Below, one piece after another: positions 1 to 51,974 of a DNA stretch of 51,974 bases (the first letter of the stretch is position 1; every line of letters starts with the position of its first letter). This DNA comes from Actinomycetes bacterium. GTDB taxonomy: Bacteria > Actinomycetota > Acidimicrobiia > Acidimicrobiales > Acidimicrobiaceae. A program made the translations under genes and the position numbers. Below the pieces are notes generated by a model. It was not told where the DNA came from. It saw only the letters and a program-made list of their open reading frames with translations, and did no database searches. The stretch covers positions 1-51,974 of the forward strand of contig JAJYHR010000180.1 in the NCBI GenBank assembly GCA_021784675.1, written 5' to 3'.

Positions 1-151
1 CCATAATGGTGCTCATGTATCCAGAGCGAAAGCCCGGCAGCCACTTGAGCACGGCGTCGATGACCCAGATAATCCCGAAGGTGACCCGAAGCGCATCCTT
101 CGGCCACGCGGGCTCGCACCTATTCTTGACATTGCCAACCGTCTCTACCAT
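1..151 (-). CDS. DoxX/DoxD-like membrane protein, 5' part only (cut by window edge)
   Basis: The gene reads off the left edge, so only the first 50 codons are visible and the ORF track does not list it. Translation of the complement from the ATG at 149-151 gives MVETVGNVKNRC, then a segment containing WPKDALRVTFGIIWVIDAVLKW. This resembles the first membrane helix of DoxX / thiosulfate:quinone oxidoreductase small-subunit (DoxD)-like proteins. An AGGAGG ribosome binding site lies about 6 bases before the ATG and supports this start. It diverges from the small membrane protein and csoR genes, with a palindromic region between them, so it may share copper- or thiol-linked regulation. The family call rests on a short N-terminus and is tentative; the coding frame itself is well supported. 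Confidence 0.6.
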   Translation of the reverse strand, partial: MVETVGNVKNRCEPAWPKDALRVTFGIIWVIDAVLKWLPGFRSGYMSTIM

Positions 152-197
152 CGGACTCCTCCTTTTCGAAGATCCAAATGGGGCCTACCCCAGCAAT

Positions 198-274
198 GGT
201 ATCGGGATATACCGGTGGGGGGTAGAGCCATCCGTCGTTACGCCGATGTGACACCTGGCCCTACCCCCCACCGG
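198..274. promoter_or_regulatory. Dyad-symmetric region, candidate CsoR operator
   Basis: Two overlapping symmetric elements lie between the divergent DoxX-like and 70-residue membrane protein genes. GGTAT(6)ATACC is at 198-213. A longer inverted repeat pairs 212-230 with 256-274 (18 of 19 positions match, with CCGGTGGGGGGTAG perfect). G/C runs flanked by TA, such as CTACCCC...GGGGTAG, are typical of operators bound by CsoR-family repressors, and a csoR gene lies 270 bp away. The long arm could also form an RNA hairpin in the leader of the rightward transcript. The regulatory role is inferred. Confidence 0.5.
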
Positions 275-336
275 CACCCGGGCTTAGGCTTGATCCTGAA
301 GCCGAGCGGGCTCCCGGCGCAAGGAGGTCGACCAAG

Positions 337-549
337 ATGATGTGGTACTGGAATGGAGCGGCCTCCTGGTGGGGGTGGATGCCCGGGCTCTTGGCCATGG
401 TCCTGCTCTCGGGCCTTGCCATCTGGGCGCTCTGGTTCCTGATCGAGCGATATGGCCGGAAGGAAGCCGACCTCCAAAGCTACCACCACCCGGTGGACAA
501 CGATGAGCACCCGAGCGAGATGGGCCCGCCCGCCACTGGAGGGCGGTGA
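337..549 (+). CDS. Small single-pass membrane protein upstream of csoR
   Basis: This 70-residue protein has a tryptophan-rich N-terminus, one clear hydrophobic helix at about residues 15-37, then a charged tail (IERYGRKEADLQSYHHP) with two adjacent histidines. The ATG is preceded by a strong AAGGAGG site. Its stop overlaps the csoR start as TGATG, so the two are translationally coupled and almost certainly co-transcribed. Short membrane proteins of this layout, often annotated as SHOCT-type or unnamed, commonly sit beside copper regulators, but I see no recognisable metal motif here beyond the HH pair. Function unknown; a helper in metal handling is only a guess from context. Confidence 0.7.
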   Translation: MMWYWNGAASWWGWMPGLLAMVLLSGLAIWALWFLIERYGRKEADLQSYHHPVDNDEHPSEMGPPATGGR

Positions 550-896
550 TGGCCGCCGATCACTCCGGCCACACGTGCACCCCTCCACCTGTCGCCTCCC
601 CCTCCGAGCGCCCGGTGCGCGGCTATGCCTCGGGAAAGGACGACTACCTGGCGCGGTTACGCAAGATCGAGGGGCAGGTTCGGGGGCTGCAGCGCATGAT
701 CGAGGACGACCGGTGGTGCCCGCACGTCGTTACCCAGGTCTCCTCGGTTACCCGGGCGTTGCAAGAGGTGGCCATCGGCCTCCTCAACGACCACATCCGC
801 CACTGCGTGGTGGACGCGGCCAGAGATTCGGACGCAAGCGGCAAGGAGCGCCTCGATGAGGTCACCTCCACCATCCGCCAGGTGCTGAAGCTGTAG
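549..896 (+). CDS. csoR: CsoR/FrmR-family metal-sensing transcriptional repressor
   Basis: A DUF156-type all-helical repressor of about 115 residues. The core KIEGQVRGLQRMIEDDRWC begins the conserved four-helix subunit. The copper-binding triad of CsoR (Cys-x24-His-x3-Cys) is present as Cys57, His82 and Cys86, in DRWC and NDHIRHC, with exactly the spacing of M. tuberculosis CsoR (36/61/65). This favours Cu(I) sensing over the formaldehyde or nickel branches. I chose ATG 549 over GTG 546 because GGAGGG at 538-543 is then 5 bases away. The extra N-terminal 25 residues (HSGHTC...) are not part of the family core. It probably binds the dyad at about 198-274 and represses both divergent genes until copper is bound. 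No CopA ATPase is visible in this window. Confidence 0.9.
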   Translation: MAADHSGHTCTPPPVASPSERPVRGYASGKDDYLARLRKIEGQVRGLQRMIEDDRWCPHVVTQVSSVTRALQEVAIGLLNDHIRHCVVDAARDSDASGKERLDEVTSTIRQVLKL

Positions 897-919
897 GGTC
901 TCCCCGAGCGGCGGTCGAG

Positions 920-964
920 AGCGAGGACCAGAGCTCGTCCCGAAGGGTGGCGATCCGGCGAGCG
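920..964. repeat. 45-bp direct repeat, copy 1 (intergenic copy)
   Basis: The 45 bases at 920-964 are identical to 1352-1396 inside the desulfurase gene, in the same orientation and 432 bp apart. This copy lies between csoR and the 3' end of the desulfurase. On the minus strand it encodes the ARRIATLRDELW segment of that enzyme. Weaker similarity continues on one side (SLSTAARG against SLSAAVPG), which suggests a decayed partial duplication. Confidence 0.9.
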
Positions 965-1023
965 GAGACCGTTGCAGGAGCGCGCCGAACCATAGGGCGG
1001 GTCGTTCACCTCCACTGCCACCG

Positions 1024-2193
1024 TCATCCTCTCCCCCCGCCGGTCGAGACGAGCCTTCGGTGGGCGTTCGCCAGCAGCGCGGCCGCCATGCTCACCTCCT
1101 CCACGCTGCTGGCGCGCCCCAAGGAAAGGCGTACGGCGCCGAGAGCGACCTCGGAGGGAAGGCCCATCGCCAGCAGCGTGGCGTTGGGCGTATGCTCCCC
1201 GGCGTGGCAAGCCGACCCGGTGGAGGCGAGCAGCTGCGGGATCTGGTCGAGAAGCTCCGCGCCAAGGACGCCGGGAAACGACACCAGCAGGGTGTTCGGC
1301 AAGCAGGCTACCTCCGGGGTGTGCCGGACGATCCCGGGCACCGCCGCCGACAGCGAGGACCAGAGCTCGTCCCGAAGGGTGGCGATCCGGCGAGCGTCCG
1401 CCTGCAGGCGATCCCCGGCGATCGAAGCAGCCGTGCCAAGCCCGACGATGCTAGCCACGTTCTCGGTCCCCGGACGCACCCCGCCTTCCTGTCCCGCGCC
1501 GAAGATGACCGGGGAGAGCCGGGTCCCCCGGCGGACGTAGAGGGCGCCCACCCCTTTGGGCCCGTAGCACTTGTGCCCGGCGATCGAAAGCAGATCGACC
1601 GCGAGGGCGTCGACCAAGACCGGAATCTTCCCGATCGCCTGAGCCGCATCGGTGTGGATGGTCGCGCCGCCCTTCCGAGCAGCCGCGGCGAGCTCGGCCA
1701 CCGGCATCACCGCACCGGTCTCGTTCTGGGCCAGCATCACGCTCACGAGCGCCACGTCGTCACCGAGGGCTCGAGCCGCAGCCTCCAGATCTAGCATGCC
1801 GGAGACCGAGACCGGGACCCGGGTGACGGTCCATCCCGCGGCTTCGAGAGACGCGCAGGGGGCGGCGGTGGCCGGGTGCTCGACCGTCGAAGTCACCACC
1901 CGGTGCCGGTCCGGGGGCGCCTGCGCGGCTACTCCCCTGATCGCGAGGTTGTTCGACTCGGTTCCCCCCGAGGTGAAGACGATCTCCCCGGGCGCCGCTC
2001 CGATCAAGGTCGCGACCCGCTCGCGCGCCTCCTCCACCGCCTCGTGGGCGCGGCGGCCGAGAGCGTGATCGCTGGACGGGTTACCGAACTCCCCCCGCAG
2101 GAAGGGCTCCATCGCATCGGCCGCCTCCGGCGCGATCGGCGTCGTGGCGTTATGGTCCAGGTAGATCAGGGAGGACGGCGCGCCGTAGGTCAT
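1024..2193 (-). CDS. Class V aminotransferase: cysteine desulfurase / selenocysteine lyase-like
   Basis: A PLP-dependent NifS/IscS-family enzyme of 389 residues from ATG 2193 (MTYGAPSSLIYLDHNATTP). The ORF-track start at 2676 adds about 160 low-complexity residues upstream of the universal LDHNATTP motif and is not credible. PLP-binding features are visible: SGGTESNN near 75-82, THTDAAQA near 179-186 (Asp182), and the Schiff-base lysine in AGHKCYGPKG (Lys208). The catalytic cysteine is Cys329 in STGSACHAG. The ACH form resembles eukaryotic selenocysteine lyase and related bacterial desulfurases more than classical IscS (SSGSACTS). It would mobilise sulfur, or possibly selenium, from cysteine or selenocysteine, but no iscU or mnmA partner is adjacent. 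Codons near residues 266-281 are duplicated downstream. Confidence 0.88.
   Translation of the reverse strand: MTYGAPSSLIYLDHNATTPIAPEAADAMEPFLRGEFGNPSSDHALGRRAHEAVEEARERVATLIGAAPGEIVFTSGGTESNNLAIRGVAAQAPPDRHRVVTSTVEHPATAAPCASLEAAGWTVTRVPVSVSGMLDLEAAARALGDDVALVSVMLAQNETGAVMPVAELAAAARKGGATIHTDAAQAIGKIPVLVDALAVDLLSIAGHKCYGPKGVGALYVRRGTRLSPVIFGAGQEGGVRPGTENVASIVGLGTAASIAGDRLQADARRIATLRDELWSSLSAAVPGIVRHTPEVACLPNTLLVSFPGVLGAELLDQIPQLLASTGSACHAGEHTPNATLLAMGLPSEVALGAVRLSLGRASSVEEVSMAAALLANAHRRLVSTGGGRG
1352..1396. repeat. 45-bp direct repeat, copy 2 (inside the desulfurase gene)
   Basis: The coding copy of the repeat described at 920-964. It corresponds to about residues 266-281 of the desulfurase. 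The sequence fits the surrounding reading frame, so this is presumably the parental copy. Confidence 0.9.
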
Positions 2194-2845
2194 CGGCACC
2201 GCCTGATCCGCTGCAACCCGGCTGTACGGCAGCCGTGACCGGCGGACACCACGACCGCCGCCACCTGGATGGCGCCCTCCGGGAGGTGCCGGAGTCCCTT
2301 CGGGAAGAGGCGGCAACTTGGCCAGGAGCGGCACTCCGGACCGCCGCGCCGGAGCCGCACAGAGAGGATAACTCCGCCCGGCGCTCTCCGCCGGAGGCGA
2401 GCTGCGCTGCATCGGGAGTTGCTCCCCATGACTTAGAGGATAGAGGTCCAAAGACGCCGCGCAAGCCCCCTCGGATCGCTCCGGCCGCCCCGTCGAGAGC
2501 ACCGCCACGCCGCGAACCCGCCGAGCCGCCCAGCCCTCCTCCTCACACCCAGCCGATCGAGGCTCATCCAAATTCTCCTCAAAAAATCTTTTGAGTCCCG
2601 ATCGCCTCTCGCGCCTCCTTAAAGGAGACAAACACCTCCGGCAGGTTCTCAACAGTCCAGGCCCCGGCAGCTGCAAAAACGATTGCCGACAGGCTCAACG
2701 CGGGAAGCTTTGGCTACATTGCGAAAACGCTTAACAAACCCTAAGAGACATATCCCCACTACATCGCCGTCCTTGACAACTCAACGCGGCTTGATATAGT
2801 TAAGCGTTACACATGCGCTTAGCTGGAATGCGAGGGAATCTCGGC
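2194..2845. other. Intergenic region between desulfurase and lacI, no convincing gene
   Basis: About 650 bp. The first 380 bp are GC-rich with only shadow-type reading frames (for example 2235-2594). From about 2570 the base composition turns AT-rich. It contains a perfect dyad CTCAAAA(4)TTTTGAG at 2578-2595 and a minus-strand open stretch ending near 2592 that reads ...AWTVENLPEVFVSFKEAREAIG and then stops; it looks protein-like but has no clear start. The right end holds the lacI promoter and operator sites listed separately. Confidence 0.5.
2726..2822 (+). promoter_or_regulatory. Candidate lacI promoter with three CGCTTAA-type operator half-sites
   Basis: A sigma70-like promoter, TTGACA at 2773-2778 and TATAGT at 2795-2800 with a 16-bp spacer, precedes the LacI-family gene. 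The half-site TTAAGCG / CGCTTAA occurs three times: AACGCTTAAC at 2726-2735, its exact inverse GTTAAGCGTT at 2799-2808 overlapping the -10, and CGCTTA at 2816-2821. The first two are centred 73 bp apart, a spacing compatible with looping. LacI-family operators typically centre on such AAGCG/CGCTT halves, so autoregulation is likely. Confidence 0.6.
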
Positions 2846-3889
2846 GTGAGTGACCGACCGACTATCTATGCAGTCGCCAAACGGTGTGGTGTCTCGACCA
2901 CCACCGTTTCACGCGTCATGCAGGACGAAAGCTTCGGCTCCGAGAGAACTCGGCAGCTGGTGCTTCGGGTCGCGTCCGAGCTCGGTTGGGTTCCTAACGG
3001 AGCGGCGCAGGGCCTGGCGTCGAGGAGAACCGGAGTCGTCGGCCTCCTCTTCCCGGATCTGGGGTTGCCGGCAGCCGCGGAGGAGGAGTCCCCTCTCTAC
3101 GTAGACCAGGTGATCCGGGGAGCCGAGAGAACCGCGGCTTCGATGGGCATGGCGGTCCTGATCGCCGCGGTCAAGGCCTCCGGCGGGAAGTCCCTCGCCT
3201 ACTCGGTGGCCGGCAAGGTGGACGGCATGGTGATCATGTCACGAAGCCTGTCGGACAAGGACATCGCGACGATCTCGCGCACCATCCCGGCGGTCCTGCT
3301 TGCCAACAAACCCGGGAGCCACTCCTACGACAACGTATCGGTAGACAACCGGACCGGCGTCCGCGACGTCACCAGCCACCTGATCGCCCATCACTTCCAC
3401 ACCAGCCTGGCCTTCGTCGCGGGCCCCCACGGCTCCCCCGACTCGCTGGAGCGCTTCCGGGGCTTCTGCGAGGCGGTCGGCGCCGCCGGGTTGCCGGTTC
3501 CGGAGGCCCCATCGGCCGAAGGAAATTTCACCGAGGTCGGCGGGGGGAAGGCGATGCACCGCCTCATCGAGCAAGGGGAGCTGCCGAGGGCCATCGTCTT
3601 CGGCAACGACGAGATGGCGATCGGAGCTCTGAAGGTTCTGCAGGACTCCTCGCTAAGAGTCCCTGAGGACGTCGCCATCACCGGCTTCGACGACATAGCG
3701 GTAGCCAGACACCTGCACCCCCCGCTCACCACGGTCAGGCAGCCGATGCGGGAGCTTGGAGAACAGGCCGTCTCGCTGCTCCTCGCCCGGATCCAGGACC
3801 CACGAGCTTCGCGCAAGAGTGTCTACCTATCCACCGAACTAGTAGTACGAGCAAGCTGCGGCTGCGAAACACCAAGGACAAACGAATGA
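2846..3889 (+). CDS. LacI-family transcriptional regulator
   Basis: The protein has an N-terminal LacI helix-turn-helix (TIYAVAKRCGVSTTTVSRVMQ, then the hinge region NGAAQGLASRRTGVVGLLFP) followed by a periplasmic-binding-protein-like sensor domain ending VYLSTELVVRASCG. I prefer GTG 2846 (VSDRPTIYAVAK, 347 residues) because GAGGGA lies 8 bases upstream and LacI proteins start close to the HTH. The track start, ATG 2813, would add 11 residues and lie only a few bases after the expected transcription start. The stop overlaps the GH39 start (ATGA), so the regulator and glycosidase form one unit. By family and context it senses a sugar derived from the oligosaccharide handled by the next genes; the ligand cannot be read from the sequence. 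Confidence 0.88.
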   Translation: MSDRPTIYAVAKRCGVSTTTVSRVMQDESFGSERTRQLVLRVASELGWVPNGAAQGLASRRTGVVGLLFPDLGLPAAAEEESPLYVDQVIRGAERTAASMGMAVLIAAVKASGGKSLAYSVAGKVDGMVIMSRSLSDKDIATISRTIPAVLLANKPGSHSYDNVSVDNRTGVRDVTSHLIAHHFHTSLAFVAGPHGSPDSLERFRGFCEAVGAAGLPVPEAPSAEGNFTEVGGGKAMHRLIEQGELPRAIVFGNDEMAIGALKVLQDSSLRVPEDVAITGFDDIAVARHLHPPLTTVRQPMRELGEQAVSLLLARIQDPRASRKSVYLSTELVVRASCGCETPRTNE

Positions 3890-5697
3890 CCGATGCCATC
3901 GATGCGAGAACCGACTGGGAGAACCGGATTGCGAACAGATCCGACTCCTTTGACACCAACGTCATCCTCCCGCCCCCAAAGACGCTCATCGCCACCTCCG
4001 GCGCCGGATATGTCTTCCTCCGCTGGGACCAGGTGGCGGGGGCGTCGGGGTACCAGATCGAGATGACTGGACCGGACGGCGAGCCCTCCATCCTCCACCA
4101 CGGCGGGAGCGATGTGCCCGCGGTCCCCGGCAACTCCTTCGCCGTCACTGGGTTGAGCGACGGCACCAACTACTCGTTTCGGGTAGGCGCGGTCACCGAC
4201 GCCAAGGCCACCCCTGAGGCGTGGTCCCCGGCCGCGACCGCGACGACCTCCGGAGCCATCCCCGACCCCGTCTCCCTCTTCGTGGCCGCCGGAACCGAGG
4301 TCGGCCGCACCCAGCGGCTTTGGAACATGGTCGGATCGGAGCGGCTGTCGCAGCTACTGATCGGCGAGGACGAGAACGGGCACAACATTGGAGCCGAGTT
4401 CTACGAATCGCTCAAGCGCGCCCACGACGATCTCGATGCGCGATGGGTTCGCGCCCACGCGATCTTCCACGACGATCTCGAGGTGGTGAGCCGCAGCAAC
4501 GGGGTCCTTGCCTTCAACTTCTCCAAGATCGACACCATCTACGACATGGTTCTCGAAGCCGGGCTCCGGCCGGTGGTCGAGCTCTCCTTCATGCCGAGGG
4601 CGCTTGCGAGCGACCCGGAGAAGACCGTCTTCACCTACAAGGCCATCGTCTCTCCCCCCTCCGACTGGGAGGAGTGGTACCTGCTGGTCCACAGCTTTGC
4701 GGCCCACCTGGTGGAGCGGTACGGGCTTGGCGAGGTCGCAACCTGGCCGTTCGAGGTCTGGAACGAACCAAACCTGGACGTCTTCTGGTCGGGGAGCAAG
4801 GAGGACTACCTGCGGCTTTACGGAGAGACCGCCCGGGCGCTCAAGTCCGTGGACCCTTCGCTCCAGGTGGGCGGCCCTTCCAGCGCCGCCAGCGAGTGGG
4901 TAGAGGCTCTCGCCTCCTACGCCGAAGAGACCGGTGTCCCGCTCGACTTCGCCACCACCCATACCTACGGGAACCTGCCCCTCGACATGCGGCCAGCTCT
5001 CGCCCGCCACGGCTTCGCCGGCATCCCGATCTACTGGACCGAATGGGGCGTAGGCAGCACCCACTTCGGCCCGGTCAACGACGCGGTAACCGGCGCCCCC
5101 TTCATCCTCAGCGGGTACGAGTCCTGTAGCGGCAGGATCGACGCCCTCTCCTACTGGGTGATCAGCGACCACTTCGAAGAGCTCGGGCGGCCCCCGCGGC
5201 TGTTTCACAACGGCTTCGGCCTGCTCAGCGTCGGCAACCTGCGCAAACCCCGCTACTGGGCGGTGCAGCTAGCCGCCCGCCAGGGCGATCGGGTGCTGAA
5301 GACCCGCCTCTCCGGCGACTCCCACACCGTGCACGCGAACGCGACGTCCCACGACGACGGAACGATCGACCTCCTGCTCTGGAACGGGACCATCAACACC
5401 GCGATGATGGCCGGCGACCCTCGCCTCAACCGGATCGTCAGCGTGAACATCTCCGGCCTGGCCGCCGAGCGCTACGCCGCCGAGGTGGCCCGCATCGATG
5501 CGGAGCACTCGAACATCGCCCGCCACCTCGACGAGGCGACCCTCTGGCCCAGCAAGGAGGAGTGGGAGGAGCTTCGAGCCCACGACCACCTCGATACCGA
5601 GGCCCTGCCGGATCTGCAGCCCGTAGAGGGGAACGCAGCGGTCGAGCTCTTCGTCCCGCAGCCGGGCGTGGCACGCCTGAGGTTGAAGCCGCTATGA
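3886..5697 (+). CDS. GH39-type glycoside hydrolase with N-terminal FN3 domain
   Basis: A 603-residue enzyme. Residues about 29-122 form a fibronectin type III domain (WDQVAGASGYQIEM ... GTNYSFRVGAV). Residues about 130-480 form the GH39 (beta-xylosidase/iduronidase-like) TIM barrel, and the remainder is a C-terminal beta-sandwich. The acid/base glutamate is Glu294 in VWNEPN and the nucleophile is Glu386 in YWTEWG, both with family-typical surroundings (THTYGN between them). There is no signal peptide or membrane helix, so it acts in the cytoplasm on imported substrate; an extracellular-type FN3 on a cytoplasmic enzyme is mildly odd. It overlaps lacI by 4 bp and is followed by a hairpin. Beta-xylosidase is the commonest activity in the family; exact substrate unknown. 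Confidence 0.85.
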   Translation: MTDAIDARTDWENRIANRSDSFDTNVILPPPKTLIATSGAGYVFLRWDQVAGASGYQIEMTGPDGEPSILHHGGSDVPAVPGNSFAVTGLSDGTNYSFRVGAVTDAKATPEAWSPAATATTSGAIPDPVSLFVAAGTEVGRTQRLWNMVGSERLSQLLIGEDENGHNIGAEFYESLKRAHDDLDARWVRAHAIFHDDLEVVSRSNGVLAFNFSKIDTIYDMVLEAGLRPVVELSFMPRALASDPEKTVFTYKAIVSPPSDWEEWYLLVHSFAAHLVERYGLGEVATWPFEVWNEPNLDVFWSGSKEDYLRLYGETARALKSVDPSLQVGGPSSAASEWVEALASYAEETGVPLDFATTHTYGNLPLDMRPALARHGFAGIPIYWTEWGVGSTHFGPVNDAVTGAPFILSGYESCSGRIDALSYWVISDHFEELGRPPRLFHNGFGLLSVGNLRKPRYWAVQLAARQGDRVLKTRLSGDSHTVHANATSHDDGTIDLLLWNGTINTAMMAGDPRLNRIVSVNISGLAAERYAAEVARIDAEHSNIARHLDEATLWPSKEEWEELRAHDHLDTEALPDLQPVEGNAAVELFVPQPGVARLRLKPL

Positions 5698-5715
5698 CCC
5701 GGCCGTGCGGCCGGG
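5698..5715 (+). terminator. Hairpin directly after the GH39 stop
   Basis: A perfect 7-bp stem CCCGGCC-GTGC-GGCCGGG begins at the base after the stop codon. There is no T-run, so this is terminator-like or a processing hairpin rather than a proven intrinsic terminator. It may reduce read-through into the transporter genes. Confidence 0.45.
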
Positions 5716-6019
5716 AACCGAATGGAGCCGGCGCGAGGGAGTTCCCTTCCCGGCAGCCGGAGAGGGCTGCAGCAACCGCCGGCGGCGAGTGCCGGCCCCT
5801 GGCTCCGGCACGAGCGCGGCAATCGCGCGCGGGTCTAGTGATAGGCGCGGGGTTCAACCGCGCTCGACGGAATCCGTCATCCGCTCTGAAGGCCGTTCCG
5901 GCCCGCGCGGGTGGCAACAGGTGTCTCCAGGAATAACTGGAGGCAAGCATGCGGGGTGCCGGCAACGCCGGAACACGCCCCGCTGTCACATGGCTGGAAG
6001 AACAAGATAGGGGGAAGGA
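5716..6019 (+). other. Structured leader upstream of the ABC importer
   Basis: About 300 bp without a gene. Its right half can fold: CTCCAG-GAATAA-CTGGAG at 5925-5942, and a GCGGGG...CCCCGC stem at 5951-5982 enclosing CCGG-CAACG-CCGG. These precede the GGGGGAAGGA ribosome binding site of the solute-binding protein. I recognise no known riboswitch class. It could be a leader, an mRNA-stability element, or a read-through control point. Confidence 0.4.
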
Positions 6020-7711
6020 ATGAAATCAACCAAGAACTCGAGCCCAATGGAGCGAGGAAGGAAACTTCGACGCTCCGGGCAGATCGGGCTGATGACCGGC
6101 GTGCTGGCAATGACGCTTGCCGCTTGCGGGGGATCGACGAGCTCGACGTCGAGCAGCTCGACTAGCAAAGCCGTCACCCAGCTAACCATCGAAGGCAACA
6201 CCTCCCCGATGACCGTGAACAACCTCAACCCGTTCAACGGCAACCTCGGCGTTACCCTGATGTACAACACGCTCATGCTCGTCAACCCGATCAACGGAAC
6301 CATGGCGCCGGAGCTGGCCACCTCCTTCAAGGCGGTCAACCCGCAGACCCTGGAGTTCACGCTGCGCCCGGGGGTGAAGTGGAGCAACGGCACCCCGTTC
6401 ACGGCAGCCGACGTCCTCTTCACCTTCAACATGCTGAAGAAGTACCCAGCGCTCGACGGCGGAGGCCTCTGGAATCAGCTGACCTCGGTAACCGCATCGG
6501 GCAACACGGTGATCTTCAAGCTCAACCAGCCCGACGTTCCCTTGAACCTGTCGCTGGCGGCGGTCCCGATCGTTCCGGCGTCCGTATGGTCCAAGGTCTC
6601 GAACCCGGCCACCTACACGGCATCCTCGCCGGTGGTCACCGGACCGTACACCCTCGGCTCCTACGCACCGACGAAGCTGGTGCTGAAGAAGAACCCGCTC
6701 TCCTTCGAAGCGAGCCAGGTGGTTCCGAAGACGGTGGCGCTCCTCGTCGGGTCGTCCGCCCAGGCGACCAACGAGCTCCTGGTGGCGAGTGGAACCTACG
6801 ACTTCTCGTACAACTACTTCCCGGACGTCCAGAAGACCTACGTCTCCCGTGACCCGAAGCACAACATCTACTGGTTCCCAGCCGGTGGGGTCGTTGCCCT
6901 CTACATGAACCTGACCCAGGCGCCGTTCAACAACGCCTCCTTCCGGCAGGGCATGTCGTGGGCGATCAACCGGCAGGCGGTGGAGAACAAGGCCGTCTTC
7001 GGAGTCGAGAGCGTTGCTCCCCAGACCGGGTTGATCCTTCCCGGTGAGAAGGCCTGGGCCGACCCGGCAATCCCGAACAGCGGGTTGATCACCAAGAACG
7101 ACGCCAAGGCCCTAGCCGACTTTGCCAAGGCCGGTTACAGGGAGGTCGGCGGCAAGCTGGTCAACTCCGCAGGGACGCAGGCCAGCTTCGCGATCACGGT
7201 ACCCAATAACTACTCCGACTGGGTTGGCGCCTCTCAGCAGATAGCGTCCGATCTTGGGCAGGTGGGGATCAAGGTCACGCTGAACGAGCCCACGGCGGCG
7301 GTGTACACCACCAACACCGAGGCGGGCCAGTACCAGGCGGCCATAGGGAGCTTCGGTGGCGGCGGTAGCGCCTACAGCGCCTACAACCCGGCGCTCAACA
7401 GCGCCTTCGCGGCACCGGTAGGCACCTCTGCGGTCTCCAACTGGGAGCGGTACAGCAGCCCCACGACCGACCAGTACCTGAACCAGCTGGCGGCGGCCAC
7501 CACGCAGTCGCAGATGATCAAGGCGACGTACCCGCTCCAGGAGGTCATGTACAACCAGGTTCCTATGATCAACCTCTACTACGGAGGTATGTGGGGACTC
7601 TTCTCGACCCGCCACTGGGTCGGCTGGCCGTCGGCCAAGAACCCCTACACCCTGCCGGCAACCTGGAACGACGACCTGCTAGCGATCCTGCTGCACGTAC
7701 GACCGGCGTAA
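6020..7711 (+). CDS. ABC transporter substrate-binding lipoprotein, family 5 (peptide/oligosaccharide)
   Basis: A 563-residue extracytoplasmic binding protein. The N-terminus has a positive stretch (ERGRKLRRSGQ), a hydrophobic helix and a lipobox LAAC with Cys36 as the lipidation site, followed by a Ser/Thr linker (GGSTSSTSSSS). The mature part carries SBP_bac_5 hallmarks: LNPFNG near the N-terminus, ELATSFKAVNPQTLEFTLRPGVKWSNGTPFTAADVLF, and a late FRQGMSWAINRQAVENKAVF segment. A GGGGGAAGGA site precedes the ATG. Family 5 proteins bind oligopeptides, nickel or, in several thermophiles and actinobacteria, cello- and xylo-oligosaccharides. Adjacency to a GH39 enzyme favours an oligosaccharide here, by inference only. 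It heads a five-gene importer operon. Confidence 0.9.
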   Translation: MKSTKNSSPMERGRKLRRSGQIGLMTGVLAMTLAACGGSTSSTSSSSTSKAVTQLTIEGNTSPMTVNNLNPFNGNLGVTLMYNTLMLVNPINGTMAPELATSFKAVNPQTLEFTLRPGVKWSNGTPFTAADVLFTFNMLKKYPALDGGGLWNQLTSVTASGNTVIFKLNQPDVPLNLSLAAVPIVPASVWSKVSNPATYTASSPVVTGPYTLGSYAPTKLVLKKNPLSFEASQVVPKTVALLVGSSAQATNELLVASGTYDFSYNYFPDVQKTYVSRDPKHNIYWFPAGGVVALYMNLTQAPFNNASFRQGMSWAINRQAVENKAVFGVESVAPQTGLILPGEKAWADPAIPNSGLITKNDAKALADFAKAGYREVGGKLVNSAGTQASFAITVPNNYSDWVGASQQIASDLGQVGIKVTLNEPTAAVYTTNTEAGQYQAAIGSFGGGGSAYSAYNPALNSAFAAPVGTSAVSNWERYSSPTTDQYLNQLAAATTQSQMIKATYPLQEVMYNQVPMINLYYGGMWGLFSTRHWVGWPSAKNPYTLPATWNDDLLAILLHVRPA

Positions 7712-7755
7712 CCGCCAGATACAGCTAACTGATTAGAGGCGAGGGAAGGTGCGAG

Positions 7756-8739
7756 ATGAGATACTTCACCCGGAAGGTGACCCTGTTCCTGGGGACGCTT
7801 TGGGCGGCGGTAACCCTCAACTTCGCCATCCCTCGCCTCATGCCCGGATCGCCGGTCCAGCTCACGCTCGCCCGGCTGGCGGCGAGCGGCCAGGTAGTGA
7901 CCGATGCCACCCGGCGAGCGATCGAGATCCAGCTTGGCCTCCCGCACACCAGCATCCTCTCCCAGTACTTCCAGTACCTGATCAATACCGCTGAGCTCCA
8001 CTTTGGCATGACCTACTCGCTCCAGGACGAGTCAGTCAAGCAGGCTATCGCCGCCGCCGCCCCCTGGACCCTGGTCCTGGTGGGCACAACGACGGTAATC
8101 GCCTTCATCGTCGGAACCCTCCTCGGAGTGGTAGCGGGCTGGCGGCGCCAGAGCCGCATGGACAGCATGGTAACCGTGAGCTCCACCTTCTTCTCCGCCT
8201 TCCCGCCCTTCTGGTTCGGCCTTCTCCTGCTCTACTTCCTGGGCTTCCAGTACCACCTCTTCCCGCTGACCGGCGGCTACTCCCCGGGAGCGACCCCGCA
8301 CCTTTCTCTCTCCTTCATCGCGGACGCCTCGTACCACAGCGTCCTCCCGGCAACCACCCTGGTGATTACCTCCCTTGCCGGCTGGGTGCTGGGGATGCGC
8401 AACAACATGATCAACACCCTCGGGGAGGACTACGTGGTCTTCGCCGAAGCCAACGGTCTCAAGAGCAGGACCATAGCCCTGCTCTACGTGGCGAGGAACG
8501 CCCTCTTGCCCAACGTCACCAGCTTCGGCCTTGTTCTCGGAGCGGTGATCGGCGGGTCGGTGCTGGTCGAGAGCATCTTCGGTTACCCCGGGGTAGGCAG
8601 CCTGCTCCTGCAGGCCGTCAACAACCGCGACTACCCGCTCATGCAGGCAATCTTCCTGATGATAACCGTGAGCATGCTCGTCACCATCTTCCTGGTCGAC
8701 CTGCTCTACGGGGTGCTCGACCCAAGGGTGCGGCAGTGA
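7756..8739 (+). CDS. ABC transporter permease, DppB/OppB type
   Basis: A 327-residue inner-membrane permease of the binding-protein-dependent type. It starts with an N-terminal helix (KVTLFLGTLWAAVTLNFAIPRLMPGSP) followed by five more predicted helices. The cytoplasmic coupling loop reads EDYVVFAEANGLKSRTIALLYVARNALLPNVTSFG, matching the EAA motif of DppB proteins. The C-terminus VDLLYGVLDPRVRQ is typical of the family. A GAGGGAAGG ribosome site sits before the ATG. It pairs with the following DppC-type permease to form the membrane channel. Confidence 0.92.
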   Translation: MRYFTRKVTLFLGTLWAAVTLNFAIPRLMPGSPVQLTLARLAASGQVVTDATRRAIEIQLGLPHTSILSQYFQYLINTAELHFGMTYSLQDESVKQAIAAAAPWTLVLVGTTTVIAFIVGTLLGVVAGWRRQSRMDSMVTVSSTFFSAFPPFWFGLLLLYFLGFQYHLFPLTGGYSPGATPHLSLSFIADASYHSVLPATTLVITSLAGWVLGMRNNMINTLGEDYVVFAEANGLKSRTIALLYVARNALLPNVTSFGLVLGAVIGGSVLVESIFGYPGVGSLLLQAVNNRDYPLMQAIFLMITVSMLVTIFLVDLLYGVLDPRVRQ

Positions 8740-8796
8740 GGGCCGCCGGCGCCGGCCGCCGCGCGGCAAAAGCGCAGAGAAAGGAGGCAAGCCCAT

Positions 8797-9729
8797 ATGT
8801 CCATCGATAACGCCGAACACGCGCCGGCAAGCCTGCCCGGCACCAGGCGGCAGAGCGGGGCTCCGGCAATTCCCGGCTCGCTTATCTTTTTCGGCCGCTC
8901 GGTGGCAACCCTCTGGGGGAACAAGAAGGCCCGGTTCGGGATGGCTATCCTCGCCTTCTTCCTGGTGGTCGCCATCTTCGCTCCCCTCCTTTCCCCCCAC
9001 TCCCCGACTGCGTCCAACTTCCCTCCCTACCGGAACCCGGACGCCCGCAACTGGTTCGGGACCACCGGTAACGGCCAGGATGTCTTCTCCCAGATGGTCT
9101 ACGGAACCAGGGTCTCCATGCTGGTCGGCTTCGGATCGGGGCTCCTCGCCACCGTCATAGCGCTCGCCATCGGCCTGGTGGCCGGATTCCGCCCCGGAAT
9201 CGTCGACGACGTCCTTAGCTTCACCACCAACCTCGCCCTCGTGCTCCCCGGCCTTCCGCTGATGATCGTGCTGGCGGCCTACCTGAGGAGCAACTCGGTC
9301 TGGATGATCTTGCTGGTTATCGGCTTCACCGGCTGGGCGACCGGGGCGAGGGTGATGCGAAGCCAGGCCACCACCCTGAGAACCCGGGACTTCGTGCTGG
9401 CGGCCACCCTCTCAGGAGAGAAGCTCTTCCGCATCGTCTTCCGGGAGATCCTCCCCAACATGGTGTCACTGGCCGCGGCCAGCTTCTTCGGAGCGGCTAC
9501 CGCTGCCGTCATCGCCGCGGCCAGTCTGGAATTCCTGGGGCTCGGCAACCCGAACACGGTCAGCTGGGGATCGATCCTCTACTGGGCTGAGAACGACAAC
9601 GCCCTCCTCACCGGCCAGTGGATCCTGGTCTTCATCCCCGGGCTCGCGATCGCCCTCCTCGCCCTCTCCTTCATCCTGATCAACTTCGGGATCGACGCGC
9701 TGTCGAACCCGCGGCTCAGGGAGCGCTAG
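8797..9729 (+). CDS. ABC transporter permease, DppC/OppC type
   Basis: A 310-residue permease partner of the preceding gene. It has the long cytoplasmic N-terminus usual for DppC proteins, a first helix (ARFGMAILAFFLVVAIFAPLLSPHSP) and then the marker FGTTGNGQDVFSQMVYGTRVSM. The EAA loop reads TRDFVLAATLSGEKLFRIVFREILPNMVSLAAASF. The C-terminus INFGIDALSNPRLRER is diagnostic of the family. AAAGGAGG precedes the ATG. The stop is immediately followed by the ATG of the next ATPase (TAGATG), so translation is coupled. Confidence 0.92.
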   Translation: MSIDNAEHAPASLPGTRRQSGAPAIPGSLIFFGRSVATLWGNKKARFGMAILAFFLVVAIFAPLLSPHSPTASNFPPYRNPDARNWFGTTGNGQDVFSQMVYGTRVSMLVGFGSGLLATVIALAIGLVAGFRPGIVDDVLSFTTNLALVLPGLPLMIVLAAYLRSNSVWMILLVIGFTGWATGARVMRSQATTLRTRDFVLAATLSGEKLFRIVFREILPNMVSLAAASFFGAATAAVIAAASLEFLGLGNPNTVSWGSILYWAENDNALLTGQWILVFIPGLAIALLALSFILINFGIDALSNPRLRER

Positions 9730-10734
9730 ATGGCCCTTCTTGATGCCAAGGATATAAACGTCTACTACGAAGCGGCGCACGCCGATCGAATCTGGGCCGT
9801 ACGCGACGTCAGCCTCTCCCTGGAAGAGGGCGAGTTCGTGGGCGTCGTCGGCGAGTCCGGTTGCGGCAAGTCGACCCTGGGCTTTGCGCTGACCCAGATG
9901 CTCAGGCCTCCCGCGCACCTCGCCGGGGGCACCATCACCTTTGACGGCAGGGAGGTTACCGGCCTTTCGCCCGAGCAGCTTCGCGCGTTCCGCCGGGGCG
10001 GAATCGCCCTCGTACTCCAGAGCGGCATGAACGCGCTCAACCCGGTGCGCAACATCGAGAACCTGATCGGGGACGTTCTGAAGGCCCATGCCGCCAAGTC
10101 CGAACGCCCGAGCAGCCGGCAGATCCACCAGCGTGCTACCGAGCTCCTCCAGATGGTCGAACTACCCGAGGCGGTGCTGAAGAACTTCCCCCACGAGCTC
10201 TCCGGCGGCATGCGCCAGCGGGCGGCGATAGCCTTGGCGCTAGCCCTCGAGCCCCGGGTAGTCGTCTTCGACGAGCCGACGACCGCCCTCGATGTGCTGG
10301 TCCAGGCGGCGGTGCTGAAGACGATCAAGGAGCTACAGCGGGTGAGCAAGTTCGCCGCCCTCCTGATCAGCCATGACATGTCGGTGGTGCTGCGCGAGAC
10401 CGACAGGACGATCGTCATGTACGGCGGGAGGATCGTCGAGGATCAACCCTCCTCCTCGATGCTGCGGGGCAAGCACCATCCCTACACCGAAGCCCTCATG
10501 AGGTGCTACGGAGATCCCCGAGCGGAGACGGTCGAGCTGAATGACATCCCCGGTTCGCCGCCGGACCTCTCGCTCCTGGACCAGGGGTGCTCGTTCGCGC
10601 CCCGGTGCAAGGAGGCGGAGGAGGTGTGCACCAGGTCGATTCCCCTGCTCCACCCCTGGCGGCAAGGAAAGCTCGCCTGCCACGCCAGGCCGGTAGGCAA
10701 AGACCACGATGGTGAGGCTGATCGTGCCGTTTGA
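9730..10734 (+). CDS. ABC transporter ATP-binding protein, DppD/OppD type
   Basis: A 334-residue ATPase. Walker A is GESGCGKST near residue 41, the signature is LSGGMRQR, and Walker B is VVVFDEPTTALD followed by the H-loop ISHDMSVV. The C-terminal oligopeptide-transporter domain ends with the cysteine-rich GCSFAPRCKEAEEVCT; homologues of this group carry a C-terminal iron-sulfur-type cysteine motif, and four cysteines are present here (GCS, RC, VC, LAC). It forms the ATPase heterodimer with the next gene, whose start lies 26 bp inside this one. Confidence 0.92.
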   Translation: MALLDAKDINVYYEAAHADRIWAVRDVSLSLEEGEFVGVVGESGCGKSTLGFALTQMLRPPAHLAGGTITFDGREVTGLSPEQLRAFRRGGIALVLQSGMNALNPVRNIENLIGDVLKAHAAKSERPSSRQIHQRATELLQMVELPEAVLKNFPHELSGGMRQRAAIALALALEPRVVVFDEPTTALDVLVQAAVLKTIKELQRVSKFAALLISHDMSVVLRETDRTIVMYGGRIVEDQPSSSMLRGKHHPYTEALMRCYGDPRAETVELNDIPGSPPDLSLLDQGCSFAPRCKEAEEVCTRSIPLLHPWRQGKLACHARPVGKDHDGEADRAV

Positions 10735-11581
10735 CCAGGTTACACCGGGAGCCTCCCAGCGCGAGCCCGGCAAGGGCGACGTTCAGCCGCTGGTGCTCCG
10801 CAACGTCTCCAAAGCCTACCGATCCAACCGGAACCGGAAGCGTCTCGTGAAGGCGGTGGAGGCGGTCTCCTTCACCGTCGAGCCTGGGAGGTCCGTTGGC
10901 CTGGTCGGGGCGAGTGGGAGCGGCAAGAGCACCATCGCCAAGATGGTGACCGGGACCGAGCGGCCGGACTCCGGAGAGATCCTCCTTGGCGACCTGGAGA
11001 TCGGCAGGCTGCGTCCCCGGGCGCTGACCACCCTCTACAAGCGGGTGCAGATGGTCTTCCAGGATCCTTACGGCGCCCTGAACCCCGTCCATACCATCGA
11101 GTACACGCTGAGCCGCCCCAGCATCAACCACCTGGGATGCTCGGCAGCCGAGGCCAAGCAGAGGACGCTTGAGCTTCTGGAGCGGGTCGGCCTCACCCCC
11201 CCGCACCAGTTCCTCGTCAAGCTCCCCCACCAGCTCTCAGGCGGGCAGCGACAGCGGGTGGTCATAGCCAGGGCGCTGGCCGCCGAGCCGGAGCTGCTGG
11301 TGGCGGACGAGCCCGTCTCCATGCTCGATGTATCGCTTCGAGCTGGCATACTCCGCCTCCTTGCCGATCTGCAGAGGGAGCACGGCTTGAGCATGCTGTA
11401 CATTACCCACGACCTGATGAGCGCGAGAATCATCACCGACGAGCTTCTGGTCCTGAACCAGGGGAAGATCGTGGAACGCGGTGAAACCGCGAAGGTGCTC
11501 CAGCATCCCCAGGATCCCTACACCATAAAGCTGATCGACGCCCTCCCGGCCCCGGGGGCCGGCGAGGAGGAGAGCGGGTAG
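10709..11581 (+). CDS. ABC transporter ATP-binding protein, DppF/OppF type
   Basis: A 290-residue ATPase and second half of the importer's motor. Walker A is GASGSGKST, the Q-loop region is VFQDPYGALNPVHTIEY, the signature is LSGGQRQRVVIARAL and Walker B is LLVADEPVSMLDVSLRAGIL. Start 10709 overlaps the DppD-like gene by 26 bp. No strong ribosome site is seen there, so the exact start within the first about 25 residues is uncertain. It is shorter than many OppF proteins because the C-terminal cysteine tail is missing. Last gene of the importer operon. Confidence 0.9.
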   Translation: MVRLIVPFDQVTPGASQREPGKGDVQPLVLRNVSKAYRSNRNRKRLVKAVEAVSFTVEPGRSVGLVGASGSGKSTIAKMVTGTERPDSGEILLGDLEIGRLRPRALTTLYKRVQMVFQDPYGALNPVHTIEYTLSRPSINHLGCSAAEAKQRTLELLERVGLTPPHQFLVKLPHQLSGGQRQRVVIARALAAEPELLVADEPVSMLDVSLRAGILRLLADLQREHGLSMLYITHDLMSARIITDELLVLNQGKIVERGETAKVLQHPQDPYTIKLIDALPAPGAGEEESG

Positions 11582-11617
11582 CCCGAAGGCCGAACGCCTG
11601 GCGGCGGTGATACCATT

Positions 11618-11649
11618 GGCTCGGAGACAGCGGCGAAAACCGCCGAGCC
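11618..11649 (+). terminator. Hairpin between the importer operon and the PH-like gene
   Basis: GGCTCGG at 11618-11624 pairs perfectly with CCGAGCC at 11643-11649, with an inner GCG/CGC pairing around a CGAAAA loop. It ends just before the AAGGAGG ribosome site of the next gene. There is no T-run, so it may attenuate or modulate translation instead of terminating. A TACCAT box at 11611-11616 could be a -10 for the next gene. Confidence 0.4.
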
Positions 11650-11662
11650 GAAGGAGGTCCAG

Positions 11663-12010
11663 ATGGCCGAGCTCGAGATTGTCGCCGAGGAGCTGGTCCT
11701 CAAGCTCTCGGCGAAAGAGAAGCTGGAAGGGATCCACGGCGATCTGCGCGCGCCCCTATCGGCGATCCGATCGGTAGAGATCCTCGAGAACGCCCACCAG
11801 CCGGCCGATCGCGGGCTCAAGCTCGGCACCCGGATTCACGGCGTCATCGAGGTTGCCACCGTCACCAGCAAGGGCGAGCGGATCTTCGCGGCCGTGCACC
11901 ACGACACGCCGCGAGGGATCCGCATCGACCTCGAGGGCACGGAGTACGATGCCTGGATCGTCGGCTGCTCCGACCCCGAGAAGGTGGCGGAACGGATTCG
12001 AAGCCGGTAA
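11663..12010 (+). CDS. Small PH-like domain protein, function unknown
   Basis: A soluble 115-residue protein with a strong AAGGAGG before the ATG. The pattern of beta strands (ELVLKLSAKEKLEGIHGDLRAPLSAIRSVEIL ... GTRIHGVIEVATVTSKGERIFAAVHHDTPRGIRIDLEG) ending in a C-terminal helix (DPEKVAERIRSR) resembles short bacterial PH-like proteins found in actinobacteria. No catalytic motif is visible. It sits between the importer operon and a separate exporter and does not clearly belong to either. The family assignment is from general sequence appearance. Confidence 0.6.
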   Translation: MAELEIVAEELVLKLSAKEKLEGIHGDLRAPLSAIRSVEILENAHQPADRGLKLGTRIHGVIEVATVTSKGERIFAAVHHDTPRGIRIDLEGTEYDAWIVGCSDPEKVAERIRSR

Positions 12011-12160
12011 CTGGCGCCCCCGGCGGCCAACTCCGCGCCGGTGCCGCCCCGCGGACGGGAGGCTCCCGTGTTAGCATCGAAAGATGCGCGAGGGCCAGGC
12101 ACCGCTTCACGCGGGTGTTCCAGTTGGAGAGCCGGCCGATCGGCACGAAAGAGCGCGCCG

Positions 12161-13057
12161 GTGATCCGAACCCTCGAGGTCGACGGGCTCAGGCGCAACT
12201 ACGGCGAGCGCGCAGCTCTCGACGGCCTCTCCTTCCAGGTTAAGCCGGGGACGGTGACCGGCTTCCTCGGACCCAACGGCGCCGGCAAGACCACGACCAT
12301 GAGGGCCATCTTCGGCCTCACCGACCTCGATGGCGGCACGATCAGCTGGGGAGGCCTCCCGGTGGGACGCGCGGAGCGGCGACGGTTCGGATACATGCCG
12401 GAGGAGCGGGGTCTCTATCCCGGCATGCGAGTGGACGAGCAGGTCCAGTACCTGGGCCGGCTCCACGGCCTGAGCGCAGCATCGGCGGCGGCAGCCGCCC
12501 AGCGGTGGTTGGAGCGCCTCGAGATCGGCAGCTCGAGCGGCGCAAAGGTGGAGACCCTCTCCCACGGCAACCAGCAGCGGGTCCAGCTGGCTGCGGCGCT
12601 GGTGCACGGCCCGGAGCTGCTCGTCCTCGACGAGCCGCTCTCCGGTCTCGATCCACTGGGGATCGAGACCATCGGCTCGGTCCTCACCGATCGAGCGCGA
12701 GACGGCTGTGGCGTCCTCTTCAGCAGCCACCAGCTCGACCAGGTCGAGGAGCTCTGCGACGAGGTGGTGATCATCGACCACGGGCGGCTGGTGGCTGCCG
12801 GCTCGGTGGACGGGCTGGAGAGCGCCGGGCAGCGCCGGCTTGCGGTCCGGATCGACGGGGTGCGCAGCGCGGAATGGGCGGCGGGGATAGCCGGCGTCAC
12901 CGTGTCGGAGACGGCGAGAGGGGTCTCCCGCCTGGTGCTGGCGGATTCGGTAGACAGCGACGAAGTCCTGCGGGCGGCGATCCAGGCGGGCACGGTTACG
13001 CACTTCTCCTACGAGCGCCGCAAGCTTTCCGAGGTCTTTCGGGAGGCGCTCGCGTGA
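12161..13057 (+). CDS. ABC exporter ATP-binding protein, NatA-like
   Basis: A 298-residue ATPase from GTG 12161 (VIRTLEVDGLRRNYGERAAL). The track start at 12041 adds 40 residues of arginine- and serine-rich sequence with no family counterpart. Walker A is GPNGAGKTT, the signature is LSHGNQQRVQLAAAL (serine-histidine variant as in NatA-type proteins), and Walker B is LLVLDEPLSGLDPLGIE followed by FSSHQLDQVEELCD. The last about 80 residues form the extra C-terminal domain seen in this subfamily. No strong ribosome site precedes the GTG, so the start is uncertain. It is coupled to the permease by GTGA overlap. Likely exports sodium or a small compound; substrate not deducible. Confidence 0.85.
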   Translation: MIRTLEVDGLRRNYGERAALDGLSFQVKPGTVTGFLGPNGAGKTTTMRAIFGLTDLDGGTISWGGLPVGRAERRRFGYMPEERGLYPGMRVDEQVQYLGRLHGLSAASAAAAAQRWLERLEIGSSSGAKVETLSHGNQQRVQLAAALVHGPELLVLDEPLSGLDPLGIETIGSVLTDRARDGCGVLFSSHQLDQVEELCDEVVIIDHGRLVAAGSVDGLESAGQRRLAVRIDGVRSAEWAAGIAGVTVSETARGVSRLVLADSVDSDEVLRAAIQAGTVTHFSYERRKLSEVFREALA

Positions 13058-14364
13058 GCGCGGCTGGCGATGGCGCGATCCTCGCCGCCGCCACCGCCAT
13101 CGTTCTCTGGCGGCGAAGGCGAACACGGGCGCGCTCGCCGAAACCGGCCCGCCGGATGGGGAGGGGCTCCGCGCACCCCCGACCCGAGATCTTCGAGATC
13201 GCCATGCGGGAGATCAACGAGCGGGTTCGCGGCAAGATCTTCCAGGTCGGTACCGCGGTGATCCTGGTCGCCGTGGCGCTGGCGATTGTCGTTCCCAAGA
13301 TCGGCGGCGCCAGCAGCACCGCCGTCCAGACGGTCGGGATCGTCGGGCCGGCACCCGCCTCGCTCAAGGTTGCCGTCGAGATCGCCACCGCGGCGAGCCA
13401 CGATCGCGCGAGAACCGTCGCCGAGCCGTCGCTCTCTCTGGCCAAGCAGGACCTTCGCGCCGGAAAGATCGACATGGCCGTCGCCAACGGCCAGATCCTG
13501 GTCAAGACCGCTATCGGCGCCAAAGCCTCGAGCGTGGATCCCACCTTCGCCCGCGCGTTGGCGGCTTACCTCGGGGAGGCGGCCGCCGGCCGCAACCTCG
13601 GCCTTTCCCCTGCCCAGATCACCCGCATGAGCCTGGCGGGGGCGGTCCCCATCAGGGCAGTGGAGCAAAGCCCGCCCTCCACCACCACCGCGACCACCAC
13701 GATCGGGATCGTACTCATCTTCTACTTCCTCAGCCAGTACTGCACCTGGATACTGATGGGCGTCATGCAGGAGAAGTCGAGCCGGGTCGTGGAGGTGCTC
13801 CTCGCCACCGTGCGACCGATCCAGCTCCTCGGGGGCAAGATCCTCGGGATCGGGCTGGTGGCCTTGGGACAGGCGACCCTGATCGTGCTCTTTGCTCTCG
13901 GCGTCGAGCGTGCGACCGGCTCCAGCCTTCTCAGTGGAACCCAACCGGCCTTCCTGGTTGCAGCACTCCTCTGGCTGGTCCTCGGCTACGCCTTCTACTG
14001 CTGGCTGTTCGCGGCCGCCGGGTCGACGGCCAGCCGCCAGGATCAGGTGCAGACCCTGGTGCTGCCGCTGTCCATCCCGATGGTGATCGGATACATATTC
14101 TCGGTCACGGTCGCGGTCTCTGGCCACGCCAGCCTGCTCTTCAAGATCATCGCCTATATCCCGTTCACGGCACCCTTCAGCATGCCAGTCCTGGTCAGCT
14201 TGGGCCAGGCGGCCTGGTGGCAGCTCCTGATCTCGGCGGCGATCTCGCTCGCCACCACCGCCTTCACCGCCTTCGCCGCCGCCAGCATCTACCGCCGGGC
14301 GGTGCTGAAGACCGGGGAGCGGGTCCGGCTGCGGCAGCTGGTCGGCGAGGGCGGCCGCGCCTGA
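13054..14364 (+). CDS. ABC-2 type exporter permease, NatB-like
   Basis: A 436-residue permease from GTG 13054, which overlaps the ATPase stop and has GGGAGG at 13041-13046, 7 bases upstream. It contains the classic N-terminal segment EIAMREINERVRGKIFQVGTAVILV, a long extracytoplasmic region (about residues 90-210), then five or six helices with QEKSSRVVEVLLATVRPIQLLGGKILG between the first two, as in NatB/YhaP proteins. The first about 50 residues before EIAMREIN include an extra hydrophobic run (AILAAATAIVLW) and many arginines, unusual for the family; a start at ATG 13204 is the alternative. The track start at 12505 is a shadow of the ATPase gene. Confidence 0.82.
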   Translation: MSAAGDGAILAAATAIVLWRRRRTRARSPKPARRMGRGSAHPRPEIFEIAMREINERVRGKIFQVGTAVILVAVALAIVVPKIGGASSTAVQTVGIVGPAPASLKVAVEIATAASHDRARTVAEPSLSLAKQDLRAGKIDMAVANGQILVKTAIGAKASSVDPTFARALAAYLGEAAAGRNLGLSPAQITRMSLAGAVPIRAVEQSPPSTTTATTTIGIVLIFYFLSQYCTWILMGVMQEKSSRVVEVLLATVRPIQLLGGKILGIGLVALGQATLIVLFALGVERATGSSLLSGTQPAFLVAALLWLVLGYAFYCWLFAAAGSTASRQDQVQTLVLPLSIPMVIGYIFSVTVAVSGHASLLFKIIAYIPFTAPFSMPVLVSLGQAAWWQLLISAAISLATTAFTAFAAASIYRRAVLKTGERVRLRQLVGEGGRA

Positions 14365-14385
14365 GGCCTCATACCCGCGCCGGCG

Positions 14386-15135
14386 TCACGCGAAGCTTCC
14401 GGCTCCAGCTTCCGGCCGCACCAGGCCTCGCGACCGCGCCCAGGCGACCAGGGCCTCCCGATCGTGCGTCCCCGACTTGCGCAGGAGCGCGGCACCGTGC
14501 GCCCGAGCCGTCCCCGGGCTGATGAAGAGCCGCTCGGCTACCTCCCGGTAGGACAGCCCCTCCACCAGGTAGCGGAGGATCTCCGCCTCCCGGGCGCTGA
14601 GCAGCCCGCCGCGCTCCGGCGCTCGGCCCGTTTCCTCCGTGGCCGGGGCGAGCCTCCTCCAGCTGCTTCCGAACAGGAAGGCCATCGAGAGCAGCAGGAC
14701 CATGAACACAAGCCAGACCGGGTGAAGCACCTTCGGCAGCGGCGAGACCGAGGCCACCCGGTATACGAGCAGGGACGCCACCACCACGATCGCCAGCAGC
14801 CACTGCCTGACACCGGTCAGCCTCCGCCCCAGCTCGAAGGCGGGCACCACCCCGGTGATCAGGGCCGGGTAGTTTCGATCGTGCGCATAGATGGCGTAGA
14901 AGCAGAGCGCGGTGGCCACGCACAGGCAGAGATAGAGATGCCTGCCGGCGTACCGCCGCAGCACCGTCCCGATCCCCACGCACGCAACCGCGAAAGCAAC
15001 CGCGAGGACCACCGCCGGCATCCACGGCGACCCGCCCATCGCCGCGCCGGTAAGCACCAGGAGCGGCATGGAGAACGCGCACAGGCGCTCGGGCGTAACT
15101 CGCCTCCGGCGATGCTGCAACGCATTACCAGCCAC
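14386..15135 (-). CDS. Membrane-anchored LuxR-type transcriptional regulator
   Basis: A 249-residue protein with about six predicted transmembrane helices in residues 20-165 (for example MPAVVLAVAFAVACVGIGTV, WLLAIVVVASLLVYRV, VWLVFMVLLLSMAFLFG). A cytoplasmic LuxR/FixJ helix-turn-helix follows: LSAREAEILRYLVEGLSYREVAERLFISPGTARAHG, residues about 178-240. There is no receiver or PAS domain, so the membrane part probably senses the signal directly. It starts with GTG 15135 behind a G-rich stretch. It is convergent with the exporter (21 bp gap) and divergent from the secreted propeller gene, with a TCTTACC/GGTAAGA dyad in the shared promoter region. Its likely targets are its own gene and the propeller gene, by position only. 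Confidence 0.8.
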   Translation of the reverse strand: MAGNALQHRRRRVTPERLCAFSMPLLVLTGAAMGGSPWMPAVVLAVAFAVACVGIGTVLRRYAGRHLYLCLCVATALCFYAIYAHDRNYPALITGVVPAFELGRRLTGVRQWLLAIVVVASLLVYRVASVSPLPKVLHPVWLVFMVLLLSMAFLFGSSWRRLAPATEETGRAPERGGLLSAREAEILRYLVEGLSYREVAERLFISPGTARAHGAALLRKSGTHDREALVAWARSRGLVRPEAGAGSFA

Positions 15136-15218
15136 CGATCAACCCCCCGATCTCGGAAGCGGCACCAGTCTACCCCTCCCCGCCCCGCCGCGGCCCGGAT
15201 CTCCCCGCGAGCCGAGCG

Positions 15219-15244
15219 CTCTTACCGCGAATAAGAGGGTAAGA
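15219..15244. promoter_or_regulatory. Overlapping inverted repeats in the luxR/propeller intergenic region
   Basis: CTCTTA(7)TAAGAG at 15219-15237 overlaps TCTTACC(11)GGTAAGA at 15220-15244, and the half TAAGA repeats directly. Both are perfect. The site lies 84 bp before the luxR-type start and about 100 bp before the propeller start, fitting an operator for the adjacent HTH protein. No binding evidence is available from sequence. Confidence 0.45.
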
Positions 15245-15344
15245 ACCCGAAATCAGAAGGCCCCCAGCCCCCCGGGCGGAGCCGGCGTACCTAACCTGTG
15301 CACGCCGGCCGTCGGTTGGCTGGCAGGAGCAAAAGGGGGATCAA

Positions 15345-17240
15345 TTGTCTCAACGAACCAGGCGGCGGCTGCTGGCCATCGCTGCCACCACCGTAACGCT
15401 GGCGGCCGGTGCCGCTTCCGTCTCTCTCCAGGCGGCTCCCAGCGCCGACCGCCAGCCCCAGATTCCGGCAGCCGCGGCCGCGATGGCGGAGCGCCTCTTT
15501 CCCAGCGGGGCGCCCGCCGTCATCCTCGTCTCCAACACCCGCGAGGGGCAGGCGCTCTCTCCTCTGGCAACGGCGCTGGCCCAGCACGAGCAGGGGGCGC
15601 TCCTAGTGGCCAGCAACCCGGCCTCGCTGGGAACCGCCACCTCGCAGGCGCTCAGCCAGATGGCGGTTCCCCTGGTCGCCCCCGCCGGCACCGTGCAGCC
15701 GTTCCAGCCGCAGCCCGGCAAGCCCTCGATAATCATCCTCGGCAACGGCGGGGTGATCGCCGCCTCGCTGCAGGCACAGCTGGCAGGGGAGGGGTATGCG
15801 GTCACCCGCTTGGCCGGCAGCACGCAGGCGATCGCCTCCCGGATCCAGGGGATCGTGGCCCCGGCGATACCGGCTCCCGGTGGGGGCTTCCCGGCCGGTT
15901 GGAGCAGCTACGCCCAGAACTCCAGCCACAACTCGGTGATCAAAGTCCCAGCCGGGGCGCCAGCATGGGAACGCTCCGGCGTCTCCTGGAACTTCGCCGA
16001 GAACGCCGCCATCCCCTTTAACCAGGGCTTTGCCGATACCGCCAACCTAGGGCTCCGCGGAGCACCGGTGAAGATGACCCAGACACTCGGAAACGCGGTG
16101 GGGGTGACCGCGGTCAATGGAGTCGTCTACTCGGAGTCCGACGATGGCCACATCTACGCCGTCGACGCCAGGACCGGCAGGCAGCTCTGGCAGATCGGGA
16201 TGCTTGCCAATACCCCGATGGGCAACCCGATAGTCGCCAACGGAGTCCTGTACGTCACCGTCGGCGATACCGGCTTCCCCTTCTCCCAGCTGCTCAGGTA
16301 CTACCTCTCCGGAGGAACCGCTCAGCTGGTGCGGGGGTTGGGTTACTCCGCCGTCTACGCCTTCAACGCCACCACCGGGCGCGCGCTCTGGCGCGCCGAC
16401 TTCCACGGCAACGCCATGCCGACCCCGGTGTACTACAACGGGAACCTCTACGTGCCGACCGGAGGCGGGAACCTGTGGGACTTCAACGCCACCACCGGCG
16501 CCGCCAACTGGAAGGCGGCCCTTGGGGGTTTCGACTCCATGTCGTCGCCGTCGGTGTACGTGAATCGCGCGACCGGCAACGCTGAGGTCGTCGTCGGCAC
16601 GTCGGGCAGCAACCACCTGGTCGCCGTCGACGCCGCCAGCGGGAAGATCGAATGGACCCAGTCGACCAACCTGCCGATCTTCAACACCGGCATGGGCGAC
16701 AACTCCCCGGCGATCGACCCGAAGACCGGGATCATCGTCCAGGACTCCGTGGTCGACTTCAACCCGGCCACCAAGACCTGCAACCTCGCGGTCTACGCCA
16801 TGAGCGCGAGCACCGGCCAGGTGCTCTGGTCGACGCTGCTTGGCACCGGCCAGGCACCTCCTGCCTACAAGGCGGGAGTGGCGATGGTCCACGACGGCGT
16901 GGTCTACGTCGGCTCCCCGGTTACCTCCACCATGTACGCCATCCAGGAGGCGACCGGCCAGATCCTGTGGAAGCTGCCGCTTCCCAACTCCGGACCGGCA
17001 GGCGCCGGCCGCGGCGCCCCGGCTTACGCCTACGGCGTCCTCTGGGCGGCCGAGGGCGCCAGCCTGTACGCCATCGACCCGAAGACCGGGGCGGTACTGG
17101 GCAGCTACGCCCCTGGCGGAAGGTTCGGAATCGTCAACCCGGTCATCGTCGGCGGAACCATGTACCTCGACAACTCGTACGACTGGGTGCAGGCGGTACC
17201 GCTCACCAAGATCCTTCCGTCCGTGAACATCACCAGCTAG
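15345..17240 (+). CDS. Secreted PQQ-type beta-propeller protein with an N-terminal cell-wall-binding-like domain
   Basis: A 631-residue exported protein starting at TTG 15345 behind AAAAGGGGGA. Residues 1-31 form a Sec signal (RTRRRLLAIAATTVTLAAGAASVSLQA). Residues about 50-165 have the alternating pattern AVILVSNTREGQALSPLATAL ... IIILGNGGVIAASLQAQLAGEGYAVTRLAGSTQAIASRI, which resembles a cell-wall-binding repeat 2 unit. From about residue 220 there are repeated blades of the PQQ/BamB type (VVYSESDDGHIYAVDARTGRQLWQIG, VYAFNATTGRALWRADF, VAVDAASGKIEWTQS, VYAMSASTGQVLWSTL, MYAIQEATGQILWKLPL). Dehydrogenase cofactor residues are not obvious, so a structural or binding role is as likely as an enzyme. 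Its promoter region is shared with the LuxR-type gene. Confidence 0.8.
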   Translation: MSQRTRRRLLAIAATTVTLAAGAASVSLQAAPSADRQPQIPAAAAAMAERLFPSGAPAVILVSNTREGQALSPLATALAQHEQGALLVASNPASLGTATSQALSQMAVPLVAPAGTVQPFQPQPGKPSIIILGNGGVIAASLQAQLAGEGYAVTRLAGSTQAIASRIQGIVAPAIPAPGGGFPAGWSSYAQNSSHNSVIKVPAGAPAWERSGVSWNFAENAAIPFNQGFADTANLGLRGAPVKMTQTLGNAVGVTAVNGVVYSESDDGHIYAVDARTGRQLWQIGMLANTPMGNPIVANGVLYVTVGDTGFPFSQLLRYYLSGGTAQLVRGLGYSAVYAFNATTGRALWRADFHGNAMPTPVYYNGNLYVPTGGGNLWDFNATTGAANWKAALGGFDSMSSPSVYVNRATGNAEVVVGTSGSNHLVAVDAASGKIEWTQSTNLPIFNTGMGDNSPAIDPKTGIIVQDSVVDFNPATKTCNLAVYAMSASTGQVLWSTLLGTGQAPPAYKAGVAMVHDGVVYVGSPVTSTMYAIQEATGQILWKLPLPNSGPAGAGRGAPAYAYGVLWAAEGASLYAIDPKTGAVLGSYAPGGRFGIVNPVIVGGTMYLDNSYDWVQAVPLTKILPSVNITS

Positions 17241-17256
17241 CGTCTGTGCGCCGGGA

Positions 17257-17287
17257 GGGGGCGGCAGGGCGCCCCCGCTTCCTTCCT
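17257..17287 (+). terminator. Intrinsic-type terminator after the propeller gene
   Basis: GGGGGCG at 17257-17263 pairs with CGCCCCC at 17270-17276 around a six-base loop, followed by a pyrimidine-rich GCTTCCTTCCT. It lies 16 bp after the propeller stop codon and separates it from the isocitrate dehydrogenase gene. Confidence 0.65.
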
Positions 17288-17424
17288 CATAGACGTCCCG
17301 CCTCGGGCGCGCTCTCCAGTTTGCCCGCACCCTCCAGTTGATGGCAAAATCGACTCATCCTGGAGCGTGCGGCAACCGGCCCGTATACCGTGGGTTCACT
17401 GCACGCCGGTTGATCGGAGGTACC

Positions 17425-18867
17425 TTGGAAAGTTCTGCTCGCCGCAGGGTGGCCGTTGCCCGCGGGGACGGCATCGGTCCCGAGATCATGGACGCCACCC
17501 TCTCTATTCTCGAAGCGGCCGGCGCCGATCTCGAGTTCGTCCCGATCAGGATCGGGAGTGCCGTCTACGCGGAGGGGACCACCTCGGGCGTCTCCGACGA
17601 CGCCTGGCAGGCGATCAGCGACACCAAGGTGATCCTCAAGGCTCCGGTGACCACGCCCCAGGGTGGCGGCGTGAAGAGCGTCAACGTGACCATCCGGACC
17701 GCATACGGCCTCTTTGCCAACGTGCGGCCCTGCCTCTCCTACTCCCCGTACGTCCCGACCCGCTACCCGGGGATCAACCTGGTGATCGTCCGGGAGAACG
17801 AGGAGGACGTCTACGGCGGCATCGAGCACCGCCAGTCCCACGACGTCACCCAAGCCCTCAAGCTCATCTCCCGCCCCGGTTCAGAGCGGGTGATCCGCTA
17901 CGCCTTCGAGTACGCCCGTCACTTCGGGCGCAGCAAGGTCACCTGCTTCACCAAGGACAACATCCTCAAGATGACCGACGGCCTCTTCCACCAGGTCTTC
18001 AACGAGGTGAGCGCGGAGTACCCCGATATCCAGGCAGACCACTGGATCGTGGACATCGGCACGGCGCGGCTGGCGGATACGCCCGAGCTCTTCGACGTCA
18101 TCGTCACCCCCAACCTCTACGGCGACATCATCTCCGACGTCGCCGCGGAGATCGCCGGCTCGGTGGGTATGGCCGGCAGCGCCAACGTCGGCGCCGAGGT
18201 GTCCATGTTCGAGGCGATCCACGGCTCGGCGCCCGGCATCGCCGGCCAGAACGTCGCCAACCCGTCCGGCCTGCTCCAAGGCGCGATCCAGATGCTCTAC
18301 CACCTGGGCATGGGTCCGGTCGCCAGCCGGATCAACGACGCCTGGCTCTACACCATCGAGTCGGGGGTGCACACCGCCGACGTCTTCGACACCGTCCACT
18401 CGACCAAGCTGGTGGGAACCCGGGAGTTTGCCGGAACCGTCGTCGCCAACTTGGGGCAGGCACCTCGCAAGCTCGCTGGGCACCGTACCTCCACCAACCC
18501 GGTGGCCTTCTCGGTGACCCCCGCCGCGAGGAGGCTGGAGGAGAAGCGGCTTACCGGCATGGACGCCTTCTTCGAGTGGAGGGATACGCCCGAAGAGCTT
18601 GCCCAGATGGTGCTCTCGGTTGAGCTCGACCCTTTCGAGCTGGTGATGATCTCCAACCGTGGCCAGGCCGTCTACCCGAACCGGCATCCCGAGACCTTCC
18701 TCGTCGACCAGTACCGGTGCCGGTTCCTAGCGCCCGCGCCGATCAGGCATGAAGACCTCGTCTCGCTGCTGGGGAGGCTGGTCGGAAGCGGCCTCGACCT
18801 CCTCAAGATGGAGGGGCTGTTCGAGTTCGACGGAGCGCCCGGCTACTCGCTGGGGCAGGGGGAGTAA
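17425..18867 (+). CDS. icd: Isocitrate dehydrogenase, about 480-residue Rickettsia/Thermus-like type
   Basis: The enzyme oxidises isocitrate to 2-oxoglutarate in the TCA cycle. I chose TTG 17425 (480 residues) because CGGAGG lies 4 bases upstream and the sequence then begins just before RVAVARGDGIGPEIM; the track start at 17338 adds 29 unrelated residues. Family motifs include VIVRENEEDVYGGIEHRQ, FDVIVTPNLYGDIISD and FEAIHGSAPGIAGQNVANPSGLLQGAIQML. The length and a C-terminal extension of about 140 residues fit the long IDH group rather than the E. coli type. At the position where NADP enzymes usually have Lys-Tyr (HGTAPKY), this one has Gly-Ile, so cofactor preference is uncertain and may be NAD. 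The large glutamate dehydrogenase gene lies nearby. Confidence 0.9.
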   Translation: MESSARRRVAVARGDGIGPEIMDATLSILEAAGADLEFVPIRIGSAVYAEGTTSGVSDDAWQAISDTKVILKAPVTTPQGGGVKSVNVTIRTAYGLFANVRPCLSYSPYVPTRYPGINLVIVRENEEDVYGGIEHRQSHDVTQALKLISRPGSERVIRYAFEYARHFGRSKVTCFTKDNILKMTDGLFHQVFNEVSAEYPDIQADHWIVDIGTARLADTPELFDVIVTPNLYGDIISDVAAEIAGSVGMAGSANVGAEVSMFEAIHGSAPGIAGQNVANPSGLLQGAIQMLYHLGMGPVASRINDAWLYTIESGVHTADVFDTVHSTKLVGTREFAGTVVANLGQAPRKLAGHRTSTNPVAFSVTPAARRLEEKRLTGMDAFFEWRDTPEELAQMVLSVELDPFELVMISNRGQAVYPNRHPETFLVDQYRCRFLAPAPIRHEDLVSLLGRLVGSGLDLLKMEGLFEFDGAPGYSLGQGE

Positions 18868-18899
18868 GCGCCGGCCGCGGTGCGCAGGCCGCCCCGGCG

Positions 18900-19223
18900 C
18901 TACCTCTGAGCCTCGCCGCAGCCGGCCCTCGACAGGTCGATGCTCCCGTTCCGCATCAGGTTCGATCGCGGGCGGACCGAGTCGAACCCAGCCGCGAGCG
19001 CCGCCTCGGCCAGATCCCGGCGCACGTGCGGGTAGTACCCGACCAGGCACCCGCTGACCAGCCGCCGGATCTCACCGAGGTCGAGCTGACCGCCGGCGAG
19101 ATCGACCAGCACCGCGTCGAATCCATCCACCGGGCCGGAAAGCTTCCGCGCAACAGCGACCCCCTCGAGAGCCTCGAACCGGGAGGCGTCCATCAGGGAG
19201 CCGGTAAGGACGAGCACCTTCAT
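18900..19223 (-). CDS. Small receiver-like protein, function unknown
   Basis: A 107-residue soluble protein with GGAGGAGG before its ATG, so translation is likely strong. The layout MKVLVLTGSLMDASRFEAL ... FDAVLVDLAGGQLDLGEIRRLV ... CLVGYYPHVRRDLAEAALAAGFDSVRPRSNLMRN follows the alternating strand-helix order of response-regulator receivers. The VLVDLA strand is where a receiver's phospho-aspartate site would be, but the acidic pocket is incomplete, so it looks like a pseudo-receiver. It lies between icd and the divergent glutamate dehydrogenase gene. A regulatory role there is speculative. Confidence 0.6.
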   Translation of the reverse strand: MKVLVLTGSLMDASRFEALEGVAVARKLSGPVDGFDAVLVDLAGGQLDLGEIRRLVSGCLVGYYPHVRRDLAEAALAAGFDSVRPRSNLMRNGSIDLSRAGCGEAQR

Positions 19224-19306
19224 CGCGACCTCCTCCAGCCGAGCCTAGGTGAAGCGGCGGCGCCGGCACGCCGGGCGAGCAAGCAACCGCCCCCGTGACA
19301 GGAACG

Positions 19307-19320
19307 CTAATACGTACTAG
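19307..19320. promoter_or_regulatory. ACGT-centred near-palindrome upstream of the glutamate dehydrogenase
   Basis: CTAATACGTACTAG matches its own complement at 12 of 14 positions. It lies in an AT-richer patch 37 bp before the glutamate dehydrogenase start and within the divergent promoter region. It could be an operator, or overlap a promoter whose -10 I cannot place with confidence. Confidence 0.35.
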
Positions 19321-19356
19321 GTTGGAGCCGATAGATAGTTCGACAAAGGAGTCGAC

Positions 19357-22300
19357 ATGCCTGTTACCACGCCTGAAGGCGGTAATCCCGTGTACCGAGA
19401 CCTCAGGTCCGCCCAAGCCACGCTGATCGAATCCCTCGAGCATACCGGAAGGTCCGGATGGTTCGATCAGTTCCTGCGGGCCTACACCCACCGGATCGAG
19501 CCGGAAGAGGAGAGCGCCTTCTCTCCGGAGTTCGTGATCCAGGCTCTGGCCACCCAGTGGCGGACGCTCACCGACTTTGCCGACGAGGACCTCTGCGTGG
19601 TTGACATCTCCATCGGGGGGGAGCTGGTGCGGAGGCGGTGCCTTCCCGACGGCAAGGTCTTCTCGGAGCGGTTGGCGATCGAGAGCATCGGAAGCGGCAC
19701 TCTGGTGTCGATCGTCTCCAAGGACATGGACTTTCTCGTCGACACCTTCCTGCAGACGCTGCGGGAGCGGAACGACCGCCTGACCGCCATGCACCCGGTC
19801 ATCATCTCCTCGACCATCGACCATCCCGAGCTGGCCAGGTCGCTTACCAGCGGCGATGGCCTGGTCTCTTTCTTCGCCGCCAAGTTCCCCGAACTGCCGA
19901 CGCGAGCCGAGGCCGAGCAGCTGTCGCGCAAGCTTGCCGACCGCTACCAGCAGCTGAGCTCCTTCATCCGCGACCGCGAGCGCATGGTCGCCGACCTTCT
20001 CCAGCTGGTGGAGGCCGACGAGTTCCCGGGGAGGGATCTGGAGGCGGTGCAGCCGTCGACCTCGGCCCTCGCCCAGTTCCTCCCCTTCACCGAGATCCGG
20101 CGGCCGGCCTCCGGAGGGACCGCCGTCCTCGGCATCGAGCCCCACGATCTGCCTACGGCCAAGGGTGAACCCCAAGAGCACCGTTTTGCCGTCGAGATCC
20201 TCCCGACCCGCTCCGAGATCCTTGGCGGGTCGGTGTTGAGAGCCCTCACCCATAGGGACGAGCGGGGAGAGGTGACCTTCCTCGGCGTCTTCCGCCCCCA
20301 GCTAACCGGGGCGATCGGTCTTGCCGCGCCCGAGGTGAGCGCTCGCGTCGAGCAGGCCCGCCTCGCCTCCTCCCTCCTTCCCAGCAGCCACTCGTACCGC
20401 GTCCTCCGCGACTTCGTGAGCTCGCTCACCATCGACCTGGTGATCTCCCTGCCCATCGAGCGTTTCATCGAGCTCTGCAAGGTTGGCTTGCTGATGGAGG
20501 AGGTGTCGAGAACCCAGGTCTTCGTCGACAGCGGCGCGATCGCCAGCCGGCTGGTGGTAATCGTGCCCGCAGACCGGATCGACGTCGGGATCGAGGAGCG
20601 CATCGACGGCCTGGTCGCGTCGGAGTGCGAGACCATGTTCGCCCGGCTTTCGCGCACCCTCTCCGAGCGGAGCCTGGTGATCGAGTACGGCCTATCCGGC
20701 CCGGTCGACGAGGAGAGCCTGGAGCGGCTGAAGGACGCGCTCGAGGTGGCCTCCACCCCCTGGAAGCTGCGGATCCGCTCCCAGCTGCGCGAGACGCTTC
20801 CCGCCGAACGGCTGGCGCCGGTCCTCGAGGTGCTCGATGTCTTTGCCGCCACCGTCGAGCCCAGCTTCATGCTCGACGAGCCGGACGAGCGCGCTCTTGC
20901 GGACCTCGCAGCCATCGAGGAGCTGCTCCGTTCCGGCGAGCGGGTCAAGGCCCGCGTGTTGGTCGGCGGCGGGCAGGCCCACATCCACCTGATCGCCCTC
21001 GCCGACCGGCCGACGCTCACCGACATGGTCCCCGTGGTGGAGAACTTCGGACTCAAGGTGATCGAGGAGCTTCCCTACCGGGCCCGAGTCTCCGATCGGG
21101 ATATCTGGATCATCGACCTCGAGGTAGCCGCCGGCCCGAGCCTGGTGGTAGGGGTCCTCGACGACGCGGTCAGCTCCCCCCTGGAGGAGTTCCTCACCCT
21201 GGTATGGCAGGGAGAGACCGAGAACGATCCGCTTAACCAGCTCTGCCTCTCCGCCGGGTTGGAAGCGCCCGCCATCGAGGTCCTGAGGGCGCTCGCCGCG
21301 TACATCCGCCTCGGAACCCTGGGCTACTCCGAGACCTACGCCCGCTACGCCCTGGTGGCGAACCCGCAGATCGCGACGGGCCTTGCCGAGCTGTTCCTGC
21401 GCCGCTTCGACGTTGGCAGCTCCGCCGCCAGCCGCGAGGAGGCCACCGCCCGGCTCTCGGCGGAGATCAACGAGCGGCTGGCTGCGGTCGAGTCGCTCGA
21501 CCACGACAAGATCCTCCGGGGGATGCTCGCCCTTGTCCTCGCGATGAGCCGGACCAACTTCTACCACCGGCAGCGGGAGACGATCGCCTTCAAGCTCGAC
21601 CCCGCCAAGGTCGGCTTCCTGCCCGAGCCGAAGCCGATGTTCGAGATCTATGTACGCTCGGCCACCACCGAGGCAGTGCACCTGCGGGGCGGCAAGATCG
21701 CCCGCGGCGGCATCCGCTTCTCGGACCGGGTCGAGGACTTCAGGACCGAGATTCTCGGCCTTATGAAGGCCCAGAACGTCAAGAACGCCGTGATCGTCCC
21801 GGTAGGCGCCAAAGGTGGCTTCATCGTCCGCGACCTCGACCCCAAGGGCGGCAACGCTGCCCGGATCGAGCGCTCCTACCGGGTTTTCATGAACGCCCTG
21901 CTGTCGATCACCGACAACCTCGAGAACGGTGCCATCGTCCCACCCGATCGGACGGTCCGCTACGACGGGGACGACCACTACCTGGTGGTCGCCGCCGACA
22001 AGGGGACGGCCGCCTTCTCCGACATCGCCAACCGGATCGCGATCGACCGCGGGTTCTGGCTCAACGACGCCTTCGCCTCCGGGGGCTCCAACGGCTTTGA
22101 CCACAAGGAGATGGGCATCACCGCCAAAGGCGCCTGGGTGTCCGTCGCCCACCACTTCGATGCGCTGGGGGTGGACGTGGCGGCGACGCCGGTCACCGTG
22201 GTCGGGATCGGCGACATGTCCGGGGACGTCTTCGGGAACGGGATGCTCCGCTCCCGCCAGCTCAAGCTGGTCGCCGCCTTCGATCACCGCCACATCTTCC

Positions 22301-23991
22301 TCGACCCGAACCCCGATCCGGCCCGCACCTTCGAAGCGAGGGCGGCTCTCTTTGCCCGGGGGTCGGGAACGAGCTGGGCCGACTACCCGGCGAACGAGAT
22401 CTCCGCAGGCGGCGGCGTCTACCCCCGCACGCTCAAGCGGATCGATCTCTCCCCCCAGGCGGCGGCGGCGCTCGGCATCGAGCCGGGCCAGCTCGAACCA
22501 TCGCAGCTGATCCACGCCATCCTGGCGGCGCCGGTGGACCTCCTCTTCAACGGTGGCATCGGCACCTACGTAAAGGCATCCGCCGAGAGCAACCTCGACG
22601 TCATGGACAAGGCCAACGACAGCGTCCGCGTCGACGGCCGCGACGCCCGGGCCCGGGTTATCGGCGAGGGGGGAAACCTTGGCCTCACCCAACCGGGCCG
22701 GATCGAGTACTGCCTGAGCGGGGGCCGGTGCAATACCGACTCCATCGACAACTCGGCCGGGGTCGACACCTCCGATCACGAGGTCAACCTAAAGATCCAG
22801 CTCGACGCCATGGCCGCCCGCGGGCTGCTCGACGCCGGATCCAGGAACGGCCTCCTCGCAAGGTGCCAGCCGGAGGTCGAGGAGCAGGTCCTTGCCGACA
22901 ACGTCTACCAGAACTGGGTGCTGTCGGCGGCCGAGGCGCGCTACGCGAACGCCTGGGACGAGATCAACTCCCTCCTCTCCCATCTGGTGGCCTCGACCGG
23001 TCTCGACCCCAGGGTGGAGCACCTCCCCGACCCCGGCGTGACGACTGCCACCACCCCCGGCCGCCCGCTCTCCCGGGCGGAGCTCTCGATCATCATCTCC
23101 TACACCAAGCTCGACCTCGACCGGCAGCTGATCGCGTCAGACCTTCTCGAGCACGATCTCACGAAGCAGCTCTTTGCCGGATACCTGCCGGTGCCGATCC
23201 GCTCCCTGCCCGGGGCGTTGGAGGCCCGCCACCCGCTCCGGCGCGAGATCGTCGCCACCACCCTGGCGAACCTCCTGGTCAACCACGTGGGGATCTTCGG
23301 CGCCCATTCGATCGCCACCGCCGGCAACCTCAACTACCTCGAGGCAGCCGAGTATGCGGCGCTGGCGATCTGGATAGTGGATGCGGAGCAGATCACCTGG
23401 GAACTCGTCTCCGAGAGCACCGGCTCCTTCGAGGTGAGGATGGAGGCCTACCTGACCCTGCAGTCGCTCCTGAGAAGCACCGCCCTCGGCCTGCGCAAGG
23501 TGGTATCCCGCCCCGCCGATCTCTTCGACACCGGGCGCGTAGCCGAGATCGCCGCCGGCGTGCGCCAGGCCGCCGAGCACCTCAACGGCCTGGACATCCC
23601 GAAGAGCTGGCTCGAGCGGCGCACCTTCCTCGAATCCGGAAACCTGGACGCGGCAACCGTAAACCTGCTCACCCCGAGACGGTCGCTGGCCGTCTACGTC
23701 CAGGCCCTTGCCCAGGAGCCCCACACCGACGCGGCTGAGCTGGCCGGGCGAATCTTCTCCTTCGAGACGGCTAGCGGGGCATCACGAGTCCGCGAGGCGC
23801 TGGACTCGCTGCGCCCGACCAAGACCGACGAGGTCATGGCTCGCCAGGAGATCGAAGATCGCCTTAACCGCTTCGTCCTCTCCGCTCCCGCCGGAGCGGA
23901 TGCCACCGCCGTGCCGGCGCTATCCCGGGTAGCTGGCGAGCTCGCGGCCGGCCGGCTGATGCCAGCGCTACTGCAGAGCCTCTACCTCTAG
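19357..23991 (+). CDS. gdh: NAD-specific glutamate dehydrogenase, large (about 170-kDa) type
   Basis: A 1544-residue enzyme that interconverts glutamate and 2-oxoglutarate plus ammonia using NAD. AAAGGAG precedes the ATG. The N-terminal about 700 residues carry the regulatory ACT-like region of the Bac_GDH family. The catalytic core, about residues 720-1230, shows [28 protein letters not shown] near 783, [15 protein letters not shown] near 815, [21 protein letters not shown] near 907 and the dinucleotide-fold [14 protein letters not shown] near 950. The final about 300 residues are the helical C-terminal domain. The length is slightly under the 1600 residues typical of Streptomyces and Mycobacterium homologues. 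It probably works mainly in glutamate catabolism; actinobacterial homologues are controlled by GarA-type proteins, none of which is in this window. Confidence 0.95.
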   Translation: [1544 protein letters not shown]

Positions 23992-24201
23992 TGCCCTCTA
24001 AGCCCGTCACCGGCGCCAGGCGATCCCGTCCACGTCCAACGCGAAGCTCAAGCTGCTCCCAACCGGCAGGCCGAGGGGAGGCGGCCGGGCCGGGCCCCGG
24101 GGTGACGCGGCACGGGCAGCATCTTGCGCCTTCAGGCGGGAGAGAGTGCCAGCCGTGAACAGGTTGCGGCGAGCTATACCGGCCCCTAGCGTGGAACCGG
24201 A

Positions 24202-24714
24202 ATGGATAGCGATCAGCCCAGAATCACGGTAACCTTCAGACCTGTTTCGCTCGACGATCTCGAGGTGACGCGGAAGATCTACAACTACGCGGTAACTTCA
24301 ACGCTTGCCACCCTCGATCTAGAGCCGAGGACGATCGGGCAACAGGAGCGCTGGATCCACGACCACCAGGGGATCTACACCGCGATAGCAGCCCTTGCCG
24401 ATGGCGAGTTCGCGGGCTTCGCGTCGCTCTCACCCTACCGGCCAAGGCCGGGCTACTCCTCGACGGTGGAGGACTCGATCTACCTGGATCCCTCCTACTG
24501 GAGGATGGGGATCGGCAAGCTGCTCCTGGCCGAGCTGCTCTCGGTCGCCAAAGACCTGGGCTTTCACAGCTGCATCGCCAACATCGTCGCCGACCATCAC
24601 GCGTCCGTCGCTCTGCATCAGCGGCTTGGTTTCCGGCTGGTAGGGGTCCAGGAGGAGATCGGCCGGAAGTTCGGCCGGTGGGTCGACCTCGCCATCCTCC
24701 AGAAGATGCTCTAG
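24202..24714 (+). CDS. GNAT N-acetyltransferase, phosphinothricin acetyltransferase-like
   Basis: A 170-residue acetyl-CoA-dependent transferase. The GNAT fold is seen as FRPVSLDDLEVTRKIYNYAV at the start, the acetyl-CoA binding loop YWRMGIGKLLLAELL (about residues 98-112) and the late ASVALHQRLGFRLVGVQEEIGRKFGRWVDLAILQK. The C-terminal GRWVD and early TIGQQERWIHDH features match the phosphinothricin/methionine-sulfoximine group. Only a weak GGAA precedes the ATG. It ends in a 4-bp overlap with the convergent AlkA-like gene. The natural substrate is unknown; members often act on small amino-acid analogues. Confidence 0.85.
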   Translation: MDSDQPRITVTFRPVSLDDLEVTRKIYNYAVTSTLATLDLEPRTIGQQERWIHDHQGIYTAIAALADGEFAGFASLSPYRPRPGYSSTVEDSIYLDPSYWRMGIGKLLLAELLSVAKDLGFHSCIANIVADHHASVALHQRLGFRLVGVQEEIGRKFGRWVDLAILQKML

Positions 24715-25346
24715 CCGGAGGCGGTGGCGTCGTCGGCCCAGAAGAGCCAGGCGGCGACGGTGCGGTACGGCTCGAACCGCGATCCGGAAGCCTCTACCGC
24801 CTCGCTGCCGGCACCGATCCCGAGCTCCAGCAGGCGGCAGGCGCTGCGCTTGAAGGCCAGGTCCTGGACCGGCCAGACGTTCAGCCGCCGGAGATGGAAG
24901 ATGAGCACCATGTTCGCGCTCCAGGGCCCGAACCCGGGCAGCGCCGAGACCGCCGCACGTACCTCGGCGTCGGTCATGGCACCGAACGACTGGAGATCGA
25001 TGCCACCATCGAGCACCGTCCGGGCCAGGCGCTTGATGGTGGCGATCTTCGGACGGGAGAGGCCGACCGCAGCAAGCTCAGCCGGATCGGCCGCGTCGAA
25101 CACCTTGGGAGCAAGCGTGAAGGCGCCACTCAACCGGGAAAAGATCGCCCGCGCGGAGCTTCCGGAGAGCTGCTGGTAGACGACAGTCTCCACCAGAAAG
25201 GCGAAGGTGTCGCTCTCCGGGGTGGGCTCCATCCTCCCCGGATCGAAGGACTCCCGGCTCAGCCTGGGGTATCCGTGACGTTGGAGCAGCGTCGCGACCA
25301 GCGGATCTCTCTCCGCCAGCAGATCGGCGGCTGCTTTAACGTTCAA
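24711..25346 (-). CDS. DNA-3-methyladenine glycosylase II (AlkA-type, HhH-GPD)
   Basis: A 211-residue base-excision-repair glycosylase. The helix-hairpin-helix is LPGFGPWSANMVLIFHLRR (about residues 136-154) and the catalytic aspartate is Asp162 in VWPVQDLAFKR, as in the HhH-GPD family. VYQQLSGSSARAIFSRL is the usual earlier motif. It lacks the N-terminal AlkA_N domain of the E. coli enzyme. The start is TTG 25346, 11 bp inside the mannosyltransferase gene, with no strong ribosome site, so it is probably translated by coupling. Confidence 0.88.
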   Translation of the reverse strand: MNVKAAADLLAERDPLVATLLQRHGYPRLSRESFDPGRMEPTPESDTFAFLVETVVYQQLSGSSARAIFSRLSGAFTLAPKVFDAADPAELAAVGLSRPKIATIKRLARTVLDGGIDLQSFGAMTDAEVRAAVSALPGFGPWSANMVLIFHLRRLNVWPVQDLAFKRSACRLLELGIGAGSEAVEASGSRFEPYRTVAAWLFWADDATASG

Positions 25347-26919
25347 CCCGGAGCACCGCGGGCAACCGGCCGGTTATCCAGGCAGGAAGGAGCTCGTCAA
25401 GCGACAGGAGGGCGCGGGACCACGCCTCCTTGAACTCCCTAGCCAGGTGGTCGCGGAACCGCCAGACGATGACGACCAGGACCAGGTAGCCAAACCAGGC
25501 AAGCACGGTAGGCAGCCCGAGCAGGTCGATCGGGAGTGCAGAGAGGGTGAGCGCGATGAGAAAGTCCGAGACCAGCTCGCCAGCGCCCAGCGAGAGTAGC
25601 ACGATCCCCCAGCCGAGGTACCAGGGCCAGATCACCGGCCCGAGCACGACGGTCACGATCAGGGTGACGCCGGCGAGCCGCAGCATCGTCCTGCCGGTGC
25701 TTCCCAGCACGGCAAACGCGCCCACCACCAGCACGATAAGGTCGCCAATGATCCGAAGGCCCCCTACCACCAGGCTCGGCCCAGCGGGGAGCCCGGCGAC
25801 CTTGAGCAGCGAGCCCAGCGCAAAGCCAACGGCGTCGATCGGGTCCTCGAAGGAGAGTACCGACCCCGGCGTCGAAAGCGCCGAAATCCAGCCGAGGCCA
25901 AAGTGGCTGGCGTAGCCGAGCAGGACAAAGGTGGCCGCGGTGATCATCAGGGCGATCAGCAGGCCGCGCATCCTGTCGATGACGGTGGAGGAGCGGGTCC
26001 AGTTGTAGCCCATGAACCCGATCGCGACGATCGCGGGAACCTTGACCGAAGCCGCCAGGGCCACCACCACGATCCCGAGAAAGCGCCGGTCCTTCAGGAA
26101 CAGGTAGATACCCGCCATCATCAGGGCGGTCATCAGCGCGTCGTTGTGCCCCGCCGACGCGAAGGTATAGAGGAGCACCGGGTTGGCCGCCGAGAGCACG
26201 AAGGCGAGGTCCCGGTTCACCCTCATGATGGTGGCGATCCGGCGGACGAAAAAGCCGATAGCCACCACCGACAGGAGCGCTACCAGCCGGAGAAGCAGCA
26301 CAGAGAGCAGCGGCGAGTGTCCAGAGACGGTGACCAGGAGACCGTCCGCAATCAGGAAAAGCGGTCCGTAGGGCGCCCTGGCGCTCCCCCAGAGCGGGTC
26401 AACCGTGGGCAGGAATGGCGAGGTGCCGAGGAGGGAAGGACCCCCCTTGTAAGGCGAGATCCCCTGGCTGACCATCTGGCCCTGGGCGGCGTAGGAGTAG
26501 ACGTCCCGGGAGAAGAGCGGTCCCGCGACCATAAGCGGAAGCACCCAAAGCCAGAAGAGCAGCCACGGCCGGCCTACCGCCTCTCCCCGGCGCACGCCGG
26601 CGACCAGCCGGACCCAGGCCAGCCCGGTAAGGAACAACCCCAGGTAGACAAGCGTGTTCGCTCCGAGCTCGACGAGCAGGTTTCCAGGGTGCGGGGAGGT
26701 GGGGACGCCGATGTACCAGGAGCCGGGGATCTTGGAGGTGAAGGGGGAGTTGGCCTGGAACGACCCCAGCATCACCAGCACCGATCCCAGGAACCCCACC
26801 GGGAGCGGGTTGAGCTCCATGAAGGCATCGCTCGGGATCCAGGAAGAGACCCTGGTCACCCCGCGATCGAGCCTCACCAGGATGCCGGTCGCGGAACTCC
26901 AGGTCAGCCTAGTAGCCAA
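25336..26919 (-). CDS. mptB: GT-C mannosyltransferase, MptA/MptB-like
   Basis: A 527-residue polytopic membrane protein with about 12 predicted helices. Marker segments of the polyprenol-phosphomannose-dependent alpha-1,6-mannosyltransferase family are visible: [28 protein letters not shown] with the loop acidic residue (RDVYS), [30 protein letters not shown] and [26 protein letters not shown]. Such enzymes extend a mannan core of lipoglycans at the outer face of the membrane; in non-mycolate actinobacteria the product is less certain. The start is TTG 26919 with only a GGTGG-type ribosome site; ATG 26820 (MELNPLP) is an alternative. It overlaps the AlkA-like gene downstream by 11 bp. The gene symbol is by family resemblance. 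Confidence 0.75.
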   Translation of the reverse strand: [527 protein letters not shown]

Positions 26920-27015
26920 AGCTCACCACCATCCGAACCACTCTAGCAGCACCAGCCGCGATGGCACACGCTAGCGACCTGCCATCCCTTAGCCACCATC
27001 GCTCGGCGTGGCTGC

Positions 27016-27101
27016 TGGTGGGCCGGGAGGGATTCGAACCCCCGTAGGCGTACGCCGGCAGATTTACAGTCTGCTCCCATTGGCCACTCGGGCACCGACC
27101 C
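27016..27101 (-). tRNA. tRNA-Tyr (GTA anticodon)
   Basis: The complement folds as a tRNA. Acceptor GGGTCGG pairs with CCGGCCC (one G-T pair), discriminator A and an encoded CCA follow, the T arm contains GGTTCGAATCC, and the anticodon loop ACTGTAAATC has the anticodon GTA at 27065-27067. The long variable arm (about 13 nt) is expected for class II tRNA-Tyr. Total 86 nt including CCA. Confidence 0.95.
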
Positions 27102-27103
27102 AG

Positions 27104-27125
27104 CTCTAGAGATAATAGTCTAGAG
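27104..27125. promoter_or_regulatory. Dyad spanning the putative yajQ -10 box
   Basis: CTCTAGA at 27104-27110 is the exact inverse of TCTAGAG at 27119-27125. The eight bases between them contain GATAAT (27111-27116), a good -10 element placed for transcription to start at about 27123, five bases before the yajQ ATG. The yajQ message would therefore be nearly leaderless and the dyad could be an operator. The tRNA-Tyr 5' end begins 3 bp to the left. Confidence 0.5.
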
Positions 27126-27127
27126 GC

Positions 27128-27622
27128 ATGCCATCCTTCGACGTAGTCTCGGAAATTGACATGCAAGAAGTGAAAAATGCGGTAGACCAAGCCTCCCGGG
27201 AGCTGGCTACACGCTTCGACTTCAAAGGTACCGGATCGGCAGTCCACCTCTCCGAGAAGGAGAGCACGCTCACCCTGACCTCTTCGACGGAGGATCGGCT
27301 CCGCGCGGCCATGACCGTCCTGGAGGAGCGGCTGGTAAAGCGGTCGATCTCGCTAAAGGTCCTCGATCGCGGCAAGATCGAGGAGGCGGCCAAGGGGACG
27401 GTTCGCCAGGTGGTCAAGCTCGTCTCCGGGCTCGAGGGCGACCGGGCAAAGCAGGTGACCACGGCGATCAAGGGGTCGGCGATCAAGGGAGTGCAGGCCC
27501 AGATCCAGGGAGACCGGGTCCGGCTAACCGCGAAGAAGCGCGACGACCTCCAGAGCGCCATCGCCTACCTCAAAGAGGAGATAACCGACCTCCCGCTGCA
27601 GTACGTGAACTTCCGGGACTGA
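27128..27622 (+). CDS. yajQ: YajQ-family nucleotide-binding protein
   Basis: A 164-residue cytosolic protein of the DUF520/YajQ family. It opens with the canonical MPSFDVVSEIDMQEVKNAVDQASREL and TRFDFKGT, has the middle KVLDRGKIEEAAKGTVRQVVKLVSGLEGDRAKQVT, and closes with a second ferredoxin-like subdomain (IKGVQAQIQGDRVRLTAKKRDDLQSAIAYLKEE) and LPLQYVNFRD, as in other members. Members bind cyclic di-GMP or other nucleotides and RNA; a role in signalling is known in Xanthomonas but not established in actinobacteria. It lies 12 bp before the MprF-like fusion gene, so the two are likely co-transcribed. Confidence 0.93.
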   Translation: MPSFDVVSEIDMQEVKNAVDQASRELATRFDFKGTGSAVHLSEKESTLTLTSSTEDRLRAAMTVLEERLVKRSISLKVLDRGKIEEAAKGTVRQVVKLVSGLEGDRAKQVTTAIKGSAIKGVQAQIQGDRVRLTAKKRDDLQSAIAYLKEEITDLPLQYVNFRD

Positions 27623-27634
27623 CCAGGTTGGCCC

Positions 27635-30493
27635 ATGTCGCTGTTCGGGATCGACCTTGACCTTGTGCCGGGATCCCGAGCGGTCGTGCTGGGAAACCTC
27701 TGGCTCAACAAGGATCGGCCCTCGGAGATCGAGGCGTCCTTCCTCGAGGACGCGACCGGTGACCTGACCGCCGACGACTTCGTGATCGTCCTTGGCAACC
27801 TGCTCGACCCCGAGCAGGATCCCGATGATGCCCGGGAGATGGCCGCCTCCTCCGCTCTCCTCGCGCAGCTGGCATCGATACCCGCGCGCACGGTGATCGT
27901 GCCCGGCGACTCCGACCGGGAGCGGTTCGGAGCGGAAAGCCTTGCAACCGGGCTCGGGGCGGCGGCAACCGTGGCCGGCGCCATCAACCTCCGGTACCAC
28001 TCGGGCGGAAAGCCGGCCAGCCTGCGGCTCGAGGCGGGCACGACGCAAGAGCAGCTGACGGACGCCATAGTCCGCCGGAGCGTGCTCGGCCGCCTTGCCT
28101 CTCAAACCCGGTACCTGCGGGACGCCCTCGACCTCGACCCGAGCGAGCCCATCTCCCGCTACCTGGTATCGCGGACCCTCTACTACCGGATGAGGGCGCT
28201 TGCACCCTGGATCCTGCTCCCGCTGGCGGCGGTGACCGCTATCCGGATCCCGATCCTGCTCACCCTCCCCCTGCTCTCGCACCTCCGCAACTCGCCGGCG
28301 CTTGACCGCGGGAGCCTCATCGCCGTGACCTTCATCCTCGACCTGCTCCTGGTCATTGCCGTCTCCGTCACCACCAGCAGGGCCCTGCTCGGAATCCTCG
28401 ACCAACCGCTCTCCTCGGCCCTTGGCGCCGCCGATCCCAACGCAGCAGACCGCCTCCGGCTGGATGGGTACCTGAGCCAGGGTTACTCCGGCTTGGTCAG
28501 CGGGGCCGGGATGAGCGCCGAGCTCGCGATGATCGGGACGGGAGTGTACGCCTGCCCCGGAGTCTTCCGCGAGACGGTGAGGCCGATCCAGCTGCGCCTG
28601 CCGCTGATGCCGGTCTACCACCGCATCTACGCAGCCACCTGGCTCGAGTTCGAGGGCGGCGCCGAGCTGCGCGTGCGCCTGCACGAGCGCGGCTCCGATC
28701 CGTTCCCGCGGCTGCCTGGGCGGCTCGCCTTCCGCCCGGTGACGGCGATCCGGACCCTTGCCACCCTCCCGGAGGGGCCGGGATGGCCAAGGCTCCAGGG
28801 AGCCGGGGAGAAGAGCACATCGGCCCGGCGCCTGGTCGCCATCATCCTCGCCGTGGCCGGCCTTGCCGAGCTGGTGTCGGCCTTGTTTCCTCCCCTCTCC
28901 CACCACCTGCACCTCATCCGGACGATCATCCCGGAGCTGCCTACCGTTCCCCGCTACGCGGACGCTATCTCGGCGGCAACCGGGGTCGCCCTGATAGCGC
29001 TGGCGGAGGGGCTGCGGCAGGGGCAGCGCCGCTCCTTCCAGATCTCGCTGGCCCTGCTCGCGGTGGCCATCTTCTCAAATCTGGCTGGGCGGTTGCACGT
29101 AGTGGCTACCGCGCTCCTGCTGACGGCGGCCATAGCACTGCTGGTGCGCCGCTCCGCCTTCGACCAGCCGGGAAGCGAACGCCGCCGGATCGCCTCCATC
29201 ATGCGGGTAGCCGCCACCGCGGTCACCCTTCTCGCGGTAGCGACACTGGCCTCCCTGGCCGACCACGTCATGCTCCATCGCGGCGCCCCCTACTCGCTCT
29301 CCCACGCAATCACGTCGATAGCCGGATCTGCGGCCGGGGTCGCCACCGGCGCTCCTCCCCCCTTCGACCAGGGAAAATTCCTGGACGCCCTCACTCTCTC
29401 CGGCCTCGTGCTCCTGGTCGCCCTGGTCTGGTCCCTGCTCGCGCCCTACCGGAAGCTGATCCCCGCCGACCTCCTCGAGCTGCCGCGGGCGCCGGAGGCC
29501 CGCCGCATCCTCGAGCGGTACGCTCAAAGCACCCTCGACTACTTTGCCGTCCGAGAGGACAAGTCGATCCGGATCCGCCACGCCACCCTTATCGCCTACG
29601 GTGACTTCGGCTCTACGGTGATCGTCTCCCCGGACCCCATCGGGCCTCCGGCACGGGCGCGGCACGAGTTTGCCGGGTTCCTCGGCGAGACGACCAGATC
29701 TGGGAGGGCGGTAGCGATCCTCGGAGCGAGCAGCGAGTGGGCGGAGGCCTATCGCGAGCTCAAGATGCGGACCTTCTACATCGGGGACGAGGCTCTGGTA
29801 GCGCTCTCACCGATGGATCTCGCCGGCAAGGCGCACAAGAGCCTGCGGCAGGCGGTGGGCCGAATGACCCGCTACGGGTACACGGTCAGGGTGCTGAATC
29901 CGCTCGATCTCGACGAGTCACGCCGGAACGAGGTGGTGGCGGTGATGCGGGACTCGCGCCGGGGAGATCGGGAGCGGGGCTTCTCGATGACCCTGGGGAG
30001 GATCTTCGACCCCCAGGACACCGACCTGCTGATGAGCGTCTGCACCGGTCCCGATGGCCGGATCTCCGGCTTCTGCCAGTGGGTTCCGGCGCCGGCCGTC
30101 GAGGGGTACTCCCTCGATCTGATGCGCCGTGACCTGCAGAATCACCCCAACGGAATGTTTGACCTGCTCATAGTCGAGACCATCCGGGAACTCCACTCCC
30201 GCGGTTTCAAGCACCTGAGCCTCAACTTCGCCGCCATGAGGGCGGTGCTGGCCAGCACCGGCAACGCCTCCATCGGGGTGAAGGTAGAGCGCTGGATGCT
30301 GGGCCGGCTCTCCGAATCGATGCAGATCGAATCCCTCTGGCGGTTCAACTCCAAGTTCGAACCCGAATGGCAGCCACGATTTCTCGCCGTGGACACCATA
30401 GAGCATCTCCCCCAGGTCGCCCTGGCCGTGGCGCGAGCGGAGTCCCTCTGGGACCTCCCCGTCATCGGCCGCCTGGTCTCCCCCGCGGAGTAG
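27635..30493 (+). CDS. Degenerate metallophosphoesterase fused to an MprF-like membrane and lipid aminoacyltransferase module
   Basis: A 952-residue protein in one uninterrupted frame. Residues about 10-120 and 280-355 read as a calcineurin-like phosphoesterase split by a two-helix membrane insertion (about 186-250), but every metal motif is altered: DLH becomes GNLWL (about 20-24), GDLFD becomes GNLLD (about 54-58), GNHD becomes GDSD (about 91-94) and GHTH becomes GAGM (about 290-293). About six more helices follow at 400-605, then a DUF2156-type phosphatidylglycerol lysyltransferase C-terminal domain (about 620-940) with TLDYFAVREDKSIRIRHATLIAYGDFGSTVIVSPDPIG and KSLRQAVGRMTRYGYTVRVL. MprF proteins add amino acids to membrane phospholipids and flip them, lowering negative surface charge. 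The dead phosphoesterase may be a binding or regulatory domain. Probably co-transcribed with yajQ. Confidence 0.85.
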   Translation: MSLFGIDLDLVPGSRAVVLGNLWLNKDRPSEIEASFLEDATGDLTADDFVIVLGNLLDPEQDPDDAREMAASSALLAQLASIPARTVIVPGDSDRERFGAESLATGLGAAATVAGAINLRYHSGGKPASLRLEAGTTQEQLTDAIVRRSVLGRLASQTRYLRDALDLDPSEPISRYLVSRTLYYRMRALAPWILLPLAAVTAIRIPILLTLPLLSHLRNSPALDRGSLIAVTFILDLLLVIAVSVTTSRALLGILDQPLSSALGAADPNAADRLRLDGYLSQGYSGLVSGAGMSAELAMIGTGVYACPGVFRETVRPIQLRLPLMPVYHRIYAATWLEFEGGAELRVRLHERGSDPFPRLPGRLAFRPVTAIRTLATLPEGPGWPRLQGAGEKSTSARRLVAIILAVAGLAELVSALFPPLSHHLHLIRTIIPELPTVPRYADAISAATGVALIALAEGLRQGQRRSFQISLALLAVAIFSNLAGRLHVVATALLLTAAIALLVRRSAFDQPGSERRRIASIMRVAATAVTLLAVATLASLADHVMLHRGAPYSLSHAITSIAGSAAGVATGAPPPFDQGKFLDALTLSGLVLLVALVWSLLAPYRKLIPADLLELPRAPEARRILERYAQSTLDYFAVREDKSIRIRHATLIAYGDFGSTVIVSPDPIGPPARARHEFAGFLGETTRSGRAVAILGASSEWAEAYRELKMRTFYIGDEALVALSPMDLAGKAHKSLRQAVGRMTRYGYTVRVLNPLDLDESRRNEVVAVMRDSRRGDRERGFSMTLGRIFDPQDTDLLMSVCTGPDGRISGFCQWVPAPAVEGYSLDLMRRDLQNHPNGMFDLLIVETIRELHSRGFKHLSLNFAAMRAVLASTGNASIGVKVERWMLGRLSESMQIESLWRFNSKFEPEWQPRFLAVDTIEHLPQVALAVARAESLWDLPVIGRLVSPAE

Positions 30494-30495
30494 AA

Positions 30496-30510
30496 GGCGG
30501 GCCCTCCGCC
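30496..30510. terminator. Short convergent hairpin between the MprF-like gene and nuoN
   Basis: GGCGG-GCCCT-CCGCC occupies most of the 19-bp gap between two convergent stop codons. A symmetric stem here could stop transcription from both sides, but it is short and lacks T-runs. Confidence 0.35.
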
Positions 30511-30512
30511 AG

Positions 30513-32060
30513 CTACCCGATGATGTGCGCCCGGGCGGCCAGGTCGAGCAGGGGTTGCGGGAACACTCCGAAGCCGATGGTAAAGAGAAGCGAGAGCGAA
30601 ACCCCGATCCAGGCCAGCGCCGGCCGCCTGCCGGGGATCTCGGTCGCCGCCCCCTGGATGGCGAGCACGCGCTCCCCCTCCACCTCCTGCTCCTGTTCGC
30701 CCCTGAACATCGCCAGCACGATCCGCAGGTAGAAGGCGACCGCGATCGCCGCCGAGATCATCGCAACTACGGCAATCCAGTACTCGCGGATCTCCACCAC
30801 CGAGACGATGATCGAGAACTTGGCGAGAAAGCCGGTAGTGAACGGGGCGCCCGCCTGAGCCAGCACCATGATCGCCGTCACCGTCGCAAGGGCGGGACGG
30901 GAGCGTGCAAGCCCCCGGAGCTGGTCGAGCGAGCACGAACCCTCGACGACGCCGAGCGAATCCTGGATGATGGAGACCAGTCCAAAGGTTCCGACCACGA
31001 TCACGGCGTAAGCGACAAGGTAGAACAGCGTGTTGGATATCGCGGCAGCGGTGCCGGCGTAGACGCCGAGGAGGATGAAGCCGGCGTGGTTGATCGAGGA
31101 GTAGGCCAGGATCTTCTTCAGCTCCCGCTGCCGGAGAGCGAAGAGCGCGCCAAAGAGCATGGAGAGAATCGCAAGTCCCACGACGATCGGGCGCCACAAG
31201 GTGATCTGGCTGCCGAAGGCGACATCGAACACCCTGATCAAAGCGGCAAAGGCCCCCACCTTGGCCATCGCGGCCATGTACCCGGTTACCGATGTCGGCG
31301 CGCCTTGGTAGACATCGGGCGACCACAGGTGGAAGGGAACCGCCGATACCTTGAAGCCAAACCCGAGCAGGAGCAGCGCCAACCCGAAAAGCAGCACGCC
31401 GTTATGGACAAGGACGTTTACGCTCAGGAAGTTGGCGATCTTGGCGAGGTTCGTAGAGCCGGTAGCCCCGTAGACCAGCGCCGTTCCGTAGAGGAAGATC
31501 GCCGAGGAGAAACCACCGAGGATGAAGTACTTGAAGGCCGCCTCGCGAGCCAGGCCGTCGCCGATACGGTACCCGACCAACACGTAGAGCGCGATCGACA
31601 GGATCTCCAGGCCGATGAAGATGACGATCAGGTCCTCGCCCTGCGCCATCACCAGCGCGCCCATCGCCGAGACCAGCACCAGTACCAGGTACTCCGGCCC
31701 GTCTCCGGCGATCCGCTGCACGAAGCCGGGGCCGATCAAGATCCCGAGGATCAGTACGGCGGCCACCACGATGCCGGCAAACGCCGAGAAGCCATCGTAG
31801 GCGATGGATCCGGCGACGGCAAGCGAAGCCTTGGCGCCCTGCGCCAGGTAGAGCTGGTATCCAGAGAACCCGCCCTCTACTACCGCGGCGGCCAGCGCGA
31901 TCGCCCGGTAGAGGCCGGGGTGCTCCTTCCTGCCGGTGGTCGCCGAAACCAGCAGGATCAGCAGCGCGCCGCCGAACAGCACCAGCTCGGGAGCTACCGC
32001 CCGGTACGAGATGGCCGGCAACGCGATGGGCAGCTGCGAGAGAACGTTTGCGAAGATCAC
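30513..32060 (-). CDS. nuoN: NADH-quinone oxidoreductase subunit N
   Basis: A 515-residue antiporter-like membrane subunit of complex I and the last gene of the operon. It shows the Mrp-like core: GLEILSIALYVLVGYRIGDGLAREAAFKYFILGGFSSAIFLYGTALVYGATGS, then FKVSAVPFHLWSPDVYQGAPTSVTGYMAAMAKVGAFAALIRVF and KKILAYSSINHAGFILLG. The conserved proton-pathway glutamate (GLE) and lysines (AAFKYF, MAKVG, LKKIL) are present. GTG 32060 overlaps the nuoM stop (GTGA), with AAAGGAG just upstream. Confidence 0.97.
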   Translation of the reverse strand: MIFANVLSQLPIALPAISYRAVAPELVLFGGALLILLVSATTGRKEHPGLYRAIALAAAVVEGGFSGYQLYLAQGAKASLAVAGSIAYDGFSAFAGIVVAAVLILGILIGPGFVQRIAGDGPEYLVLVLVSAMGALVMAQGEDLIVIFIGLEILSIALYVLVGYRIGDGLAREAAFKYFILGGFSSAIFLYGTALVYGATGSTNLAKIANFLSVNVLVHNGVLLFGLALLLLGFGFKVSAVPFHLWSPDVYQGAPTSVTGYMAAMAKVGAFAALIRVFDVAFGSQITLWRPIVVGLAILSMLFGALFALRQRELKKILAYSSINHAGFILLGVYAGTAAAISNTLFYLVAYAVIVVGTFGLVSIIQDSLGVVEGSCSLDQLRGLARSRPALATVTAIMVLAQAGAPFTTGFLAKFSIIVSVVEIREYWIAVVAMISAAIAVAFYLRIVLAMFRGEQEQEVEGERVLAIQGAATEIPGRRPALAWIGVSLSLLFTIGFGVFPQPLLDLAARAHIIG

Positions 32061-33583
32061 TTCACTCCTTTAACTACCGCCGGGAGGGAGGCAGCGGCCG
32101 CGCCAGGCGCCTTGGCCGCTAGCACGTGCTGGACTACCGACGAAGCGGTGGGGCCGATCCGGGAGAGCAGCGGGGCCGGGTAGACGCCCAGCAGCACGAT
32201 GAGCGCGAGCAGCGGAGCTACCAGCAGAGCCTCCTTCAGCCTGATCTCCCCGAAGGGAGGGGCGTCGGCCTGGCTGCGATGGAACGCGCGCTGGTAGGCC
32301 CAGAGCATATACACCGCCGATGCCACGACTCCAGCGACGGCGGCCACCGCCCACCACCGGTGGGTGATGAACGTCCCCAGCAGGATCAAGAACTCCCCGA
32401 CGAAGCCGTTCAACCCGGGTAGGCCGACGGAGGCCATCACCACCAGCATGAACATGGCCGCGAAGATGGGAGCGCGCTTCTGCAGCCCACCAAGCTTCCC
32501 GACGTCGAGAGTCCCCCGCCGCTCGTAGATCATCCCCAGGAAGAGGAAGAGGGCGGCGGTGTAGATCCCGTGGTTCACCATCTGCAGGATCGAACCGGAC
32601 ATCCCCTCCGTAGTGAAGGCGAAGATGCCGAGGACGATGAAGCCCATGTGCGAGAGCGAGGAGTAGGCGACCAGCCGGCCCAGATCGCGCTCACCCGCTG
32701 CGACCACCGCCCCGTAGAGGATCCCGATGACAGCGAGCGTGAGCATCAGCCACGCAAGCGATCGGGCGGTCGATGGGAAGAGCTCGAGGTCGAAGCGGAT
32801 GATGCCGTAGCTTCCCAGCTTGGCCATGACACCGGCGAGCATCACGACCGCCGGTATCGGAGCCGCCCGGTAGGCATCCGGGGACCAGGTATGGAACGGG
32901 AAGATCGGCGTCTTGACGGCGAACGCGGCCGTAAAGGCGAGGAACAGCAGCAGCTGGGTGGTCCCAGAGAGGTGGGTGTTCATCAGCGCCGGGAGCGAGA
33001 AGGTCAGGTGGTGGGTCTCGGAATCGTGGATGAACACCAGCGACACGATGCCGACCAGCAGGAGCGCGGATCCGGCGAAGGTGTACACGAAGAACTTCAC
33101 TGCCGCACGGCCCGATGCCCCCATCCCGAAGTCGGCGATGAGGAAGTAGCTCGGGATCAGGGTGAGCTCGAAGAAGACGAAGAAGGCGAAGAGGTCGAGT
33201 GACGTGAAGCTTCCCATGCAGGCCGCCTCCAGCAGGAGCATCCATCCCACGTAGGCGCGAAAGTCCTTGACACCCTTCATCGCGAACATCGCGATCACGA
33301 AGAGGAGCGCGGTGAGCAGGATCAGAACCAGGGTGATCCCATCGGCTCCCAGGAACCAGCTGACGCCAAAGCTGCCGATCCAGTGGACGTTGGTGACGAA
33401 CTGGTACCCGGTGGCGTGCGGATTGAACTTGATCCCGACCACCGCGGCCAGCACCAGCTCAACCAGGGAGATAGCCAACCCGAAGCCGCGAACCAGGTTC
33501 CGCCTCTCCTCGGGGAGCGAGATGAACGGGACGGCCAGCGCCCCTACCGCCGGTACGGCGATCAACCAATCGAGATAACCCAT
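32057..33583 (-). CDS. nuoM: NADH-quinone oxidoreductase subunit M
   Basis: A 508-residue antiporter-like proton-pumping subunit. Motifs: FFVFFELTLIPSYFLIADFG (key Glu), AAVKFFVYTFAGSALLLVG, KTPIFPFHTWSPDAYRAAPIPAVVMLAGVMAKLGSYGIIRF and RDLGRLVAYSSLSHMGFIVLG. I place the start at ATG 33583 rather than the TTG three bases earlier, because GAGGGG lies 7 bases before the ATG. It begins 12 bp after nuoL ends. Confidence 0.97.
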   Translation of the reverse strand: MGYLDWLIAVPAVGALAVPFISLPEERRNLVRGFGLAISLVELVLAAVVGIKFNPHATGYQFVTNVHWIGSFGVSWFLGADGITLVLILLTALLFVIAMFAMKGVKDFRAYVGWMLLLEAACMGSFTSLDLFAFFVFFELTLIPSYFLIADFGMGASGRAAVKFFVYTFAGSALLLVGIVSLVFIHDSETHHLTFSLPALMNTHLSGTTQLLLFLAFTAAFAVKTPIFPFHTWSPDAYRAAPIPAVVMLAGVMAKLGSYGIIRFDLELFPSTARSLAWLMLTLAVIGILYGAVVAAGERDLGRLVAYSSLSHMGFIVLGIFAFTTEGMSGSILQMVNHGIYTAALFLFLGMIYERRGTLDVGKLGGLQKRAPIFAAMFMLVVMASVGLPGLNGFVGEFLILLGTFITHRWWAVAAVAGVVASAVYMLWAYQRAFHRSQADAPPFGEIRLKEALLVAPLLALIVLLGVYPAPLLSRIGPTASSVVQHVLAAKAPGAAAASLPAVVKGVK

Positions 33584-33595
33584 CAAACTACCCCT

Positions 33596-35467
33596 CTAAC
33601 GCGCGGCCACGGTGAGCACGTAACCAAGCATGACGATCAGCCCGCCGACCATGATCAGCAGATAGCTCCGGACCAGGCCGGACTGGACCTTCCGGCCGGC
33701 ACCGCCGACCAGCCGGGCAACGCCCGCCACCCCGGTCACCGCTCCGTCGACTACCCGCTGGTCGACGACTGTGTCCGCTAACTCGGCTACTGCGGTTCCA
33801 GTCCGGGCAAACACCCGGTCGTAGAAGGCGTCTATGTACCAGCCATTCAGGAACACCTTGCGCTCCAGCGCCGGATTTTCCGAGGCGCCCCTCCAGGCAC
33901 GCCAGGAGAGGAACACCCCGAGAAGAGCCACCACCGCGTCCGTACCCATCAGGGCGTCCTTCAACCCGGTGGACATCGGGTAAGCGGCCTGCGCCGTACC
34001 GAAGACCGGCGCCAGCCAGCTCCCCAGGAAGCCAAAGCCGCCAACAGGAAGGTTGAGCAACCCGCCGAGCACCGCTGCCGCGGCCAGCACCACCAGCGGG
34101 ATCGTCATCACTGAGGGAGACTCGTGCGGGTCGTGCCCGTGGGTGACCTCCTCGAATCGCGGAGTCCCATAGAAGACCACGTAAACCAGCCTGCCCATGT
34201 AGTACGCGGTCAGCAGGGCGGTGATCACCCCGGCAGCCCAGAGGAACGGGCTGTCGCCGAAGGCGTTCTCGAGCACCGCTCCCTTGGAGAAGAAGCCGGA
34301 GAAGGGAGGAACGCCGGCGATCGAGAGCCACGCGAGGATCATCGTCACCGTGGTGATGGGCATGAACTTTCGCAGCGCACCCATCTTCCGGATGTTCTGC
34401 TCCCCGTCGAGCGAGTGGATCACCGACCCGGAGCCGAGGAAGATCAGCGCCTTGTAGAAGGCGTGGGTGATCATTAGAAAGATAGCAGCGGTGTAGGCCC
34501 CGGTTCCGATCCCGAGCATCATGTACCCGAGCTGGCTAACCGTGGAGTAGGCGACGATCTTCTTGATGTCGGTCTGCGCGGTCGCGGCCATCGCCGCCAC
34601 GAAGGCGGTCGCCACGCCGATGATGGCGATCACCAGATCCGCGGTGTGGGCGAGGGCGAGGATCGGCGAAAGCCTCGCCATCAGGTAGACGCCAGCGGTG
34701 ACCATGGTGGCGGCGTGGATCAGCGCCGAGACCGGCGTCGGGCCCTCCATGGCGTCGAGAAGCCAGGTAAAGAGCGGGAGCTGGGCCGACTTGCCCGCCG
34801 CCGCCAGGAAGAACAGGAGAACGATCGCCGTCGCCGTATCCGGAGAGAGGTTGAGGGAGCCGGCGGTGATCCGGCTGAAGGAGACCGAGCCCAGGTGCTG
34901 GAAGACCAGGAAGGTCCCGAGCAGGAAGCCGGTGTCGCCGATCCGGTTGACGATAAAGGCCTTCTTCCCGGCGCTGGCGGCCGTCGGCCGCTCGAACCAG
35001 AAGGAGATCAGCCAGTACGAGCAGGCGCCGACCCCTTCCCATCCCAGGAAGGCCAGCGGCAAGGTGTTGGCGGTGACCAGCACCGTCATCGAGAAGACGA
35101 AGAGGTTCAGGTAGACGAAGAACTGATGGTACCGGGAATCGCCCTTCATGTAGCCGATGGAGTAGAGGTGGATCAGGGTCGCCACCCCGGTGACGAAGAG
35201 GATCATGGCCACCGAGAGCCCGTCGACCCGCAGGCTCACGTTGGCGTGAAACCCTCCCGCGGAGAACCAATCGAAGAGCCGGAGGACGTAAGGATGCCCC
35301 TCGTTCCCCAGCCTGCTCAACCACACCACGATGGCCGACACGAAGCTGGCGAGCACTGCCCCCGTGCCGATCCAGCCGGCCTTCGGATCGCCCAGGCGCT
35401 TTCCAATGGCGAGCAGGATTAGAAAGCCCAGGAGCGGGAAGAGAACCACAAATCCGACTGCACTCAT
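33596..35467 (-). CDS. nuoL: NADH-quinone oxidoreductase subunit L
   Basis: A 623-residue antiporter-like subunit, the largest of the three, with the long C-terminal amphipathic helix that runs along the membrane arm. Motifs: LAFLGWEGVGACSYWLISFWFERPTAASAGKKAFIVNRIGDTGFLLG, SAQLPLFTWLLDAMEGPTPVSALIHAATMVTAGVYLMAR and DIKKIVAYSTVSQLGYMMLG. ATG start, 2 bp after the nuoK stop. Normal family length. Confidence 0.97.
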   Translation of the reverse strand: MSAVGFVVLFPLLGFLILLAIGKRLGDPKAGWIGTGAVLASFVSAIVVWLSRLGNEGHPYVLRLFDWFSAGGFHANVSLRVDGLSVAMILFVTGVATLIHLYSIGYMKGDSRYHQFFVYLNLFVFSMTVLVTANTLPLAFLGWEGVGACSYWLISFWFERPTAASAGKKAFIVNRIGDTGFLLGTFLVFQHLGSVSFSRITAGSLNLSPDTATAIVLLFFLAAAGKSAQLPLFTWLLDAMEGPTPVSALIHAATMVTAGVYLMARLSPILALAHTADLVIAIIGVATAFVAAMAATAQTDIKKIVAYSTVSQLGYMMLGIGTGAYTAAIFLMITHAFYKALIFLGSGSVIHSLDGEQNIRKMGALRKFMPITTVTMILAWLSIAGVPPFSGFFSKGAVLENAFGDSPFLWAAGVITALLTAYYMGRLVYVVFYGTPRFEEVTHGHDPHESPSVMTIPLVVLAAAAVLGGLLNLPVGGFGFLGSWLAPVFGTAQAAYPMSTGLKDALMGTDAVVALLGVFLSWRAWRGASENPALERKVFLNGWYIDAFYDRVFARTGTAVAELADTVVDQRVVDGAVTGVAGVARLVGGAGRKVQSGLVRSYLLIMVGGLIVMLGYVLTVAAR

Positions 35468-35469
35468 CG

Positions 35470-35775
35470 CTAGCCCTTCAAACTCGAAATGTCGTCAGCG
35501 GTTACCGTTGCCCGCTGCCGGAAGATGGCCACGATGATTCCGAGGCCAACTACCACCTCGGCCGCCGCCACCACCAGCACGAAGAAGACATCGACCTGGC
35601 CACCTACGTCGTTGAGCATCCGCGCGTAGGAGACGAAGGTTAGGTTTACCGCGTTCAGCATCAACTCGAGGGACATGAACATCACGATCACGTTCCGCCT
35701 GGTCAGCACCCCAAAAGCACCCAGCCCGAAGAGCAGGGCCGCGACAACCAGGTACCAGCTGCCGGGAATCGTCAA
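35470..35775 (-). CDS. nuoK: NADH-quinone oxidoreductase subunit K
   Basis: A 101-residue subunit with three membrane helices. The conserved glutamates of the proton route are in [17 protein letters not shown] and [18 protein letters not shown]. It begins with TTG, overlapping the nuoJ stop by TTGA. Confidence 0.97.
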
Positions 35776-36323
35776 CGATCCACCTCCCGCCTTCCGATCA
35801 GCCGTTTAGAGAGAACCACCGCACCCACCACCGCGATCACCAGCAACGCGCCGGTGAGCTCGAAGGGGTAGACGTAGGTGGTGAACACCGATCTAGCCAA
35901 GACGCCCAGGTTCTGGCCCGAGCTCAAGCTGCCGGACTGGGAGCTGGCGCCGGTGCTCCACGCCCCGCTCGCCACGTAGAACAGCTCGACCAAGACCGCG
36001 AGCACGCCGACCCCGGCGAGCACGATCCGGTTGCGATCGGCCACAAAGGCGGGAACCTCGACCCGGTCCACCCCGAGCAGCATGATCACGAACAGGAAGA
36101 GAACGACGATGGCGCCGGCGTAGACGATCACCTGGACCGCCGCCAGAAACTCCGCGCCCTCCTCGATGAAGAGAATCGCCACTCCAAATAGCGTCATCAC
36201 CAGAAAGAGAGCCGAGTGCACCGTGTGCCTCGCCGCCAGCAACCCGACACCGCCCACGCCTACGATGGCCACCGCCACCACGAAGACGACGAGCTGCGGG
36301 ATCGAAATCGCAGCCAAGATCAC
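35772..36323 (-). CDS. nuoJ: NADH-quinone oxidoreductase subunit J
   Basis: A 183-residue membrane subunit with five predicted helices. [25 protein letters not shown] is the family signature containing the pi-bulge helix region. GTG start overlapping the nuoI stop. The C-terminus is short and charged ([12 protein letters not shown]). Confidence 0.95.
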
Positions 36324-37003
36324 CTGACCCTACCTCCCAGCTTTCGCGAGATCCGGTCGGCGAGGATCTGCCGCAGCGGGAACTGCTCGGTGGCCTCCTC
36401 GACCGCCAGGTCGGACTGGCCCCGCTCCGGCTCGCGAATCCCAAACCCGAGCTCTCCTGACCAGCTCGGAATTCCCTGAAAGGCCGGGTCGCCCGATGGG
36501 GCGGTCGCCCTCACCCATCCCGACGTGTACTCCTCGTCCTCGTCCCGCCAGTCCTCCCAGTCGAGCCGGCGCACCGATCCCTCCCCGTCCACCAAGAGCT
36601 CTGCCTTGGTGTAGATAGCGTCCGCCCTGTTGGTGAAGGAGAACTCGAACATCTTCGACTCCGTGATCGCCTCCGTCGGGCACGCTTCGACGCACATGTC
36701 GCAGTGGATGCAACGCAGGAAGTTGATCTCGTAAACGAAGCCGAAGCGCTCCCCGGGGGAGGTCGGGTTCGACGGATCGTTATCGGCTCCTCGCACGTAG
36801 ATGCACTTGGCCGGGCAGACCCCCGCGCACAGCTCGCAGCCGATGCACTTCTCCATGCCGTCCGGATACCGGTTGAGCACGTGGCGACCGTGAAACCGCG
36901 GCGGCTTCGGTCGCTTCTCCTCCGGGTACTGCTTGGTAACCCTGGGCTCGAAGACCTGCTTGAGGGTTACCTTGAACCCGCCCAGGCCGCTAAGAATCCC
37001 CAT
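36320..37003 (-). CDS. nuoI: NADH-quinone oxidoreductase subunit I (two 4Fe-4S clusters)
   Basis: A 227-residue hydrophilic subunit that carries electrons toward the quinone site. Two ferredoxin motifs are intact: CIGCELCAGVCPAKCIYV and CIHCDMCVEACPTEAI, corresponding to clusters N6a and N6b. The C-terminal about 85 residues after the second motif are acidic (EDWRDEDEEYTSG) and longer than in E. coli, as in several actinobacteria. A GGGGAGGAG site precedes the ATG inside the nuoH 3' end. Confidence 0.96.
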   Translation of the reverse strand: MGILSGLGGFKVTLKQVFEPRVTKQYPEEKRPKPPRFHGRHVLNRYPDGMEKCIGCELCAGVCPAKCIYVRGADNDPSNPTSPGERFGFVYEINFLRCIHCDMCVEACPTEAITESKMFEFSFTNRADAIYTKAELLVDGEGSVRRLDWEDWRDEDEEYTSGWVRATAPSGDPAFQGIPSWSGELGFGIREPERGQSDLAVEEATEQFPLRQILADRISRKLGGRVR

Positions 37004-38180
37004 TGATCTCCTCCCCTGGCAACGCCTGGACCCTGGGTTGCCCGGCGCGTTCGTGCCCGATCGATATGGCTCTCATCAGGACCAGGGCGGCGAGGAATCC
37101 CAGTGCCACCAGCGCGAACCCGAGTGGTCGTGAGACCCGCATGGCGGCTATCACCAGAAGCCAGGCCAGCGAGACCGGGATCAATACCTTCCAACCCAGG
37201 TCCATCAGCTGGTCGTAGCGGAGGCGAGGAAGGGCCGCCCTGAACCACACATAGATCACGAAGAAGATGGCGGTCTTCGCCACGAACCACAGGATCGGCC
37301 AGAGCCAGTGGAGAAAGGTCGGGTCCGGTCCGTCCGGTCCCCCGAAGAACATGGTCACCATGATCGCACTCATGGTGATGGTGTTCATGTACTCGGCTAG
37401 GTAGAAAAGGGCGAACCGGATCGACGAGTACTCGGTGTGAAAGCCGCCCACCAGCTCCTGCTCCGCCTCGACCAGGTCGAACGGGGGCCGATTGACCTCC
37501 GCCGTGATCGCGACAATGAAGACCAGGAAGGGGATGATCCCGAGCCGGATCAGATTCCAGTGCGGGATGAACCCGAAGAAGGTCCCCAGCTGCTGCGTCA
37601 CCATGTCCCGGGTGGAGAGCGACCCGGTGATCAGCACCACCGACGCTATCGACAGGCCCATCGCCGCCTCGTACGAGATCATCTGTGCCGACGCCCGCAC
37701 CGACCCCAGCAGCGGGTACTTGGACCCCGACGACCAGCCAGCCAGCATCACGCCGTAGACCGAGATCGACGACATCGCCAGCAGCAGCAGGATCCCGATC
37801 GGCGGGTCCGCCACCTGCAGCTGGGTGTGATGCCCGAAGATGTCCACCGATCCCCCGATCGGGACCAGGGTAAAGGTGATAAATGCCGGGATGACCGACA
37901 GGTACGGAGCGAGCTTGAAGACGAACCGATCCGATCGTTCCGGGACGAGGTCCTCCTTGAAGAAGAGCTTCATCCCGTCGGCAAGGCTCTGCAGCAGCCC
38001 CCAGGGACCGGCGCGGTTGGGACCGATCCGGTTCTGCATGTCGGCGATCACCTTCCGCTCGATCCAGATCGCCAGCAGCACCGACACCAGGAGCGCCACG
38101 AAAGCCACCAGAACCTTCACCACGACGATCAGGATGACCGCCAGCGAAAGATGACCCGTTAGCAAGGGGTCGCTACCCAT
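36990..38180 (-). CDS. nuoH: NADH-quinone oxidoreductase subunit H
   Basis: A 396-residue membrane subunit forming the quinone chamber. Family features: WIERKVIADMQNRIGPNRAGPWGLLQSLADGMKLFFKED and the acidic loop AEVNRPPFDLVEAEQELVGGFHTEYSSIRFALFYLAEYMN. I chose ATG 38180 (MGSDPLL), preceded by GGAGAGG, over the track start at 38219 that would run 47 bp into nuoG. It overlaps the nuoG stop by 8 bp. Confidence 0.96.
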   Translation of the reverse strand: MGSDPLLTGHLSLAVILIVVVKVLVAFVALLVSVLLAIWIERKVIADMQNRIGPNRAGPWGLLQSLADGMKLFFKEDLVPERSDRFVFKLAPYLSVIPAFITFTLVPIGGSVDIFGHHTQLQVADPPIGILLLLAMSSISVYGVMLAGWSSGSKYPLLGSVRASAQMISYEAAMGLSIASVVLITGSLSTRDMVTQQLGTFFGFIPHWNLIRLGIIPFLVFIVAITAEVNRPPFDLVEAEQELVGGFHTEYSSIRFALFYLAEYMNTITMSAIMVTMFFGGPDGPDPTFLHWLWPILWFVAKTAIFFVIYVWFRAALPRLRYDQLMDLGWKVLIPVSLAWLLVIAAMRVSRPLGFALVALGFLAALVLMRAISIGHERAGQPRVQALPGEEINGDS

Positions 38181-40728
38181 CAAGCCTCTCCAATCGTACT
38201 CGTGACCACCCCGCACCATCGATCAGGTGCGTCACCGCGATCGTCCGGCCTTCTACTGCCACCGCCCAATCGGGGATCGCGTCGTCGGCGTGCGCCACAG
38301 CCTGCAGCACCACCGGACCGACCACCTGCACCCGGTCTCCGTCGGACGCCCCGAGGCGCGCGAGCCTGGCCGGGGAGACCCTCACCCGGTCGCCGCGGAC
38401 AAAGCTCGCAAGCGCCGGGTTGGCTGCGAGCCGGGCGTCCGCCTCGTAGACCCGGCGCGAGAGAATCAGCCACGCCTCATCCTCTCCCGGGACGCCCAGC
38501 TCCATGGGAACCCTTTCCGAAGCCACCGCTGCCGGGACCTCCCGGCCAGAGGCTAGAACCTTGGCGCTCGGCGCCGCGCCGGTACCTACCGCGTACGGGT
38601 CGAGAACGGCTCCCGCCCTGAAGTCCGGACCCTGCCTGCTGACCGAGGAGATGCCGGGAGTGGCGACCGGATCGAGGGCGCGTGGCGCCCCTCCGGCCTC
38701 CCACCTGGCAACCGGCAAGAGCGGGCCGTCGAGAGTCGAGCTGAAGATCGACGGCTCGACACCGGCGAACGCCCCTCCCCAAGCCTTGAGCTCGGCCCAG
38801 ATATCGCCTGCCGTGAGGATCGACATGTCGTCACCAAGGTCGCCGGCGATCAGCGACGCCGCGACCCATCCGGGCTTGGAAAGTCCAGCCGGCTCCAGCT
38901 GCTCGCCGAGCCGGAGCATCCGTCCCTCGCCGTTGACCACCGACCCCCTGGCCTCTCCCCAGGTGGCAAGGGGCAGCGTTACCGCGGCTGCCCGGGTGGT
39001 CGCCGACTCGTAGGACGCCAGGCTAACCAGCGCGCACCGCTCACCGAGGGCTTCGATCGCCTCCGGAGTGAGCCCCACCTCTTCAAGATCGCAGTCCAGG
39101 AGGAGCAGGACGCCGACCTCGCCCGCCGCCGCGGCGCGAAGAATGCCGGCGTAGTTGGCCCGGCCAGAGTCCGCCGGCGACCTCCAGGTGCTCGGTACCG
39201 CGCCGCGAGCCGCGCCCGGCAGCACGCCGGGAGCCAGACCCGCCAGGAAGGCGCCGTGGACGTTGGACGCGCCGAGAGCGCTCAAGATCCTCGCCCCGGG
39301 TACGGCGGCTACCAGGTCGCGAAGGATGCCGCCGGTGATCGCCGGATCCATGGCCCGGTTTCTCCCACCCACCAGGATCACCACGTCGCCATCGCCATCG
39401 GGAAGGCTCGCCGCAACAGCTTCTGCCAGCCCGCCGACGCCCTCCGGCGACAGCTGGATGGAGGTTGCCGCCATCGGCGAGAGCGAGGTTGCCGTCGAGT
39501 TGACCTCGATCAGGTGGAGCCCGTTGCCCACCGCCTCGCGCAGCCGGAGGTGGAGAACTGGGACCTCCTCCTTGGGCTCAACGTTGAGGGCGATCAAGGC
39601 GCGAGCGGCTAGCGCCTGGTCGATAGAGGCAGCACGCTCGAACCAGGTGGAGGCGACTTCGCCCTGGCCAAGAACCCCGTCGACCAGCGGCGTTCCCACC
39701 ACGTCGAGCGCGAGCTTCGCCCAGGCGTAGCTGTCCTCGAGGTTTAGCCTTCCGGAACCGATCACCGCTACCGAAGCGTTCCCACCGCTCGCTCTGGCCT
39801 GCTTGACCAACCTGGCGACGGTCGCAGCGGCGCTGGCCCAGGAGACCTCGCCCCGAATCCCGTTCGCCTTTGCCGTTGGCACGAGCACGCGCGCGTCCCG
39901 GTTGTTCACCTCGGCGATCCCGAAACGCCCGCGGTCACAGAGCCAGCTGTGATTCACCGCGTCCGAATCGATCCCCAGCATCCGGGTGAGCTCGTTCTGG
40001 CTCGCCTGGACCGACACCTGGCACCCCATCGAGCACCAGCCACAGGTCGACGCGGCCTGGGTCAGGTCCCAGGGCCTCGCCTTGAAGCGGTACGGGGTAG
40101 CGGTCAGCGCCCCGACCGGGCAGATCTGGGTCACGTTTCCCGAGAAGTAGGAGTCGAACTCCACGCTGGAGAAGGTGGAGATCCGGATCGCGTTGCCCCT
40201 CCCCCTGAAGTCGATGAGCGCCTCGCCGGCAACCTCGTCAGCAAAGCGGGTGCACCGGTCGCACTGGATGCAGCGCTCGCGATCGAGATTGATAAGGCGC
40301 GAGATCGGGATCGGCTTGGCGTAGTGCCGCTTCTCCTCCACGTAGCGGGTCTCCCCGGCTCCATGGGCAAACGCCTGGTCCTGGAGCGGGCACTCGCCCC
40401 CCTTGTCGCAGACCGGGCAGTCGAGAGGGTGGTTGGCCAGCAGGAACTCGATCACCCCGCTCTGAGCCTTCTTCACCTTCTCCGAGGTCGTCACCACCTC
40501 CATCCCCTCGGCCACCGCCAGGTAGCAGGAGGGCTGGATGGAGAATCCCCGCGGCCCCGACACCTCGACCAGGCACATCCGGCAGACGCCGACCGCCTTC
40601 ATCCTCGAGTGATAGCAGAAGCGGGGGATGTGAACGCCGATCTGGTCGAGGGCCTCGATTATCGGAGTTCCCTTGGGTACTTGAACCACCTGGCCGTCGA
40701 GGGTGACCGACACCATCTCGTCAGGCAT
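38173..40728 (-). CDS. nuoG: NADH-quinone oxidoreductase subunit G
   Basis: An 851-residue iron-sulfur subunit of the peripheral arm. The N-terminal 2Fe-2S domain has FCYHSRMKAVGVCRMC, followed by CPVCDKGGECPLQDQAF with its His-Cys cluster and CIQCDRCTRF...CPVGAL. CGWCSMGC followed by LCDRGRFG supplies the extra N7-type 4Fe-4S cluster found in some bacteria. The molybdopterin-oxidoreductase-like C-terminal half has no cofactor-binding residues that I can recognise. ATG start overlapping nuoF by 8 bp. Confidence 0.96.
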   Translation of the reverse strand: MPDEMVSVTLDGQVVQVPKGTPIIEALDQIGVHIPRFCYHSRMKAVGVCRMCLVEVSGPRGFSIQPSCYLAVAEGMEVVTTSEKVKKAQSGVIEFLLANHPLDCPVCDKGGECPLQDQAFAHGAGETRYVEEKRHYAKPIPISRLINLDRERCIQCDRCTRFADEVAGEALIDFRGRGNAIRISTFSSVEFDSYFSGNVTQICPVGALTATPYRFKARPWDLTQAASTCGWCSMGCQVSVQASQNELTRMLGIDSDAVNHSWLCDRGRFGIAEVNNRDARVLVPTAKANGIRGEVSWASAAATVARLVKQARASGGNASVAVIGSGRLNLEDSYAWAKLALDVVGTPLVDGVLGQGEVASTWFERAASIDQALAARALIALNVEPKEEVPVLHLRLREAVGNGLHLIEVNSTATSLSPMAATSIQLSPEGVGGLAEAVAASLPDGDGDVVILVGGRNRAMDPAITGGILRDLVAAVPGARILSALGASNVHGAFLAGLAPGVLPGAARGAVPSTWRSPADSGRANYAGILRAAAAGEVGVLLLLDCDLEEVGLTPEAIEALGERCALVSLASYESATTRAAAVTLPLATWGEARGSVVNGEGRMLRLGEQLEPAGLSKPGWVAASLIAGDLGDDMSILTAGDIWAELKAWGGAFAGVEPSIFSSTLDGPLLPVARWEAGGAPRALDPVATPGISSVSRQGPDFRAGAVLDPYAVGTGAAPSAKVLASGREVPAAVASERVPMELGVPGEDEAWLILSRRVYEADARLAANPALASFVRGDRVRVSPARLARLGASDGDRVQVVGPVVLQAVAHADDAIPDWAVAVEGRTIAVTHLIDGAGWSRVRLERLDG

Positions 40729-42010
40729 GCGGGCACCGCCCTTCCTTTATATGAAGCAAGAAATCGTCACGGAAACGGGATATCGCCGCGCTGATCGCCG
40801 GGGGAATCGATGGGCCGAGCACGCAGATCGTGGTCTGGGCCGGGGGCCAGACCACCCCGGGCGAGATGTTGTCGCAGAGGTCGAGGAGCAGATCGAGATC
40901 CTCCTCCCGGCCGTTCCCGCGCTCGATCCTCTCCATGATCCGGTCGATCCAAGTCCCGCCCTCGCGGCACGGGGTGCACTGGCCGCACGACTCCCGGGCA
41001 AAGAAGCGGGCAATCCTCCAAGCCGACCTCACCGGGCAGGAGGAGTCGTCCATGACGATCACCGAGCCCGACCCGAGCATCGACCCGGCCTTTGCAACCT
41101 CATCCTGCCCGAGTGGCAGGTCGAGATGCTCCGGGAAAAACCATGGAGAGGAGGCGCCGCCCGGGATGAAGGCCGTCAAGCTCCGCGAGGGGGCCAGACC
41201 CTGTCCGAACTCCTCGCCAAAGATCAGATCCCGGAAGGTGATCTTCGTCATCTCTACCTCGTAGACGCCGGGCCGGTTGACCTGGCCGGAGAGGGCGAAG
41301 AGCCGGGTTCCGGTCGAGCGGCCGGAGCCAAGGCTCTTGAAGGCCTCGCCCCCGTTCTCGACGATCCAGGGAAGGTTCGACACCGTCTCCACATTGTTGA
41401 CGATGGTCGGATCGCCGTAGAGGCCGATGACCGCCGGGAAGTAGGGGGGCTTGATCCGGGGAAAGCCCCGATTCCCCTCCAGCGACTCGAGAAGAGCGGT
41501 CTCCTCGCCGCAGATATAGGCTCCGGCTCCGGGTTGCAGAACGATGTCAACCGAGAAGCCCGAACCGAAGATATCCCGCCCCAGAGCGCCGATCCGGTAG
41601 GCGTCGTTGATCGCCTCCTGGACGCGCTCTAGGCCGAGCGCAAACTCGCCTCGGAGGTAGATCACCGCCAGCGACGCCCCGATAGCGTACGCGGCAATGG
41701 TCGCCCCCTCCACCAACTGGTGGGGATCCCGCTCCACCAGCAGGTGGTCCTTGAAGGTGGCTGGCTCGCTCTCGTCGCCGTTGACCACCAGGTACCGCCG
41801 CTTGGCCTTCCGGAGCATCCCCCACTTGCGGCCAGCCTCGAAGCCGGCGCCGCCACGACCCAGCAGGTTGGCGGTAAGAACCTCCGCCGCCACCGCCTCC
41901 GGGGTCATCTCCAGCAGCGCCTTCCTTAATGCGTTGTTCCCGCCTGTTGCCAGGAACCGCTCCAGGGTATGCGAATCGGCGTGCTCGAGCCTTGCGCCTA
42001 CAATCCTCAC
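40721..42010 (-). CDS. nuoF: NADH-quinone oxidoreductase subunit F (NADH/FMN site)
   Basis: A 429-residue NADH-oxidising flavoprotein. The NADH/FMN-binding stretches are GRGGAGFEAGRKWGML, VVNGDESEPATFKDHLL and GAGAYICGEETALLESLEGNRGFPRIKPP. The N3 4Fe-4S site is ESCGQCTPCREG with the fourth ligand in TTICVLGPS. GTG start with GGGAGG upstream. Confidence 0.97.
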   Translation of the reverse strand: MRIVGARLEHADSHTLERFLATGGNNALRKALLEMTPEAVAAEVLTANLLGRGGAGFEAGRKWGMLRKAKRRYLVVNGDESEPATFKDHLLVERDPHQLVEGATIAAYAIGASLAVIYLRGEFALGLERVQEAINDAYRIGALGRDIFGSGFSVDIVLQPGAGAYICGEETALLESLEGNRGFPRIKPPYFPAVIGLYGDPTIVNNVETVSNLPWIVENGGEAFKSLGSGRSTGTRLFALSGQVNRPGVYEVEMTKITFRDLIFGEEFGQGLAPSRSLTAFIPGGASSPWFFPEHLDLPLGQDEVAKAGSMLGSGSVIVMDDSSCPVRSAWRIARFFARESCGQCTPCREGGTWIDRIMERIERGNGREEDLDLLLDLCDNISPGVVWPPAQTTICVLGPSIPPAISAAISRFRDDFLLHIKEGRCPHA

Positions 42011-42012
42011 GC

Positions 42013-42633
42013 CTATACCTCCCGGGAAGCGGCTCTCGCCTCCCGCTCCCCATCCTGCCGAGCCCGCTCGGCGTCTATCTCCTCCACCGGGATGAGAGGA
42101 GGGGCGTCGCGCAGAACCCTTCCCAGGGTGCCGTGCTTGGGGATCTGCCCGTCAAGCTCTCCCGACCTGAGCTGGCCCACCAATTCGGCGAAGCCCTCGC
42201 TGTCCACAGGTCCGAAGTAACGGTAGTTGATCTGGACGGCCGGCGCCTTGTCGCAGTGGGCCACGCACTCCACCTCCTCAAGGGTGAACATCCCGTCTGG
42301 GGTGGTCTCGCCGGGCGGGACGCCGAGAGTGCTGGAGGCCGCCTCCAGCAGCCCGTAACCCCCGCGGAGCATGCAGGAGATGTTGGTGCAGACCCCGATG
42401 ACGTACTCCCCAACCGGCTCGAACTTGAACATGTCGTAGAAGGAGGCGGTACCCTGTACCTCCGCGCCGGTAGCGCCCACCAGCTCCGCGATGTGGGCTA
42501 TCGCCTCCTCGGTCACGTAACCGTCCTGCTCCTGGGCGAGATGACAAAGGGGAATGATGGCCGACCGTGGATCTGGATAGAGGCCGGCGACCTTCTCCGC
42601 CCGCACCAGCAGTTCACCTTCAAAGCGCCCCAT
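42013..42633 (-). CDS. nuoE: NADH-quinone oxidoreductase subunit E
   Basis: A 206-residue thioredoxin-like 2Fe-2S subunit paired with NuoF. The N1a ligands are visible as CTNISCMLRGG and CVAHCDKAPAVQIN. The ATG follows the nuoD stop directly (TAGATG). The C-terminal tail (EEIDAERARQDGEREARAAS) is charged and probably disordered. Confidence 0.95.
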   Translation of the reverse strand: MGRFEGELLVRAEKVAGLYPDPRSAIIPLCHLAQEQDGYVTEEAIAHIAELVGATGAEVQGTASFYDMFKFEPVGEYVIGVCTNISCMLRGGYGLLEAASSTLGVPPGETTPDGMFTLEEVECVAHCDKAPAVQINYRYFGPVDSEGFAELVGQLRSGELDGQIPKHGTLGRVLRDAPPLIPVEEIDAERARQDGEREARAASREV

Positions 42634-43989
42634 CTACCGATCCACCTCTCCCATAACCGGATCAACCGACGAGATAATCGCCACGCCGTCCGCCAGCAGC
42701 CCCCCGTGGAGCATCACCGGCAGCGACTGGAGGTTCACGAACGAAGGACCCCTGATGTGCATCCGGTAGGGCTTCGCACTACCGTCTGAGACCATGTAGC
42801 AGCCCAGCTCCCCCCGGGGCGACTCGATCGCCTGGTAGGTCTCCCCCGGTGGGACCCGGATTCCCTCGGTAAAGAGTTTGAAGTGGTGGATCAGAGCCTC
42901 CATCGACTCGTCCACCCGGGCCCGGGGTGGGGGGGTCACCTTCGGGTCGAGAGCCCGGTACGGACCGCTGGGCATGCGCTCAAGCACCTGCCGGACGATG
43001 CGGATCGACTGGAGGATCTCGTGAATCCTCACCGAGTACCGGTCGTAGGTGTCACCAACGGTTCCGACGACGACGTCGAAGTCCACCTTGTCGTAGAAGA
43101 GGTAGGGCATCTCCCTCCGGAGATCCCAAGGAACTCCGGTCGAGCGCAGGATGGGCCCGGTCGCCGACAGCGCGATCGCCTCCTCCGGCCGGATTATCCC
43201 GACCCCGAAGACGCGCTCATGGAAGATCGGCTGCCCGGTGAGGAGCTCGTTGTAGTCTTTGATCCGCGCCTCGATGGTGTCGGCGATCGCCATTACGTCG
43301 TCCTCCCAACCATCCGGCAGGTCAGCGGCTACCCCGCCGGGGCGGATGTAGTTGTGGTTCATCCGCAGGCCGGATGCCTTCTCGAAGAAGGAGATCACCA
43401 TCTCGCGCTCACGGAAGCCAAAGATCATCATCGAGCTCGAACCGAGGTCCATCCCGTTGGTGGCGAGCCACATCACGTGCGAGGAGATCCGGTTGAGCTC
43501 GGACAGCAGCATGCGGATCCAGGTGGCCCTCTCCGGGATCTCGATTCCAAGCAGCGCCTCGACGGCGAGCGCGAAGACCAGCTCGTTGTTGAGCGGCGAG
43601 AGGTAGTCCATGCGGGTCACATTGGTGGCCCCCTGGAGGTAGGTCAAGTTCTCTGCGGTCTTCTCCATCCCGGTGTGGAGATAGCCGATCACCGGCTTTG
43701 ACCGCAGGACCGTCTCGCCCTCGATCTCCAGCATGATCCGGAGGACGCCGTGGGTCGAGGGGTGCTGCGGCCCCATGTTGATGATCATCCGGCCGTCGTC
43801 GGTGAAGGTCTCGACCTCGGACTCGGACTCCGGAATCCGCAGGGCCGCGCCGGTCTCGCGGTCGAGCTCGGCAGCTGCGGTAGCCGACCTCGACACCAGC
43901 TCCTGGAGCCCCTCCGAGGTATCCCTCGAAAGTAAAGCCCCTGGCTCCTCATCCTGCGGTCTGGCGACGGTGAAGACTGATGCCGTCAT
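42634..43989 (-). CDS. nuoD: NADH-quinone oxidoreductase subunit D (49-kDa homologue)
   Basis: A 451-residue quinone-site subunit. INMGPQHPSTHGVLRIMLEIEGE holds the quinone-binding histidine loop, and LLSELNRISSHVMWLATNGMDLGS and the GDTYDRYSVRIHEILQS region are conserved. I chose ATG 43989 with GAGGAGG upstream; the track start at 44190 adds 67 low-complexity residues overlapping nuoC. The start overlaps the nuoC stop (ATGA). The first about 65 residues before INMGPQHP are longer than in most homologues and look disordered. Confidence 0.95.
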   Translation of the reverse strand: MTASVFTVARPQDEEPGALLSRDTSEGLQELVSRSATAAAELDRETGAALRIPESESEVETFTDDGRMIINMGPQHPSTHGVLRIMLEIEGETVLRSKPVIGYLHTGMEKTAENLTYLQGATNVTRMDYLSPLNNELVFALAVEALLGIEIPERATWIRMLLSELNRISSHVMWLATNGMDLGSSSMMIFGFREREMVISFFEKASGLRMNHNYIRPGGVAADLPDGWEDDVMAIADTIEARIKDYNELLTGQPIFHERVFGVGIIRPEEAIALSATGPILRSTGVPWDLRREMPYLFYDKVDFDVVVGTVGDTYDRYSVRIHEILQSIRIVRQVLERMPSGPYRALDPKVTPPPRARVDESMEALIHHFKLFTEGIRVPPGETYQAIESPRGELGCYMVSDGSAKPYRMHIRGPSFVNLQSLPVMLHGGLLADGVAIISSVDPVMGEVDR

Positions 43990-44423
43990 CGGTGCCTCCT
44001 CACCTCCTTGAACTGCACCGGCACGCGGCCGAGGCCGTAGTCCTTCCTGAGTGGGTGCCCCTCCCAGTCCTCGGGGAGGAGGATGCGGGTGAGGTCCGGG
44101 TGACCCTCGAAGCCGATACCGAGGAGGTCGTACACCTCCCGCTCCATCGCCTCCGCCCCTGGATAGAGGTCGACGAGGCTCGGAACCCACGGCGACTCCG
44201 CCGGAACCTGCGTGCGCACCCGCAACAGCGAGGGTTGATCGAACCGGCGGATGTTCACCACCACTTCGAAGCGCTCCGGCCGCACCTCGGCTGGAAGGCC
44301 CGGGTGCCCTGCCTCCAGGTAGTCGACTGCGGTCAGATCGGCGAGGAACGTGTACCCCTCCTCCCGGCGCTCCGCGAAATAGCTGGTGTACTCCTCAAGA
44401 GAGACGAAGGCGACCTCGCTCAC
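43986..44423 (-). CDS. nuoC: NADH-quinone oxidoreductase subunit C (30-kDa homologue)
   Basis: A 145-residue subunit, shorter than most NuoC proteins. The family signature is [36 protein letters not shown], here beginning [13 protein letters not shown] start overlapping the nuoB stop by GTGA. Confidence 0.93.
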
Positions 44424-44965
44424 TCCACACCACCGACCATCCGCGAGACGGCGGGCTGGCCGATCTGGCGATAGCCTTTGTCGGGCTCCCGGCGGCGGCG
44501 GAGGATCTCACCGGTCCGGATCTGCTCGTGAAGGGTAAGGATGGCGTGCATGAGCGTCTCCGGGCCGGGAGGGCAGCCTGGTGCGTAGACGTCAACGGGA
44601 ACGATCTGATCGACACCCTGGACGATGGCGTAGTTGTTGAACATCCCTCCGGTGGATGCGCAAACGCCCATGGAGATCACCCACTTCGGCTCCATCATCT
44701 GGTCGTACACCTGGCGCAGCACCGGCGCCATCTTCTGGGAGACCCGGCCAGCCACGATCATCAGATCGGCCTGCCTGGGGGACGCGCGGAAGACCTCCAT
44801 GCCGAAACGGGCAAGGTCGAAGTCGGCGGCGCCACTCGACATCATCTCGATGGCGCAGCAGGCAAGGCCAAACGTCGCTGGCCAGAGACTTGCCTGGCGG
44901 GCCCATTGCACCAATTTTTCGATGTTGCCGGTAAGGAAGTTGTAACTCAAATCCTCTAACGGCAC
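44420..44965 (-). CDS. nuoB: NADH-quinone oxidoreductase subunit B (N2 cluster)
   Basis: A 181-residue subunit carrying the terminal 4Fe-4S cluster N2. Ligands: tandem cysteines in [10 protein letters not shown], then GVCASTGG and [12 protein letters not shown], all intact. GTG 44965 shares one base with the nuoA stop. Confidence 0.97.
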
Positions 44966-45393
44966 TATTCCCCCTTCACCCCGGCACGAACCTTAGAAGC
45001 CAGCCTCTCCTCCACTACCCGGTATGGCTGCTTCCCCGCTGGACCCCAGCTGAGAGCGCCGTTAGCGACAAGGTACGCGAAAGCGATGAAGACCACGACG
45101 GCAAAGCCAGCGACCTCGACAACTCCAAAGGTGCCCAGCTCCCCCGCCGCGGCAGCGAACGGGTAGAGGAAAATGATCTCGATGTCGAAAATGATGAAGA
45201 TCATCGCCACCAAGAAGAAGCGGACCGGGAAGCGCTCTGGCGGTTCCGAGCGGGGAACGATCCCGCACTCGTAGGGTGCAAGCTTGGCCTGGTTTGGCCG
45301 CTTGGGAGCGAGCAGTCCCGACCCGATGAAGGAGCCAGCCGCAAATACTCCCCCAAGGGCCAGCATGATCACGATTGGCAGATACTGCGCCAT
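44965..45393 (-). CDS. nuoA: NADH-quinone oxidoreductase subunit A
   Basis: A 142-residue membrane subunit with three helices. Conserved PYECGI and the acidic FVALLFDIEVIF-like segment, here [23 protein letters not shown] chose ATG 45393 (MAQYLPIV), with GAGAGGTGGG just upstream, over the track start at 45432. First gene of a 14-gene operon (A-N) without insertions, in canonical order. Confidence 0.96.
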
Positions 45394-45479
45394 CCCACCT
45401 CTCAATTCAACGCCTAACCCCAACTGGGGCATACAGGTTCCCGTTCCGCGAGTCGCGGCGTGGCAAGACCTTTACCTAA

Positions 45480-45513
45480 TCTTTATACGTTATCTGCGTT
45501 GGTGCAAATTCAA
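45480..45513 (-). promoter_or_regulatory. AT-rich candidate nuo promoter
   Basis: Just upstream of nuoA on the minus strand, TTGAAT and TTGCAC precede GATAAC and TATAAA. No pair has ideal spacing, so the exact hexamers are uncertain. This is the only AT-rich patch between nuoA and the divergent reductase that is oriented correctly for the operon. Confidence 0.35.
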
Positions 45514-46105
45514 CCCGTGGCCTCCCCCCAAGGCGTTGACCAGTTCCCAATCTAACTAGACCTGGCTGCGGCTAGCCTACCCGAATGGGGGATAATTGGG
45601 GAAAGGGCTCCCGATCTCAGCTTGGCAGGCCCTTTAGGTGCCGGACGGATCCCCGGTGGCGGGCAGGGGCCACCAGCGCCCCTACGGCGACCTTCCGGGC
45701 TGGTTCCCCGATAACCGCGCGTGGCTGGACAACCTCGACCGGGGGCGCCGAGGTCGGCGAGGCGCTCGTGGCGGTCGCTTTGATATCTTCTCCGCCCTTC
45801 CGGAGGGGGCTTGCGCTCCCCATCCGGTCAAGCGTGAGAAGAGAACCTCCGGCCGATGCCGGCTGCAGGTGGAGTGATCCACCTCAGATGGACCACCTCG
45901 GCTGGTTCGCCTTCCGCTCCAACCAGCGCCGCTCCCGGACAGTCGAATCCGCTGCGATAGCCTTGCCGGTCCCTCACCGGCCCCGGCCAAAAGCCGGCTG
46001 ACCAGCCGCTCCTCTCCAGGATCTAGCTCGCCACCGCACTGAGGTGAAGAGCCCTTATTTGGGGAATTGGTGACCTGCTTGGTTCCTCTGGGTACGCTAA
46101 TCAGC
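45514..46105. other. Intergenic gap between nuoA and the MenJ-like gene
   Basis: About 590 bp with only weak reading frames. One (GTG 45638-45877) contains a fairly protein-like stretch, YGDLPGWFPDNRAWLDNLDRG, then turns arginine-rich and has no ribosome site. A perfect hairpin AGGTGGA-GTGA-TCCACCT with a GNRA-type loop lies at 45867-45884. A GATAAT is at 45591-45596. I could not match the region to RNase P, tmRNA, SRP or 6S RNA. Confidence 0.4.
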
Positions 46106-47368
46106 GTGAACGGCGACTCCGAGACCGAGATCAGATCTGATGTGACCGTAGTCGGTGGCGGACCGTCGGGAGCGGCCACCGCCTACTGGCTGGCGATGCG
46201 TGGCTTCGACGTAACCGTGGTGGAGAAGAAGATCTTCCCTCGCGACAAGACCTGCGGAGACGGCCTTACTCCGCGCGCGGTGGTCCAGCTTGAGGCGATG
46301 GGCATGGCCGACTTCCTAACGACCCAGCACCGATACGTCGGGCTTAGAGCCGTCGCCTTCGGCCGCAGCTTCGAGATCCCCTGGCCCAAGCACCCGGAGT
46401 TTCCAGAGTACGGGTACGTATCGCGGCGGAGCCTCCTCGATCAGGCGGTCCTAGATCGGGCGCGGGAGGCTGGCGCCCGGGTACTCATGCATCACGAGGC
46501 ACTCTCGGCCGAGACAGGGGCAGGCGGCCTGGCTGCGGTGCTAGCAAAGAACCTCGACACCGGCGAAGTTTGCCGGCTGGTATCCAAGTTCTACGTGCTT
46601 GCCGAAGGTTCGAACGCTCGGGTCTCGAGAAGCCTAGGCGCGGTGAGGAACCCGGGGAAGCCCCTCGGCCTGGCGATCCGCGCCTACCACCCCACCACCC
46701 GGGCGAGCGAGGAGTGGATCGAGTCCCATCTCGAGCTTCGGGACGACTCCGGGGCGATCATCCCCGGCTACGGCTGGATCTTCCCCGCCGGGAACGGCGC
46801 GGCAAACGTCGGCTTCGGGCTGCTCTCCAACCGCTCGCGGTGGCGTAAACTGAACACCACTCGAGAGCTCCAGCGCTTCATCGATGCCACCGACGGGTCC
46901 TGGACCTTCGGGGACGCAGAGTTCCCTGCGACCGGCGGGAAGCTCCCCATGGGCCTAGCCATCTCTCCAATCGCGGGACCCAACCACATAATGGTCGGCG
47001 ACGCCGCAGCCAGTATCAACCCCTTCAACGGGGAGGGCATCTCCTACGCGTACGAGACGGGGCGGCTTGCGGCCGGAATACTGACTCAGGCGCTGGCGAC
47101 CGGGGATGCCTCCATGATCAAGGCCTACCCTGAGCAGCTCCGAGCGCGCTTTGGGCTCTACTACGCCGTGGGAAACGCCTTCGTCCGGCTCATTTCGGAA
47201 CCCAAGCTGATGTCGGCCGGCGTCTGGTCGGCGATGCGGTCGCCCGCGCTGCTGGCGCCGGTAGTGACGGTAATGGCCAACCTGCTGCCCGGGTCCTCGG
47301 CAGCCCAGGTCGAACGGATCTATCGCCTTGCAAACGCCGCCAGAGAGAGGTTCTCCTCCGCGGGTTAG
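46106..47368 (+). CDS. Geranylgeranyl reductase-family FAD oxidoreductase (MenJ-like)
   Basis: A 420-residue flavoprotein. The FAD-binding start SDVTVVGGGPSGAATAYWLAMRGFDVTVVEKKIFPRDKTCGDGLTPRAV is a near-ideal family N-terminus, and the second FAD motif is IMVGDAAASINPFNGEGISYAYETGRLAAG. I chose GTG 46106 because TACGCT lies 7 bases upstream, typical of leaderless actinobacterial messages; the track start is 46067. The family includes MenJ, which saturates one isoprene unit of menaquinone, and archaeal and plant geranylgeranyl reductases. In Streptomyces, a homologue also sits beside nuoA, so menaquinone modification for complex I is the most likely role. Its end overlaps the convergent phosphoesterase by 4 bp. 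Confidence 0.85.
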   Translation: MNGDSETEIRSDVTVVGGGPSGAATAYWLAMRGFDVTVVEKKIFPRDKTCGDGLTPRAVVQLEAMGMADFLTTQHRYVGLRAVAFGRSFEIPWPKHPEFPEYGYVSRRSLLDQAVLDRAREAGARVLMHHEALSAETGAGGLAAVLAKNLDTGEVCRLVSKFYVLAEGSNARVSRSLGAVRNPGKPLGLAIRAYHPTTRASEEWIESHLELRDDSGAIIPGYGWIFPAGNGAANVGFGLLSNRSRWRKLNTTRELQRFIDATDGSWTFGDAEFPATGGKLPMGLAISPIAGPNHIMVGDAAASINPFNGEGISYAYETGRLAAGILTQALATGDASMIKAYPEQLRARFGLYYAVGNAFVRLISEPKLMSAGVWSAMRSPALLAPVVTVMANLLPGSSAAQVERIYRLANAARERFSSAG

Positions 47369-48258
47369 CTGTGGAGGCGGAACTCTTGAAACCGGTGGGC
47401 GAAGCTCACCCTTCCGCGCCAGGTAGAGCTGGGACCCAGGTGGTAGTCGGCAGGGTCCGCCCCACCAAGCTGCTCCCCCTTCCAAAAATAGTCCGGCCCG
47501 GAGCCCGCCACCAGCTCCCAGGAGAGCTGGCCGCCGGCGACTTCAAGAAGCCAGCCACGGCTCGGTCCCGGTCCCAGCGCACCAGCCGAGAACTGAAGGA
47601 TCGTGTCCGACAGCCGCACGACGCTGGCAGCGTGGACGTGACCGCAGAGGTAAGCGATCACGCGCTCGCTCCCGAGCACCAACGACGCCAGCCGGCCGGC
47701 AGCTGGACCGATGAACCCCTCAGAGCCAAAGGTCGCCAGGACGCCATGGTCCCGCACCAAAGAGAGTGGGTAATGCCCGGCCACGATCACCGGAGCCCCC
47801 GGCCGGGAGAGCGCCTCCTCGAGTTCGGCGAGAGCACCATCAGGATCCCGCTCCCTCAATGCGACCGCGATCACCTCGACCTCCCCAACCCGCTTGGAGA
47901 CCACCGGCCCCTGCTCGAACACCCGAGCAAAGTTGGTCCGCGCCCAGTCGACGTTCTCGTAGCGCTCGAGCACCGGAAACTTGAAACCGCGATCGAGGTT
48001 GGCGCCAAGGTCGTGGTTGCCTGGGAGGGCCAGGTAATCGACACCTATTGAATCAAGCCACCGCTTGACCCCGCGCAGCTGCCCCTGGTCCCACGTGCCG
48101 TAGCTGGTGAGATCGCCGGAGACCAGCACCAGGTCGGGGCCAAGCCCGCGGAGCTCTCGCCAAGAGCTGTTCAGAGTCGACGACACCCCGACGTACAGCC
48201 GCTCCGGGCGGGTCTCGAAGTGGAGATCCGATAGGTGAAGAAGGCGCATCCCGTCCAC
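47365..48258 (-). CDS. Metallophosphoesterase (calcineurin-like)
   Basis: A 297-residue soluble enzyme with all metal motifs intact: LSDLHF (Asp11, His13), LVSGDLT (Asp49), LPGNHD (80-83), AGHYP and CGHVH. It should bind two metals and hydrolyse a phosphomono- or diester; the substrate is unknown. It gives a useful contrast with the degenerate phosphoesterase part of the MprF-like fusion at 27.6-30.5 kb. The start is GTG 48258 or ATG 48249; neither has a strong ribosome site. Confidence 0.88.
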   Translation of the reverse strand: MDGMRLLHLSDLHFETRPERLYVGVSSTLNSSWRELRGLGPDLVLVSGDLTSYGTWDQGQLRGVKRWLDSIGVDYLALPGNHDLGANLDRGFKFPVLERYENVDWARTNFARVFEQGPVVSKRVGEVEVIAVALRERDPDGALAELEEALSRPGAPVIVAGHYPLSLVRDHGVLATFGSEGFIGPAAGRLASLVLGSERVIAYLCGHVHAASVVRLSDTILQFSAGALGPGPSRGWLLEVAGGQLSWELVAGSGPDYFWKGEQLGGADPADYHLGPSSTWRGRVSFAHRFQEFRLHS

Positions 48259-48447
48259 TTTCAGCTAGCTACCGTCTCCCAGTTTGGCACCTTAACGTAA
48301 ACGCCAGCACAAGTTGGAATTTCGGTTTGCCAAAAGAAGCGCGATGAACCCGGCTTGCTCTCGGGCAAGTCCGGCGGGTACGATGGTCTGCCGGCGAGAC
48401 TCTGCTGGGCAGCTCGGCTCGATGGCGACGAGGACGGGAGGCGGCAC

Positions 48448-49461
48448 GTGTGCACTGCCAGCAACGCTTCGGAAGGGTCGGGGACCGCACTGGAGCCGCT
48501 CAAGCTCGAACCAGTCGAGCGGGTGCGGGTAACCGTGCTGATCGACAACTACGGTGACGTCTTCGCCCCTTCCCAGGGGCCGGCAACCCGCAAGCACCTG
48601 CTCTCTCCAACCCCCAACCCGGTAATGAATGGCGGCGCAACCCTGGTACCGCTCGTGGCCGAGCACGGCTTCTCCGCGCTGGTAGAGGTGGAGACCGGCA
48701 GCACAAGGCGCAGGCTCCTCTTCGATACCGGCGTCTCCCCCGGCGGGTTGGCGCACAACCTGAGCCTGCTCGACATCAACCCGCTGGAGATCGACGCCAT
48801 CGTCCTCAGCCACGGCCACTTCGACCACACCGGAGGCTTTGCGGGGTTAGTCGAGCGCTACGGGAGCCACAACCTTCCCATCCTGGTGCACCCGCACGCC
48901 TTCCGGCATCGGCGGTTGCGGTCCGGGAACGGGGTGATCGACCTGCCCACCCCTTCTCGCCGCTACTTCGAGCAGTCGGGATTCCAAGTCTCCGAGGCCG
49001 AGAACCCCAGCTTTCTCCTCGATGGATCCGTACTCGTAACCGGCGAGATCGAGCGCAAGACCAGCTTTGAAACCGGCTTCGCCGGGCAGGAGGCCGAGAT
49101 CGGCAATGGCTGGATCCCGGACCCGCTAGTCCTCGACGACCAGGCTTTGGTCATCTCGGTCAGGAACCTTGGACTCGTCGTCATCACCGGTTGCGGCCAC
49201 GCCGGCATCATCAACACCTGCCAGTACGCACGCTACCTGACCGGCCAGAGCAAGATTGCCGCGGCGGCGGGGGGCTTCCACCTCTCCAGCGTGAGAGATC
49301 CAATTGCGCTCGCCCAGGTAGTAGAGGCTTTCGAAGACCTCGATCCCGGGTACCTCATGCCCGGCCACTGCACCGGCCTGCAGGCCACCTTTGCCATGAT
49401 GGAGCGCTTCGGAAGCCGGGTGATCCCCAGCCTCGTAGGAACGACGCTCACCCTGGGCTAA
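48448..49461 (+). CDS. MBL-fold metallo-hydrolase, COG1237-like
   Basis: A 337-residue protein from GTG 48448, supported by GGGAGG 6 bases upstream; the track start at 48355 would add 31 residues. The zinc motif is LSHGHFDHTGGF (His122, His124, Asp126, His127), with a later GCGHAGIINT and MPGHCTG. The GCGHAG and the early NYGDV...GFSALVEVE pattern resemble the dihydropterin/RFA-P synthase-like MBL group (COG1237). The reaction in this organism is unknown. Its last 14 bp overlap the convergent hemL. Confidence 0.8.
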   Translation: MCTASNASEGSGTALEPLKLEPVERVRVTVLIDNYGDVFAPSQGPATRKHLLSPTPNPVMNGGATLVPLVAEHGFSALVEVETGSTRRRLLFDTGVSPGGLAHNLSLLDINPLEIDAIVLSHGHFDHTGGFAGLVERYGSHNLPILVHPHAFRHRRLRSGNGVIDLPTPSRRYFEQSGFQVSEAENPSFLLDGSVLVTGEIERKTSFETGFAGQEAEIGNGWIPDPLVLDDQALVISVRNLGLVVITGCGHAGIINTCQYARYLTGQSKIAAAAGGFHLSSVRDPIALAQVVEAFEDLDPGYLMPGHCTGLQATFAMMERFGSRVIPSLVGTTLTLG

Positions 49462-50743
49462 GCAGCGCCTCCCTCGCCTCGTTGGCCGCAGCCGAGGCGA
49501 TATCGATGGTCCGGTCGATCTCATCGATGCCGTGGCTGAGGCCGGGAAACATGATCTCGTAAGGCCCCGGAGCAAGCGCGATCCCTCGCCGGAGCATCGC
49601 GTGGAAGAACTTGGGATAGATCCCTTTCGATACCGACGCGGTCGCGTCCCGGTAGTTCTTCACCGGCGCGTCGGCAAAGAAGATCCCCATCAGCGACCCG
49701 ACTCGGGGAATCTGCACCGGGAGACCCGACTCGGAGATAACCTTCTCCAACCCCTCCGCCAGCTGCTGGGCACGGCCGGCGAGCATGGCGTAGCTCGACT
49801 CCTCAAGGGCATCGAAGACGGCGAGGCCCGCCGCGGTCGCCACCGGGTTGCCCGAGAGCGTGCCGGCCTGGTAGACCGGGCCAGTCGGAGCCAGCGTGCT
49901 CATGATCGCTTCGGGACCGGCCACTGCGCCGATCGGCAAACCCCCGCCGATCACCTTGCCGAAGGACCAGAGATCCGGGGTAATTCCGAAGAAGGTCGAA
50001 GCGCCCCCGTAGGCAAGGCGGAAACCGGTGATCACCTCGTCAAAGATGAGCAGAATACCCATCTCGGCGGTTCTGCTCCTCAACTCCTCCAGGAAGCCGG
50101 GCTCGGGCGGGACAAGACCCATGTTGGCGGCGACCGGCTCCACGATGACCGCCGCTATCGACTCGTCCAGATCGGGGAGCTCGTTGTAGGGTACCACCGC
50201 CGTGTCCGCCACCACCGACGGCTCGACGCCTGCGGTCGCCGGGATCCCGAGCGAGGCGGCGCCAGATCCGGCCGAGGCTAGCAACGCGTCTACGTGCCCG
50301 TGGTAGCAGCCCTCGAACTTGACGATCTTGTGCCGGCCGGTGTGGCCGCGGGCAAGTCGGACCGCCGTCATGGTGGCCTCGGTCCCCGAACTGGTCAGTC
50401 GGACCATCTCGACCCCTTGCACCCGGGCGGCGATCCGCTCAGCAAGGCGCACCTCTCCGAGCGTCGGGGCCCCGTAGGTCGTTCCCAGAGCGGCCGCCCC
50501 CGAGACCGCCTCGGTGACTCGGGGATCGGCGTGGCCAAGGATTACGGCGCCATAGGACTGGACGTAGTCGAGGTACGTCCGCCCCTCCACATCGGTCACG
50601 TAAGCCCCGCGCGCCTCCCTGACGAAGTAGGGCACACCGCCGACCGAGTTGAAGGACCGGACCGGCGAGTTCACCCCGCCGACCAGCACCCGCTGAGCGC
50701 GCTCGAAGGCGGCGGCGTTCCCGCTCTCCTCTACTCCATCCAA
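49448..50743 (-). CDS. hemL: Glutamate-1-semialdehyde 2,1-aminomutase
   Basis: A 431-residue PLP enzyme converting glutamate-1-semialdehyde to 5-aminolevulinate in the C5 haem pathway. Motifs: VGGVNSPVRSF at the start, SSGTEATMTAVRLARGHTGRHKIVKFEGCYHGH, LIFDEVITGFR and the PLP lysine in SFGKVIGGGLPIGA. TTG start with AAGGAGG 8 bases upstream. It overlaps hemB by 13 bp; the two form an operon. Confidence 0.96.
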   Translation of the reverse strand: MDGVEESGNAAAFERAQRVLVGGVNSPVRSFNSVGGVPYFVREARGAYVTDVEGRTYLDYVQSYGAVILGHADPRVTEAVSGAAALGTTYGAPTLGEVRLAERIAARVQGVEMVRLTSSGTEATMTAVRLARGHTGRHKIVKFEGCYHGHVDALLASAGSGAASLGIPATAGVEPSVVADTAVVPYNELPDLDESIAAVIVEPVAANMGLVPPEPGFLEELRSRTAEMGILLIFDEVITGFRLAYGGASTFFGITPDLWSFGKVIGGGLPIGAVAGPEAIMSTLAPTGPVYQAGTLSGNPVATAAGLAVFDALEESSYAMLAGRAQQLAEGLEKVISESGLPVQIPRVGSLMGIFFADAPVKNYRDATASVSKGIYPKFFHAMLRRGIALAPGPYEIMFPGLSHGIDEIDRTIDIASAAANEAREALLSPG

Positions 50744-51708
50744 CCCTTGACCTCCTTGGCGAAATAAGTTAGGACCAGGTCCGCGCCGGCACGGAAGATT
50801 GCGGCCAGCGACTCCAGCGCCACCGACTCCCGATCGAGAAATCCGGATGCGGCGGCGGCGATGATCATCGAGTACTCGCCAGATACCTGGTAGGCAGCGA
50901 CCGGCCGGTCAGAGATCTCCCTAGCGGCGGCGATGATATCGAGGTAGTAAGAGGCCGGCTTGACCATGATCATGTCGGCTCCTTCCTCGAGGTCGAGCTC
51001 GATCTCCCTCAAAGCCTCCCGCCGGTTCCGGTAGTCCTGCTGGTAGGCCTTCCGATTCCCGCCTCCGGCGATCTCGACCTCTACCGCATCCCTGAAGGGG
51101 CCGTAGAGGGCGGACGCGTATTTGGCGGAGTAGGCCAGGATTCCGGTATCCACCAGCCCCGAACCGTCCAGCGCCTCCCTGATGGCCGCCACCTGGTGGT
51201 CCATCATCCCCGAGGGAGCTACGAAGTCAACGCCGGCCTCGGCCAGGGAGAGCGCGAGCTCCTGGTAACGCAGGAGGGTCCTGTCGTTGTCGACCCTCCC
51301 CAAGCTGTCGAGCACGCCGCAGTGGCCGTGGGTGGTGTACTCGTCCATGCACAGATCGGACATGACAGTCAGCTCATCACCGAAACTCCGTTTCAGGGCG
51401 CCGATAGCCCGCTGGAGAACGAACTCTTGTCGGCAGGCCAGGCTCCCATCGGAGTCCTTCTCGTCGGTGACCCCGAACAGCAGGATGGTGCCAACGCCCG
51501 ACCCGAGAAGCTCCTCCGCCTCTTTGAGCAGGGAGTCGATCGTGTGCTGGCTCACCCCGGGCATGGAGTGGATCGGCACGGGTTCGGCTATCCCCTCGCG
51601 AACAAAGGCCGGAAGGATCAGCTGCGAGGTAGAGAACCTGGTCTCCGCGACCAGGTCGCGGATCGCCCCTGTGCTCCGGAGACGCCTCGGACGCGGGAAA
51701 GAGCTCAT
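50731..51708 (-). CDS. hemB: Delta-aminolevulinic acid dehydratase (porphobilinogen synthase)
   Basis: A 325-residue enzyme condensing two 5-aminolevulinate molecules to porphobilinogen. The Schiff-base lysines are in AYSAKYASALYGPFRDA and MIMVKPASYYLD. The metal region reads DLCMDEYTTHGHCG, that is Cys-x-Asp...Cys, a mixed form of the zinc site that is common in actinobacterial HemB. ATG 51708 is preferred over the track start at 51744. TAGGAT lies 9 bases before it, which fits a nearly leaderless message. Upstream hem genes are not visible in the remaining 266 bp. Confidence 0.95.
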   Translation of the reverse strand: MSSFPRPRRLRSTGAIRDLVAETRFSTSQLILPAFVREGIAEPVPIHSMPGVSQHTIDSLLKEAEELLGSGVGTILLFGVTDEKDSDGSLACRQEFVLQRAIGALKRSFGDELTVMSDLCMDEYTTHGHCGVLDSLGRVDNDRTLLRYQELALSLAEAGVDFVAPSGMMDHQVAAIREALDGSGLVDTGILAYSAKYASALYGPFRDAVEVEIAGGGNRKAYQQDYRNRREALREIELDLEEGADMIMVKPASYYLDIIAAAREISDRPVAAYQVSGEYSMIIAAAASGFLDRESVALESLAAIFRAGADLVLTYFAKEVKGWME

Positions 51709-51974
51709 AGCGCCCAATCCTAGCAAGGCCAGCCGGCAACTCACGGGCGAGGGACTTTGGCGATCAGCTGATCATCCCTGGCGAGCGGCCCCTCCATTCC
51801 CAAAAGAGCCGGGGCGACTCGCCTTCAGCCGTCCTTCGGCCCCACCGAAAGACCTGGCACTGGAGACCGCCCTGCCCGGTAACGCCACCATACTGTAGGC
51901 ATATTGCAGGGAGTCTCCCATGCGTCGATGGACTGATGCGTAGCCGGGCAGGCGAGGTTCGGAGTCAACCTCTC
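51709..51974. other. Window end, no gene recognised
   Basis: 266 bp upstream of hemB. Apart from the likely hemB -10 (TAGGAT complement at 51717-51722), I see no coding frame with family features. It may hold the 3' flank of a gene outside the window. Confidence 0.4.

Follow-up and report, generated by a model that had tools for sequence, protein, structure and literature searches.

What is a domain that resembles a calcineurin-like metallophosphoesterase (MPE), holds none of the metal-binding residues of these enzymes and is fused to a lipid aminoacyltransferase, and why is it kept? The question is raised by a protein of the order Acidimicrobiales encoded in a 51,974-nt stretch of contig JAJYHR010000180.1 (hereafter, the window), for which the closest named record, with 80% identity, is that of a metagenome-assembled 'Actinomycetes bacterium'. 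The gene, its upstream neighbour and the parts of its product are laid out as follows.

27128..27622, + strand: YajQ/DUF520 neighbour, with its stop 12 bases before the ATG of the fusion
27635..30493, + strand: whole fusion ORF, 952 aa (ATG start, open frame)
27635..28129, + strand: MPE-like domain, first half, aa 1-165 (homology to MPEs; dN/dS 0.24)
27695..27703, + strand: former DLH motif, now N21-L-W23 (alignment to intact relatives)
27794..27799, + strand: former GD motif, now G54-N55, the glycine invariant (alignment, column entropy)
27905..27916, + strand: former GNHD motif, now G91-D-S-D94 (alignment, column entropy)
28031..28039, + strand: former EHG motif (fifth ligand), now E133-A-G135 (alignment, column entropy)
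28130..28420, + strand: two-helix membrane hairpin interrupting the MPE domain, aa 166-262 (hydropathy; dN/dS 0.06)
28421..28714, + strand: MPE-like domain, second half, aa 263-360 (homology; dN/dS)
28502..28513, + strand: former GHTH motif, now G290-A-G-M293 (alignment to intact relatives)
28829..29443, + strand: six membrane helices, aa ~399-603, equivalent to TM9-14 of MprF (hydropathy; PMC2774229, PMC8131360)
29501..30388, + strand: LPG_synthase_C (PF09924) aminoacyl-phosphatidylglycerol (PG) synthase domain, aa 623-918 (Pfam)

The reading in the earlier note of one frame running through an MPE-like part, a six-helix membrane part and an aminoacyltransferase is borne out by the open ORF, by the PF09924 match and by orthologues from the same genus (80% identity) and the same family, which share the arrangement, each in a single open frame. 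We infer that yajQ/DUF520 and the fusion gene are probably co-transcribed. A tRNA-Tyr gene (27016-27101, - strand) lies beside yajQ, a short way upstream of the fusion, and an NADH dehydrogenase cluster (nuoN/M/L-like) on the opposite strand converges with the fusion ORF. The window also holds a second, canonical metallophosphoesterase gene (47365-48258, - strand; PF00149, 62.6 bits), so the organism has further canonical-looking MPEs.

In the full-length protein, a Pfam scan recovered PF09924 as the sole match and did not find PF00149, so that the MPE domain is invisible to family search; of the two families that the earlier note had named for such a search, only the synthase was thus found (residues 623-918, E 9.5e-56). 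Direct comparison with relatives was more informative. Residues 6-347 match L051, a fused homologue with intact ligands, with a BLASTP E-value of 9e-21 and 28% identity over 372 columns (E 3.0e-15 for the same pair in class- and phylum-level searches), and the N-terminus matches L041 with an E-value of 6e-10. When the ligand-less close family and the stand-alone MPEs were compared as profiles, hhalign returned 98.2% probability (E 3e-14) over 330 columns. Among relatives from the order, PF00149 scores above its cut-off in L041, L044, L051, L057 and L058; in L041, L044 and L051 the PF09924 domain also lies in the same frame, which places the window domain, through its homology to PF00149 proteins, in the calcineurin-like metallophosphoesterase superfamily. 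The alignment to L051 pairs SDLHL with GNLWL, GD with GN, GNHD with GDSD, EHG with EAG and SGHTH with SGAGM. The earlier note had aligned four altered motifs by position and had named intact homologues as what could expose a wrong alignment; such homologues exist, and the motifs are in register with them. The EHG to EAG change at residues 133-135, the fifth ligand motif, had been missed. Structural searches added little: an AlphaFold model of residues 1-378 built on a two-sequence alignment reached a pLDDT of 38.9, the PDB held no match to the profile of the stand-alone MPEs (hmmsearch) or to two single intact relatives, and the A2 profile gave only weak matches to 2yvt (E 0.05) and 2xmo (E 0.66), both solved phosphoesterases. 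Judged by sequence, the N-terminal domain and intact MPEs share a common descent.

The metal-ligand core of MPE enzymes follows the signature D-x-H / GD / GNH[D/E] / H / GHxH (PMC8366450). The window protein departs from it throughout, retaining none of the eight ligand positions (NWNDSAAM in place of DHDNHHHH). Together with the homology to MPEs and dN/dS values well under 1, this agrees with the earlier proposal that every ligand was lost while fold and frame were kept. The MPE domain is present in 72 of 248 genomes of the order, and the survey of homologues that keep or lose the ligands, also proposed earlier, was run on 119 sequences, a few of them representing one and the same gene, and found both classes. 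Approximately 80 sampled fused homologues keep zero to three of the eight ligands, three keep four or five, and only seven rows of fused proteins (L041, L044, L051, L064, L065, L151 and L153) keep seven or eight; both the window protein and its sister in the genus keep none. The ligands are intact in the complete stand-alone MPEs with the hairpin (448-516 aa). Overall, the loss is old and order-wide rather than confined to one odd protein. A few lineages nevertheless hold fused relatives whose ligands are intact, so fusion does not require a dead domain. The bacteria that carry the dead fusion are mostly environmental.

Several unfused or divided forms were encountered in the survey. L038 and L058, candidates for stand-alone MPEs, were rejected because a contig end truncates each of them, as were L040 and L061, whose synthase lies in an overlapping second frame; within the order, L057 alone had no synthase nearby. 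One complete genome of the order (G037) encodes an intact MPE-hairpin protein by itself (L162; 7731-9761, - strand; 677 aa). No synthase was detected in the 12-kb stretch around it, and in the MPE tree L162 is placed next to L051, an intact fusion; the synthase half may have been lost secondarily. In L163 and L164, the MPE and synthase parts occupy two overlapping frames, through either an assembly frameshift or a real division of the fusion. The gene neighbours of stand-alone MPEs, inspected by eye, offered no functional hint.

In the dead homologues, several positions that once held metal ligands rank among the most variable. Their columns for the histidine of DLH, the asparagine and histidine of GNHD and the last histidine of GHTH lie at column-entropy percentiles of 0.69-0.98, and those for G54, G91, D94 and G135 at or below 0.08. 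These homologues have D or N at the DLH aspartate and P, S or A at the histidine of the third motif. Asparagine replaces the GD aspartate in 50 of 80 dead fused members, a swap so frequent that it could preserve a polar contact instead of reflecting free drift. Between two genomes of the same genus, dN/dS is 0.24 for the first MPE part, 0.06 for the hairpin, 0.16 for the second part and 0.10 for the synthase; the hairpin is the most conserved part and the first MPE half, with 69% identity, the fastest evolving. Near-invariant residues, by column entropy, include S179, R180, Y183 and P196 in the hairpin and, across many families, G309, W336, E338 and L349 in the core of the second half. Given the variable former ligand columns, the fixed structural glycines and dN/dS values of 0.06-0.24, the pseudoenzyme domain evolves under purifying selection and is not decaying.

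In the C-terminal half, PF09924 matches residues 623-918 with 189.5 bits against a cut-off of 27.5, and solved MprF proteins align to residues 400-921, covering helices 9-14 and the synthase (borders from PMC8131360). In SaMprF, activity needs K547, K621, E624, D731, R734 and K806, and E685 and D546 are important (PMC2774229). The window synthase keeps D642, K643, E780, D828, R831 and K907, the equivalents of SaMprF D546, K547, E685, D731, R734 and K806, and has Y for K621 and D for E624; the residue at position 621 likewise differs from K in most of the other actinobacterial synthases sampled. Six transmembrane segments and the C-terminal domain of Staphylococcus MprF are enough for Lys-PG synthesis (PMC2774229). 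The corresponding six-helix and synthase module is complete here, with most MprF catalytic residues kept.

Among known systems, the protein shares the six helices (TM9-14) and the PF09924 synthase with MprF, the bifunctional Lys-PG synthase/flippase of Staphylococcus and Rhizobium tropici. By contrast, it lacks the eight-helix flippase subdomain 1 (PF03706) of MprF and has an MPE-like domain with a two-helix hairpin instead, and the NCBIfam MprF model scores 212 bits, far below its cut-off of 600. The best NCBIfam model is that of mycobacterial LysX, yet it too remains below its cut-off (262 versus 742 bits). LysX likewise combines six helices and a synthase with no flippase, and a GDE-type motif at the position of SaMprF K621/E624 is common to many actinobacterial synthases; however, LysX carries a lysyl-tRNA synthetase, whereas the window ORF ends 34 aa after PF09924 and is extended by the N-terminal MPE. 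The N-terminal part is matched in motif order, with the hairpin between EHG and GHTH, by stand-alone hairpin MPEs of other Actinobacteriota (L138-L150, L156, L157), which differ in having all ligands intact and no attached synthase. The two membrane helices described in the earlier note as splitting the domain are indeed present (at about residues 190-210 and 227-247 by hydropathy), but, as the hairpin of the stand-alone relatives shows, such a split is not peculiar to fused proteins. A precedent for an MPE fold that serves as a protein-binding scaffold is the retromer subunit Vps29 (PMC9636581), which is eukaryotic and has neither a membrane hairpin nor a lipid-enzyme fusion, so that the likeness is one of analogy, not membership.

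We consider the protein to be an MprF/LysX-type aminoacyl-PG synthase that has, in place of the flippase half, a catalytically dead membrane-hairpin MPE acting as a platform, and put the probability of this reading at roughly 0.55. Because all metal-holding residues are gone and the domain is nevertheless kept by selection, it probably now serves a structural or regulatory purpose. The synthase of RtMprF swings and docks on cytosolic parts of flippase subdomain 1 (PMC8131360); as this docking subdomain is missing here and its place in the chain is occupied by the MPE-hairpin unit, the dead domain may serve as a docking platform or as a regulator of lipid aminoacylation. Positive-inside counts of loop charges predict that both MPE halves and the synthase are cytosolic, although the topology of MprF-like synthases can differ, as in LysX2 (PMC8974105). 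The MPE halves would then lie on the cytosolic face beside the synthase and would form a platform that docks and positions the mobile synthase domain, as subdomain 1 does in Rhizobium tropici MprF, and that possibly responds to a bound phosphorylated ligand. The synthase would move an amino acid from aminoacyl-tRNA to phosphatidylglycerol, rendering the membrane charge less negative, and flipping, if any, would fall to another protein. Elsewhere in the genome, a single PF03706 (LPG_synthase_TM) protein of ~404 aa is encoded (L161; G000:C64:11690-12592), which could provide flippase activity in trans.

A slightly less probable account, for which we would offer a little short of even odds, holds that the ancestral fusion was bifunctional, with a working phosphoesterase acting on a lipid or on a substrate or product of the synthase, and that this step was lost in the window lineage. 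It draws on the seven fused relatives with seven or eight ligands, three of which (L041, L044, L051) pass the PF00149 cut-off, on the intact complete stand-alone relatives and on the tree of the C-terminal half, a trait-free part, where the six intact fusions included fall in one clade of 11 (SH-aLRT 99) that also holds partly lost and dead fusions. The MPE tree computed without the ligand columns and rooted on stand-alone proteins requires at least six changes between the intact and lost states; both are quick trees with long branches. However, the direction of loss depends on rooting with an outgroup, and such an ancestor would account for the origin of the dead domain but not for its retention; it is compatible with the platform explanation, as its history. 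The idea that fusion itself causes the loss, given that complete stand-alone proteins are intact and fusions mostly dead, was not supported by an independent-pairs test (five pairs, median p 0.5); statistically, the link between loss and fusion cannot be separated from shared ancestry.

Less likely still, yet serious because the hairpin is the best-conserved piece, is that the dead MPE halves are a tolerated remnant with no binding or regulatory role, and that only the hairpin matters, packing on the six-helix bundle. The hairpin is by far the most constrained part, in both its dN/dS and its nearly invariant residues, some members (L010, L135) have lost much of the soluble part, and the rapid divergence of the first MPE half would be expected of a loosely constrained linker no less than of a regulator. 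Against this, dN/dS values of 0.24 and 0.16 indicate clear constraint on the soluble halves, where the structural glycines and the second-half core residues are nearly invariant over many families. Decay of the N-terminal region toward a pseudogene, which the missing ligands and the fast first half might suggest, is very improbable, given that nearly all members have a single open frame, that dN/dS is far below 1 and that many families of the order retain the domain. It is just as hard to believe that there is no MPE domain and that the motifs are alike by chance, despite the missing PF00149 match and the unconfident AlphaFold model, in view of the E-value of 9e-21 to an intact relative with all five motifs in register, the hhalign probability and the graded intermediates in the ligand table.

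More tentatively than the platform reading itself, we suggest for the order as a whole a pseudo-phosphoesterase whose ancestor was a hairpin MPE joined to an aminoacyl-PG synthase. Metal catalysis would have disappeared in most lineages, with some fused relatives remaining intact, and the domain may now control lipid aminoacylation by docking the synthase or by sensing a phospho-ligand, in place of the flippase half of MprF. No paper joining metallophosphoesterase with MprF and lysylphosphatidylglycerol was found in the open-licence PMC literature; a domain-architecture database may list the combination. To our knowledge, bacterial pseudoenzyme domains within lipid-modifying enzymes have been little described. 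The family offers a natural series, from stand-alone intact MPEs through fused intact and fused partly lost forms to fused ligand-free ones, along which the route from phosphatase domain to non-catalytic module can be tested directly; it also bears on lipid aminoacylation without the flippase half of MprF.
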